From NCBI GenBank assembly GCA_033964015.1, contig CM066919.1:4430101-4494100 (forward strand): DNA of 64,000 nt, written 5' to 3'. A program made the position numbers and the translations under genes. This document shows positions 1-64,000 of this stretch, one piece after another (positions within the stretch are counted from its first letter, which is position 1; each line of letters begins with the position of its first letter). A model generated the notes under the pieces. The model did no database searches, was not told the origin of the DNA, and saw nothing but the letters and a program-made list of their open reading frames with translations. The DNA is from Scolanthus callimorphus. Lineage: Eukaryota; Cnidaria; Anthozoa; Actiniaria; Edwardsiidae.

Positions 1-1
1 C

Positions 2-868
2 AAGACCAAAAAGAGGGACATCACCTTGGTTATGGGGGATCTAAATGCTAAAGTAGGCTCAGACAACCAAGATCGAGAGCGCACCATGGGATCCCAGGGA
101 GTAGGTACAATCAACGAGAACGGTGAACTGTTTTGTGATTTTTGTGCGACCAATGGTCTTGTCATAGGTGGAACCCTCTTCCAGCATAAGAGGGCACACA
201 AGGTGACTTGGAGATCACCCGACGGCATGACTGAGAATCAAATAGACCATGTGACCATCAACAGGAAGTGGAGGAGCTCACTACAGGACGTCCGAGTGAG
301 AAGAAGCGCCAATGCAGGGTCTGACCACCATCTTGTAGTTGCAGACATCAAGATTAAGTTGCTGTCTCTCAAGAAAGCAGGACCAACAAGGACCAGGTAT
401 AGCACCATGAAGCTAAGAGACCGGGAGATAAAATATCAATTCGTGCTGGAGTTATCCAACCGTTACGAAGCCCTGCAAAGTGAAGAATCCCTAGAACATG
501 ATGTAGATGATTTTTGGAAACAGATTAAAGTTATGTACACAGATACATGTGAAAGTGTTCTTGGGAAAGTAAATCATGACAGGAAAGAATGGATGGGTGA
601 GAGATCTTGGAAATTGGTGGAAGAGAGGCGAGAACTAAAGAGCAAGCTAGACAGTGTCAAGACGAGGAACCAGAAGCTGACTGCAGGACAGAGCTACAAC
701 TTGAAGAATCGTGAAGTTAAGAGAAGCTACAGGAAAGATAAAAGAGAAAGAATTGACAGTATTGCAGAAGAGGCCGAGAGAGCAGCGGAAATGAATGACA
801 TCAAAAAAGTATATGCCACCATGAAATTGTTGTGCGGTAAGAAGACCATTCAGAGTAAACCAGAGTAA
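2..868 (+). pseudogene. LINE endonuclease (APE/exonuclease-endonuclease-phosphatase) C-terminal part
   Basis: The frame is open from base 2, so the domain starts upstream of the window. Counting from the Met at 26, GDLNAKVG lies at residues 4-11, QIDHV near 72-76 and the terminal catalytic block GSDHHLV near 98-104; these match the conserved blocks of LINE endonucleases, which nick target DNA to prime reverse transcription. A basic, helical linker follows (about residues 130-270). The frame stops at 868, short of the RT. The sequence then reads KDKSGKVLTSIDDQL in a second frame (about 869-912) and WREHF in a third, so two small indels separate endonuclease from RT. The copy is inactive unless these are assembly errors. 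Confidence 0.85.
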
Positions 869-897
869 GGATAAGAGTGGCAAAGTCCTGACAAGCA

Positions 898-2523
898 TTG
901 ACGACCAGCTCGCGTTGGAGGGAACATTTCAAAGAAGTAATGAACAGACCACCCCCTGTTAGTCAAATATTTCTCCCAGAAGCTCCACCACTATCAATAA
1001 AAATTGGCCCCATTACCAAAACGGAGGTAAAAAATGCGCTGAAGACCCTGAAGAATGGAAAGGCAGCCGGGTTCGACAACATCCCCGCGGAAGCTTGGAA
1101 AGAAGGAGACTGGATTTCGGAGGAGGTTCTATACTACCTTTTGAATAAGATCTGGAATGATGAAGATATCCCCGAGGACTGGAAGATGGGACTCTTGGTG
1201 AAGTTGCCAAAGAAAGGTGATTGCGCCAACTCGAGAGGCATAATGTTGCTGGCGATAGTCAGCAAAGTTCTCTGCAGGATCATCTTGTCAAGAATGCAAA
1301 GCCCCGTTGAAGAGAAACTTCGAGACGAGCAGGCGGGCTTCCGCAGGGAACGCTCATGCTGTGGCCAAATAACAACACTCAGGATCATTATAGAGCAGTC
1401 ACTCGAATGGAACACTGGATTATATATGGTATTTGTAGACTTCGAAAAAGCCTTCGATTCTATCGACAGGGAGATGCTCTGGAAGATCTTGAGGCACTAT
1501 GGCATTCCATCTAAGATCGTGAGAATGATCCAGGTCCTGTACGAAGGCTTTCAAGCAAGAGTTTTGCACGAAGGGAAGATGACTGAGCCATTTGAAATGA
1601 ATACCGGGGTAAGACAGGGATGTCTTCTGAGTCCACTTCTTTTTCTAGTGGCATTGGACTGGGTAACAAGAAAAGCATACGGAGAGAACAAGACCGGGAT
1701 CCAGTTTTCCATGCTGACGAAACTTGAAGATCTTGAATTTGCGGACGATATTGTATTACTAAGCCAGAAGATCGCCCATGCACGCGCGAAGTTTGAAGCA
1801 TTACAAGACGAAGCGGCCAAAGTGGGATTGAAAGTTAACAGGACCAAAACCAAAGAAATGAGGATAGGCACCCCTAGCAACGCTGGTAACATATTGTGCA
1901 ATGACCAATTACTAGAGCGTGTAGAAAGCTTTACATACTTGGATAGCATCGTCAACACTACAGGAGGCTCTGATGAAGATGTAGAGTCAAGGTGTAGAAA
2001 AGCTCAAGCGGTGTTCTACCTATTGATACCTATTTGGAAATCTAAATATATATCCCTACGGACGAAATTAAGGATCTTTAACTCGAACGTGAAATCCGTT
2101 CTCCTATATGGCTCAGAAACGTGGCGGCTAACCTCTAACATCATCAAGAAGTTACAGACATTTGTCAACCGCAGACTCCGATACATACTTGGAATATTCT
2201 GGCCAAATAAAATTACCAATGAGGATCTGTGGCAGTGCACCGAGCAAGAAAGGATAGATGTTGTCATCAAGAGAAGAAAGTGGCGATGGATTGGACACAC
2301 CTTAAGGAAACCGATGTCTAACACCACCCGGCAGTCCCTTGACTGGAACCCGCAAGGGAAAAGGAAAAGGGGTCGGCCGAAGAAATCTTGGAAAAGGACA
2401 GTGACCGAGGAACATCAGAAGATTGGGATGCCTTGGGAGCAACTGAAGCGGACGGCGAAGAACAGAGTACGCTGGAGGAAGCTTGTGGAGGCCCTATGCT
2501 CCGGTAGGAGCGAAGAGGGTTAA
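898..2523 (+). pseudogene. LINE reverse transcriptase
   Basis: This open frame of 541 codons carries the RT domain of the element. Visible RT blocks are GKAAGFDNIPAEAWK near residues 54-68, VDFEKAFDSID near 180-190 with the first catalytic Asp, GVRQGCLLSP near 237-246, and FADD at 281-284 with the catalytic Asp pair. The C-terminal tail has the RRLRYILGI and KWRWIGH segments and a basic GKRKRGRPKKSW stretch often seen at the end of such ORF2 proteins. The Met at 898 is only the first Met of the open stretch; the true protein would continue from the endonuclease at 2-868 through two frame changes. RT motifs are intact, so the copy is fairly young. Confidence 0.92.
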
Positions 2524-2540
2524 GTTAAGTAAGTAAGTAA

Positions 2541-3010
2541 ACATAGGCTTGGCTATTCAAGATGCCACAGGCAGTGGCGGGTCATCCACGAGGGTCCACG
2601 AATTTACAAAGGAGGGCTGACCAACTGAGTAGTTTGTTTGTATGTTTCTCGATGCGCGCGTAGCGCGCCGCGATTTTGAAAACCAAACTACGAGATGAAA
2701 TTCATATTTTGGGGAGACGAAAATCACACTGAAGAAATGGAGTTACTGAAAAAACATCATATAATTTTTTAAAAATGAATTATAGCCAGAACAATGTTTT
2801 AGTTTGTAAATACTACACCATAGCTTCCCGTTTTATGCGCGCAAGCTTGTAGATGGCGAGCGCGCAGCGCGAGCCGACCAAAAAACCACTAAACCACTGT
2901 TTATAAAGGCATCAGGTTCCCTGAAAAACAGTAATCAGGAGCGAGTTTTAGAGTGAGCTTGCTCGATTTTTTTTCGCCACCAGCTTTGCTTGCGCGATAT
3001 TTTTTTTCTA
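2541..3010. other. Unassigned AT-rich spacer
   Basis: I see no gene here. Two short GCGC-rich palindromic patches (around 2652-2672 and 2836-2872, the second reading AGCGCGCAGCGCGAGC) stand out of otherwise AT-rich sequence. Confidence 0.5.
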
Positions 3011-3310
3011 GGTCAGAGGCAAATTACCGTTTCGCAAATTACCGTTTCGCAAATTCCGTTTTGCAAAATCCCGTTTCGCAAATTCCCGTTTCTCAAATTT
3101 CCGTTTCGCAAATTCCCGTTTCGCAAATTCCCGTTTCGCAAAATCCCGTTTCGCAAATTCCCGTTTCGCAAATTACTGTTTCGCAAAATCCCGTTTCGCA
3201 AAATCCCGTTTCGCAAATTACCGTTTCGCAAAATCCCGTTTCGCAAATTACCGTTTCGCAAAATCCCGTTTCGCCAATTAGCGTTTCGCAAAATCCCGTT
3301 TCGCAAATTA
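3011..3310. repeat. 15-bp satellite array (CCGTTTCGCAAATTC unit), left part
   Basis: About 20 tandem copies of a 15-bp unit, CCGTTTCGCAAAWTM with small variants. Because 15 is a multiple of three and the unit lacks stops in several frames, long open frames run through it on both strands (for example 2953-3507 plus and 3013-3486 minus). These are artefacts of the repeat, not genes. Confidence 0.95.
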
Positions 3311-5446
3311 CATATCAAGATAAATGTGTCGTTTTTGTCAATGCTTACCCGTGCATGACGCGGGATACCTGTGTAGCTATTTCCGAGCTCATGGGGACCA
3401 AAACAAAGATGGCGGCCTACTCGGACAGCGTTGCTCTCCAAAATCTGCAAGTTTTGACGAACTTTTTGGCAATTCTTGGGTTTCAATCACGTGACTTTTG
3501 CGCGTAATTTTGCTTCCGGTCTGAATCAACTGGAGGTCAAGATGAAGAAGTTTTCTGAAGTTCACGAGCAAAACTTCAAATTTAGTAGCTACATTTCTAG
3601 AAAATCACAACTATCAATGAACCTGATTCGTATTTAAATTAAATCCTAGTGTAAATACCAATTTGTAGCGATTGGAAAGTCGGGGTTTGCTTTTTTAGAC
3701 AGTTCAACTGTGGTAAATGAGTAAAGCTTTACAAACTGGCTGATATTTTAGGCAGCTTTTATTTCTTCAAATGCTTGATGTTTTCACTCATTTGGCTCAA
3801 AGAAAAATTGCAATGTAAAACAGATATGTAATTAGGGTTGAGAAACATTTATATGCTCCATCTGTTCTTTGTCTGGACGAAAGATGGAAAGACCTGAGAA
3901 ACAGAAGTTTTGGAAGACGACAAGTTAAGTACTTGATTGCTGTTTTTTTTGTCAAATTGAACTCAGACAATCGACCCGGCTCTGTTGCATACAGTTTTCC
4001 CCATACTGCAAAACAATTTTCCACATCAACAAGATTCAATTCTCAATAAGCTATTACATGTAGATGACAAATTTCTATAGTTTCTAAAGTATGTTTTAAC
4101 AAAACGCCTACATTTTGACATCTTTCAAAGTTGTGTTTCAGCCAGCTCTCAACGCAGCGAGAAAACTCACTTTGAAATGAAAAAACTTGACCAAATTTTA
4201 GTCAATGAAAACGAATTGTATACACACGATTGGGAAAAAGAATCGAAAAGTCCATGTCGACCTAGAATAAATAAGTAAATCCCTGAGTAAATCCCGGAGA
4301 TTTTGCTGGGCCTTCGGACTCCTTGTAAATGTTTGACAAACTTTCATTTTTGCCTACCTGCTCGGTGTGTTTGAAGCGAACTTCATGTGATTTATCCTTT
4401 TATTAAATGAGAAACCAATTCATCCATAGTCCACGGGCACTCAACGGAGCTGTTCCTCAAAAAAGCTGTTCCTCACCCCCTTTCGCTGCTGGCTGGCAAA
4501 AAATAATCGCGGCCTCTTGCTGGCTGGCAAAAATTCATCGCCTCCGGTTCCTGGCAAAAATTTATGCATATCGCTTTTGCTGGGAAACACAAGTTGCTCA
4601 TGGATGTTGAAAAATGAAATTTTAAGTGACAGTACTTAAAAATGCACTTAGTTAGTGGTCGTTTTTAAGGATGGCCATATATTTTTCGGGCTTCCTGTGG
4701 TAATGTTACTCTCCTGGCTGGGAAAATTTTCAGTTAAATTGTCCTGCTGGCTGAGAAATTTTTTAACACGCAGCTGCTGGCTGGGAAAAAATGAGACGCT
4801 ATCCTGGCAAAAAGGAACAGCTAAATTTTTGCCAGCAACTTTTAAAACATGTATTTATATGCTCTACGTGCGTAAAATGTCCAAATACGTAATTTAAACA
4901 CATTTTAACCAGGGGGCTCGTTGTGTGCCCGTGATAGTCCTGGTGGTTTTGTGTAAATCCTTTATGATTCCCTAATCCATCCGTAGGTACCAAACTCATT
5001 TAAACTTAATTTCAAATACATATCTTCATGAATCACTTTCACTTGGCGACAACAAGTTTTCGAGGCCACGGCGCTTTTCGGCTGCTTTTCTGGAGTCGTT
5101 TGGACCATTTCGATTGTTTTCAGAGTTTGTATTGCTTGCTGTCTGTTTTGGGCAATCTTAAGACATCTGTTTATCTGTTTACCAAACTTTTAGAATCAGA
5201 AACAATCCGAGGAGATAATATTTTCACAGTTTTCCATCTCGAAAAGCACTGCAGGGAGGACGTTTGACCTCCAGCTGAATTTTTAATGAGGCTCTAAAAG
5301 GCGGATGTGACGTCATATGAAACCCAAGAATTTAGGGTACGAAATAAGCTAGGAAAACTTCTGGAATTCCAAATATGGTAAGTAGAAACTTCCATATAAG
5401 GTAATTTTAGAAAACGACACATTTGAACGGGAACTATCTTGATATG
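3311..5446. mobile_element. 2.1-kb inverted-repeat element inserted in the 15-bp satellite
   Basis: The left end reads CATATCAAGAT (3311) and the right end ATCTTGATATG (to 5446). Diverged inverted matches continue inward: 3321-3336 with 5411-5424, the ATTCTTGGGTTTC block near 3471-3483 with GAAACCCAAGAAT near 5320-5332, and CTGGAGGTCAA near 3530-3540 with TTGACCTCCAG near 5264-5275. The ends abut satellite units exactly. No transposase ORF is seen inside, so it is non-autonomous; the class is unknown. Confidence 0.7.
4480..4840 (+). repeat. Irregular CTGGCTGGSAAAA repeats
   Basis: Within the inverted-repeat element, a loose motif TGCTGGCTGGSAAAAA recurs about seven to nine times between 4480 and 4830 at uneven spacing. 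It looks like a decayed minisatellite. The short open frames here (4407-4610, 4655-4897) simply translate it. Confidence 0.55.
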
Positions 5447-5512
5447 CCGTTTCGCAAAATCCCGTTTCATAAATTACCGTTTCGCTCCCGTTTCGTTTCG
5501 CAAAATACCGTA
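5447..5512. repeat. 15-bp satellite array, right part
   Basis: Four to five further, more diverged copies of the CCGTTTCGCAAAATC unit continue directly after the element end at 5446, in the same orientation as the array at 3011-3310. Confidence 0.85.
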
Positions 5513-5732
5513 AGGCCTTTGCGAACTCGATTTTCTCGCTTATATTACGAAAACGCTTGAATTAGATCTTCCGCCCACTTTATCGTTTTCGAATAAAATG
5601 TATCCTATAACACAGTTCCCCAAGTATGCAAGAAAATGGCGTGGTTTAGAAGTTCCGTGGTGCACCGTTTTTCCAGGCTGCTGGGCCAACAGTTTGACCT
5701 TGACCCCCCAACATCACGTATTATATATACGA

Positions 5733-6053
5733 CTAGCTGATGCCCGTGAACAATTCACGGAGTGTGATGAAGAAATTGATTTACTTAAAATGTGCTCTCT
5801 GTTTTTATATAAAAAGGAAAAGGAAACAATCACAATGGCCATATGGATGGGGAGATGGGGGTTATGATTTCCACGAGTTCCCCCGTCAGCATGAGTACCC
5901 CCCGAAAGGTTTTTTTTTGCACTGGTCTCCCTCATTTTGGTTTGACAAAATCACGCGCGTGAGTCCGTCTCTTATATTAAATCGGTCAAAGAACCCGCGA
6001 AAATTGTTAAGCCATAAAACACAAAACCCATTTCATTTCACTTCGGAATTGTT
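5733..6053 (+). repeat. Dispersed repeat, copy 1 (second copy at 39658-39962)
   Basis: Starts CTAGCTGATGCCCGTGAA and ends near TTCGGAATTGTT. A copy of the same length and orientation lies at 39658-39962, with small indels and point changes. It has no coding capacity. It could be a SINE or the 3' end of a longer element; I see no RNA polymerase III boxes. Confidence 0.75.
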
Positions 6054-6528
6054 AGTAAAGATGTTCTAAGATTTTTGTTTTAGTTTATGATTTACATTTT
6101 TTTCGTCTTTGTCTTCGCTTAAAATTTAGCCCAAAGTGAATCTTTCCAACAAAAACACGCCCACTGGAGATATTTCCTCCTTCTCTTGGGATTGTGCCCT
6201 TCGTTTTGCGATACAGCCGTCAGGATTTATACTTAGAGAATGTTATTCATGGCTTTGCTTTGTAAATGTGTCATTTCGACTCTTAGCATGACTTATATTA
6301 GCGCGCGATCTGGGGGAAGCAAGGTAGTGTGTACGTTTGTTCAAACTTGAGTAAAAATTTTTCTCAGCTCAAAGCTTTCGAATAAGAATTATTCCTGCAC
6401 ATTCCTGTATGTAATCTGTAAGAGAACCATTTAGGTTTGAATGTCTCTGGTGCTGTCGGCTACGCGAACTGAGTTCTTTTTTAGTTTCTGTGGGAGATTT
6501 CAAAGTGGCGGCAATGGCGGCTTTGTCT
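6054..6528. other. Spacer with a partial duplicate of the next ORF
   Basis: No gene is evident. 6121-6170 resembles 6550-6600 (both read roughly TTAGCYCAARGTGAATC followed by a CCAACAAAA block), so the 3' part of the minus-strand ORF at 6529-6972 exists twice within 500 bp. The upstream copy encodes a related but frame-limited peptide. Confidence 0.5.
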
Positions 6529-6972
6529 CTAGCTTAATTCGCTTGAATTAGAACTTAGCTCAAGGTGAATCTTTTCCAACAAAACCACCCCCACTGTCGA
6601 GTTCTTCACCTTCCCTTCTAGGTCAGGTCTGTGAACTTTTTTTGGCGGCACAGCTTCAGGGCTTAGCGGAGTGACTGCGGACACGATTTGGCTTACGGTA
6701 TTAAATATATAGATATCTTTTTCGCTGTATGGACTCCACCGAACATCACAATTTACTTCCCCGCACAGGTAGATGTTGTACCGATGGTTTGCTGGTGGAA
6801 AAGAAAAACCCCAAATCCCAATTTGAAAACGCGCAACGTGAAACCAGGGACAACTCCCTGGTGAAACAAATGCCTTAGTTGTAATTTCTGACTTTATATA
6901 ACCACTCAGGTACATTAAGGTGGATCGACCCAGTAATTTTGCACCCGTACCAACCAATTTTGAACCTCTCAT
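6529..6972 (-). CDS. Hypothetical ORF or exon, unrecognised
   Basis: This minus-strand frame of 147 codons has non-repetitive, protein-like composition in its middle part (residues about 30-110, with CPWFHVARFQIGIWGFSF and YNIYLCGEVNC), followed by a Pro/Lys-rich stretch. I do not recognise a family. The N-terminal 13 or so residues lie in the inverted-repeat element that starts near 6931, so the real protein, if any, begins further in, perhaps at an acceptor such as TTCACCAG or CCACCAG; a GTAAGC donor lies at about 6690-6695 on the minus strand. A diverged second copy of its 3' part sits at about 6121-6230. It may be an exon of a host gene or a captured fragment. Confidence 0.25.
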   Translation of the reverse strand: MRGSKLVGTGAKLLGRSTLMYLSGYIKSEITTKAFVSPGSCPWFHVARFQIGIWGFSFPPANHRYNIYLCGEVNCDVRWSPYSEKDIYIFNTVSQIVSAVTPLSPEAVPPKKVHRPDLEGKVKNSTVGVVLLEKIHLELSSNSSELS

Positions 6973-7665
6973 ATAAAAACAGATTGATTTCTATTGCGCA
7001 GCCAATATAACACACATACTGCAAATAGACTGAAATACATGTCAGTACAAAGTTGGGGAGATCGGATATCACGTGACAATCGGGCCACGCCTACTTTTAC
7101 TCTCACCCCAGTTTTAGGCTGTACCGACATTTCTTTGATAAATGCTCTACGGTACCTCGACATTGACTGATTGCCTACGTGTAACCGAAGTTTGACTAAA
7201 TTCTACAAGACCGATCTGAAGATATTTTAGGATTTATAATTTATGTAAAATCCAGTGTTGTGAATTAACATGGCAGAGTTTGGTACTTCGTGGTTATAAA
7301 TTGAAAGTTTTTATAACTCATTCTATTTGTCTACGTTTAAGGAAGGTCATGCCTTTTATCAGAATTAAATATTTCTTTGCGATTTCGAAAAGGATACAAA
7401 TGTAACTATCAACATTATGGCCCCACGCATCAGCTTACTGCGAACTTTGGGGTTACTTTTACGAAATTTGGTCTGATGTAGAAAATCGTAGTTTTTTCGC
7501 TTCAAATTTTTGGACGTCTCCAATAGATCAATGTAAAGTTTGTCTCCAAAGTCTCATATTAATTGAAATCCTCTATGGTTATCAACTGTGGACGCAAAGA
7601 TCGATAAATATTGGATGGATTCGTGTAGTTTCTGCTCAGGGACTAGCTTTTGTTGAGTGTAGGTT

Positions 7666-7732
7666 TTGGTCGAGGGTCGATGGTGAGACGTCGAGGGTAA
7701 AATGTCGAGGGTCGAGGGTAAAATGTCGAGGG
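7666..7732. repeat. GTCGAGGGTAAAAT minisatellite, left arm
   Basis: Two to three copies of a GTCGAGGGTAAAAT / GTCGAGG unit at the inner end of the left arm of the foldback element. The same unit appears inverted and expanded at 8778-8878. Confidence 0.8.
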
Positions 7733-8190
7733 TCCATTTTTTTCTTTTTCTCAGGGTCTATTTCTTTTTTAAATGCAAATTCGCGGTTTTCCCCGCTTTA
7801 TTCGCTCACATGCCCGCATGTTGGTGAAAGCGTTCTTGCAGATGCTTCTTCAGACTTGCCGCTACAAGTTTCTTATCGCAGACATTTGTCAATCAAACTT
7901 TTGCTTCGCTAATAAGACTGCACGTGAAGGGAAGCAAAATCTCCTGTTTACATAACCGTGGAAATCTCTAAAGCTAAACAGCAAAATTCGAAGCAAACTT
8001 GCCGAGTCTGAGTATTTTGGGCAAGAAAACATTTTAATGTTTTGCTTTTATCAATCTTCGGGAAAACCAAGATTTCCGCGGCATTTCCACAACCTATTCA
8101 GCCTATTTCTAGCGCTTTACTTGACACTAGAGTGCTTCGTGAAAGATCGCAAATGATATTCGACCTAACTTCATTTCGCTTCGTTTTATT

Positions 8191-8550
8191 GTGCTACCTA
8201 TCCCTGAGTCTCCTAAAGTTAGCTGTAGTATAATGAGTAGCATGGAAGCAAAACTAGTAAGTGCTGGGTATAAAATCACGTCGGCGATTACTTCTGCGCT
8301 GGCAGATCGTAATGGGACTACCAACACTCCAGTTCATTGCCAGTTGAAGAACGCCGTGTTCAAAATCTTCGAAAAACACCAGTTCGATGAACGTAGAGTG
8401 GACTTCCTTTGGTTTGATATTATCTCAGACCAAAAGATTTTATTGTTGTTCCTGTTTGAGCAAGATCCGCGTGCCGCACGCTCGGTACGCTCTGTCGAGG
8501 AAACTTTTCTCTCCTGGCGAAAAAGCACAACAAATCTGCCACAGTTTTAG
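8191..8550 (+). CDS. Unrecognised ORF in the spacer of the foldback element
   Basis: This 119-codon frame lies in the single-copy centre of the 6931-9775 element. Residues from the second Met (8233) on have mixed, soluble-protein-like composition with an acidic and hydrophobic region FLWFDIISDQK. I recognise no domain. It could be captured host sequence or chance; no splice sites or second copy support it. Confidence 0.15.
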   Translation: MLPIPESPKVSCSIMSSMEAKLVSAGYKITSAITSALADRNGTTNTPVHCQLKNAVFKIFEKHQFDERRVDFLWFDIISDQKILLLFLFEQDPRAARSVRSVEETFLSWRKSTTNLPQF

Positions 8551-8777
8551 GGAATTTGATTTTGAAAAAGATTGCCCGAAATTTACGCCTGGAGTTTTCG
8601 GAAAACCTTTTGTTTTATCCCGCTCCACGAAGGTCGAAAAAGGTGGGAAAATTCTCAGCACAACTCTGTCGGAGTCTATCCACGTATCAGTCAGGAAAAC
8701 CAAAATTTGCATTCTTTAAAAATATTTCAACATGTATCACGGGAAAAAATATTTCATTTATTTGCAGAAACAAATTG

Positions 8778-8878
8778 GACCCTCGACATTTTACCCTCGA
8801 CCCTCGACATTTTACCCTCGACCCTCGACATTTTACCCTCGACCCTCGGCGTCTTACCCTCGACACTCGACCCTCGAC
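8778..8878. repeat. Minisatellite, right arm (inverted, expanded)
   Basis: Five or so copies of ACCCTCGACATTTT / ACCCTCG, the reverse complement of the unit at 7666-7732. The copy number differs between the arms, so the array changed after the inverted duplication formed. Confidence 0.85.
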
Positions 8879-9775
8879 CAAAACCTACACTCCGGCACAC
8901 GTTGATATTCGCGCGTGACTGCTCTTCGAATCGTCCCCGACATATGGTAATTAAGTGCATAACAAAAGAACGAAAAACCTAAGAAAATTATCATACATCG
9001 GAGACTAGCCAAGCAAGGACAAGCCCACGTGCGCTCCATTGGAATTCGATTTTGTGCCGAACGGAGAACAATAGCAAATCCCAGAGTAGAAACTACAGAA
9101 ATCCATCCAATATTTACGATCTTTGAGTCCCCAGTTGACAGCCTTAGAGGATTTCAATTGATATGAAACGTTGGAGACAAACTTTACATTGATCTATTTC
9201 AGTCTTCCAAAAATTTGAAGCGAAAAAACTTCGATTTTTTAAATCAGACCAAATTCCGTGAAAGTAGGCCCACATTTCGCGTTGAGCTGATGCGTGGGGC
9301 AATTATGTAGATACTTACATTTCTATATTTTTCGAAATCGCAAAACAATATTCAATTTTAATCAATAGTATGACCTTCCTTGGACAATAACAAATAGAAT
9401 GAGCTATAAAAAACTTTCATCTATAACCAAAAAGTATTTTACATAAATTATAGCCATGATTTATAAGTCCTAGAATATCTTCAGATCGGGCTTGTAGAAT
9501 TTAATCAAACTTCGGTTACAAGTAGGCAATCAGTCAATCTCGAGGTACCGTAGAGCATTTATCAAAAAATGTCGGTTCAGCCTGAAACTGGGATGAGAGT
9601 AAAAGTAGGCGTGGTTCGATTGTCACGTGATACTAACTCCGATCTCCCGGCCCATTTTTGTACTGACATGTATTTCAGTCTATTTGTAGTATGTATGTTA
9701 TATTGGCTGCGCAATAGAAATCAATCTGTTTTTATATGAGAGGTTCAAAATTGGTTGGCATGTGTGCAAAATTAA

Positions 9776-10155
9776 GGCAAGGGGTCCAAGAGTGATCAAA
9801 TAAAAAGCATAGGGGGTGGCCATAAAGTGTTTTCCAAATTTATCCCAAAAAGAAGTTGAGATTCAAATTACATTCCACAAATAGATCTCCCCTGCTCAGT
9901 CCGGCAGGATAATGTTTTAGAGACCAATGGCCTTAATCTTTTTGCGGCAAAAAGTTACGAGAAAACTTGTTAATAGAACTGGGAATATTTCGAAATGTAT
10001 TGTCACGCTGAAAAATGTCGAATAACGTAATGTGAGACGTCACGTGATGACCTAATTAAGCCACAGTATCGTCTTTCGTGAAGAATTTTGAAAATCCCAG
10101 TGATAAAAAAGTGTTGTGTAAACTGTTCTACAGTGGTTTCCATTAATCCGTGAAG
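9776..10155. other. Unassigned spacer
   Basis: Non-coding, apparently single-copy sequence between two inverted-repeat elements. I see nothing else in it. Confidence 0.5.
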
Positions 10156-10176
10156 CAGATAGTAGCGTATACATAG

Positions 10177-10316
10177 AGGATATTACACGGTGGCCGCGAA
10201 GATATGGATTTTATTTTCGAGTGGCAAGAACAATATTGTTGAACAAATATTGTTTTTGACACGAGAAAATGAAATCCATATCTTCAAGCCACCGTGTAAT
10301 GTTCTTTTTATTATAT
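10177..10316. repeat. Hairpin unit, TTACACGGTGG ends, copy 1
   Basis: The sequence folds on itself: TTACACGGTGGCCGCGAAG at the left pairs with CTTCAAGCCACCGTGTAA at the right, with GAATATTGTTC-like inner stems. Copies 2 and 3 are at 12112-12255 and 36846-36980. Confidence 0.8.
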
Positions 10317-12111
10317 GGATTAGAATTGACATTATATTACAAATTGAACAACTCACTTGGTAAAGTCGAAAGCGTTTATTTGTGAAATCCTCAATCTTTC
10401 TGATTCCCAGTGTCGTTAAGAACTATAATTTCCCTTTTTGTGTTGCTGTCGCTTTCTCTGCCATAGTTGAAATAAGGTTTTTCTCTTGAGAACTAGAACA
10501 AAACTTAGTTTTGTGGCTTAAAACTCGTGTGACCGAGCGAGCGAGATTTCACTGCAGACGAAGTCAGGAAGACAACACTGCAAACGTGCACATCCGGGAC
10601 ATTCGGTACATAACTTTTTCATATTTTCACTAATGAAGATATGGAAAATACGAGTGTTTTGGTTTCGGTAAAACACTGGCATCCATATAATAAACACTAT
10701 TACGCTCTACCTCAATTGTTGCCTTTTAATGTGTTGCCTTGACTATCACTCTTTGGTAGTTCCAATGTGTTTTATGGATTTATTGAAACCATTCTAATAC
10801 AAGCAAAAGTTTGTAAAGAATTCTCTTAAACACATGTGGCTATCAGGTATCTTTGTTTCCGTCATCCTTTTCTGAGCGGTTTTGCTAACTGCGGAGTCCA
10901 CAGATCCACAGTGCCAGTGGTTTTACTGCTAATAGTAAAACTATACTCTGTTGAATTTCGCTCGTTTTTTCGGGACGGTTCTGGAAGCTTACGGAGGGCG
11001 TATTTTATTTATGGAATGTTAGAACAACTCTACGCAGTATTTGTACGGGACTCGTTGCACAGGTACCGGTGAATTTCTCCACATATGATTTGACATTTGC
11101 ACTTGTGAGGGCCCTGTCCTTCGTGGCTTTAAGTTTAAGAAACTTATAAAGCGAGAAAAAAAAAAATCTCGAATAAAACAAAAAAAAGAAATTGCAGTCA
11201 CTCATTTCAAAGATTGAAGTTCTGGTGTGTTTATTTAATGATGGTGATTTTATTTACGTGTGCTACACCCTTGCAACACTGTATCACGGGTCAGGTTTTC
11301 GAGCAGTTATTTCAGTTGCCGCTGCGGTTTTGTTCGACGCTTTTGATTTATGCGAGTCGCAGGAGAAGTGTATTTGTTTGACAGAGAGGAGCGCACAGTT
11401 CAGAGGGGGGCTTTCCAATTTTTTTGGTTGGGGATGATTGTTGTATCTTTTAGGTGAAAAAAAAAGTCACTAAGAACCTGGAACCATCTCCCTTACCAAG
11501 TCCAGATTCTTATGATTCTAGTAAAAAAAAAGAGCATGTGTGTGCCAGTGACTAGGAAGGGGCCCATCATGAGCTATAGTCACATTCAAATGAAAAATGG
11601 CACATTTAACAAGCATATTAATGTGCCCTTTGGTCCATTGCCTAGTCCAGTCCCTGAACTCTCCTTCGCGGCTCCATTATTGCTTGTGGTAGCAGAAAGG
11701 AGAGTCCAGAAACTTTTTTATTATATGGATGCCAGTGTTTTACCGGAAACTAAAACACTCGTATTTTCCATATCTTCACTATATGAAAAAGTTATGTACC
11801 GAATGTCCCGGATGGCACGTTTGCCGTGTTGTTTTCCTGACTTCGTCTGCAGTGAAATCTCGCTCGCTCGGTCACACAAGTTTTAAGCCACAAAACTAAG
11901 TTTTGTTCTAGTTCTAAGGAGAAAAACCTTATTTCAACTATGGCAGAGAAAGCTACAGCAACACAAAAAGGGAAATTAGTTCTTAACGACACTCGGAATC
12001 AGAAAGATTGAGGGAGAGTTTCACAAATAAACACTTTCGACTTTATCAAGTTGAGTTGTTCAATTTGTAATATTTTGCCGCTATGCCAATTCTAATCCAT
12101 ATAATAAAAAG

Positions 12112-12255
12112 AACATTACACACGGTGGCTTGAAGATATGGATTTCATTTTCTCGTGTCAAAAAGAATATTTTACTCACTCGCTGCGCTCGTTCGTAAAA
12201 TATTGTTCTTGCCACTCGAAAATAAAATCCATATCTTCGCGCCACCGTGTAATAT
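12112..12255. repeat. Hairpin unit, TTACACGGTGG ends, copy 2
   Basis: Inverted relative to copy 1. The loop carries CTCACTCGCTGCGCTCGTTCG, a GC-rich palindromic tip that copy 1 has lost and copy 3 keeps in part. Confidence 0.8.
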
Positions 12256-12267
12256 CCTCTATGTATG

Positions 12268-12560
12268 CGCATGTGCTAGATCTGACCAAGAAGTTGGGTT
12301 TTTGTTAGTGCGCATTATCCAAATACCATTGCCGGAAATTGGCTGTTGGCTACATGAATTTTGTCAATCAAGATAGGACGCCCTTGTGACCGTAACCACA
12401 AAAATTCAACATACAATCTCCAACAGCGGTATTTGGATCATGCGCACTAACCAAAAAAATTATGTCAAGGTCTAGCGTATGCGCATACAAAGGTTTCTGG
12501 ACTTTCCTTTTGGTGACCACAGGCAACAAAGGAGCCGTGAAGGAGAGTTCAGGGACTGGA
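12268..12560. repeat. Nested second inverted repeat
   Basis: 12261-12360 pairs with 12385-12490 (for example TTAGTGCGCATTATCCAAAT against ATTTGGATCATGCGCACTAA). The next block, 12491-12560, is the inverted copy of 11641-11712 (AGTCCAGTCCCTGAACTCTCC). So parts of the element centre reappear outside its right end. Confidence 0.75.
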
Positions 12561-12744
12561 CTATCCACTTTTTTGAACTGTCTGAAATGATGGACTTCTT
12601 TATAGCAATGGAATACTGAATGAAAATAACCATTGTATTATTTAGCAATTAGCTGCTAAGGCAATGTGATTATTGGCGAATAGTCACCAAGACAAAGTTC
12701 AGGTTCTATTTGCCGATAATCACAGAGCCTGAGACAACTAATTG

Positions 12745-12929
12745 TTTTAGTATAATTTCTCAAGTGATTCAAGGTTTTTGGACAAAAAAAAAGCTTGTTC
12801 TTAGGGGATTTTTTCACAATCATAACAAAACTTGTACATGCACTCCCAATCCTTTTGCAAGAGAAAATAAACCTCTTGACCAATCAGTGGCTGAATTTCT
12901 TATAATTGCTTGAGAAATTATACTAAACT
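12745..12929. mobile_element. 185-bp MITE, GTTTTAGTATAA ends
   Basis: Terminal inverted repeats GTTTTAGTATAATTTCTCAAG and CTTGAGAAATTATACTAAAC bound 185 bp of non-coding sequence. A second element of nearly identical length with the same terminal 12 bp is at 17125-17310. Confidence 0.75.
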
Positions 12930-13351
12930 CGTTTATGTTGGATGCTTTGGTATCAAAAGCCAAAGATAGAAAACCTGATAGTCAAGACACCGGATTACAG
13001 ACGACTGGGATGTGGGATCCACTGAAAAAAAAAAGCAATATGGAAAGGTTATGAAACAGTGAGGAAGTGGTTGCCACTACATTCTTGGTCCCTTGCTGAA
13101 GAGCAGAAATACAAAGGCAACCTCATGTCCCATTATTTAGCTCAACAATAGGTTGCAGCCCCTCCTATGCTAGTAGGATTCAAAGATTTTGACCTCCCCC
13201 TGACTATGACCCGACATGATGATGCCACCAGTATCACAGATGAATCTATCAGTTCAAATGATGACAACAGTGATAACCCACTCTGATTTAAGTGACTCAG
13301 AAGAAACATTAAAAAAAAAAAATCTGATCAGACACATTCTACAAGACACAA
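12930..13351. other. Spacer with decayed coding-like patch
   Basis: 13040-13300 translates to short runs of ordinary amino-acid composition ending in an acidic Ser/Asp-rich stretch, broken by stops. It may be a transposon relic, but nothing is recognisable. Confidence 0.3.
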
Positions 13352-14857
13352 GGGACCGTTCATTTTTATCAGGGAGGGGGGGCTGGTGGAAATGAGGGGG
13401 GACCCTGTATTTTTTTGGGTGGCCCCCCCTTTCATGTCCGTATTTTTTTAGGTGGCCCCCCCAAATCCAATGTATTTTTTGTGATGCCTCCCCCCCCCCC
13501 CATCTTATAAATGCTTACCCTGCCAGATAGACTCTTGTCCGAGTGATGCAGTCTCATTCTTCTTAATAGCAGATGAAACTTTTTTCTTCTGTCAAAGCTA
13601 AGGAACCGATCCCCCCTCAGAACTATTAAACGTTTTCGTGAAACCCCCTCCAGTCCCCTTTTTGACCTAGTAGAAGACATTTTACAGAAAGAGTAGGTGG
13701 ACATATTTCTTTCGTTGCGCGCCCAACTTTTGATAAGCGCATTTCATCAAGCCTCAGAAAAAGGGTAGATGAACATTCCGTTTTTTGTGTATAGTAAACA
13801 AAGCCTGTCAGGAGCCCAGGAATTAAATACGCTAACTATGATGAAAGCTCCTAGTGAAGGGCTCCTGAGCTTTTAGGTTATATTTTTCATGCGCGCAACT
13901 ATGCGCCGCAAATGACGAACTTATTATTATCCATGTGCGTTAAGCGCGGCCCAAATGACGAATTTCTATGCTTGTAAGCAAACGTTGAACTCACGCTTAC
14001 CTAAGGGGTCTTCTTTCGAAAATAGAGATTGCCTGGCAGGACTATCATTGTAGGGAGGGCTTATTTTTCTTGTCAAAAAACTCAAAACGCATATTAGATG
14101 TTAATTTTTATTAAGTATTGAGTGAAGTCAGCTTTATTACCAAGCTGCGAAATATTCGCAGAGTAAAAAATTGAACAGATTTTGAAAAAAATGTTGTTGC
14201 AGGACGTTATCACTTATTATCACTTACCACTGTTGCACTACTATATTTGAGCAAAAAATGAAATATTATGAAAAGAAAACCTGATTGGGTAAGCAGGCGA
14301 GAGTTCATTTAATGAATATGGTCATAAACTTGCCACGAATAATCCACAGCATGGTTCGCCGTTACATGTTTCAACTAAGCTATATGTTTCTGGTGAAAGT
14401 TAAGTAGAAAAATGCATATGATAGAGAAGTTGCTGGAATAACTACTATCTGTAGCTGTTTCTCTCTCTTCATTGTCCAAATCTTGCTGAAAATATTACGA
14501 CCCTCTCCAGAACAAGAAAAATTTGTGCCATCCCTAAAGGCAGGCGAAAAAAATTAGGACCCTCCCCACAAAAATAGGAGACCTCACACGTTCCTTATAC
14601 CAAGCCTTGAATAGACAGTGAGTTGTAGTTGTACTGTGAGTATTTTCTTGCCTACAGCATGCTATAAAAAATACAAACTTTTCGTTCCCTCCCTGTTATG
14701 TGCTTGTATTTTTTTTGGTGACCCCCCCTTTAGGGGCGTATTTTTTGGGGTGCCCCCCCTCCCCCCTTTGACCCTTTGAGGCCGTATTTTTTTGGGTGCC
14801 CCCCCCCCCCCTCATTTCCACCAGCCCCCCCTCCCTGATAAAAAATGAGCAGTCCCC
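13352..14857. mobile_element. 1.5-kb element with C/G-tract terminal inverted repeats
   Basis: The left end GGGACCGTTCATTTTTATCA plus a G-tract, GGCTGGTGGAAATGAGG and WTTTTTTTGGGTGGCCCCCC (13352-13470) is mirrored at 14700-14857. The interior (13510-14440) is homologous, same strand, to 21100-22005 and in part to 20393-20470. It has no transposase frame. The minus-strand frame 13432-13704 lies in the repeat. Confidence 0.75.
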
Positions 14858-15115
14858 AAAATAAAAATTTGTCATTGTTTCTCTAAGAAGTCTACTAGCA
14901 GGTGATTTTACACATCAGTAGCATCATTTCTAGTGTAACATCTAAAAAAAGCTTTTATTTTTTCAGCGGTCCGGTATCCATCAAATCGCGCGCTCTGATT
15001 GGCTCGCGAGCGGGCCGGAATCCTACGATCCGTACCCCGGGTCCGGATGGATCGCGCGCGCGCTAATTTCTGTGAAGTTTTATGCTGTTTCAGTGAAAGC
15101 AAAAAAATAAATATA

Positions 15116-15263
15116 TTATTTACCGGCTTGGGGTCGGTCCAGATCGTGAAATACCGTGACCTCGGCCTTGAAAATACTGACCTCGACCTCCGGTCTCGGT
15201 CAGTATTTTCAAGACCTCGGTCACGGTATTTCACGATCCGGACCTCCAAGCCGGTAAATAACA
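15116..15263. mobile_element. 150-bp near-perfect palindrome (foldback MITE)
   Basis: TTATTTACCGGCTTGG at the left pairs with CCAAGCCGGTAAATAA at the right, and the stem continues through ATCGTGAAATACCGTGACC and TTGAAAATACTGACC to a short GC-rich tip. The two overlapping open frames here, on opposite strands, are translations of the palindrome. Confidence 0.85.
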
Positions 15264-15629
15264 TATATATATGAAACAAAATATGATGTGGCCTCTTTTA
15301 AAAGCCTACACAAAGTGTCTGGTGGCAAAATCAATATTGTAAAGGAAAAAATGAGAAACTCAAACAGCAATGTCTCTGGATTTGTTTTGTAGCCGCCCTG
15401 ATAAAGTTTAGTTATCTTCTGGCTTTATGACTATCCACACATGATCAAGAAATTAACACATTTCATGCATAATATAATCCTACATACAAACTGACATATA
15501 ACAGAAAAAATAAGTAAATTGGTATATTAGAAAGTAACACCATACATACTAGAAAGAATGTACTTTTAGTGGCGACTGCACCAAAATGATGGCTAAAAAC
15601 TCTTCTAGTGATGGCATGATGAAAATTCA
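15264..15629. other. Unassigned spacer
   Basis: AT-rich, no gene seen. The minus-strand frame at 15463-15660 runs into the adjacent MITE and is not credible. Confidence 0.5.
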
Positions 15630-15830
15630 TTCTCAAACCCAGAGCTCCCCAGCTCGTCACCTCACGGAGGAGGCTCTGGTGACAGCCACTGACGCATGTG
15701 CAAGAATTAATACAGAGCTCCTGAGAGAAAGACCTTTCAGTGCATGCTAATGTTGAAAATGAGCTAATCAGCGAAGGCCCTCAAATGGATGTCCCTAGAG
15801 TCTCCAGCAGGGGAGCTCTGGGTACGAGAA
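15630..15830. mobile_element. MITE with TTCTCAAACCCAGAGCTCCCC ends, copy 1
   Basis: Terminal inverted repeats near TTCTCRWACCCAGAGCTCCC (left) and GGGAGCTCTGGGTACGAGAA (right). A diverged copy in inverted orientation is at 20046-20266; both include the ACATCCATTTGAGGGC core or its complement. Confidence 0.8.
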
Positions 15831-16615
15831 TGGATGAAAATTGAGACAAGTTAGAAGTGCAATAAAAAGTTTATTCCTAAAAAACATACAATAATTCTCA
15901 TCAGAGGTACAATGGGCCATTGTCCTATCCCTTAGGGTATAAAATTCACCCAAGTGCTATTATCTCTTAGGGGATGTCCAGAGAGTCTGCTATCCCTTAG
16001 GGGATAACAGGATAAATTGTTTCAACAATTAAAAAATTAGGAAAAAAGTGAAACATTTTTTTATTTACTATCCCTTTAATTTAAATTTACTTCAGTTTAC
16101 CACTGCATCCAAGCTGCTATGTCTTAGGGGTAAAATTTGCTGTGGAGCATACCCTTTGCTACCCCTGAGGCTCGAGGGTTTAAATAAATTTTTCTAATAA
16201 GCATCTATTTTATGGGAATCCTCCTCCTCATCCTTCTGAAAGCCCAGTGCATATAAGATTAAGTCATCCATGTGAACCTGTTAAGAGATAAAAGTAAAAA
16301 CAAACAATTGCTCAAAAAAACTGCCAGAGGTTTTACAGCGATTCAAAGTTATTTTGTCTTAATTTGAAGAGCAAAATTGCTTGATTGGGTACCCTAAAAA
16401 ATAACAGATCCCCAAATTTCCTGGCTTTTATAATTATTTTCAACCTCTAAAGTGTAAAGAGATACCCCAGGCCACGATTTTTACCCCTATTAAAGAGACA
16501 ATGAGCACCCCCGCCCCACGGGAATAACATGTTTCGATTCAAGATTTACTGAACTCACAGTCTAGGGTTATGGAAATTTCAGACTTTAGGCAATGAAGTT
16601 ATATTTTGCACTCGT
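15831..16615. other. Spacer with CTTAGGGG motifs
   Basis: No gene. The motif CCCTTAGGGG or a close form recurs at about 15938, 15968, 15992 and 16126. The block 16110-16215 has a diverged copy at 18340-18450 (both with CTTRGGGTAAAA and a GCATC.CATCTATTTT end). Confidence 0.45.
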
Positions 16616-16957
16616 ACCCCAGGGGGGGGAGACTCCCATATTTTTGGGATGGGGGTGCTCGTCAGGAACTTTTGACTTTACTCCTAAAAGGTACCAAACA
16701 TGGCGTCGCTTAGTTGACTTTGACCCCTAAAAGGTACCAACAAGACATATTTTCCCTCGTAATTTTCGAAATTCAAGCTACCAACAAGTGTGATTTGCTT
16801 GCTTTGCTAGAACGGACCTCTAACAGGTACCTATCTGGAAAAAATCACACGTTTTCGAATTTTACCCTCTAAAAGGTACCAGAGGCCTGATTTTAAACCC
16901 TAAAAGGTACGACAAGGACCCCCGCCCCAAAAATATGGGAGTCCCCTTCCCCCCCAC
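16616..16957. mobile_element. G-tract foldback element, CTAAAAGGTACC interior, copy 1
   Basis: The ends read a G-tract then GACTCCCATATTTTTGGG (left) and CCCAAAAATATGGGAGTCC then a C-tract (right). The interior carries four to five CCTAAAAGGTACC motifs at uneven spacing. A related element is at 24266-24702, and a fragment at 11405-11460. Confidence 0.8.
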
Positions 16958-17124
16958 TCATCAGGAAGGATGATAAAAACTAACGGGTATTATAACTTAT
17001 AGCCTACTAGTAGCGCAACCAATCAGAACGCAGCATTGATGATAGACCACTAGTGTGATTTGACTAATTAACAGGCCGAATGGTCTATTGATATCATAGC
17101 ACATGAGGACGAGAGGTCTAATTG

Positions 17125-17310
17125 TTTTAGTATAAACCAACTAGTTGGTCGGTTTTGGCATTTGAATTCCATTATTTTATGTTCAAAAAATCAAGTTTTA
17201 TTGCAAAGAAAGGTGGTGGTTTTGCCAGGCACGGTCTATCACTAATAGACCATTAGACGCTCAGCCAAATGCAGGATTTGTAATAGACCATTAGTTGGTT
17301 TATACTAAAC
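17125..17310. mobile_element. 186-bp MITE, GTTTTAGTATAA ends
   Basis: TTTTAGTATAAACCAACTAG at the left pairs with CATTAGTTGGTTTATACTAAA at the right. It shares terminal sequence and length with the element at 12745-12929 but little of the interior. TCTAATAGACCATTAG-like segments repeat around it. Confidence 0.75.
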
Positions 17311-20045
17311 TTATTATTCAAAGAAAATACAATGACTGCAAAAAATACACAAAGCTATTAAAAACAAGATGCCCAAAACGTGTCCCTAAACTACATATTT
17401 AAAGAGAAGATGGACACAACTCTTACCTATTGAAAGTGGATGTCCTGTAAAGCATGAATGTTCTCAGATTTCAGCTCCGTTCAAGAAATGCCAACCAATA
17501 CCCACTGATCATTTCCAGTACAAATCATACCGTGGTCAGCCGTGGTCTCCATATGTAACCAGCATCTCTAGAAGATATTCGCATTCAAATATCGCCTCCT
17601 TTTATCACAGGTCGCCCAAGCTCTTGTTTCATATTTTAATAAATTTGAATGAATTTAGGCTGTTTTAGAGCACTCTGCATAGCTTGCATTTTGGCTGTTG
17701 CAGTCGAAATTTGTAAAATAATGAAACTAAAAGAATTGTTCAATCATGTTGTACTTACTTGTTTATTAGCCCTTTGTGATCTCCTCTGGGAAGTCTTAAG
17801 CCATTTGGATCACTTTTTCGAGAGATATCATTCACAAACCTCCCCCGGGAAACAAGAGCTTGGGCGACCTGTGCTTTTATATCGTTTGCCGTTAATTTAG
17901 ATATCCATCAGCCGGGCCCAAACAAAATGCAAAATCGATGAAACTACGATGAAACTCCTGAACAAGTCACCGTTGGCGTTTTAAATCAAATGGCGAAGCC
18001 TAGAATACTTCTGAAATCCCCCAAAGAGAAGCTTCGTTATTAACGTGATCTTGATAATTTTTGAAAGAGAAAAATTCAACGAAAAACAGCATAAAAGTCC
18101 TAACAGTTGCGTAGTCAAGCTTCCCCGCCGTCAACATCAGCCGCCATATTGGATTTTTGCATTTTAATGAGATGCGAGTCTTTGATTGACAGCTCACCAG
18201 CTCGGAGCGATCATAGTGACTCGGGTCCAGGCCCTGCTGCGTACCCCCCCCCCCCCCCCCCCCTGACCCCAGCCTTCTTGCAGATTATTTCCCCCAGTTC
18301 CCACGTACAAGTCAAAGGGACTTCCCTTGCAATTTTCCGTCCAATTTGCTACCACCTAGGGGTAAAAGTATCTGTTGACCACACCCAACTTGCTATTCCT
18401 TGGGGTTAAAATCAATTTTCTCGACGAGCATCCCATCTATTTTTATTGAGGGTTCTTCCCCCCCTCCCCCGAGGTTTCAGCCAAAGCCGCCGATATTGGA
18501 AGAGCCCTATGAGATGGATTAATGTATGAGACTGCGGTAACCAAACAAGAAACCGCTGTACAGTAAATTCTTTTTGTCGTTTTATCTGTTTTATGTCTTT
18601 TTCACATGTTTACGTACGCTGATTTATCCTGACAATTATTTTAAAACGACGTTTTTTATCGTTTTACAAGGAAAAGGGAAATAATATAGAATCCCATTCC
18701 CAGTTTATTGGACATTAATTCCCAGTCCCAGTGGTCAAATCCCAGTCCCAGTGACCCCAATCCCATTTTCCCATATCAAGAAATTCCCTTAAAAATTGTC
18801 GACTTTCTTCAACTTCCTTATAAGGAAGTATCTGCATACCATATTTGGAATCCCAGTTACTTTTTCACTATTTTTATTGACGTAGAATACTTCAAACTCA
18901 ACCAGAACTCAAATACACTCGAGAAAATATGTTATGTGCATTTTCCGCTGTGTTTTTCACGGTCAAGAACCTGGAAACAAGGTAGACAAGACACCACAGG
19001 AAGCCCGCTCTATCTCTAGAAAGACGACAATGCTTTCTTGATATGCAGCCTAAAATAAGGCCATCCCAGCTCCCATTTTACCGCTTCTGGACCCTGTTAA
19101 TAATATCAACCTATAATGAAACTGCTACTTTAATGACAGACATGTTCTAAATGGCATTTGACCACCTTCCTTACTTCTGAAGGTGAAATCATGGTTAGAC
19201 TTTTTTGCATACTAGAAATTACAAACCCGGAGGGTTTTTTGAGAAACCGAACCTCGAATGTTCTCTGAAAATGTACAAATTTAACTTAAATGTAAGCTTT
19301 CTCGTTAATTGGCGATGATAGATCTGAAATAGAGAATGTCCTGATTCATGTTTATGACATGTTTTAAACACTCATCCATTATTCAATAGGTTCTCGATAA
19401 TCGGATGTCTTAATATTCACAAGTTCTACACTACCACCTACATCCTCAGCTCAGAACAGAGTACAGGGGCGTCAACTCCTGGTCTTGCTGGGAGTCTCAA
19501 GATTTTTTCGCTCGACCTCCCGGGAAAAATTAAAGAGCACTGCCATACATTTACAACTGTATTTCTCCCAGGAGAATTGCAAGAATTTTCACCTTTTGAA
19601 GGCGGTCACCATTCCTGAGGTTGACGTCCCGAGTTACTAAAACCAAACACTAACTCACTAACTGGTTCAGACTGTTCCGTCACGCGAAGGATCCTTTTAT
19701 AACTCATAATACACTCCACAAATTGAGTGACTCCAGGAAAAAAGCGTCTACCTGCACCGGATGTCGTTGATCATCTCGTTTACAAATTGAGCGACTATTC
19801 CGCAGACATATTCTGACATAAATACTCGACACCAGCAATGACAGCAATCTGAAATTCAAATATCCCACTGCCTAGCCTAGCTCTGACAAGTCGAAATGTT
19901 GTTGCTCTGCGATTTGACAGAACGTCCATAAAACAAATAAACTTTGTCTACTAAGTTGATCACCCCGCAGTGCAAATTCATAGTACGTGAGCTAAAATCG
20001 TTTTTGCATCTCGATTGATCACGGATCTCGATTGATCACGGACCA
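17311..20045. other. Long gene-poor stretch
   Basis: No gene can be supported over about 2.7 kb. It holds a C homopolymer at about 18243-18264, a copy of the 16110-16215 block at 18340-18450, a diverged relative of the 20564-21050 duplication at about 18800-19050, and a dispersed repeat at 19480-19620 whose second copy is at 38885-39000. Minor open frames (17649-17900, 18107-18409, 18708-19019) show no recognisable protein. Confidence 0.5.
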
Positions 20046-20266
20046 TTCTCATACCCAGTGTCCCCTCTCCCAGCTGGCCTGCTCGCAATGGAGGCTCTGG
20101 GGACATCCATTTGAGGGCCGTCGCTGATTGGTTGTTTTTGAGTGTTGGAGCATGCGCGAAAGGTCTTTTCCTCGGCTGCTATGTATTAAATCTCGCGTAT
20201 GCACCAGTGGCTGTCACCAGATCCTCCCCCGCAAGGAGACGAGCCGGGAAGCTCTGGGAAAGAGAA
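20046..20266. mobile_element. MITE with TTCTCATACCCAG ends, copy 2
   Basis: Inverted and diverged relative to the copy at 15630-15830. Its ends are TTCTCATACCCAGTGTCCCC and GAAGCTCTGGGAAAGAGAA. Confidence 0.7.
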
Positions 20267-20563
20267 TGATCAATAATAGCTGAGCGTTTAAGCCATTCAT
20301 TGGTAGAAGTCATCAGATATAAGGGACAGACCATTAGAAAAGTGATGAAGGAGGGAGCTGGGAGGATGAGATGGGGTGTAGGACTCTCTTTTGTTGCGCG
20401 CGAAAGCGCGCACCGATTTTGATAAACGCATTTCACCAAGCCTCAGAGAACAGATAGATGAACATAGTATGGTGAAGCGCGGTCGCCATGTGCACGATGT
20501 TGATACCGAATTACCCGCATATCAAGGAAATTTCGCCAAAAACTGTCGTTTTGCCCACGTTGC

Positions 20564-21050
20564 AAAACTTCCTTATTAGGAAATTCCCCCTTACCTTATT
20601 TGGAAGGTCTGTAAGTACTTTTCCTCATATCTTAGCGAAAAAAGCAGGGAAATTTACCAAAACTTGAAGATACTCGAGAAACATAGTTCTCTTGGTCGCC
20701 ATTTTGTTTTTACCCCCCACCGAGGGGCCTGTGACACGTTTTGAACACCACAGGCAACCCGCGCGGATTTGCCATAAAAACGACAACACTTTCTTGATTT
20801 TCGCCCAAAACAAAACTTCCTTATTAGGAAATTCCCCCTTACCTTATTTGGAAGGTCTGTAAGTACTTTTCCTCAAATCTTAGCGAACAAAGCAGGAAAA
20901 TTTACCAAAACTTGCAGATACTCGAGAAACATCCTTCTCTTGGTCGCCATTTTGTTTTTACCCCCCGCCGAGGGGCCTGAGTCACGTTTTGAACACCACA
21001 GGCAACCGCGTGGATTTGCCATAAAAACGACAACACTTTCTTGATATGGA
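20564..21050. repeat. Tandem duplication, 248-bp unit
   Basis: Two adjacent units (20564-20811 and 20812-about 21050) both run from AAAACTTCCTTATTAGG to CGACAACACTTTCTTGAT, over 90% identical by eye. Confidence 0.9.
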
Positions 21051-21099
21051 AAAACAGTTGTGACGTTGCGGTGACCAGTCAGGTAAAAAAATTGGGACC

Positions 21100-22005
21100 C
21101 TCCCCCATGTAATTTATATTTTCTGAAAACCTGCCAGGCTCTTGTCCGAGTGATGCAAGTGTCTCTTTCATCCTTCTTTAATAGCGGAAATGCTTTTTTC
21201 TTACTTCTGTCAAAGCTAAGGAACCGCAGTCATTGTTTATCGACTCGATTTTTTACGTGAGAGGATTTGGGGTAATTGACCGATCCCTATTTGACGATAG
21301 CTCACTCATAGCAAACAATAGGAAGTTTTCCCTACGGAATTCAAAATGTCCGAGCAACAAACTTGAATATCAAAGATTTTTCAATAATTATTCAGCTTTT
21401 CGAGATAAAAATATAAAATCCAAATTTCATGCAACAACTTCTAACACCTCCCTGCAATCGGTGTCTTTTCCGCGCTCTATGCCAAATATAAATTTGGTTT
21501 GTTCGACGTAGCAACAGTAACTAGGGGTATAACAATGAATTCGGGATCGGTGAATTCAGGGTAAAATCGCAACGATCCGCCCTCTATAAGTACATTGATT
21601 AACGTCATCCCACCTCTCCTGTCCCCATATAACTAGACTTAGATAAAAAGGGGGGTCGCATTTTTCTTTCGTTGCGAATTCTGATAAACGCATTTCATCA
21701 AGCCTCAGAGAAAGGGTAGATGAAGCCTCAGAGAAAGGGTAGATGAACATGTTTTGTGTACGGATAGTAAATTAGTGAATTTCTATGCTTGTAACGTCGA
21801 ACTCACGCTTTCCTATGGGGTCTTATTCATTCAAACATATAGTGACTGCCCGCCAGTAGGCCTATCATCGCAGGGGATTTTTGGGAGCGTTTTCTTTTCC
21901 TCGTGAAGATACACTGCTTGCTCTTGTTAACGGCGCGAAGGTAGTGTCTTCATTGGTCAAATTTTTATTAAGTAAAAATGTAAATGATAGAGAAGCTGCC
22001 ACGGT
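21100..22005 (+). repeat. Dispersed repeat, second copy of 13510-14440
   Basis: Shares CTCTTGTCCGAGTGATGCA, CTGTCAAAGCTAAGGAACCG, a CATTTCATCAAGCCTCAGAGAAAGGGTAGATGAA-type block (here itself duplicated at 21690-21745) and a GAATTTCTATGCTTGTAA block with 13510-14440, in the same order. A third fragment is at 20393-20470. The family is not identified. Confidence 0.75.
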
Positions 22006-22393
22006 GATTTGAGCCCTCGTCTGTTCGACCAGAAGCCTTTGCAATCATCGAGTAAATGGAAAGTTACCTTATAATACGCTAAATATAATCATCTAGTCGT
22101 AGTTTGCTGCTTCATTACAGAGAAAACTAACAAAACTCAATCACAAATACTTCACTAGTCTCAAATGAAGAAATGCGGTCGATAATTCGAGTTTGATGAG
22201 CGCGTTTTTGGCCGCGCCAAAGCTTGGAGAACTAGGGATTAACTGACAATAACCAAGTTTATCTAAGCGCGTGCGAATGTATATCCCGAAAATGTACCGA
22301 AGAAGTTAGGCATTGACAAAGTTGATACCCTTTTCAGTCATGAAATAAACAAATAGAGAAATAAATAACGTGCTTGTTTTTCTCTGTCCTCAG

Positions 22394-22553
22394 GATGCAG
22401 CAATTAAATCTTTGGAAGAGTCGAGCGCTATCCAAGTTTCCATGGATACTGAGAGGTCAGCCATACATTCGGGAAAGGGGTTAATAAAGGACCCAAGGGA
22501 ACGTTTATCGACATCAAAAGAAGACCAAGAATGCATGCTCCAGATGCTCGGCC
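22394..22553 (+). CDS. Probable upstream exon of the collagen C4-like gene
   Basis: After TCCTCAG, an open frame reads [18 protein letters not shown] and ends in [11 protein letters not shown], a possible short coiled coil like those that trimerise collagens. A GT at 22554 gives phase 1, compatible with the next exon, but it is a weak donor, so the end is uncertain and an exon may lie between. Confidence 0.5.
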
Positions 22554-25260
22554 GTCTTATTGCGCTGTGGCGAAGCCTTATCGTTTTTAGCTCGCCCGGC
22601 TCGGGAGCGCTGACTAATTGTTTATTGCCGAGACATGAAATTACTCATAACAGTTTTCATCTTTCTTTTTTTTTACTTCGTCCTCTTCGGTTTCATTTTT
22701 CTTCCTTTGTTTGGTCGACCGGTTAGCGCAGTGATAGAGCGCCGCGCTCTGTGTGGGGGGTTGGGGGAGATTACCATTCTTATACTGATACATTTTGCAA
22801 GTGTGGTTGATCTTACTCTATTTATTCCCAGGCCGTGATGGGCGAGACGGAAACCCTGGTATGTTATTACACCCCTCCGTAACAAACCCAGTGGAACCCG
22901 ACCCAGTGAAAATGTTTGCCTTGCCCAGTGAATTTTTTGCCTCCCCAGTACCCAGTGAGTCTCTCAAAAAGTGGCCCAGGCATATTTTTACTTCACCAGT
23001 GTGAAATTTAAAACCCGGTAGTGAAACGGGCGTTTCACTGAAAAACCCCAGCGAATTTTCAGATTCCACTGTGTCTGTTACAGAGGGGTGTGTTATTGGG
23101 CAGCGCGAATAGCAGCGAAAGACCGTTTTGGCAATATACTAAATACAAATGTGCGAATGACACAACTTCTTTGATTAGCAAATTGAGCTTGAGCCTGATA
23201 ACAACAAAAAAAGCCCAATTGAATCAAAACGATTGATTTTATCTAAATTATCGCAGGGACGTCAAGCATGATTTTTGCCGGAGGCTAAAATAAATACAAA
23301 TGAATGCATTAAAAATGGTTTGAACTGCTTTTGTACGATAAAAAGTGTTAAAAGCAAGAGACGCTTCCACAGGTTGTTTTGATCTATATTCTGACACAAA
23401 TTTGTCGTTGCCTACACCTGAAAAAGCAAGACGTAATAATGATCCCTTTGTTGCTTTCTATTTCCCACCTCAGGACCTGCTGGTCCCAAAGGAGAACGAG
23501 GACGTCGAGGACGTCGGGGAACCCATGGCATCCCTGGGCTAAAAGGACCACGGGGAACCCGTGGAACCATTGGGCCAAGAGGACCACAGGGGACCCAAGG
23601 ATTTACTGGACCAAAAGGACCACAGGGACCCCGCGGATTGGCAGGCGTAAAGTATGTTCGTTGGGGCAGAACTTCCTGTCCTCGAGGAGTAAAACTCGTC
23701 TACAAAGGTATCGATTAACTCTGCAAGTAAAGATTACTTCAAAAAAACTTTTTCTTTGTTCTTTTGTTTTGACGTTACCAGTGACGAGCAAGAGAGGGGT
23801 CTACCACTGCGCTAGTAGTATCTCGGAGCTGTGTAGCGCTGTATTTGAGAGTCGGTACTAGGAACGGTTCTGATTGGCAGTTTTTTTTTGCTGACACGGG
23901 AAGCCCGCAACATAAATGACTTTTCGAAGCTAAGCATTTGAAAGTTACGAAGTCCACTTTTTTTTTTCTGGACACATCACAACCACTATATATAGTCACA
24001 AATACAATCCTAACTTCTTTATATTTATAACTTGTAACACAGTCGAAGTCTTCAGTTTCGAAGTTTAGTTTCCATTTCTTGGCAATGAGAAAATTTAAGA
24101 AAAGTTTCAGCCATTGCAGTAATATATGAAGTCATAGCTACGCCCGCCCTGATATCCAAATGATGCAAGGTTGGTTGTAGAATCGGAAGGCAGGCTGAAA
24201 AGAATTTTCAGTAGCTATACATTTTTTACCGAAGGGACGGGTTCTTTTCTGTTGGTTATTTATTCCCCGGGGGGGGGGGGGGGGGGGGGGAGGGATGATC
24301 GTCGTATCTTTTAGGGGTTAAAATCACGATGCTTTGGTCTCTTTTAGGGGTGATCGTGATCTTCAATACATTTTAGGGAGATTGGTATCTTTTAGGGCCG
24401 AAACTGTGTCCAAATTGTTTTTTCTTATGATAGTGCTTCTAAAAACCGTGTAAGAAGAGAGATTATTCGATTCGAGAAGACGATAAATTAGAAACAAACA
24501 CGGAAATTTCTTGATGGGTATCTTTCACCTTTACCTGTGTCCTTCGCGCCTACTTGGTACATAAGAACTCATGTTTTAGGGTATCTTTTAGGGTAATAAA
24601 TTTTTGGAGCCACGCCATGTTTGGTATCTTTTAGGGGTGAAACTGAAAATTTCTGACGATCATCCATGGTCAAAAAATATGGGAGTCCCCCCCCCCCGGG
24701 ATTTATTCATACAATAAAAAATTGCTAGCGTACATTAAGTTGCTCTAGTGACCTCGTAAATAAATAATATGCCCACAGGACGTGTTGGAGGCGAGCATCA
24801 TCACCATCAAGGCGGAGCAGCGGAATACGTGTGCCTTCCTGAAAACCCCCAGTACAGTAGAACAACACCTGGACACCAAAACAGCGGCTATATGTACGGA
24901 ACCGAGTACCGAGTAAGTCGGCGAAGTCCGTTCACTCAAGGAACGTACCTACACGACCATGATGTACCATGTGCTGTGTGTCACGTGTCAAAGCGCGCGG
25001 CCAAGCTGATGATCCCCGCACGGCTCGCTTGTCCCGCGGGATGGACCCGCGAGTACTACGGGTACCTAATGACCGAAAAATATGCCCATAAGCACTCTAG
25101 CCAGTTCGTGTGTGTTGATCGAGCCGCCGAGTATGTACCGGGTACCCGTCATAATCACCACGACGCGCTCCTATACCCCGTAGAGGGGCGATGTGGATCA
25201 CTACCTTGTGGTCCTTACGTAGATGGGTTCGAGTTGACATGCGTGGTCTGCACCAAGTGA
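22394..25260 (+). CDS. Short-chain collagen C4-like protein (spliced gene, partial)
   Basis: The gene encodes a short secreted, collagen-like protein: a Gly-X-Y tract followed by a Cys-rich C-terminal domain. Three exons join in consistent phase 1: 22832-22858 (27 nt), 23474-23707 (234 nt) and 24779-25260 (482 nt, with the TGA stop). All have AG before and, where needed, GT after. A probable upstream exon starts at 22394. The C-terminal part has [13 protein letters not shown], then [12 protein letters not shown] and several Cys pairs, the order seen in sponge and cnidarian short-chain collagen C4 proteins. The start and signal peptide are not in view, upstream of 22394 or in an unseen exon. 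A role in extracellular matrix is inferred from the family. Confidence 0.85.
22718..22765 (+). ncRNA. tRNA-like 5' half (SINE head or tRNA relic)
   Basis: GACCGGTTAGCGCAGTGATA and the following GAGCGCCGCGCTCTG match the 5' half of a tRNA: an A-box-like TTAGCGCAGTGATAG and a folded anticodon-arm-like GC stem. No B box or acceptor stem follows, so this is at most a truncated tRNA-derived SINE or pseudogene inside an intron. Confidence 0.35.
22832..22858 (+). CDS. 27-nt collagen mini-exon
   Basis: Bounded by TTATTCCCAG and GTATGT. With the split Gly codon it encodes [10 protein letters not shown], three Gly-X-Y triplets. Exons of 9-nt multiples that begin inside a Gly codon are usual in collagen genes. 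Confidence 0.8.
23474..23707 (+). CDS. Collagen triple-helix exon with start of C-terminal domain
   Basis: Bounded by CCCACCTCAG and GTATCG. It encodes about 19 Gly-X-Y triplets rich in Arg, Lys and Pro ([16 protein letters not shown] at the start, [10 protein letters not shown] at the end) and then [20 protein letters not shown], the start of the C4-like globular part. Confidence 0.9.
24266..24702. mobile_element. G-tract foldback element, TATCTTTTAGGGGT interior, copy 2
   Basis: Lies in the last intron of the collagen-like gene. The left end has CCCC and a 20+ G-tract then GGATGATCGTCG; the right end has GACGATCATCCATGG, AAAATATGGGAGTCCC and a C-tract. TATCTTTTAGGG recurs about five times inside. 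It is related to 16616-16957. Confidence 0.75.
24779..25260 (+). CDS. C-terminal exon of the collagen C4-like gene
   Basis: Follows GCCCACAG. The completed Gly codon starts [10 protein letters not shown]; then come [42 protein letters not shown] and LTCVVCTK before TGA at 25258. The evenly placed cysteines suggest a disulphide-bonded secreted domain. It is more GC-rich than the surrounding introns. Confidence 0.88.
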
Positions 25261-26704
25261 AGCGTAAACACCCCATATGTTCCACCTGGACTAAAAACGA
25301 AAAGGACATTTTAGATTGTTAGACTTTAGATGAGCTGCTGCGCGTACGTTCACAATATGTCACTGAATATGAAAGACGCAATGTCTCGTTCAAATAGATG
25401 TAGCCGCTAGTTGATCATTAAAGCATGTGTGGGACATGACCGCCAATTATTGTTTTTGCTTTTGTTTTGTTCCTTTTATTCCACAAACGTAATCTGGCAT
25501 AGAAAATAAATGGAAGAACCCTTGCGCACACGCCATATCACGATTAAGATGTGCAGGAGAGACGCAGCTTTGAAAAACTAGGTTGAGAAAAAAGTCGGAC
25601 GGTATTCTATTCAAGAACACTCACATTCATGCTCAGTTATAATAAAGGAATGGAAAATGATTTATCAGCGGACTAAGCCAAGTTGGAACAGCTTGGCTTA
25701 GGGCGCGCCGATATTACGACCCACGCGAATTGGGGTGTGAGGGTGGGCCGTCCAGCCTTCGTTGTCCGCTGAACAAAAAACTGAGCTACAATGATCTGAT
25801 TTCGTGCCAAAGCAGTATTTATTGCATAGCAATGACGTAACACATGTGATTGTGTTTGTTTAATCCTGAATGGAAGGCTATTTGAGTGTAATTCAACTTT
25901 GCATATCATTATGAGTGTTAGAATAGTAAAAACTTCAAAAGGATTGCTTTGGGAACAGGGAGGGAATAAAGGATTAGTGCGATGGTGACCTACAAACCAA
26001 TATGGATAAAATGTGTCCTAGACAACTTTACTTCCCCTGACGTCTTCCTTTGGAAGCGCCGCTTTCAAGCGAGGTCAGAGGGGGGAGGGACAAGTTTTGA
26101 CAAGGAGTATAGTTTACAATTGAAAAGGGTAGCGCATTCCGATAGGAACCATTGTTTGTTAGTTAGCTGTTTTCATAGAAGTACGTTCCCCAGAGAAAAT
26201 GAATGACAGGTTTTATTCAACCATGATTGACAAAGGTCCAAACAAAAAATATACAGCTTGAGTGCATTCATTTGTTAGCAGAACACGAATTATGTCTTTT
26301 GTTTTGAACAAAACAGCCGCCAGTCAATCGAGTGGCTTTTTGTAAAAGCGCGACTCATTCAAACGCTATTTTCGTTTGTACCACGCACTGACTGCTACAA
26401 GTCAATTTGCATAACGCTGAGCAACAACATGGATCGGAACTGCTTCAAGCTGGAGTAACTGAAGGCAAGTTTCAAGTATTTTGCACTCGTTGGTTGTTCT
26501 CTAAGATAAGATATGTAAACGATTTCATCTGTATTTTCAGGTTTACCTGCTTGAACACACTCTATGGGCCAGGAAACCAAGCAAGTATATAGGCTGGACA
26601 AACGCTTTATTGTTCAAGTCGGTTCAAGTGAAGGCGTTTCTCGGATATGGTGTTTTGTGGCGTTCAACGGGATTCGCGCATAAAGGATAATCATGCAGGA
26701 GCAA
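25261..26704. other. Spacer, 3' flank of the collagen-like gene
   Basis: No gene seen. ATTAAAGCATG at about 25418 and AATAAA at 25506 could serve as polyadenylation signals of the collagen-like gene. Other short frames show no recognisable protein. Confidence 0.45.
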
Positions 26705-26843
26705 ATAGAGCGAATTTCAGATGACTGTCGTGAGTTATTCGCAATTACTTTGTAATTACTCCTATAAGTTTTATTCAGAATTGCTGTAATCCAGGTAATC
26801 ACGTTGCGATTGGTCTCACTACAGTCATATGAAATCCGCTCTA
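26705..26843. mobile_element. 139-bp MITE, TAGAGCGGATTTCA ends, copy 1
   Basis: TAGAGCGAATTTCAGATGAC and GTCATATGAAATCCGCTCTA are the ends. The second family member, 57899-58142, has the same ends but a different-length interior. Confidence 0.8.
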
Positions 26844-28320
26844 TTTAACAATTAGACAGATAGTCGTATAGATGCATAAACTGAGATTATTTGTGTTTTT
26901 TCTCGGGATAAGTGTATGGATATGAATTCACTAGGAAAAGAGTTTGGGGGTGACTAGATTGGGTAGCGGTAAGTAGAATGTCCATGTATTTAATTGAGTT
27001 AAATACCTAATGTTTATTTAATGAGGTATTTAACTCGGTATATACCCGGGATGTTCCACTTACAGCTATTCAATTCTTTTCATCAGCCCCTCTCTTCCCT
27101 AGAGAATTTCAAATCCCTTCCCGGCTTTAAGTTACTTGCGAGGTATGTACGTTAGTTGGAGACCTCAAGAACACAATGGAAACCGTGTCAATCATGTAAT
27201 AAATAAAGTTACCAGCCAGAGGGACGTTACGTGGAGCATTACTCACTCTTGTCATGAATGTCCAATAAATAAAAAGTTACCAGAGGGAAACGATCAAGTA
27301 CAAAACAAGTGAAAATCTAATGAGAAAGAGTAAATAGACTCGTGGTGTTTCCAAATAATACCATGCGTAAAGCTCAAGCAAATTTAACGGTATTTTTATT
27401 TAACGGATTGAAATGGATTTCAAATTGATTATTTTGATTTCTTACAAGGTTGAATTGTTTTCAAACTTGATTTGGTAATGAAAGCTACGGAATTCTACAC
27501 ACGAATGCTTATAATGATAACTGTTTTCCCATTTCAAATCACATGGCATTCCCATAAGTATCCTTTCTTTGGTTTTTCATTTTTACCCTTCGCTTATGAA
27601 GCAACGATAACATAATAACGACAAGACACGAAGACAATAGCTGGAGTGTGACATTGCCGATTGCTTGCTGAACAGCGTGAAATTGACATTTATTGTTCAA
27701 TATTCCTACGTTATATTTTACATCAAAGAAACATTACAATAATAATAAACATGACTGAATATGCGAGAATGCTATCGTATTCAATGGAATAATCCGTACA
27801 CTGCGCGCGAAAAATTAAAACGATAAAACCCACTTATTTACTCGCAAAAAGCAGTGTACAACACCGAGGGCTAGAGTTTTAATCCTAACCGTGAGGATAC
27901 AATTTATTTTAAATTCTAAACTCATAAAGCAATAAAAAGTGGAACTGTGTCACAGTAAAACGTTTCGGTTTTGCTGTCCAAACAAGCGAGAGAAAGCGCG
28001 CATATTTAATAGCCGAAATGAGCAATGAAGGGTATCCACAATAGGAAATCTATTGTCAAATGACAATAGAAGGTATGCTACGAACCGCACTGAAAACGCT
28101 TTCCTTCTCATGTTGTTACGTAGGTTTTCTGCTACGCACCGAAGGATATGAATTGGAAGCACTCCAAACAAAGAAAGATTCATAGAAATAATGCTTAGTG
28201 CAAAGGTTCGAGATTTTTCATTCGTATGAGATTCTTCATTCGTATGAATAAAATCTCCTTTCTTATTTTGTGCACATGAAATTTCACGTCTCACAGTTTA
28301 GTTGTGACATTTACAATAAC
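26844..28320. other. Unassigned AT-rich stretch
   Basis: No gene can be supported. An imperfect palindrome around GGTATTTAACTC (26990-27050) is the only structure noticed; the minus-strand frame 27950-28294 has no recognisable domain. Confidence 0.45.
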
Positions 28321-28379
28321 TGGATATATCCACCGCTAGGCAGCCTTTATTTACAACTATCCCCCGAAGGGTAGGTGAA

Positions 28380-28500
28380 TAGTGTTGGATATCTACTATT
28401 TCAGGAACCAACGCAATATCGCGCACGAAACAAGCCGATTTTGAGAGTTTTCTCAAAACAGTAAAAAGTGCTGGATATCTACACTATTTCAGGAACCAAT
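28380..28500 (+). repeat. Short direct repeat, 86-bp spacing
   Basis: TGGATATCTACTATTTCAGG at about 28386 recurs, with one small insertion, at about 28472 (TGGATATCTACACTATTTCA). Both are followed by AACCAA and GCGC sequence. Confidence 0.7.
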
Positions 28501-28550
28501 CAGAGGGCGCGAAAATGACTATTCACTGATTTCGTATATACTAAGTGAGG

Positions 28551-28682
28551 GTTAGAGAATGGACGCGAGTGTTCTATGGGATATAGACCACTAATGAACA
28601 AAAATCTGCCAGCGTTAGCGCGAGCAGATTTTTGTTCATTAGTGGTCTATTTACCATAGGACACGAGCGTCCATTCTCTAAC
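28551..28682. mobile_element. 132-bp palindromic hairpin element
   Basis: GTTAGAGAATGGACGCGAGTG at the left pairs with the right end to 28682; the inner stem is CCACTAATGAACAAAAATCTG. The tip is CAGCGTTAGCGCGAG. No coding content. Confidence 0.85.
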
Positions 28683-28815
28683 TTTTTTAGAACATGATCA
28701 ATGCCACGAACTGTCGCGTGAAATTCTTTTGTTCTTTTTGACGTATCCTTGGAAACCTCAACTAGGAGATTTCGGTCTGAGAAAAGCGGTTACACTAAAT
28801 AGTTATCAGAATTCG

Positions 28816-28848
28816 TAAATCCGTAAAGTTTGGATCGAACACCGGAAA
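28816..28848 (+). repeat. 33-bp direct repeat, left flank of the DIRS-like element
   Basis: Begins TAAATCCGTAAAGTTTGG and ends ACACCGGAAA; identical to 35118-35150. It lies outside the element as defined by the internal complementary region. Confidence 0.85.
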
Positions 28849-29012
28849 ATTTATTTCGTAAACTTACCCTAAAATCTAAATTGAATATGCTAATTTGCCA
28901 TCAAATGATATGCACTAGGACAAAGGAATAAACATAATATTCCCGGATGTACCTACATATTACCCAGACTCCTACTGGATCACGCCACTTCGGTTTTTGT
29001 GCAACTCGCGAG
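28849..29012. repeat. DIRS left inverted terminal repeat
   Basis: Outer end TTATTTCGTAAACTTACCC, then a long stretch matching the complement of the right repeat through CACGCCACTTCG. The extreme 20 bp differ from the right end, as is usual in DIRS elements. Confidence 0.88.
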
Positions 29013-29528
29013 CGGATCGTGTGTGTATAGAGAGAGCCTTCAGACAAGTTTGTCTTGCCCTATACTTGCGAAAACCGACGTTTGCCGTCAGAGCTTCTCT
29101 GGAGGATATATTATGTTTCTCCCGGCTTCAGAAGAGGCGTGCTTTAGGCGTGCTTTAAGTGGCTTTAATGTCCGCCATCTTGGATTCTTTCCTCGCTGTG
29201 TTTGTATCTGTTTCAGGCGTGCTTTAGCTTTCGCTTCGCCTGTATTCTGCAGAGTTATCGGTCCTCCGTTAACTCTCCTACCGTTGCCTTTTGCGGCTAT
29301 AGAATTTCACGCTTTTTTCTAGCCGTAAAGACCTTCGTATTTCTTGTCATTTCGGTGTAGAGTCACGTGGCCCTCTGGCGTAACCCCTCGTGTTCCTCGG
29401 CCTTTTTTGCTGCACCTAGACTTTGGCAGTGACTGTATGCAGCTATTTTGTTGTGCTGTGCAACTATTAGTACTATTGTAGGTTATTTTAGCCTTTGTTT
29501 TTTCTTCGTTTTTCCTGTAGAACTGGTC

Positions 29529-31588
29529 ATGGAAAACGAGGAAAATGTAGCTGTAACTCCGGTGCTGGAACAGCCTCCCTTGACCTTGGAGGATATGAGA
29601 CAGCACATGATAGCAAGTCAGGCAGCAGTGGCTGCCTTACGGGCAGAAGTTGAAAAAATGAGAAGCTCTAGAAGCGAGTGTTCTTCACGGAGACGCAGCC
29701 ATTCACCACAATCACATTCGTCCTCACCCAAGCGACCAAGGACAGATGATGTATTGTCATTATTCACAGAGAGAGATTCTTCGTTGGAACAGAGCACACA
29801 TGCTGCCTCAACACAGCATGCTCAAGGCTCCGGGCCTGATCCGGAGGAGTACCTCTCTCATGCGCAAAGAGAGAGGCAAGCTCCAGGGTTCTCAGATAAT
29901 GTTGCATTTGTCTCTGAGTACCTTAAATTGGGTCACAAGAAGAAGGCTCAACAGCCCTTCCGCAGTCTGGGTGAGCAACTGTTGACTCCAGAGGAGGGAA
30001 ACTCAGGCGAATTAAGGCTTGGCTTTCGAATAAAATAGCATAAAATTATATTTTGCAATAACACTTTTGCTATTTGACATATCATGTTCATCTGTTTATG
30101 GGAGGTACATATCAAGACCCGTGACATTTTGATGGGGATAAAATTTCATTTCAAGGGTCACGTGACCTTAAGGCAGCTAAAATGAATTTTCGAAAATGGG
30201 GAGTACTTAGCGTTAAAATAGCTAAGTGAAATATATATTATTTAAGAGTAGGTTAGGGTAGCTATATGAAATAGACTTTGCAGGTTGACTACCGGTACTT
30301 GGGAAGGAGATATTTAGGAAAATATAATATGCAAATTAGGTCACGTGACCTGTTTTGCAGGATATCTCACTTTCTGAAAGGATTTTCCAAACTTCAAAAA
30401 CTATTCCTTAAAGTACTCTAGGAAAGGAGCAAAATTAATGTTAATTTGTGGTATCCTATAATTTCCTTGTACGCCCCATTTTTAATTGAAAAATTTGGCT
30501 CAAACTCCAGTGCTAGCTTGTCACGTGACTACTCTTCCTACCGGAACAGGTATCAATTTTTTGGGGTTCAAGGTTTTCTATTAATACATACCAAAACAAT
30601 TGATATTCCATCAGTTTGTAAGATGAAATGTCTTAAAATTCAATTTATCGAGCAAATTGGTGTCTAGCCAAGCCTTAATCCGCCTGAGAATGAGAAGCAG
30701 ATTTATTCTCTTCCTCCTTCGGATTCTGTTCGTCACTGGATTAAGGAGACGGACAGCAAGATTCGTGGGTCAGAATCCAGGGACACCCTGAAGCAACTGA
30801 AGGAGTCCTTACAGGCTCACCACTTGGCTATGTCGGGTACAGAAACATTTTCTAACATGCGTAAGGTGTTTCCAGCTCGAAGTTACCTGATTCATGATGG
30901 TGTTGTGGAACAAACACCTCAGAAGTTGGATCAGGATTTCCAGTTAATTGGATCTCCTGAATCTAATATTACAGCTAAAGTAGCTAATGTTAAAGCTGTA
31001 GAGTCATTAGCTCGTTCCAGCTTGGATGTCATTTCCTATGTGGAACATTTTGAAGTAGCATCCACAAGTCTTCTCCAGGAGTATATCACAAGCATACATA
31101 CTGGGGATGAGGACTTACCTCCTAAGCTTCAGATGCTTCTCAATCTTAAGAAATCCCAGGCTAGGGCTATTTCTCACTTGGCCAATATAAGTTCTAAGCT
31201 TTTAGGCAACCTGACGCTAATCAGAAGGGACTCTTTCTTAGATAAGTCCAAGGTAGCAAGAGAGGTTCAACTCAGAAACTATCTGCGTAGTACTGCTACA
31301 ACTCAGCCTTCATTGTTTGCAGGCCAAATAACTGCTGTTGCTAAGGAGGCATCAGAGCGACAGAAGCGGGCTAGACTACCCCTCGCGGCTCGTGCAGGGA
31401 ACTGGCCCACCCACACTTCTACCACTAACTATCAGACGCCTGCTAGAGCTCCACAACAGGCTGCTCGTGGCTCTGAGAGGGCTTCAACATTGCCGTCTGC
31501 CACCCCAATGCGGCGTCAAGGCCAACGTGGGAGGACCAGACGCTCGGCACCTAACAATAGTGATAAGAAGACACCAAAAAACGCATGA
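29529..31588 (+). pseudogene. DIRS gag-like ORF, split by a TTAA insertion
   Basis: The first part starts at the Met at 29529 (MENEENVAVTPVLEQ), has a Ser/Arg-rich stretch (RRRSHSPQSHSSSPKR, likely nuclear-targeting) and runs to about 30011. A 659-bp insertion follows. The frame resumes at 30680 with PPENEKQIYSLPPSDSVRHW and ends at 31588 with a basic tail rich in Arg and Thr. Removing the insertion and one TTAA leaves the two halves one base out of frame, consistent with a lost A in the run before CTCAGGCG. Gag-like proteins of this class are poorly conserved; the call rests on position before RT and on composition. Confidence 0.75.
30016..30674. mobile_element. 659-bp non-autonomous element with TTAA target duplication
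   Basis: Ends GGCTTGGCT and AGCCAAGCC, each bordered by TTAA (30012-30015 and 30675-30678). A TTAA duplication is the mark of piggyBac-type transposons. The interior is AT-rich with no credible ORF. It interrupts the gag frame of the DIRS-like element, so it is the younger of the two. Confidence 0.85.
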
Positions 31589-31621
31589 CTGGACGGGCTG
31601 CAGGCCCCAACCTGTCCACTC

Positions 31622-33478
31622 ATGTCACATCTTTTAGACCTACCGCTACCCTCTATACCGGTCGGAGGTCGGCTGTCTCATTTCCTTGTCTCCTGGAAAG
31701 AGGTGTGCAAGGATTCTTATGTCATTCAGCTTCTCCAGCAGGGATACTGTCTCCTGTTTCAGTCCCTCCCAGTATTGACAACATGTCCAGTGCCGTTTCC
31801 TGTGCCAGAGGTCAGCAACAGAAAACAGCACTTAGAACAGGAAATATTGTCCATGCTGGAGAAGAATGCCATAGAGGAGGTGCAGAACACCAAATATATG
31901 GGTTCTACAGTCCTCTGTTTGTCATTCGCAAAAAGAATGGCAAACTCCGTCTGATCATAGACTTGCGAGGTTTGAACAGACATTTAACGGTAGAAAATTT
32001 CACATGGAGACCCACGCAATCTACATTGTGCAATTCAGGAAGGGGATTGGGCTGTGTCGGTGGATCTATCGGATGCTTACCTTCACATTCCAATGCATCC
32101 TGCATCTCGGAAATACCTTCGTTTCTGCTACAAAGGGAAGGTATTCCAGTTCCGAGTTCTCCCTTTCGGTCTTTCCCCCAGTCCACGGGTCTTTACCAGG
32201 GTGGTAGATGCAATGATGGTGCATCTCCGATCACTGGGCTTCAACATTCACAACTACCTGGACGACTGGTTGCTTCGACACCAGTCGCCACAGGAATTAG
32301 GATCTCAGATTCAGTATCTTCTACCTTTGATAATTCATCTAGGATGGCTTCCCAGCCAGGAGAAGTCCGAGTTGGTACCATCCCAGAACTTTCTCTTTCT
32401 GGGGACCCATTACCAGACAGATCGGGGACTAATGTTTCCACCTGTTTTAAGAGTGGCACAAGTCGCGGCACATGTGCGTCGTGTCCGACTAGCACAGTAT
32501 GTTGTTGCCAGGGACTTTCTGTCTCTGTTGGGGAGACTTGTCTCACTAGCAGATCTAGTACCATATGGCCGTCTTCGATACAGGCCGCTCCAGCTGTATC
32601 TTTTAGCCCACTGGAGGCCCAAATTGGGATGTCTGTCAGACAGAATTCCACTCGACCACTCGTTCCTAGACCCATTTCTCTTGTGGTGGACCAAGAGGTC
32701 CAATGTTTTACAAGGGAAACCCCTGCATTTACCAACATCAACATCTCAAGTAGCCCTGTACACAGATGCATCACAGGAGGGATGGGGGGGTCACTGCGAG
32801 CAGCTGACAGTATCAGAGACATGGACAGTAGTAGAGTCTCGCAGACATATCAACGAGTTAGAGCTCCTAGCTATACAGAAAGCTCTTCATAAATTTGTAG
32901 AACTGCTGAGGGGGAAAACAGTGACAGTCCACTGCGACAATTCCTCAGCAGTAGCATATATTCGAAATCAAGGTGGAACCCATTCGTTGCACATGTTTCG
33001 AATAACTTGGGAGATCCTCCTCTGGTGTCAACAGGAGGGGATCACGTTATTGGCTTGTCACATCCCAGGCAGGCTGAACGTTCGGGCAGACCGCCTAGTC
33101 GAAGAGGGCAGGTGCTCAAGACCGAGTGGTCAATACTCCCATCAGTGGGCATACGCGTTCCCTCCAACTCCCTTAGTTCCGCAAATCCTGTACAAGCTAC
33201 AGCATTCACTTCACTGCAGAATGCTTCTCATTGCTCCACTGCAGTTTTATCAGCCGTGGTTACCACTTCTTCTAAGTCTTCTAGTGGACCACCCCAGGGA
33301 GATACCAGCATTGCCCAGGTTACTCAAACAACCTCAGTCAGCGGTATTTCACCAACACCCAGAATGCCTGCATCTGCACGCTTGGAGCATATCCAGCGTG
33401 GCTTGCGAGAGAGAAATTTTCAGAAGCGGTTGCAGCCCGTCTCTCCCGCACAATTCGGTAGTCCGAAGGAATTTATGA
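31622..33478 (+). pseudogene. DIRS reverse transcriptase-RNase H
   Basis: The RT begins in the frame of 31622, passes to another frame near 31905 (FYSPLFVIRKKNGKLRLIID), and returns near 32035. From 32054 the frame is open to 33478. RT blocks: VDLSDAYLHIPMH, FRVLPFGLSPSPRVF and the catalytic NYLDDWL near residues 67-73 of that frame. RNase H follows with LYTDAS (Asp 238), NELELLA (Glu 270), HCDNSSAVAYI (Asp 295) and a late RADRL (Asp 347), so all four acidic residues remain. The two frameshifts mean no intact protein. In the intact family this enzyme copies the RNA into a circular DNA. Confidence 0.9.
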
Positions 33479-33491
33479 CTGCAAATGGAAG

Positions 33492-34470
33492 GTGTTTGCG
33501 GATTGGTGTGATTCAAAACAGATTGATCCACTCCAGTCCTCTATTCAACAATTAGCAGACTTCTTTGAATTTTTGTTCTCAGTTAAGAAGTTAGCGCCAT
33601 CGACAATTAAGGGTTACCGCTCTGCTATAGGGTCAGTGCTTAAGTCATACGGTGGCAAGAAACCAGGTACAGATGCAGTATTGTCATCGTTGATGCGAGC
33701 GTTTGAAATTGAACGCCCTCGCTCTCCTAAGATTATTCCACAGTGGAATGTCGCTTTAGTTCTACAAGCCCTTTTGAAGGAGCCTTTTGAACACTTAGAT
33801 TCATGTGACATGAAGTATCTGTCTTGGAAGACAGCTCTTCTGGTAGCCTTGGCATCAGCTAGAAGGGTAAGCTGCTTACATGCCTTCTCTCTTGAGCCGG
33901 ATTCACAGAACCCACAACTTCCTGGGTCTCTGAGATTTGGCAGGCATAAGGTAGATGTGACAATTTTTACTAACCCTGCCTTTAAAGCTAAGAATCAAAT
34001 GGGGGATGCCAATCCTCCAGTAGTGATTCAGGCCTTACGGAACTTTCTGGCTAGTCAGGAGGAACCTGACAACATGCTCTGCCCTGTCAGGGCATTGCAG
34101 TATTATATTAAGCGTACTCAGCCCAAGAGGGGAAACTGCTTTAGACATCCCCTACAAACTGGGTGATGGATCAAACAAGCTAACCCCCAATTCTGTCTCA
34201 AGGTGGATTAGGTCAGCCATAAGGCAGGCATATTCTACCTTGGGTAATAACGAATACTACAGAGGTCTAACTGGTATATCGGCACACGAGGTTTGAGCCA
34301 TTGCCTCATTTTGGGCATTATTCAACGATGCGCCCTTAGAGAACATTCTGCGAGCGGCGTATTGGAACAATGAATCTACGTTTACCAGTTTTTACCTCCG
34401 GGACATGTCTGGATTTTCAGAACAGATCCACAGACTTGGACCCCTCTCCGTAGCCCAGTCTACAGTGTAG
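33492..34470 (+). pseudogene. DIRS tyrosine recombinase
   Basis: The core-binding part is FADWCDSKQIDPLQSSIQQL to about residue 75. The catalytic part has ALASARRVSCLHA, with the first catalytic Arg. The frame is lost near 34140 and resumes one frame over with IPYKLGDGSNKLTP. The HxxR box then reads H-E-V followed by TGA (34294-34296) where an Arg codon (CGA) is expected; the nucleophile Tyr is kept in SFYLRD (34393-34395) and the frame ends at 34470. In the intact element this enzyme inserts the circular DNA by recombination. Both defects inactivate it. Confidence 0.88.
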
Positions 34471-34768
34471 AGACTAGTTCTCGGAGTTTTGTGCATATCA
34501 TTTCCACAATTAGTTTTGTTTAGACATGTAAATATTGTACATAGAAAGAGGACAGGTGTAGACACCTAGTCTTAGTATCTAACTCCTGGCATTAATCTGC
34601 AATTTACCTGGAAGTGCAGTCAGTACCAACAGTATGTATGTGGTCATTGGTGACCGTTCAGTGGATGCTGTTCAAGTTGCTCATGATAAACCAGAACACA
34701 AGTTGGTTGGTCAAGTGACTACTCTATACAGCAGGATTGTACCCGCCACCTATCATGATATTCAGGTA

Positions 34769-34862
34769 TTCAATTTAGATTTTAGGGTAAGTTTACGAAA
34801 TAAATATATCATTTTTTTTGAAAATTGATATTTATGAGTAATATTTACCTAAAATCTAAATG
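34769..34862. repeat. DIRS internal complementary region
   Basis: Left half (TTTAGGGTAAGTTTACGAAA) complements the element's left outer end; right half (TTGATATTTATGAGTAATA) complements its right outer end. The two halves meet as the ends would in a circle. In DIRS models this region templates completion of the circular DNA. Confidence 0.9.
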
Positions 34863-34924
34863 ATTTTGCCCTCCGTACTCCTTGGGAGAAGTACTCCACC
34901 TCCCCGCTTTACATCCTTAATCAT

Positions 34925-35117
34925 TGCTGCTTCGCTCGTTGCACAAACGAAGTGGCGTGATCCAGTAGGAGTCTGGGTAATATGTAGGTACATCCGGGAA
35001 TATTATGTTTATTCCTTTGTCCTAGTGCATATCATTTGATGGCAAATTAGCATATTCAATTTAGATTTTAGGTAAGTATTACTCATAAATATCAATTTTC
35101 AAAAGAAAATGATATTT
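34925..35117. repeat. DIRS right inverted terminal repeat
   Basis: The complement of 28855-29012, from CGAAGTGGCGTGATCCAG to ATTTAGATTTTAGG, followed by a right-specific outer end that finishes AAAAGAAAATGATAT near 35115. Confidence 0.88.
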
Positions 35118-35150
35118 TAAATCCGTAAAGTTTGGATCGAACACCGGAAA
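35118..35150 (+). repeat. 33-bp direct repeat, right flank of the DIRS-like element
   Basis: Identical to 28816-28848. See the finding on a possible target-site duplication. Confidence 0.85.
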
Positions 35151-35400
35151 TTGAACTGAAGTTTAGCAGAACTCAGGAAGTCGCATTACAGTATGGATGT
35201 ATGTAATTTTCAAGTAATTTTCAAGGTATTGTCTTAACATATTCCCTTCGGAGTTCCTCACGACTTGTGGTTGGCTGTTCTGGCTATAAAATCTATTCAG
35301 ATTTTATTGTTTACCCTCTCTCTCGCATTTCATGTTTTGACCGGAACTGATTTGGTGTGCTTTTCCTTTAGTTCTCTACAGGATTGTCCCTTGGTCGTAA

Positions 35401-36092
35401 ATGTCGGACACGGAAGGAAAGACTCAGCCACAACCAGTACGGCACGAAGGAGCGTCGTTTTCTGGCGGGACGACGCAGAGCGCTTCAGTTTCGCAGGAAC
35501 CTCAGCTAGTCGACCAAGTCTTCTCCCTCTTTAAAGGTTTCCTGGACCAGCAGTTAGACGCTAAGGGGAAGGAACTTGAAACCAAGTCGGAGATACAAAA
35601 GCAGGTGGAAAAGCTCAAATATAAGGGTAATAGAAAGCAGTACGAGGTAAACGCCGAAATAAGTGCACTATTATTGAACATTGACGAACAGCGCGATAAC
35701 CCTGATAAAGTTCATTCGCTTACGAAGCAAGCTCAGATTCATCAGATTATCATTAAGAAAAGGCAAAAACTGATTAGGATTGCCGATAGGTCAAAAGACG
35801 GTTGGAGTATCGCAGAGGAGTACGAGTCCGACGACCTTGCATCAGACTCAGAGGACGAAAAGCGCCAAAAAGGCTAAGAATGTTGTTGAGAAAAGGAAGG
35901 CCGCCGAAAGATCCAAGCGGCCGGACAAGAGGCCAAAAGTTAACAATAGCAATGTTGGTAATCAGCTTTTTCGTGGTAAGACCAATTGGCGTTTTTATAA
36001 CTGTTATACTTTGTGTCTCTTGTCATTTTGGATGCCTGAGAATCCAACCATAAGTTGTTGTCTCTCGTTTTCTTTACATTTAAGAGTAAAAT
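35401..36092 (+). pseudogene. Gag-like ORF of a tyrosine-recombinase-type retroelement (probable)
   Basis: A frame of 158 codons starts at 35401 (MSDTEGKTQPQPVRHEG). It has a Gln/Lys-rich helical region (VDQVFSLFKGFLDQQLD, then KLKYKGNRKQYEVNAEI) and an end with KLIRIADRSKDGW, EEYESDDLASDSEDEK. It stops at 35877, but the basic tail KAKNVVEKRKAAERSKRPDK continues in another frame, so one base has been lost in the A-run near 35868. A good GTAAGA donor sits at 35974 after NQLFRG. I believe this is the N-terminal gag of a DIRS or related element common in corals, from memory of composition rather than a search. It is separate from the DIRS-like element that ends at 35117. A host gene's first exon is the alternative. 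Confidence 0.5.
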
Positions 36093-36357
36093 AATTTACG
36101 TTCATTTGAATGAAACGAATAAGAACGTAAAATACTTTTGAATTGACAATCTATTTCTTCCCGGGGCTTTCTTATGAGAATTGCAAGAGCGCTGATGTTC
36201 GAGGCTGGCAAAATTCGAAGTTTGTTTTAGCAATTTGAGACTCAAATGTTCTTCAAATGCCTCGAGACAGGCAAGCGTTGAGTGAATCAGACGATAAACT
36301 GATGCGAAAGGTGGAAGTTTTTCTTTAATACCGCATGCAGGCAAACACAAGTAGCAG

Positions 36358-37615
36358 TTGCTAAAATTCTCGTTGGAAGAATTTCTGGAGAATCATTTCG
36401 ATCAAAAGTCAACAAAATTTTCACCAACAGGAAATACGAGACTAATTGTGTATTTATTTCGGGATCCAAGAGCTGTAATTTCTTCTATGGATGAAAGTGC
36501 TTGGATTGGGTACACTAATCAAAACGGAACATTTATTTCACATTCATCACATAGCGAGAAATTTTTGGATTACATTAAAATGACTTGTCGTCAAATGGAA
36601 GAACATCTGGACTTTCTCTATAATCCGCCTCAATATTTCAAAAACAAAGTCCTTCTTTTGCGGTATGAAGATTTAATTATCGATCCTGTAAACATAATAA
36701 TAATAATAATGTTGTTTATTGATCCTTTCATAGCTTATAGCTAAATTACAGGATTTCCATGAATATTATATATAGAATTCGAACAATAAATAGATAAATA
36801 TACATAGATAATAGGGAGTAGGTAAATATAGATAAATAGAGGATATTACACGGTGGCGCGAAGATATGAGTTTTATTTTCGAGTGGCAAGAACAATATTT
36901 TACGAATGAACGCAGCGAATGAGTAAAATATCGTTTTTGACACGAGAAAATAAAACTCATATCTTCAAACCACCGTGTAATTTTCTTTTTATTATATAGA
37001 CAAACCAGAAAAAATATTCCAAATTGATTTCCAAACACTTTTGTTTTGATCGATATCCTCACTAGTGAGGATATGGAAAATATCTCACTGAGGACCCGGA
37101 TGTAGCTTCGTATGAGATCTACGACTGGCGTATTTCCCAGTAAAACACTCGTGTCTATATAATAAATATAATTATCAAATGTGATCACTAGCTGGGCAGC
37201 TCAGGTAGCTTGCATACTTGTTGGTAACATTACGAGGCATCTTTTCGAGTTTATTAATTTGTCATTACCAGATGGAATCGAAAAATGGTTAAATAACAAA
37301 ATGAACGTAAAGGAAGTAGATGGTCAGGATAGTATATACGGGATTAGGAAAAACGCCACATTGTCACTGCAAAAATGGAGGTTTACAGCCACCAGAGGTC
37401 TCGTGGCTGCTGTAGAGAGACATTGCGGGAACGTCATGAAAACACTGGGATATATAAAGACTAAAGGATCGTATGAGCTGCAAACACGGCTGAGTCACCC
37501 TTTACTGCGAACTCTGAAGCAGCCGTTCCCACTCATCATGAAAACAAAATTCCCTGACCAAACACAATTGCCGTTCTTTATTAGTAAATGGGTTTTCAAT
37601 GTTAAATCTGATTAA
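36358..37615 (+). CDS. Sulfotransferase, two C-terminal exons
   Basis: The product would transfer sulfate from PAPS to a carbohydrate or other acceptor, probably in the Golgi. Exon 1 (36358-36687) begins after GTAGCAG and carries RLIVYLFRDPRAVISSMD, the 3'-phosphate-binding RDPRAVISS block, and LLLRYEDLIIDP at its end. Exon 2 (37205-37615) begins after GCAGCTCAG in the same phase 0 and carries LFEFINLSLPDGIEKWL and ATLSLQKWRFTATRGLV, typical of the C-terminal half. The 5'-PSB loop (TxPRSGTT-like) is not in the window segment I can join, so upstream exons are missing or unseen. The intron (36688-37204) holds an ATA microsatellite and a hairpin element. A carbohydrate sulfotransferase 1-like assignment is likely but not proven. 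Confidence 0.75.
36838..37168. mobile_element. Hairpin element in the sulfotransferase intron (copy 3 of the TTACACGGTGG family)
   Basis: AGAGGATATTACACGGTGG and CCACCGTGTAATTTTC form a hairpin (36840-36985) whose tip reads ACGAATGAACGCAGCGAATGAG. The following block to 37168 (GAGGATATGGAAAATA, GTAAAACACTCGTGTCTATA) matches 10620-10700 in the arm of the element at 10156-12267. Confidence 0.85.
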
Positions 37616-38282
37616 TAATGGTCACTTTCTGCACTATTGTAATGTTGTGTGCTCCATGAAAATTACTGGATAAGCCACAAAATGTAAATGCTCTCTGAAC
37701 TTTCAGTAGCTTAACAGCAAGTAAACGTTAACAAGATAAACAAATAAAGTTTCCTTTTGACTTTTTGAGTTCTTTTCAAAATTCCCTGACCTTGAAAATG
37801 GACTTTTCAAGAATAATGGGAGCCCTGTCAAACCGGGTTTAACAACTTCCTTCATCTCGCAACTAACACTTAGCAACCTCAACATCTGAGGTTTTGCAAA
37901 GCTACAAAGATGCCTAGATTTTAGGGAACTGGCTCTTACACGCTTGCTGGCCACTTCTCTGACAAGAAAATATCTCAAATCGCAATCCAATTCCATCCTC
38001 TTGATAACAGGTCAAAACAACTAGAATTGCATTTGTCTAACAATTGAAAGGTTTTTCTATTAATCTGGAGGATTATTTTGATTATTACGGGCAAATGTAC
38101 ATGTGTTTTCACGGTTACAATTTTACTTATTTAAGTAACACCCTTTTATGTCCACGGTGGACAAATATTAAGCGTGCGAGAGCCCCTTTAAATAGGCTGT
38201 GAATGAGGCAGACTAAAAAAAAAATCCCCCAAAAATTTTGTCACAGAAAGAGTAATTCTAGTTCCATAGTTGGAGGCAAACC
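37616..38282. other. 3' flank of the sulfotransferase gene
   Basis: No gene. AATAAA at about 37742 is a possible polyadenylation signal. Confidence 0.4.
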
Positions 38283-38492
38283 TTAAAGGCCCATAACACC
38301 TTTCCATAATGCATTGCGCGCCATGGTATTTATATCCTTGACATCTAAAATAAGAAGATTGAGAGGCCAGTTGATAAATTAATATAAGCTTTTCAACAGT
38401 TATTTTTATTTTGTTATCCTTTTTCATTTTCAAAACCAAAACATAAACACCACGGTGCGCAATGCATTATGGAAAGGTGTAATGGGCCTTTA
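38283..38492. mobile_element. 210-bp MITE, TTAAAGGCCCATAACACC ends
   Basis: Terminal inverted repeats of about 36 bp: TTAAAGGCCCATAACACCTT at the left and GGAAAGGTGTAATGGGCCTT at the right, both running into TGCATTGCGC or its complement. No ORF of its own. Confidence 0.88.
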
Positions 38493-38609
38493 AAAACTAT
38501 ACACAAGACTATACTTTGTGACTAAGTGACACTTTTTAGTCACAAAGTGAAAAAGTTTGATTAGGTACAGCTGTGAAAATTCAAGCAAAGGTCTTTCATA
38601 AAATTATTT

Positions 38610-38690
38610 TAATTCAAATAATAATAATAATAATCTTCTTCTGTATATATAAAAAACTATAAAGTAATCAAAAACAGTGTAATCAAATTT
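38610..38690 (+). repeat. AAT microsatellite with 60-bp tail, copy 1
   Basis: (ATA)n followed by ATCTTCTTCTGTATATATAA and AAAGTAATCAAAAACAGTG. The same unit is at 41857-41930, between two 181-bp direct repeats, which suggests a small mobile unit. Confidence 0.7.
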
Positions 38691-38884
38691 GTGTAATTCA
38701 GCTAGTAGATATGGGAGGTTAAATTTTCCCTTGTATGACTAAAACATTAATTTTGCAACAGGACTGTTTCTACATTACTACAACCATGTGTCCTGAAACT
38801 TGGCAATTTTTTTCTGAATAGGTTTGTATTTTTTGTTTCTATCCACTTTTGAGAGTTTTTCAATCAATGCATTTTCAGTGAATA

Positions 38885-39000
38885 TGCAGGGACATCAACT
38901 CTCGGAGTCTCAAGATTTTTCACTTCGTCTCCTGGGAAATATTGACTGCCATACATTTACTGTATTTCTCCCGGGAGAATTTCAGGAAATTAATCCTGTT
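38885..39000 (+). repeat. Dispersed repeat, second copy of 19480-19620
   Basis: Both copies share GGAGTCTCAAGATTTTTC, ACTGCCATACATTTAC and GTATTTCTCCCRGGAGAATT, in the same order and strand. Confidence 0.75.
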
Positions 39001-39387
39001 AGATGTAATGTGTAATAGATTGGCGAAGTTTGCGGTTGGTCACTTCTCTCTTGTGTCCAGGATATCAGGTATCTTAAAAACGTTTTTAGGTAATCGGTAT
39101 TTTAATGCTGTTCAAATTGGGGGTATTTTGGTATCTTAGAGAAAAAATATCGGTATCCGGGTATTGAGTACCCCCCTGGCCGGCCTGTTTCGTATAGCAG
39201 TTGTTATAATTCAATATGATATTTATATAGTGCGCCGAACAATTACGGTCAAAAATAAACAGCAAAATACCTTTAATTTAGTGTAAATCTGAATGATTAC
39301 TCCGAGATAAAGCAGCCAAAATCAGCCTGGCAGTGTTAGAAACTGTTGCTATCTCGCTTATTCAAAAATTTATTCAGATAAAGAAAT

Positions 39388-39500
39388 ATTGGAATCCGGA
39401 TTCGTTGAGAGTTATGGAATCCGGAATCCACTGGTATGGAATCCGGAATCCAGTAGATTGGAATCCGGGATCCTAGGGCTGGAATCCGGAATACAAGATC
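39388..39500 (+). repeat. TGGAATCCGGAATCC minisatellite
   Basis: About six irregular copies of TGGAATCCGGAATCC separated by 5-15 bp. Confidence 0.85.
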
Positions 39501-39657
39501 TGCTTGGATTACCCTACATGTGGCGAGAATACCAAGAAAACAACTACTACAACCGGCAACCGGGAAAACTCTCCAAGTTCTCGTAGCTGAAGTGCAATCT
39601 CTAAAAGCACAGTAAGTTAAGATAGATACAAATGAAATATTTAGTTTTTAAATAATA

Positions 39658-39962
39658 CTAGCTGATGCCCGTGAAATATTCGCGGAGTGTGATGAAGAAC
39701 TTGATTTACTTAAAGTGTTCTCTGTTTTTATAAAATAGGAAAAGGGAAAAAATCACAATGGCCATATGGATGGGTGGAGGGGGTCATGATTTCCATGAGG
39801 TCCCCCATTAGCATGAGCCCCCCAAAAGGGTTTTTTGCACTGGTCTCCCTGATTTTGGTGCGACAAATCAGGCGTGAGTCCGTCTCTCAAATCGGTCAAA
39901 GAACCCGCGAAAATTGTTAAGCCATAAAACATATAACCCATTTCATTTGACTTCGGAATTGT
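39658..39962 (+). repeat. Dispersed repeat, copy 2 (see 5733-6053)
   Basis: Starts CTAGCTGATGCCCGTGAAAT and ends near TTCGGAATTGTTT; same orientation as the copy at 5733-6053. Confidence 0.78.
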
Positions 39963-40483
39963 TTGTACGTTTATCATAGCGGAGCACCATACCTAAGGGA
40001 AAACGTATAGTATACTATCGAGTTGATTTTTGAACGTCACGGGCATTATGGATCATTTTGATGACGTCAGTGATGACGTAAGGGCGCCTGACTTTGGTTA
40101 GAGTTCCTCTTATGGTCTTTGAAAGTTTGTCCAAGTTTGGCTTCTATAGAAGCTAACCATCGGGAGATATGATTGTTTCTTTATTTTTCTGGTATTAAAC
40201 CTATAGCGTACGCTGTCGTAAATGCTCAGCGACAAATATACTCTCAGTTCGTTGGATTTTGGAATATATATATTTGAATCACAAATCACGATATCTCACT
40301 GCTCACGCTAACAATCCTTCTCATTCTCACGCTATTCTAATTCTGTTTCTGATACATCACAGTCCCAGAGTTCTGTTAATTATTGTCCATGAAATAATTG
40401 TTCTAGATTGACCAATCACGTCTGTCTCTCACACAACTCATGAATACATAATTAATGTTTCGTGCCCAGTTCCTAACAACGCC

Positions 40484-40536
40484 GTCCGTCCGTCCGTCCC
40501 TCCGTCCGTCCGTCCGTCCGTCCGTCGTCCGTCCGT
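40484..40536 (+). repeat. (CCGT)n microsatellite
   Basis: About 12 tandem CCGT units with two interruptions. The opposing frames on both strands translate this repeat. Confidence 0.95.
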
Positions 40537-40599
40537 GTACACATGGGATCCCTGTGGTATACAAAGAAAAAATCGTTTCTCCTAAAGTGAATGCTAAGG

Positions 40600-41440
40600 C
40601 AACCATACTTGGGAAATTTTGTCTATGCTACAAGGGGGACTCAACGACATGGTCACGTGGTATGACGTCATCGATGACGTCATCAAACGATAAAAGGCTT
40701 ATATCTTGGGAAGGGGTGGACCTCAGACAACCAAACTTGGGTGAAGTTGTCTAAGTGGCAAGGGGGGTGCAACGGCCTGGTCACTTGGGTATGACGTCAT
40801 CGATGACGTCATCAAACCAGAAAAGGTTTATATCTTGTGAAGCATATCAATGTTTTGCTGTACGAACTTTATCCATTTCGCCGAGCTACTTAACTGACCT
40901 CAAGGTAATAATGAATCTCCAGCTCAAGCAATTCTTTGACTTTTTCGGTAGTTTTTTAGAGTGATATTTCATTTTAAATACGTCCAGGAGGTATACAGGT
41001 AATATTTTAGATATTTGACAGCGAGGGCAAAAATAAAAACTACACGCAAATCGTGAGAATTGACCTTTTGCTTTGAAAAGCCATATCATACTCACCAGAG
41101 CCAAACACTGAATGGAACCACTGGCACTTGAGCTTGTCATCCACGTCATGACTCAAGTGGTTTTTAAGGGGCATTTCGCCTTTTAATGAAACTAGTAGAT
41201 AAGGGCAAATGGATAACTAAAACTCGACATGGGGTGGAACTCAGACAACCAAACTTCCGTGAAGTTGTCCAAGAAGCAAGGGAGTGTAACTGCGTGGTCA
41301 CGTGGTCTGACGCCATCTTTGATGTCATCATAGGAGAAAAAGAATATATCTTGGGAAGGGATGAACCTCAATTGGGTGAAATTTTCAAAGTGGCAAGGGG
41401 AGTGCAATTGCCGCTTAGTAATGTGGTTTGTTAGTAATAC
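40600..41440 (+). repeat. 130-bp minisatellite with paired TGACGTCA sites
   Basis: Two adjacent units (about 40600-40725 and 40726-40855) and two more diverged ones (41215-41345, 41346-41440) share CTCAGACAACCAAACTT, AAGTTGTC.AAG.GGCAAG, CTGGTCAC.TGG, ATGACGTCATCGATGACGTC and a TATATCTTGGGAAG end. Perfect TGACGTCA octamers (the CREB/ATF site) lie at 40663, 40675, 40792 and 40804; a fifth is at 40062 just upstream. Confidence 0.85.
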
Positions 41441-41661
41441 CCTAATCACACCGGCGCTTAAACAAGTTTAAAGGTGGTTTAATTAAACTGATTTAAATCC
41501 TTATCTCCTAAGAGAAGACTGCCCAAATGACAAAACTGAATAGACTACACTGTACATGTTACTAAGTCATCATTTAGCTAGAAAGAGTTTATCGCAGTAA
41601 GAATCTTCCCGTGTTGTGAGCAGTTATACAACAGCGGTTTCAGTAACACGTGGCTTCGTCG

Positions 41662-42122
41662 CAGGCAGGCAGTCATAAGCACCTTGAAAAATCATATCAG
41701 TATCCTTTCGTTGTAAATGTAAATAAAAGATCGTCTGAGTTGTGTTGTAGATACTGGAGTAGCCTTAGTAGTGATAACAAGCAGCTTCGTAATCGTTGGC
41801 ATTTGGTGTTGCATTTTGTGCTTGCCTCTCAGATCTTGTGGAAATAATAATTGTCAAATAATAATAATAATAATCTTCTTCTGAATATATAAAAAAACTA
41901 TAAAGTAATCAAAAACAGTGTAATCAAATAATTAAGGGAGGCAGGCAGGCAGTCATAAGCACCTTGAAAAATCATATCAGTATCCTTTCGTTGTAAATGT
42001 AAATAACAGATCGTCTGAGTTGTGTTGTAGATACTGGAGTAGCCTTAGTAGTGATAACAAGCAGCTTCGTAATCGTTGGCATTTGGTGTTGCATTTTGTG
42101 CTTGCCTCTCAGATCTTGTGGA
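41662..42122 (+). repeat. 181-bp direct repeats around an AAT microsatellite unit
   Basis: 41662-41842 and 41941-42122 are near-identical, from GGCAGGCAGTCATAAGCACC to CTCAGATCTTGTGGA. Between them lies the (AAT)n unit also found at 38610-38690. Confidence 0.9.
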
Positions 42123-42402
42123 GTCGTGAGCTGGCTCGAAAATAATCTTGATTGAGCTTTCTGAGCTGTGTTATCCATCCTTGAAGAGTAAGTAATCGTC
42201 AGTTAGTAGTCCTTGGGGCATACAGTGGAATGTAGTTGTAAGAAGTCTTGGAACACGGTAGGGCCCATTGCCCCGCACTGACGAAGAAACTGCTTCCAAG
42301 GCTCTTTCGTCGGGCGTGAATATGTGCACAGCTTGGCACAAACCGTTCTCGAAGTCCTTGTAGCGAGCCGTATATCCTTGGATAACCTCCGCCTTTGGAA
42401 GG

Positions 42403-43098
42403 CTCAGGTGTGTTAAGGCCTGACTTGAAGGAGGTGGGGCTTATACGCGGATTCTTAAGAGAAAAAGCAGTTTTTGCAAATAACTACATTCGCAAAATAG
42501 CTACCGAGATGGAACTTGGTATGAGTAACACGTCCCCAAACCTTAATTGTTCCATGCATTTAGTTGCTATGGAGACACAATTTTAGAGTATCTGTAAGTA
42601 CCGTTTAAAATTTACTTTCAATCCCAAAAACGGGGAAAACTTACCGCCAATTTTCCTACTTTTTGACCCAAAATTCGTAATCTTCATGAACGTCTGCAGT
42701 TGATAACGCCTTTTAATCGTGTCCAGGGTCACGTGATCGTGAGAACTGTTGCCCTAGCAACAAAGTTTTTCTCCTATCTCCGCTAATATTCAAGGTGGTC
42801 TGCCTTAAAAGGCGCTTTATTGAAGGAATCGATGCAGTAAAGGAAAATTCCATCGTATTTTCAGAATAGCATGAGGTTTTCTGTTCCCCATTTTAAGTTA
42901 TGTCCCAAAAAAGGACAAATATGGAGCACGTCCCTTTAAATTGGTTGTCATGGAAACATAAACTGGCAAAATTTTGCTAGTACAAGAATTAACATTGATG
43001 CAAAGTTTCATTGCTGTAGCTATTTTCGTATTAGAGATATTTGCAATACTATTTTCTGCCCGCGTATAAGCCCCAAGTCAGGCCTTAACACACCTGAG
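42403..43098. mobile_element. 696-bp non-autonomous element, CTCAGGTGTGTTAAGGCC ends
   Basis: About 45-bp terminal inverted repeats: CTCAGGTGTGTTAAGGCCTG, then GGGGCTTATACGCGG; mirrored as CGCGTATAAGCCCC and CAGGCCTTAACACACCTGAG. The interior has no significant ORF. Target duplication not clear. Confidence 0.85.
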
Positions 43099-43570
43099 GG
43101 CCAGGGAATTAGCTTGTTCCTAATCCCACCGCAGGCCACCATGCCATTGGATTAATAAGACAACGAATCGGTTTTCATCCACCACAGTTTAATACAACGT
43201 TGTCGGGGTGAACGAAGGTTCATAGTCACATGACCACTGATCACGGGGTCGATACAATACATAGGGTGCCCAATGCCTACATAAACATAAACCCAACCTA
43301 GCCATGTCACACTATGGCGCAGGGATTTTTCACTACAATTTCCTTGCACAATTGTTTGGGTCCGCCAGGAGAAAGAGTCAGAGCATGATCACTGTTCGCC
43401 TTGCGTGAGTCGTGGGGAAGTGATCCTTGCACCCCCTATCCTGGGAAAGGATCGCAGCATTTAGTTTTTGGCAGAACCCATCCTAGGCGGGATCCAACGA
43501 CCAGTTCAATATGAGCAAAATTTCTCAAACTCATTAAAAGCTTTAAAAAAGCAACATTATGAGCGTGTTA

Positions 43571-43622
43571 GGAGATTCATTCCTTCGAAATCAATGTCGA
43601 CAAAAAGAAGGAATGAATCTCC
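43571..43622. repeat. 16-bp perfect stem hairpin
   Basis: GGAGATTCATTCCTTC and GAAGGAATGAATCTCC with a 20-bp loop. No T-tract follows. Function unknown. Confidence 0.8.
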
Positions 43623-44026
43623 TTCACTCTTATGATTTTATTCGTTCGAAAAGTTTTATTTGCCTTGACCTTTTCAACCCACTTCTCAGTGTTTGGAGCT
43701 CAAAACTGGGATCAATTCCCAGGCACAGCAGAGGTGAGAGGCGAAGGACTTAGACAATTTGCCCACCCGTGCTTTGCCAATAGAAAGTCACAATTTTCCA
43801 GAAAAATATTCTGCAATATATATTTTTCTAAGAATAAGTATGTAAAAAAGAAAAAAAAACTGTCTCTTTGCTTTTCTCTCTCCCTTTCTTTCCTGTGTTC
43901 TGTTTCTGTTCAGTAGGGGGTCTCACGAATGAGAAAGCCTTGGACTCTTTTGAGGCTGCTTTGCCAGCCCACGCTACCCACCAAAATGCGTTGTTCAAAC
44001 TTTGACTCTATACGACTTGAGGCTAT

Positions 44027-44394
44027 TTTGACAAACTTTGGTAGATAGGATGACATCACGTGCACAAAAATTTTCCATTACTCTCGACGTCACTATGATT
44101 AATTTTGACGTCACCAGAGATTACGCAATAGCTAATTACTAATGAGTACAAGCTCTGATAGTCATAAACTGCCCAATGTGTCCAAGCTTGAAATATGAAA
44201 AATTCACGATTTTGACAAACTTTGGTAGATAGGATGACATCACGTGCACAAATATTTTCCATTACTCTCGACGTCACTATGATTAATTTTGACGTCACCA
44301 GAGATTACGCAATAGCTAATTACTAATGAGTACAAGCTCTGATAGTCATAAACTGCCCAATGTGTCCAAGCTTGAAATATGAAAAATTCACGTT
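44027..44394 (+). repeat. Two tandem 184-bp units
   Basis: 44027-44210 and 44211-44394 are almost identical (one visible change, AAAAATTTT against AAATATTTT). Each holds two GACGTCAC half-sites. Confidence 0.95.
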
Positions 44395-44639
44395 TTTTCG
44401 ACTTTGCAAAATAAGCATGTCAAAAATTCGTTGCCATGGAAACTCGGCCGTTGAGACTGGCATGTCATTGACACCAAAATGTCCCCAGATAAATTTTAGG
44501 AAAAATCACGAGTTTCACCATCATAGCGGCAGTGGTTTTAGAGTAATCAGGATTTTGCTGGAGGGGGGCTCGAAAAGCCCACCCCCCCAGTCTGAATAGG
44601 GTTAAGACGTGTCTGCATACAAATAATGGAATTCCGTTC

Positions 44640-44880
44640 TTAGATAGGTTTGAACTGAAACGGTGTCGAGGGATTTTTCTTGCTTTGCATATTTATTGAA
44701 TAACACTACAAAGCTGAAATGCGAATTTTTAAATGATACTGAAACCAGAATTATCATAAAAAATGTTTGGAAAGAAAACTAAAAAATTCCTGACACCGAG
44801 ATCGCCCCCTGGAGAACGGTTGTACGCTTTAACGCGAAGGAAGCGAGGGACAGTAGCTTATTGTTTGTAAAATGGAAAGG
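44640..44880 (+). repeat. Flank block of the duplicated UGT locus, unit 1
   Basis: Homologous to 49200-49590 in the same order: GATTTTTCTT, TTGAATAACACTACAAAG, TTTTTAAATGAT.CTGA, CCTGACACCGA, GAGATCGCCCC, TTAACGCGAAGG, GACAGTAGCYTATTGTTTGT. Both lie downstream of a UGT gene. Confidence 0.8.
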
Positions 44881-45135
44881 TGGGCATTCTTTAGGCTTTA
44901 AACGACGTATAAACATTCCTCGTAGCAATTTTGACAGGACGCAGTGTTTTATCCGTGTACAGTTTAATTTCGTTAACCCATGCTCGACCTCAAAAGAACG
45001 GATAGCGGCAGTAGGGGTTTTATATGGCATTTCCCTTTAGATGTTGATTGAGTCCATGGCAAAAATGAACGACGGTGCGTGTGCCAGTGTTTCGATGGTT
45101 TTTATTCACAACTCACAAAACGCTTATTCAGACAA

Positions 45136-45335
45136 TCGGAAGTTCATACCTATACAGGCCATCGGAAGTTGGTACACATACCTATACAGACCACCGAAAG
45201 TTAATCCACATACCTATACAGGCCAGAACTAGGAGGTCATCGATAGCATTAAAATGGATATTACGTTGATTTAATACCATCAGTGCACATAGTGTTGGTG
45301 CAAATACCTATAGAGACCACCGGATGTTTGGTCCG
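45136..45335 (+). repeat. 30-bp CATACCTATACAGRCCACCGG minisatellite
   Basis: Three to four irregular copies of CCTATACAGGCCATCGGAAG and close forms, upstream of ATACCAAGCAAAGGGCC. The latter part has a counterpart at 51895-51960 beside the second UGT gene. Confidence 0.7.
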
Positions 45336-45430
45336 CATACCAAGCAAAGGGCCTAATTTGGTCCCTGCTATACTACTACTATTGCATCTTACAAATAGAA
45401 CACAGCCTATGCCAATATTTCGCTAAAATT

Positions 45431-46978
45431 TCATTCCCTCTTAGTCTTCTCTCGGCCGATCCTAAACAAAAACTTGCAAGTGAAAACTAAGCCAGCACCC
45501 ACCAGACCAAGAACGGCTAGCATGAATAGCATGACGTCGATAAGGTATAACTGAATGATGGTCAAGTGATCCATTTCCGTACGAAAGTGACGAGCGCCGT
45601 CAGTTTTGATTCCGTACTCGACCCAGTCCGCAGCAAGTTTGACGCACCCTTCCCGTCCACCACATCCGGGTATCCTCATTTTCTTGGAAACTCGCTTGGC
45701 GTTTTCTCGGTACGATTTTTGGTTTAATATTTTGCCAACTGCTGCTGTAAGTTCGTCAACATTGAGGGTATTGAACTTGATTATCTCTGCTGTTCCAGAG
45801 TCTTTAAGGTCTTGGGCGTTTATAAACTGATCGGCAAAAATTGGAAGGGCAACCACAGGCACCCCGTGATAAGCAGCTTCTAGCATGCCATTCATTCCAC
45901 AGTGAGAGACAAAGAGCTTGACCTTATGATGACCTAGAAGATCATTTTGTGGAATCCATGGGAATATCTTGGTGTTGTTTCCAAGTCCTGTTGGGGTTTT
46001 GCCTATATGTTTCCAAATGATAACTGCCGGAATTCTGGCAAAGGCAGTTGCCAGAATATCCGAGTAAGATCCATCACGATCAAAATTTTTCATGAGCGTT
46101 CCCATGGAAACAATGATAACGTCAGATTCTGTTGCCATGACATCCACAAATTTCTTCGGTAGTGGTCTGGGTTCTTCTGGTAAAATAGCGCCTACTACTT
46201 GGACACTAGGGGGTAGTGAACGGGGAGCTACTAGTGCAAAGTCAGTTTGCATCAAAAGCATCCCGGATGACTTCATATATGAATCCCAATCTTTATATTG
46301 TGAATTTGTTGCGTATTTCATTTTCAACTTCTCGTATCTGACAATAAACACAAAATGATATATTGCGTACCCAGCCAAGTAGAGAAAAGTGTTCTTGGTC
46401 CGATCCAGGAGTGACATCTTTCTCGGGCGAGGAACAAGAAGTTGTGGCACATAAGCAGGAGGAGATGGATAACCGTGTATAAGGGGAAGGAAAGGGTCGA
46501 CGAATGACGCCGTGGAGATATCAATTCGCGTGACATTCAACATGTCAGCCACAACCGTACAACAAAGAGCTGCTAGATCACACAGCACCGCGTCGACTTG
46601 CCCAACTTTATCAAAGTATGCTTTGTTAGACAGCAGCTCTTCGCACATTGTCCCAAAGAGATAATCAGCGTGTGTAAAGTCCACCATCTCGTCGACTATA
46701 GTGTCCTTGAAAAGATCTTCTACATCGGATTCTTCAAAGATTGTATCATATACTTGCACATCGTAGTTTGGCAATAGCTTTTTGAAGTACCTTTCCTCGT
46801 ACTTGGGAATCGCGAGTGTGTATTTGTAGCCTCGTCGAGCGAGTTCTCTCCCGAGTTTCGCGAGGACTCTGCCGTGACTTATTCCACCGGCTGGTATCCC
46901 GAGAATGTGGGTTGCGTTCGCAGTTGAGTAAACAGATGCCATTATGAGCAACCAGAGTGTTGCTATCTTGCATTCCAT
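45431..46978 (-). CDS. UDP-glucuronosyltransferase-like protein, copy 1
   Basis: A membrane enzyme that moves a sugar from a UDP-sugar to small lipophilic acceptors. The frame is intronless, 515 codons from the Met at 46978. I prefer this Met to the one at 47047 because it puts a hydrophobic signal peptide (IATLWLLIMASVYSTANA) first and matches the start of copy 2. GGISHGRV at residues 31-38 carries the His expected to be catalytic. The UDP-sugar box is WIPQNDLLGHHKVKLFVSHC (341 on), then GMNGMLEAAYHGVPVV and PIFADQFINAQ. A transmembrane segment (about 483-508) and a short cytosolic tail ending KTKRE, a KxKxx-type ER retrieval signal, close the protein. Substrate cannot be told. Tandem partner at 53295-54845. 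Confidence 0.93.
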   Translation of the reverse strand: MECKIATLWLLIMASVYSTANATHILGIPAGGISHGRVLAKLGRELARRGYKYTLAIPKYEERYFKKLLPNYDVQVYDTIFEESDVEDLFKDTIVDEMVDFTHADYLFGTMCEELLSNKAYFDKVGQVDAVLCDLAALCCTVVADMLNVTRIDISTASFVDPFLPLIHGYPSPPAYVPQLLVPRPRKMSLLDRTKNTFLYLAGYAIYHFVFIVRYEKLKMKYATNSQYKDWDSYMKSSGMLLMQTDFALVAPRSLPPSVQVVGAILPEEPRPLPKKFVDVMATESDVIIVSMGTLMKNFDRDGSYSDILATAFARIPAVIIWKHIGKTPTGLGNNTKIFPWIPQNDLLGHHKVKLFVSHCGMNGMLEAAYHGVPVVALPIFADQFINAQDLKDSGTAEIIKFNTLNVDELTAAVGKILNQKSYRENAKRVSKKMRIPGCGGREGCVKLAADWVEYGIKTDGARHFRTEMDHLTIIQLYLIDVMLFMLAVLGLVGAGLVFTCKFLFRIGREKTKRE

Positions 46979-47192
46979 TCTTGTGTCTTCACGGATCACT
47001 TTGATAACTTTGGTTCGAGCTTTAGAATACAAGGCCGTATCAAGCAAATATCAGACGCTTGTAACTTTCAGTACGATATTAGTAGGGGATATCGCTATAC
47101 AGCCTAGATATTCCATTGCACAGCACAGGTCAAGAAAATGACTGCATGCAGTTTCATCTTTGTTCATATGATTGACAACTAATAGGGTTTTA
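46979..47192 (-). promoter_or_regulatory. 5' flank of UGT copy 1, conserved with copy 2
   Basis: 47020-47135 matches 54885-54985 (CAAGCAAATATCAGACGCTT, ACTTTCAGTRCGATATTAGT), so about 150 bp upstream of both genes were duplicated with them and probably hold the promoter. 47141-47192 continues as a match to 58855-58910. No TATA box was pinned down. Confidence 0.5.
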
Positions 47193-47630
47193 AAGTGGAT
47201 CGACCCAGTAATTTTGTACCCATGCCAACCAATTTTGAACCTCTCATATAAAAACAGGTTGATTTCTACAGCGCAGCCAATGTAACACTATCCATGGACT
47301 GAAATACATGTCAGTACAGAAATTGGGGAGATCGGAGTTAGTATCACGTGACAATCTGATAACGCCTATTTTTGCTCTCACCCCAGTTTCAGGCTGTACC
47401 GACATGTTTTCAATAAATGCTCTAAGGTACCTCGAGATTGAGTGATTGCCTCCGTGTAACCGAAGTATGATTAAATTCTACAAGCCCGATCTGAAGGTAT
47501 TTAAGGATTTCTAAATCAGGGCTATAATGTATGTAAAATTCGGTGTGAATTAACATAGCAGAATTTGGTACCTCATGATTATAAATTGAAGGTTTTTATA
47601 GATCATTCTATTTGTATATGTTCAAAGGTG
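47193..47630. mobile_element. Single-arm copy of the 6931-9775 foldback element
   Basis: Matches 6918-7340 in the same orientation, from GTGGATCGACCCAGTAATTTTG through ATCACGTGACAATC to ATCATTCTATTTGT. No opposite arm is near. It lies in the duplicated UGT flank. Confidence 0.85.
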
Positions 47631-49000
47631 AGCACGGTATGTAGAAAAATGATGCGGGGGAGTGGGGCGGTGTGTTTTGCGAAAGACCGTTGTGAGTCTG
47701 TCTATCATGAGGTGAGTCAGGTGAGTTGAGTGTCGAAAAACGTGCCGTAGGGAAGGCATGGCGCAGAACACCGAGGAGGAGATTATTTATGGTGTGCAAG
47801 GAACCTTTGCTTCAAGTGCTGCGACGGTTTGTTTTACGAATTTTGAAATTTTACACTCAGGTATATTAAGGCATGGGTGTTTTTCAAAAAAATAGGAAAA
47901 ATACCGAAAAACATTCTCTAGGTTGTACAAAATGTCTTCTGTAGAATGTTTTTCGTTTAGGTTGGTACACCCAGTGAGACGTTTCATTTGATGTATTTGG
48001 TTACCATGTCAACGGGTTGCATGACTTGTAAGAGCGTGACAAAGGCACAACTTTCTTTCAGGTCTCTGCATTCGATGGGGGTCATACCAATGGTTTCCCA
48101 ATGGGTCTTATTATGACCAGTGTCGGGCGTACATTACCATTCCAACGAGGATGGGTGTCCAAGTTATCCACATAGCTATCCTAAAAAACATTTCCAGCCA
48201 TCCTCGTTGGATCAAAAATCTACACTATATAACAAACACTATAATGCACTCTGGGGAACGATTTCACTTATCCCCATAAATTAAATTTAAGGTCAGAGGT
48301 CATGCATTTGTTGCCATAGAGACCAACATTGGTGAAAATGATTGAGAATGATCAAAGGTATTCAAATGTAGATTGCTTGGATCCCTCAGAGGCATTGGTT
48401 TAGAGATGGACCTCTCCCCTCAGTTTTACGTCCGCCATTTTGGATCGGGCTTCCGCCCAGGCTTTAAGTTACCTGAGCAAGCGATTTTCTAGTCCAAGCC
48501 GACTGAGGTCGACCGACGAGTGTCCGACTTTTGTTCCCTTCTAAGTACTAGGGGGTAATTCATAAAATTGCATGAAATGGCCTGAAACTTCATTTAAGAA
48601 AAGCCTGAACAATAGGTAAGAAAAATTGTTCTGGATTTGTGACCTTTATTTCATTGCGAAATTCTACCAGTAATGCGAGCCCATATATTTACTGTTAAAT
48701 TGACACACGAGAGACAAATATTCATTCAAAATATTTCAATATAGAACACAACAATGTAGCTTGGGGTACCTGTGATCCTATGTACGAAGTTTGGTAAAAA
48801 TAGACACAAGGGGTAGAACGTTACGGCGAGATTTGATTTTTTGTCAACTTTTGATGACTGATTTAGGGGGTGGTTGGCCCCAGCGTAATTTCTCTGTACA
48901 GACCGAGCCAAGGACAGCCAGTTCAAGATAATGACTGGGTCAAGCACTAAAAGTACCTTTGGGAATGTAATAATACGAGACTGCAATTACCTAAAAGAGG
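47631..49000. other. Unassigned spacer in UGT unit 1
   Basis: No gene. With 47193-47630 it is absent from the equivalent place near 58910, so the whole 1.8 kb appears to be inserted in unit 1. Confidence 0.5.
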
Positions 49001-49165
49001 TTTAAAGTGTGTATTACATGCCATGATTTCTTTAAGAAATAAAGGAATTGCGAAATGTTCGAAGGACCTTTTACTAAGTAGATAGGTACGTAACTATATC
49101 ACTTTAAAGATTGTGAAAAGTAGAAAACAGATATTAGATTTGTATGAGCTATGTATAAATTATTA
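49000..49165 (-). repeat. End block of the duplicated UGT locus, unit 1
   Basis: Homologous to 58905-59070: GTGTATTACATGCCATGATTTC is followed by similar GGATCTTTTAC, GTACGTA and AGATTTGTATGAAC blocks in both. It marks the outer limit of the duplicated unit. Confidence 0.75.
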
Positions 49166-49299
49166 CAAAACTTCTCAAACTCATTAATAATTCAGATTAG
49201 ATTGAGTCCAGCGATTTTTCTTATTTTGCATAGTTATTGAAGAACACTACAAAGTTCAAAATACGGTTTTTTAAATGATCCTGACACCAAAATTAAGGT

Positions 49300-49431
49300 C
49301 ATCTCCAGTGTAACCATTCCCTGAGGACACCTTTGTGTTTAGTTACTATTTAATCATGATTGGTCCAACTTTCGTTCTACCAAACAAAGAAAGCTTTGTG
49401 ACGCAGCTGGTGAGTTCTTACACTGGAGATG
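49300..49431. mobile_element. 130-bp MITE, CATCTCCAGTGTAA ends
   Basis: Ends CATCTCCAGTGTAA and TTACACTGGAGATG. It interrupts the block that is continuous at 44640-44880, so it inserted after the locus duplicated. Confidence 0.8.
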
Positions 49432-49721
49432 AGCCCAACATTATCTAACAATATGATTGGAGAGGAAAATCAAAAATCCCTGACACCGATTTTGAGATCG
49501 CCCCAATGATGGGAAATAGATTTTGATCTGATCTTGAGTTGTTCGCTTTAAACGCGAAGGGACAGTAGCCTATTGTTTGTAGTGGACGATAGAACTGTTT
49601 ATCATAATTAAATACCGGAAGCGGAACCGGTTGGCAGTTAAGGCGTAGGACGTCTACGCATGCGCTCGCTCCCGCGCAAGCATTCCGCTTAGCTAGTACT
49701 CCTCAGCTGTAAGTCTTTTTA

Positions 49722-50671
49722 TTGGCCAGTTTCATCTTCAAAACGTGGTGCGAAGAGTCAGGATTGAAAGGGGAGAGTGTAGAGGAGCTAAAGAAGAATG
49801 ACTTAGACACCAAAGAGGCGCTTCTGCTTATTAGCGAAACGGATCTCACGGGGCTGTCCTTTACACTGGGTCAGCGAAAGTTGATAACAAAGGCGATTCA
49901 AGATTTGCAGCAGTACAGTAGCCCCGCGTCGAAAAGCGGCTTTTCGACGTTAGCGAGAGTCTTCAGGTGCCTGTAACTACTAATTCGCTATCCAAAGATG
50001 GTGGTCTTGAAGAGGTCCTCAAGAACATCGGTGGAGTGGACCTTGAAGACCCGCTGCTTTCACTGGGCGCCCTCGAGGGCAGTTTCGCGAAGGCACCATC
50101 AGACCCCATAGTGCGCCTTGATAATAATCCTGAAGTCTCTCTTGGCACTGCAAAGTCTCCAAATCGGGAGGCGAGGACAAACCATTATTAATCCCGGATT
50201 TTGTATTTAATTCGGAGGTTACAGAGGATTTGGATGAAGATCTGGAGATAGGGAACTCGACAGGGCCCCGCGTTGTTATTCGGACAGGAAAAACAGAAGC
50301 CAAAGTTAGAGAACATTTTTCTCTCTATGTGGGTGGCAGCTAATTCTAGAATACTCCACACTTTCCTCACGAAAGGAAAACTGTCAAGCATGTCAGGGGT
50401 TTCTGATTACCTGGCGTATACAATCAAGATGGCAGAGCTTCTTGAAGCACACACGTTATCTTCTGTGCTCTTGTACGACAACGAGTATCGCAAACTGCAG
50501 CACGCTTATGGGTTCAGGTGGGGCAGTGATTGTCAGTATCTCCACACGCGTTTTCTAGTAAAACGCCGCACTCATATTAGAGTACCGCTAATATATTTCA
50601 GAAATCGCCTAATCAGCGCAGCAATCTCCAACCGACAGCCGCGCCCATTTGCAAGCAATATAATTCACTAA
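49722..50671 (+). pseudogene. SAM-domain gag-like transposon relic
   Basis: The first frame (49722-49976) encodes FKTWCEESGLKGESVEELKK through LTGLSFTLGQRKLITKAI, a SAM-like fold of about 60 residues. The frame shifts near 49970, again near 50188 (PDFVFNSEVTEDLDEDLEIG) and again near 50280, after which MWVAANSRILHTFLTKGKLS, SDYLAYTIKMAELLEAHTL and VLLYDNEYRKLQHAYGFRWG follow to 50671. I recall similar SAM plus WVAANSRI-type proteins at retroelements in corals, but name no family. Three frameshifts and no following RT show a dead fragment. It sits between the duplicated UGT blocks and is missing from unit 1. Confidence 0.6.
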
Positions 50672-50791
50672 CTGGCTGTCACTGGCCTAATTGCCGTTTT
50701 AGACATATTTGCCTTTTGCCTGACTGCAACATGCCACACCCTCAACATCAACATGCTAGCACGAACACAACCGCACGAATCTGACTGCACT

Positions 50792-51760
50792 GAAATTGTG
50801 GCCCCCTTTCCAAAACTGTTAGATATTGTCTAAGGAACATTCATGTCGGATTTGGTGACTGTACAATCAAATTGAAATTAAAAAGCGCATAGCATGTAAA
50901 TTTCACCCATAACCCGCCTCTCCCCCGCGACAAATGTTTTTAGCACCCCCATCTAGTCAAATGTGAAGGGAACCGTCATGAAGAATCGACATGGTGTTGT
51001 TTATCAATAACTCTTTAATACCGCTGAAATATAGGGATAATCAGGTAAAGTACAAAATTGTCCCTACCCTCCCCCCCTTGGCCCGAAATTGTGGCACCCC
51101 TTCCAAAAACTGTTAGATGTTGCCTAAGGAACACTCATGTCTGATTTAGTAACTGTACAATCAAATTGCAATTAAAAAGCGCATAGCATGTAAATTTCAT
51201 CCATTACTCACCCCTCCCCCTTTTCAAATGTTTGTAGCACCCCATCTAGTCAAATATGAAGGGGACCATTCATGAAGAATTACCGTGGATTTATTTATTG
51301 ATAACTCTTTAATACCACTGAAATATAGGGTAAATCAGGTGATGGATTCTCCCTACCCTCCCCCCATTGGGCCGAAATTGTGGCACCCCTTCCGAAAACT
51401 GTTAAATGTTACCTAAGGAACATTTATGTCGAATTTTGTGAGTACGATGAAATCATGATCTCTGAGGGTAGCACGAAAATGTGACCCGAAACTCCCCCTT
51501 CCCCCCTTGCCGGACATTTGTTGCACCCCCACCTAGTCCAATGTGAAGGGCACCATACAGGAAGAATTGTCATGGTCTTGTTTATCTATAACCTTTTAAT
51601 ACCAAGGAAATATTGGGAAATTAGGAAATAGACAAATTGCCCCTACCCTACCCCCCTTGCGTCGAAATGATGGCACCCCTCCGGAAAACTGATTTATTTC
51701 ACCTAAGGAACATTTGGTCCAAATTTGGCGCCTTTACGCATAAGTGCACGATTTTACCTA
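50792..51760 (+). repeat. 290-bp tandem array, 3.3 units
   Basis: Units start with GAAATTGTGGCACCCCTTCC at 50792, 51084, 51373 and 51663 (spacing 292, 289, 290). Each contains CTAAGGAACATTCATGTC, CATCTAGTCAAATRTGAAGG and a C-tract. Units diverge by some 10-20%. Confidence 0.9.
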
Positions 51761-51983
51761 TTTTTTCCCTTAACAGACTCTACTATAACCACTTCTCCTA
51801 CACGACTCTAGATAAAGCAGTTTCTCTAATCACGCCTGCCGCTTATCTAGCGGGTATTTTACCAAAAAAAAACCATCAGTGCTTATACAGTTGGAGCACA
51901 TACCAGACACCACCGGACGTTGGTCCGCATACCAAGCAAAGGGCCTAATTCGGTCCCTGCTATACTACTACCAATAAATCTTA

Positions 51984-53252
51984 GGCCTAGGGCATACGTC
52001 GAATCTCACTCTTAATAATTGCTTCGAGGGAGATTCGACTTAATTTAATTTTGCGGCAAACGTCAAATTCATTGTACAATACACGCTTCATTCGATCCCG
52101 AGAATAAATTACAAGCACGCTTTCCCTGCACTTTCTCACTTTTCGTCCAACAAGTGCGCATAAAGGAATGCGTGAGGCAGTTTCTTCTATAAAAGAACGC
52201 ATTTCCCCGTGCATGCGGCGTGTCCAGTTGAGCGTGCATTTTGAATAATTTGACCCGTTGACACAATCAAACCGAAACAACGTTATAGAAAAATTATACT
52301 TTTATCTATTTTAGAAAATAACACCTATGTTGTATTGTGAATGTGCGCATTGTGATTGGTTAAAAAGCGTGTTTGAAAGAGACCTGAGAAACACGATTGT
52401 CACGCAACGCTGTCGCGCATGTGTATGTTATTTTCTAAAAGCAATAAAAATACTTTCTGCGTGCTCTCTGGTTTCTTACAAACACTCGGGGAATGTTGAT
52501 CGAACTGATAAAACTTAAAAGACACTCGCCTTCGGCTCGTGTCTTTCAAGTTTTGATCATTTCTCCCAACATCCCCCTCGTGTTTGTAAGAAAGCAGAGA
52601 GCACGCGGAAAGTACTTTTATTGCTTAAATACTGGTCTGAGCAGCCTGTTCATCAGCGCGACTTTCATTAGATCGGGGTGCTCTTTCTTTAGAGCAACTT
52701 TAGCAATATCCAACTTTCTCCCGTGCTTTCAGTTCCATCCGTGTGTTCTCGTCATTTTCGAATACACCCCATTTATTTGCAAACCTGTATTTCGCAAGTC
52801 AAACATTATTTAGCGAGCTCGAAACAGGAACAGGTTCAGAGAGATCCTTCTTTTGTAGGAATTTGCGAAACTTTATCTTTATGCGCCATTTTATCTTTTC
52901 GAAGGCAAGTTAACATAGAACGCATGCTCTGTAAGGGGGGGAATCCAGGTTTTGTAGATGGGGGAGAGGCTATTTTCATGACGTTTGCACAATATATCAA
53001 ATTTGAATCAATTACTTTCTAATTTGCATGATTTATGAATTTAATTCGATGCGAGTATAATGCGACGTTTGCCGCTTGGTCGCATCACAGTCGTATTATC
53101 AGAGTTGGCCACTCGAATTCAAGTCGAAGTCGAACCAATTAATTAGAGTCGAACTAATTTGCAGCAAACGTCGCATTATACATTTACCTATTTCAGGATA
53201 AGTAGCTTCGACTGAAATAAATACGAGTAAAATTCGACGTATGCCCTAGGCC
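51984..53252. mobile_element. 1.27-kb non-autonomous element with TA target duplication
   Basis: Terminal repeats GGCCTAGGGCATACGTCGAA and TTCGACGTATGCCCTAGGCC, each bordered by TA. The flanks rejoin as AATCTTA plus ATAAATAG, close to the uninterrupted CATCTTA plus CAAATAG at 45387 beside UGT copy 1. Diverged inverted sequence continues inward (GCGGCAAACGTC at 52051, GCAGCAAACGTCGCATTATA near 53162). The centre is a further palindrome at 52441-52625. No transposase. Confidence 0.85.
52441..52625. repeat. 185-bp palindrome inside the TA-flanked element
   Basis: GCAATAAAAATACTTTCTGC pairs with the complement ending AGTACTTTTATTGC; inner stem CTTACAAACACTCGGGG with CCCCCTCGTGTTTGTAAG; tip ACTCGCCTTCGGCTCGTGTC. 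Confidence 0.85.
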
Positions 53253-53294
53253 TAATAAATAGAACACAGCCTGTGCCAATATTTCGCTAAAGTT

Positions 53295-54845
53295 TCATTC
53301 CCTCTTAGTCTTTTCCCGGCCGAACTTTAACAAAAACTTGCAAGTTAAAACTAAGCCAGCACCCACCAGACCAAGAACTGCTACCATGAATAGCATGACG
53401 TCGATAAGGTATAACTGAATGACAGACAAGTGATCCATTTCCGTACGAAAGTGACGAGCGCCGTCAGTTTTGATTCCGTACTCGACCCAGTCCGCCGCAA
53501 GTTTGACGCACCCTTCCCGTCCACCACATCCGGGTATCCTCATTTTCTTGGAAACTCGCTTGGCGTTTTCTCGGTACGATTTTTGATTTAATACTTTGAC
53601 AACTGCTGCTGTAAGATCGTCAGCATTGAGGGCCCTGAACTTGATTATCTCTGCCATTCCTGAGTCTTGAAGGTCTTGGGCGTTTATAAACTGATCGCCA
53701 AAAATGGGAACGGCAACCACAGGCACCCCGTGATAAGCAGCCTCTAGCATGCCATTCATTCCACAGTGAGAGACAAAGAGCTTAACTTTAGGATGACCTA
53801 GAAGATCATTTTGTGGAATCCATGGGAATATCTTGGTGTTGTTTCCAAGTCTTGTTGGGGCTTTGCCTATATGCTTCCAAATGATAACTGCCGGAATTCT
53901 GGCAAAGGCTGTTGCCACAATATCCGAGTAAGATCCGTCATGATCAAAATTTTTTATGAGCGTTCCCATGGAAACAATGATAACGTCAGACTCCGTTGCC
54001 ATGACATCCACAAATTTCTTCGGTAGTGGCCTGGGTTCTTCTGGTAAAATAGCGCCTACTACTTGGACACTAGGGGGTAGTGGACGGGGAGCTACTAGTG
54101 CAAAGTCAGTTTGCATCAAAAGCATCCCGGACGACTTCATATATGAATCCCAATCTTTATATTGTGAATTTGTTGCGTATTTCTTCTTCAACTTTTTGTA
54201 TCTAACAATATAAAGCAAATGATATGTTGCGTACCCAGCCAAGTAGAGAAGAGTGTTCTTTGTCCGATCTAGGAGTGACATCTTTCTCGGACGAGGAACA
54301 AGAAGTTGTGGCACATAAGCAGGAGGAGATGGATAACCGTGTATAAGGGGAAATATAGGGTCTACGAATGACGCCGTGGAGATATCAATTCGCGTGACAT
54401 TCAACATGTCGGCCACAACAGTACAACAAAGTGCTCCTAGATCACACAACACCGCGTCCACTTGCCCAAATTTATCAAAGTATGCTCTGTTAGACAGCAG
54501 CTCTTCGCACATTGTTCCAAACAGGTCATCAAAGCGAGTAAAGTCCACCATCTCGTTGACTATTGTGTCCTTGAAAAGATCTTCTACATCGGATTCTTCA
54601 AAGATTGTATTATATACTTGCACGTCGTAGTTTGGTAGTAGCTTTTTTAAGTACCTCTCCTCGTACTTGGGAATCACGAGTGTGTATTTGTAGCCTCGTC
54701 GAGCGAGTTCTATCCCGAGTTTTGAGAGGACTCTGCCGTGACTTATTCCACCGATTGGCATCCCAAGGATGTGAGTTGCGTTCGTTGTAGAGTATGATAT
54801 GGCAAGGGGGATAAGCAACCATACAGCGAGCTCCTTTGATTTCAT
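53295..54845 (-). CDS. UDP-glucuronosyltransferase-like protein, copy 2
   Basis: Intronless, 516 codons, very similar to copy 1 (roughly nine residues in ten by eye). It starts MKSKELAVWLLIPLAISYST, a signal peptide whose sequence has diverged most. GGISHGRV, the FVSHCGMNGMLEAAYHGVPV sugar-nucleotide box, the C-terminal membrane segment and the KTKRE-type KxKxx tail are all kept. The frame is intact and both copies keep the key residues, so both may be active. Differences cluster at residues 120-240, where acceptors bind in this family, so substrate range may differ; that is inference. The gene is followed on its 3' side by the TA-flanked element at 51984-53252. Confidence 0.93.
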   Translation of the reverse strand: MKSKELAVWLLIPLAISYSTTNATHILGMPIGGISHGRVLSKLGIELARRGYKYTLVIPKYEERYLKKLLPNYDVQVYNTIFEESDVEDLFKDTIVNEMVDFTRFDDLFGTMCEELLSNRAYFDKFGQVDAVLCDLGALCCTVVADMLNVTRIDISTASFVDPIFPLIHGYPSPPAYVPQLLVPRPRKMSLLDRTKNTLLYLAGYATYHLLYIVRYKKLKKKYATNSQYKDWDSYMKSSGMLLMQTDFALVAPRPLPPSVQVVGAILPEEPRPLPKKFVDVMATESDVIIVSMGTLIKNFDHDGSYSDIVATAFARIPAVIIWKHIGKAPTRLGNNTKIFPWIPQNDLLGHPKVKLFVSHCGMNGMLEAAYHGVPVVAVPIFGDQFINAQDLQDSGMAEIIKFRALNADDLTAAVVKVLNQKSYRENAKRVSKKMRIPGCGGREGCVKLAADWVEYGIKTDGARHFRTEMDHLSVIQLYLIDVMLFMVAVLGLVGAGLVLTCKFLLKFGREKTKRE

Positions 54846-54985
54846 TCTTGAGTCTTCACGGATCTCTTTGATAGCTATGTTACGTACAAGGCTGTATCAA
54901 GCAAATATCAGACGCTTGTAACTTTCAGTGCGATATTAGTAGGAGATATCGCAATATAGCACATGCAGCACAGGTCAAGAAATGT
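54846..54985 (-). promoter_or_regulatory. 5' flank of UGT copy 2, conserved with copy 1
   Basis: Matches 46979-47135. Homology to the copy 1 flank breaks at about 54985 and resumes at 58855, so a 3.9-kb insertion lies close upstream of this gene. Confidence 0.5.
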
Positions 54986-56499
54986 CTTTGTTATATGGTA
55001 ACGATAGTACGCGCGCTCTGACTGGCTGTTAAAAGGTCATGAAATCCCGGCATGACCTCTCAGAAATCTCGTAACGACCTCGCAGTTCACGACTGGCAAA
55101 AATTCGAATCTCCTTCAAATAAAATTCAAAAAAACGATTTTCAGCGAAACTCAAAACAAAGAATACTTGGACACAGTATTTGTCTCTTGTAATACAAATC
55201 TTAAACTTGTGAGAAGAGAAAAATAAAGGGCTGAATATCAGAAAATGACCTGTTAAATCCGTGGCAAAAATCGGCAATTCCACAATTTCCTCTTTGATCT
55301 CAGCAAATTGCCCCATTTCTCGAATTTAAAAGTTTTTCTTCAGCCAAAACCCGAAATATTCCCAACATTTTTCGAAAATTTTCTCAAATCCTGAATGCTG
55401 AGAATGCCCCCATTTTTTTGACAAAAAGTACCCGACACATTTTGGTTTCGCGAAACACACCAAAAATCCGAAAATTCCCCTAGTAAATTCGATTTTATAA
55501 CATAGACACGATATAACGCGCGCTCTGATTGGCTGATTTTCTATGTGAAAGAAATGGATATACCATAGAGATTTCCCATAGAAATTACGTCACACTCGGA
55601 ATCAAGCGAAACGGGAGGCAAGATTGAGCTCGCCAATTTCACAAAAGCTGTCAAAAACAACACCCTGGATCTAAAACAAGCTCTGGAAATTGAAAGCAAG
55701 TTTCAGATGGATTTATGTAGTTTCGGAAATCCCATGACTGATAGATAGGTTTTATTTTTGCAAAATTTGCTCCTTTTCAACTTTTCGTGCGAGTTTTGAG
55801 GGCTCTGTTTTGAGTGCTGTTTTTATTCAAGTCCGGAATAATTTCTACTTCAGCGGCCACAAAACTGTCATGCGAAAAATTCGTGAAAGGAACGAGTTAG
55901 CAGGTAAGCAAATCAATTGATCCAAATTAATTTTGTTTGGGATTAATGTTTTTTAACCCTGAAATCAGCTACTTCAAATTTAGTAGTTTGCAATTTCTCT
56001 TTTGGCGAGTAAGGTTTCCTTCGCTGCTTTCGATTTTCTTCGTATTATTTTCTCTTGCAATGCCATGATTGCCTAATAAAATATGAGAATCAGAAAAGAC
56101 TATGTTTTCATTATATTTTCTACGAAATAGTCAAGTTTGATTTTGTCATTTAATTTGAAAAGGGTTTCCTTGTAAAATTTCAGTGCTGAATGCAACGATG
56201 TTGTTGAAACACAAAGCGATGTATAAGCTTATTATTTTCCACCTCACAAAGCGATGTATTATTTTCCACTAGCTTTTGAAAAGTCCACTTACAGTGTAAC
56301 TAAAACGGCTAAAAAGAGAGAAGAGATTTGTCAGTACGTATGTATATCCAGTTCTATAATTCCAACCGCATTTTATTCCCGTTTGAGCATGATTTAAGTT
56401 AAGCTTAAATTTTTCTTGCAAGTTATGGGGGATTGTTGTTTGCGTGCGTTTTGTTTCCAACTTTATTTTGCGAAACTTCGTTGTCTATGTTATAAAAGC

Positions 56500-56684
56500 A
56501 ATGGTCCATACTTAGCAGTGCATATATCCAGTTCTGGAAGCACTTGGATAGTTGAGAGAGCACTCAGCTAGGTAGAGTCGCACTCGGCTAACGCCTCGTG
56601 CGACTCTCATACGCTACCTTCGTGCTCTCTCAACTATCCGCGTGCTTCCAGAACTGGATATACGCACGCTAAGCATGGACCATT
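56500..56684. repeat. 185-bp palindrome
   Basis: AATGGTCCATACTTAGC at the left pairs with GCTAAGCATGGACCATT at the right; the stem continues through CCAGTTCTGGAAGCAC and AGTTGAGAGAGCAC to a tip CTCGGCTAACGCCTCG. Confidence 0.88.
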
Positions 56685-57898
56685 CCTTAATTCTTACTGC
56701 AAAATCACTGGAAAAATCTCCAACAAAATGCCGTTTTCCGGCAATTCTAGGTGTCTTGTTACTCGAAAAATTAAAAGAAAATCAGGAAAACATATCCCTT
56801 ATTTCCAAGTTTACCAAGAGCAAATTGTCGAATTAAGTCACCTTTTTTTCGAAAAACGATATATGGGTATTATGCGTTTTGCGAAACAGAATAATGGATA
56901 CACGTGGTACATGAAACACCCGCCCCCTATCCCTAGGAGTGTATCTGCCTCAAGAGCATTGTTACAAACGCTGCATCTGTAGTACCCCATATGTAGTACC
57001 CCTGGTGATGTGTCATATTATTTCAGAAAAGGTCGCACCAGAACTGTCCGTTGTTGTCCGCGATGCGTCATGACTCATGGATACTGTTTTTTTAAAAGCC
57101 ATATTTATCACCCTGCTTATACATAGCTCGCGAATAAATTTTGCACTGGATACCACGGAAATTAATGTCTTTCTTCCTAGTTTCTCCCGACGCACCGCGG
57201 GCTACAATAGGCAGTTGTGACGGTGCAGCCTTTTCTAAAATAGGTGTATGTATTATGCTTACAACATACACAGACGGCAAATGCACCGAGCCTGACAGGT
57301 TGTTGGCTAGAGGAGGATGGATACTTTGTAAACTTACTATATAAGCCCACTTGCGTGTACAATGTGCACATACATATAATAAGGGAAATGGCCATATGGG
57401 GTACTACTGATCCAGTGTTTGTAACAATGCTCTTGCGGCAGATAGACTCCTAGGGATAGGGGGAGACGTAGCAGGTGTATCAAGCGTATCCTATGCTCTG
57501 CGTCGCCAAACGCAAAATACCCACAGTCTTCTTTTGGAAGAAAGTGGGACTTAATTCGATCATTTGTTCTTGATAAACTTGGAAATAAGGGGTATATTTT
57601 CCTGAAGTCTTCATTCAATTTTTAGAGTTAGAAATTCAGAAATCAAGGCGCCTAGAATTGCCGGAAAACGACATATTGTTTAAGAAAAAGAGTGGGAGAT
57701 TTTTCCAGTGATTTTGCAGTAAGAAAATCGAATTTACTAGGAGAATTTTCGGTGTATTTCGTGAAACCAAAATATGTCGGGTAGTTTTTTCAGCATTCAG
57801 GATTATAGAAAATTTCAGAAAAATGTTAGGGATATTTCAGGTTTTGGCTGAAGAAAAACTTTGAAAATCGAGAAATTTGGTGAGATCAAAGAGGGAAA

Positions 57899-58142
57899 TA
57901 AAGCGGTTTTCACATGACTGTCGTGAAAGTAAACGCAATTGTGCAATCACTAGCCAATCAGAAACAAGAGTAATTACAACTTACTGTTGAATGGTTTCCA
58001 GCCCAGCCAATCAGGAGCCGAACCAATTGGCTAGTAATTCCTTGATTGTAATTAGTTTGTAATTTGATTGGTTGATGGAAATAAGCAGCCAATGAGAAAG
58101 CAAACCAATTGTTTTCACGACAGTCATGTGAAATCCGCTCTA
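57899..58142. mobile_element. 244-bp MITE, TAGAGCGGATTTCA ends, copy 2
   Basis: Ends TAAAGCGGTTTTCACATGAC and GTCATGTGAAATCCGCTCTA. It carries several CCAATCA boxes. It splits the right arm of the surrounding inverted repeat, which is continuous at 55240-55270. Confidence 0.85.
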
Positions 58143-58449
58143 ATCAGTAAGCGGAATTGCCGATTTTTGCCACGGATTCTGTTACAAGTCAAAAGGTAAA
58201 GCTGAGCTATAAATTGGAGTCCATCCGGAGAATATGTAGCATTTACCTTTTGCTGCTATTTTGGCTCCCTCTGGTTTTCATTAAGTTATGTAAAGTCAAA
58301 ATTTATAAGGAATTCAAGAAACGTGGAAGCTAAAAATAATAACAGAAAGCGAGTTCAAATTTTGTGCTTACCGATAAATGACAGTGAAGTCGTTGATTTT
58401 TTTTCTCCATCTCGTTGAGTAGAATTCATTCTTACTTCAAGGGCGTACA

Positions 58450-58473
58450 GGGGGGGGGGGGGGGGGGGGGGGG
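58450..58473 (+). repeat. G homopolymer
   Basis: About 24 consecutive G. Length is likely uncertain in the assembly. Confidence 0.9.
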
Positions 58474-58854
58474 GTATGTCGCACGGATCAAGAGTGCAAA
58501 AAAGTGAAAAATGACGAGTCAAGGATGTCGAAAATAAGCTTTCACGGATCACGAAAATGGATGCTGGGAGATCACGCTCTAGTCACTGTTGTTGCTTGCC
58601 CGTGACACCATTTAACGCTATAAAGGACCGGTTATTATTTATCGCCTGGGGGGTCTGAGGATTTCGCGCAATATACGGTAAAAAGAAAGTGATCCCCCCT
58701 CTATAAGTACTTTGGTATACGTGATCCCCCTCCCGGGCCTCGCCGTCACCAAAGCTTCGGTTTGATATTTCCCGTAATGACCTTACCATCGGTTAGTAAG
58801 TAGTAATTAAGTGTCAAACACTAAAACTGCTATTGTGAATGTAAACTAGAATGT

Positions 58855-59070
58855 TGCACATGCAGTTTTCAGCATTGTTCATGTGATTGGCAGCTAATAG
58901 AGTTTTAAAGCGTGTATATTACATGCCATGATTTCTTTAAAAAATCGATTAAGGTATGGCGAAAGGTTCCAAGGATCTTTTACCGAAATGATTATGTACG
59001 TACCATATATAATTTTGAAGCTTGTGAACAATAGAACAGCTAGATTTGTATGAACTATGAATAGATTATT
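58855..59070 (-). repeat. Outer block of the duplicated UGT locus, unit 2
   Basis: 58855-58910 matches 47141-47192 and 58905-59070 matches 49000-49165, continuous here but split by 1.8 kb in unit 1. Confidence 0.75.
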
Positions 59071-60357
59071 ACAATAGCATTATGGCAATAATGAGTTACA
59101 AGAAAATGTCTTCGGAATAATTTTATCTAGAATGACCCCAAAGACATTATTGGAACTCATACCGTTCTGTAGCACGCCTTCACTCTCAGATATCTAATGG
59201 TCGGTAAGGGACAGAACATTAGAAACGCGTTCCAAACTAAAATGTGGCGTTCCAAAATTGGAAAATCAGAGCTTTTGTATAAGATTATCTCCAAACTTGT
59301 AAGGTCGTTCGTTGCTGTTCTGCTCAAAACCCTCTAACTATCATTTAAACCTACTTTTTCTCAGCTACGAATGCCTTGTTCGGCTACAATTTTTGGTAAT
59401 CGGTAAACTGATCATTCTACGCGGAATAGACGCTTTCGGGAAAAAATTGCATCATGGGTAATTAGGGCATTGGACCGTAGCTCGAGTGGGTCAAGGTGAG
59501 TGTCACAATTTGACAGTAGTCACACAACGTTTTCAAGTTTTTCGGCGAAAGGTGAGTTTCTGTTGAAAATGATTAAGCAACTACTCATTCTGCTTTAGAA
59601 AGTTTTTGAAACCCATTTCAATGAAAAACAAGGAAGAATTAAGGGAAAATACAGCGCAAGCCGGTGAGCGTAAGCAGTCGTGCGAAAAGCAAACAATGGC
59701 CGACCAAGCAAAGTTGACCTCAAGACAAACGACTTCCTTTGTATTTCACAAGTTATAACCAACACAGCTTGTTTCCTAAGCCTATTGCTAACTGCCTGCA
59801 AGTTTTCAAGGACAATACGCTGCATCTTCATTTTTTCTGACCCGCGAATGATCGCAAAATCGTTTCAAGTACAATTACGGACATTTTGATAACAAGCCGA
59901 AAGCCATCCAAACAACGCGCCTGCCTGTTTTAAGCCTTCTTACATTGATTTTCAAACATTTACTACAAAATCTAGGTTCACGGTAGAGAGGAAATTTGTT
60001 TTTTAATTATTATGTCGCATTTCTGTTTTGGATGATGCATTTTTCCTACCCTTTTCATACTGTAACCAAAGCTGAACTTTTACCTTTGATAACGACACAT
60101 TTCACTTCAAATACCTTTGTTTGTTTTTGCACCAATTTAATGTCGGACCTTAATTGTAAGCCATTGAAAACTATGCATGGAGAAATTGTTTTTACGTGAA
60201 CACTTTAGCTTTTATAGACTCTTTTCTGCATCGTTTGGAAGGGACTTACCCAGAATTTTTGTTCTGTTTTTCTTGCATATTTTTCATCCGGTTTAGTTGT
60301 AGCAGGGATCGAGCATAGCAATAGAAAATAATGATGTCATGCTCTTGAATTTTTTAG
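59071..60357. other. Spacer before the YqaJ-type ORF
   Basis: No gene can be supported. The 5' end of the transposon at 60358-64000 must lie in here or at an upstream exon, but I could not find its terminal repeat. Confidence 0.4.
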
Positions 60358-62241
60358 ATGCAATTTGAAGACTTCCTTGAATGGTCGGCTGGCCAGCTAC
60401 AATTTTACCTCACCCAAAGGGGGAAACCTATAAGTGGAACAAAAAAAGAGTTACTAGCTGCAAGAGCCCTTGTGGCTTTCGAAAATAAGGATCCTGTTGT
60501 GGACAGTGCTAAAGATTTAACAGAGAAACCAAGGAGGGAGTACAAGGAGTTGGTGGTGAAGCTGAATATATGTGATCCAATAGAAATAGAAGACAAGAAC
60601 TGGAGTCAAGACCTTACAACATGGCCAACCATAAATCTTGGGCAAATTTTTCACTACGTACTAGTTACTAAAGCATTTGACACTAACTACATTGGCCAGT
60701 ACAAGGCCAGGAAGGCATACTCATACTTCAAGAGCTCCCATGTTCATCAGATCCTAACCTACTCTCCACCTGACTCTGGCTTAGTTATTGTGAAATCATC
60801 TGTTACTCCCTCCATGAAAGTCTCTGCTAAACCTTGGGACCTTTGGATACTCTGTTCAAGCTCTGGTGTTATTTCTGCATACTGTTGCTGTACTGCTGGC
60901 TTCTCAAATTGTTGTAACCATATCATTGCTGTCCTGTACAAGCTGCAGTTTGCTGAGGAGAGAGGCTACACTAATCCATCCTGTACTGACATTCCATGTT
61001 CCTTCAATGACCGAAGTAATTTCCAAGTAAAACCAATGAAAGTTAAAGACATGGACATTACAAAGCACAATATTTTGAATGAAGCTACACAACATTGCCG
61101 TTTGATGTATCCTGAGAAAACCAACTTTGATCCAAGAAAAGCTTCTATGCGCCAACAAACATCTGACACTATCTGTTCTTTTTTTACTCAACTCGAAACA
61201 GTTCAACCAAATGCTGTTGTGTCCCTGACAATCGAACCATCTGATACCAGTGATTGCCCTCCACCCATACCTGATATAGCTGATGCAGTTCAGAAGGGAA
61301 ACAGAAACAATATTGAAGCAGACATGCTTAAGTGAATTTATGGACAAAATGACATTTAGTCAAAAACAATTAGACGAGCTCGAAAAATCAACTAAAGATC
61401 AAGCAAAGTGTGATACCTGGAAAAAGCAACGAGTAGGGCGCATTACAGCCTCAAATTTTGATGAGGTCCACAAAAGGTTAATGCAATTAGCGCTTCAAGA
61501 GGTGCAACTAAGCCTCAAACAACACCTTTACTGGGCCGGCTTACTCAACAGAATAACCTTGATCATATTCCTGCTATCAGGTGGGGCAGAGACAATGAGC
61601 AAAAAGCTAGAGAAAGCTTTTTTAAAGAGGTTGGGCCAAACCATACCAAGCCCAAACTGAACATGTGTGGTTTGCGTGCAGTGTCCAATGCCCCGTTTCT
61701 GGCAGCAACTGCTGATAATATTTTCACTTGTTCTTGTTGTGGTAGAGTGTGTGTAGAATACAAATGCCCTCATAGCATCAGAAACAAGTCTGTGGAAGAT
61801 GGTGGGGACAATTTGGATTTCTTACAGAGGATTGATGGACGGCTTGAGCTCAAGAATACACACAGATATTATACACAGGTCCAAGGACAAATGAAGGCAT
61901 ACAACTGTTCAAAGGCATATTTTGTTGTTTGGACACCCATAGGAAGTCCTTTTATTCAGTTGGTTAAATTTGATGAATCTTTCTGGAATGGTGTCTACAA
62001 AAATCTTATATTATTTTTTAAATTATACTTGGCTAAGGTATTGCTTGGCATTCATGTTCTCCATTTTTGTCCTATGTGTGAGAAACGCATTTTAGATGCA
62101 AGGGAAATACCCCAACGCCAGCTTCAGAAGGAAAGCAGTGTCCACTGTGCTCAGTGTGATCAGTGGTACCATTGGCCATGTGTCAATGTGACCTCTGATG
62201 GTATCACTGACTGGGTATGTGCTCTTTGCAAGAGCACATAA
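60358..62241 (+). pseudogene. SAP/SWIM/YqaJ-nuclease/PHD protein of an ISL2EU-like transposon
   Basis: The ATG at 60358 follows TTTTTTAG, which could also be an acceptor. The N-terminus has a SAP-like DNA-binding stretch (WSAGQLQFYLTQRGKPISG). SWIM-type zinc-finger residues follow (AYCCCTAGFSNCCNHIIAV, about 180-200). The frame is lost near 61325, continues in 61283-61480 with WKKQRVGRITASNFDEVHK (YqaJ first motif), and returns near 61485. The nuclease core is FLAATADNIF, CVEYKCPHS (Glu-x-Lys) and YYTQVQGQMKAYN. A PHD finger ends the protein (HCAQCDQWYHWPCVN, then WVCALCK). YqaJ is a phage-lambda-type exonuclease fold. In ISL2EU transposons such a nuclease accompanies the transposase. Two frameshifts make this copy doubtful as a working gene. 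Confidence 0.8.
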
Positions 62242-62474
62242 CATTTTCACCAATTCAGTAGATATCCAATTCTGCAGGCTATTATCGGCTCCTGAAACTG
62301 AGGATATCCCAGCATATTCACTGTTCTGTATCATATGAACACTTTGTGTCAATCTCAGACATTTCTCAATAATTTCAGTTTTTATCCAACTGATTTGGTG
62401 AATACTTAAACAACTGTTCCCCTCAGGATAGATGAACATAAGGCAGGATATATACATTGATAGGGACATCTCGG

Positions 62475-62586
62475 TTTCCCTGCTAGCAGAAGCCTCTTTT
62501 CTTGTATTTCTCTTGGCTGGTGTTTGTAAGGACCAAACACTAGCCCAGCAAAATACAGAGAAAAGAAGCCTCTGCTAAGCAGGGAA
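62475..62586. repeat. Hairpin between the convergent transposon genes
   Basis: TTCCCTGCTAGCAGAAGCCT at the left pairs with AGGCCTCTGCTAAGCAGGGAA-like sequence at the right (62559-62586); inner stem GGCTGGTGTTTG. It could be a small MITE or a transcript-end structure. Confidence 0.8.
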
Positions 62587-63218
62587 TGTCTCGGTATATC
62601 CACCACTATTCATGTGCCCTTTGGGCAATAGTCGTTAACTATTCATAGAATGCATGATAATTCAGGAATGCCAACCCTTAGACTGAAAAATAATCTTGAG
62701 AATTTTTTTCTTAAGTAATCAAATCCACAAGAGGAGAATATATATTATTGCAGTCTGATTGAATTTTTTCCTGGGAGACAAAGTAAAATCAGAAAAACCA
62801 GGATAGTTGATGTCCAAGTTACTTCAATAATCAGTATGTCATTTGTGATATTTAATACATTCAGTGGAACTATTCTATTTTCTCAGTTTTGAGGGGCAAA
62901 GTTTCTTTAAATAATGTAAAGAAAATCATGATTAATCAATATTATATTTTGCATGTTCAAAATGCATTTTTTACAATAATGAAGCACAATTTCAAATTTA
63001 TTACATTTTTACAATCTCAGCAAAATTCTCAGTGTGAAAAGAATATTTATATTGAACAGTCTCCTGGAGGTTCTTGAACTGTACAATAAAGAGTATATTT
63101 TAAAATTTTGAGAGTTATAAATATATTATACAATTGAGTATAATTACTCAAGCGATGCCGACTTCATCTCGGTGACTATTTGCTGGCGAATATTACAATT
63201 ACAATATGCAGATATCCT
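62587..63218. other. AT-rich region between convergent genes
   Basis: No gene. AATAAA at about 63088 (plus strand) could end the plus-strand transcript. Confidence 0.4.
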
Positions 63219-64000
63219 TTAAACAACTAAAGGGTTCTTCAAATTTGTCAATGCAGCACATACAGTGATAATGTCATCTGCAACTGGGAGAAGACTAATT
63301 GGTAATTCATGTTTCAGAATCTGGTAGTCTTTAAGTCGTCCTATGGCCATTTCTACATAAATCCGTATGTTTGCAAACTTAGAGGTTTCTCTGACATCCT
63401 TTCCTGTCATCTGTATGTTGGTGTGGCATGAGGGAGGGATGGCCAGACGGCATTGGTGAAATGCAAGCAGGTCTTCAATTTTGAAGCCACGGTCTGCCAT
63501 GACCAAATCACCTGGTTGCAATAAGTTCAGGAACCCTGAATTCTGTGTAATGAAATTGTCACTTGCTCTTCCACCATATGAGTCAGATATGAAACTGAAA
63601 CAACCATTAGGAGTAATGCCAACTAATACTTTAATAGTGCAGTGATGTTTATATTCAGACCAGAATAATGCTTGGAGGCCAAGACTTGAAGGGGTCTCAA
63701 TATAGAGTTCAGTACAGTCCACAATTACTCTACATTTCTTATAGTATTTGCGGAAACTGTCTGGCAGATTTCTAGACACTTGAATTCTACTTGGCCAAGG
63801 TATTAGGAATTTTAGTTCTAATTTCATCAGACGGAGCCAGGAAAATATCACTGAACTGACCACTGAGGGACTCACTCTGAAAACCACAGCTAGATATTCT
63901 GTCAGCAGTCCTAGGCGGAGTCTCTGCATGGTTAAAAAGAATTCCTCTTCCAGACAAAGACGTCTGTTTCCATGGACCTCTATTCGGTTTCTTTCTTTCA
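63219..64000 (-). CDS. DDE transposase (DDE_Tnp_4 type) of an ISL2EU-like transposon, partial
   Basis: The frame stays open to the window end, so the protein starts outside; the Met at 63929 is internal. The visible N-terminal part (RRLCLEEEFFLTMQRLRLGL, then FRVSPSVVSSVIFSW) is a helix-turn-helix like that of IS4/IS5-type eukaryotic transposases. The catalytic acids are in VIVDCTELYIETP (first Asp), LVMADRGFKI (second Asp) and YVEMAIGRLKDY (Glu). The spacing suits the DDE_Tnp_4 family. A THAP zinc finger, usual in this group, would be encoded further right. No stop or frameshift is seen in the 260 codons present. It is convergent with the YqaJ-type ORF at 60358-62241. Confidence 0.88.
   Translation of the reverse strand, partial: KERNRIEVHGNRRLCLEEEFFLTMQRLRLGLLTEYLAVVFRVSPSVVSSVIFSWLRLMKLELKFLIPWPSRIQVSRNLPDSFRKYYKKCRVIVDCTELYIETPSSLGLQALFWSEYKHHCTIKVLVGITPNGCFSFISDSYGGRASDNFITQNSGFLNLLQPGDLVMADRGFKIEDLLAFHQCRLAIPPSCHTNIQMTGKDVRETSKFANIRIYVEMAIGRLKDYQILKHELPISLLPVADDIITVCAALTNLKNPLVV

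What the first reader, a model, noticed from the sequence alone, without database searches (positions are those of the whole stretch)
28816..35150. DIRS-like element bordered by identical 33-bp direct repeats
DIRS elements integrate by tyrosine recombinase and are generally reported without target-site duplications. Here the 33 bp directly outside each end (28816-28848 and 35118-35150) are identical, and the internal complementary region does not contain them, so they are not part of the element. A 33-bp duplication would imply staggered breaks or a different integration route, or recombination with a copy already present.
Basis: partly seen in the sequence, partly recalled or inferred. Interest (0 to 1): 0.75.

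Follow-up and report, generated by a model that had tools for sequence, protein, structure and literature searches.

The report
DIRS retrotransposon flanked by 33-bp repeats
A decayed animal jumping gene of the DIRS type is flanked on both sides by the same 33 letters, most simply because it landed at the seam of a short sequence that was already doubled, though a real duplication made on insertion is not excluded.

Summary
Identical 33-bp direct repeats lie at 28816-28848 and 35118-35150, around a DIRS1-like element with inverted terminal repeats, an internal complementary region (ICR), RT/RNase H and a broken tyrosine recombinase. By comparison with the ICR the element starts at 28849 (ATT) and ends GATAT, most likely plus a terminal triplet TTT (35116-35118). 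On that reading the outermost T of the right repeat is element sequence, and 32 bp repeat flush on both sides.

If the element is removed leaving its right-hand triplet, the site is exactly two head-to-tail copies of a 35-bp unit, 35 of 35 identical. Ordinary insertion without target duplication into an existing 35-bp tandem duplication therefore explains everything; the cost is that insertion had to hit the copy boundary. This is my leading reading (0.55). A genuine 32-33-bp target duplication, against the published no-TSD rule for DIRS, stays open (0.2).

The decisive test, other copies or an empty allele in the host genome, could not be run: the genome search did not answer in 22 tries. I rate the finding probably ordinary but unresolved.

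The parts
28816..28848 (+). left copy of the 33-bp direct repeat (28817-28848 is the 32 bp shared strictly outside the element)
28849..35118 (+). DIRS1-like element, ATT...TTT, 6270 bp, decayed (35115 if the terminal triplet is not counted)
   Evidence: ends fixed by comparing both junctions with the ICR; terminal triplets as described in PMC3266345 section 10
28849..28995 (+). left terminus / left ITR
   Evidence: 28849-28887 is 39/39 complementary to 34767-34805; 28868-28995 is 127/128 complementary to 34945-35072
29529..31588 (+). gag-like ORF1 region, interrupted by a nested insertion at about 30002-30688
   Evidence: ORFs, inverted repeat I7; no Pfam match above cut-off, so gag is assigned by position
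31585..33478 (+). reverse transcriptase / RNase H region, in more than one frame
   Evidence: ORFs; RVT_1 E=4.7e-15 and RT_RNaseH E=1.5e-9; 877 proteins at E<=0.001
33492..34470 (+). tyrosine recombinase region, broken by a frame change near 34163 and an in-frame stop at 34294-34296
   Evidence: 76 relatives of the N-terminal piece; of these 76, 21 also match the piece before the stop and 40 the piece after it
34767..34861 (-). internal complementary region; its reverse complement reads right end - ATT - left end (circle junction)
   Evidence: inverted repeats I3 and I4
34945..35118 (+). right ITR plus right extension, ending GATAT-TTT
35118..35150 (+). right copy of the 33-bp direct repeat (35118 shared with the element's terminal triplet)

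Best explanation
A DIRS1-like retrotransposon inserted in the usual way: a circular DNA copy joined by its tyrosine recombinase at a 3-bp core, with no target-site duplication. The target already held two head-to-tail copies of a 35-bp unit, TAAATCC...CCGGAAATT, and the core (TTT) straddled the boundary between them, so one copy ended up on each side. Shown: repeat identity, element ends by comparison with the ICR, and the exact two-copy 35-bp structure of the inferred empty site. Inferred: the circle, recombination at the triplet, that the target core was TTT, and that the duplication came first.
For: Both junctions fall exactly at ICR-defined ends, as recombinase insertion predicts. The end triplet TTT beside a start ATT is not unusual: in Table 3 of PMC3266345 I count 10 of 28 elements whose start and end triplets differ, and its text says 23 of 28 begin and end NTT. 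With TTT as the target core, the empty site is a perfect duplication, 35/35 at period 35; with ATT it is 34/35. Short exact tandem duplications occur elsewhere in this window: units of 17 bp at 20008, 21 bp at 7690, 23 bp at 21700. DIRS and other tyrosine-recombinase elements are described as making no TSD (passages).
Against: No empty allele or second copy was seen. The insertion had to hit the copy boundary: in a simulation, 9.6% of core positions inside a 35-bp two-copy duplication gave flush repeats (at least 31 bp, up to 1 nt slack each side), multiplied by the small share of the genome that is duplicated: 0.68% of the window in 5 segments, about half of it one long array. The exact two-copy duplications in the window have shorter units (17-23 bp); outside the array at 3101-3312 none with a unit of 24-80 bp was found. 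The 33-bp sequence occurs nowhere else in the window. In Table 3 of PMC3266345 I count only 15 of 28 elements with NTT at both ends, fewer than the 23 of its text, so the triplet rule that places TTT inside the element is loose.
Confidence: 0.55

Rival explanations
1. A true 32-33-bp target-site duplication: the circle or its linear form was joined across staggered breaks about 32 nt apart and the gaps were filled, by a non-canonical route for a DIRS element.
For: The repeats abut both element ends (0 nt on the left, 0 to 2 nt on the right), which a TSD predicts and a random hit in a tandem repeat mostly does not. The 33 bp show 0 differences, while the element's own paired repeats show few (1/128, 0/39, and 2 substitutions plus 1 indel in about 57), so equal age fits.
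Against: The passages seen report no TSD for this group. It needs the T before the unit and the TT after it to match the element's triplet by chance (about 1 in 64, my estimate, if the triplet is TTT) to give the perfect 35-bp period. Precise recombinase-type ends argue against a generic break-repair capture.
Confidence: 0.2
2. The 33 bp belongs to the element family or to a repeated target that the family prefers, for example the leader of the gag-like element whose ORF starts at 35401.
For: The right copy lies about 250 bp upstream of an ORF (35401-35877) with 355 database relatives, so the target may be another retroelement. DIRS-1 is reported to target its own copies preferentially (PMC5633606 passage).
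Against: The ICR does not encode the 33 bp, and the best match to termini or ICR is 18/33. Only two copies are in the window and none in viral contigs (a collection that may leave out the host's own records). Other copies in the genome were not examined.
Confidence: 0.1
3. Assembly artefact: the two haplotypes or a gap were joined so that 33 bp of flank appear twice.
For: No read-level evidence is available; the element could be heterozygous.
Against: There are no Ns in the window, and both junctions fall on ICR-defined element ends, which a misjoin would hit only by chance.
Confidence: 0.08
4. Unequal exchange between two alleles that carried the element on opposite sides of the same 33 bp, leaving the segment on both sides.
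For: It produces a flush duplication without any TSD. An ATT that could serve as core lies just before the left copy (28811-28813) and at the end of the right copy (35150-35152).
Against: It needs two independent insertions about 33 bp apart. The left-hand ATT is followed by CGT before the unit, and the right junction lacks CG there; the left junction has one A more than the right copy's end, so extra changes are needed.
Confidence: 0.07

Closest known systems
DIRS1-like retrotransposons (order DIRS), e.g. AcaDIRS, SkoDIRS, NveDIRS6b
   Same: ITRs, ICR spanning the circle junction, right extension, RT/RNase H and tyrosine recombinase, ATT start
   Different: Identical 32-33-bp direct repeats flank this copy, whereas the family is described as leaving no TSD. 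The coding regions are broken, and a stretch after RNase H present in relatives P0005 and P0033 is missing.
Ngaro and PAT-like tyrosine-recombinase retrotransposons
   Same: RT/RH plus tyrosine recombinase
   Different: These have split direct repeats (A1...B1-A2-B2; passages). Here the terminal repeats are inverted and the 33-bp direct repeat has no internal copy.
Short tandem duplications (minisatellite-like), as seen elsewhere in the window
   Same: The inferred empty site is an exact two-copy head-to-tail repeat
   Different: Here the two copies are split by the element; the unsplit form was not observed, and the other exact two-copy units in the window are shorter (17-23 bp).

Membership tests
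DIRS1-like retrotransposon | inverted terminal repeats | tested here: met
   127/128 complementary over 28868-28995 and 34945-35072
DIRS1-like retrotransposon | ICR complementary to the two outer ends, carrying the circle junction | tested here: met
   34767-34861 matches both ends
DIRS1-like retrotransposon | terminal triplets, usually NTT, matching the circle junction | tested here: met
   ATT at 28849 equals the circle-junction triplet; TTT at 35116 differs from it by one base. Text of PMC3266345: 23 of 28 begin and end NTT; by my count of its Table 3, 15 of 28 have NTT at both ends
DIRS1-like retrotransposon | RT/RNase H | tested here: met
   Pfam RVT_1 and RT_RNaseH above cut-off
DIRS1-like retrotransposon | tyrosine recombinase | tested here: met
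   76 relatives, a few named core-binding domain protein or integrase and one carrying PF00589; Pfam hits of the window's own pieces only below cut-off; gene broken in this copy
DIRS1-like retrotransposon | methyltransferase-like domain after RNase H | tested here: inconclusive
   no Pfam match; part of the stretch found in relatives P0005 and P0033 is missing here
DIRS1-like retrotransposon | no target-site duplication | tested here: inconclusive
   flush 32-33-bp repeats are present but are also explained by a pre-existing tandem duplication
Ngaro / PAT-like element | split direct repeats A1...B1-A2-B2 | tested here: not met
   the flanking 33-mer has no internal copy; the terminal repeats are inverted
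Insertion with 33-bp TSD | empty allele with the segment once | not tested
   The genome search gave no answer in 22 tries (first, last)

The most novel reading that the evidence does not exclude
A DIRS element that integrated with a real 32-33-bp target-site duplication, i.e. through widely staggered breaks rather than simple 3-bp recombinase exchange: a second integration route for tyrosine-recombinase retrotransposons.
Probability: 0.2. Interest if true: 0.7.

Novelty: new member of a known kind. Interest (0 to 1): 0.3.

Why it matters
The way DIRS elements replicate and enter chromosomes is a proposed model. A passage of PMC5633606 calls the replication mechanism experimentally not fully proven, with circular cDNA shown in one Dictyostelium mutant strain and the recombination step only indirectly supported. 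A reproducible long duplication would contradict the no-TSD model. A single case explained by a tandem target supports the model and warns that flush flank repeats alone do not prove a TSD.

Tried and rejected
Considered and set aside: (1) the 33 bp as part of the element: best match to termini or ICR 18/33, and no further copy in the window. (2) Split direct repeats as in Ngaro or PAT: no internal copy. (3) A longer homology between the two flanks: a BLAST of 549 bp of left flank and 1283 bp of right flank against the window (E up to 0.01) found only the 33 bp in common. (4) The right flank resembling the element's left arm as a recombinase site: 12 of 22 positions, too weak to use.

Led nowhere: the 33-mer and a 22-mer of the left terminus gave 0 exact matches in viral contigs. 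Three protein scans of viral contigs gave pattern matches but no confirmed relative. The genome-contig scan gave 3 DIRS-bearing contigs, L001-L003, all titled as one Breoghania MAG. I ran only a repeat search on them and took nothing from it for the question; their termini and any flanks were not compared with this element. Rfam and tRNA scans of the window were empty. The PDB search of the RT piece gave reverse transcriptases of retroviruses, retrotransposons and the like among the 60 of 197 shown. The six literature searches listed no title that I recognised as reporting a long TSD for a DIRS element. Of 11 papers opened I saw passages only, plus one whole section of PMC3266345, so this does not prove that none exists.

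Full report
Observation. The 33-bp direct repeats at 28816-28848 and 35118-35150 are real and identical. Allowing 3 mismatches, the window holds these two and no others, against at most 0 in 100 shuffles. The next best ungapped match in the window is 20/33.

The element. Between them lies a DIRS1-like retrotransposon. The left and right ITRs are 127/128 complementary (28868-28995 and 34945-35072). The ICR at 34767-34861 is complementary to the first 39 bp of the left end without a difference, and to the right end with two substitutions and a 1-nt indel in about 57 bp. Read in reverse complement, the ICR spells right end - GATAT - ATT - TATTTCG - left end, i.e. the circle junction. RT and RNase H match Pfam above cut-off and 877 database proteins, of which 120 were listed. 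The N-terminal recombinase piece matches 76 proteins; of these, 21 also match the piece before the stop and 40 the piece after it. Pfam gives only sub-threshold N-terminal integrase hits for the window's own pieces. The copy looks dead: the RT region is spread over frames, the recombinase changes frame near 34163 and has a stop at 34294-34296, the ORF1 region holds a nested insertion at about 30002-30688 (I7), and a stretch after RNase H present in relatives P0005 and P0033 is missing.

Exact ends. A survey of 28 DIRS1-like elements says that 23 begin and end with NTT, most often ATT, with a matching circle junction (PMC3266345, section 10 read). Its Table 3 is looser than its text: by my count 22 begin NTT, 15 have NTT at both ends, and in 10 the start and end triplets differ. 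Here the start is ATT (28849-28851), the triplet of the circle junction, and after GATAT the right end reads TTT (35116-35118), one base away from it. The element is then 28849-35118, 6270 bp, and the repeat strictly outside it is 32 bp (AAATCC...CCGGAAA), touching the element on both sides. If the element is taken to end at GATAT, two T separate it from the right 33-mer.

What the empty site would look like. Joining the flanks with one triplet gives a head-to-tail repeat with a period of 35 bp. With the right-hand triplet TTT as the target core, exactly two full copies result, 35/35 identical; with ATT, 34/35. So a normal insertion without target duplication, at a core on the boundary of two tandem copies, leaves just what is seen. 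Exact two-copy tandem duplications with units of 17, 21 and 23 bp are in the window. Against this reading, none with a unit of 24-80 bp was found there outside the long array at 3101-3312, and only 0.68% of the window, in 5 segments, lies in near-perfect tandem repeats of period 20-60.

Weighing. For the tandem target: it needs no new mechanism, it gives the perfect period, and the passages seen describe no TSD for this group. Against it: the insertion must fall at the copy boundary, which 9.6% of positions would satisfy in my simulation, on top of the rarity of such targets. For a true TSD: flushness follows at once. Against it: no precedent in the passages seen, and the T and TT matches that complete the 35-bp period would be chance (about 1 in 64, my estimate, if the triplet is TTT). 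Divergence does not separate the two: the repeats differ at 0 of 33 and the element's internal pairs at about 1%. A finding picked out of a large scan is also expected to include rare coincidences. I put the tandem target at 0.55, a true TSD at 0.2, family or target sequence at 0.1, misassembly at 0.08 and unequal exchange at 0.07. These odds are judgement, not computed.

What could not be done. The decisive comparison, other copies of the family and empty alleles in the same genome, depends on the genome search, which did not answer in 22 tries (first, last). Among the 120 listed relatives of the ORF at 35401 the animal names are a sea anemone and two corals; among the 76 relatives of the recombinase they are molluscs. 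An invertebrate host is my inference.

Noticed in passing
window 30002-30688: Nested insertion inside the ORF1 region with 23-nt inverted ends (96% complementary, I7), probably a small non-autonomous DNA transposon.
   Followed up: partly
window 35401-35877: ORF of a widespread family, gag-like by my recall (355 proteins, 120 listed; animal names Actinostola, Pocillopora and Stylophora), beginning about 250 bp after the right repeat; the DIRS element may sit in the leader of another retroelement.
   Followed up: partly
window 28551-28682: 132-bp palindrome (64-nt arms, 89% complementary, 4-nt loop, I2), MITE-like, in the left flank.
   Followed up: no
window 7690-7734, 20008-20042, 21700-21747: Exact two-copy tandem duplications with units of 21, 17 and 23 bp.
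   Followed up: partly
window 36358-36744: Sulfotransferase-domain fragment (Pfam PF00685, E=5.6e-6), possibly a host gene exon.
   Followed up: no
L001:1-6201, L002:1-6353, L003:1-5920: Contigs filed under a Breoghania MAG encode relatives of the DIRS RT (36% identical); L001 and L002 carry long perfect inverted repeats. Probably eukaryotic contamination (inference); the same may hold for RT relatives named under Sedimenticola and Thiodiazotropha MAGs.
   Followed up: partly
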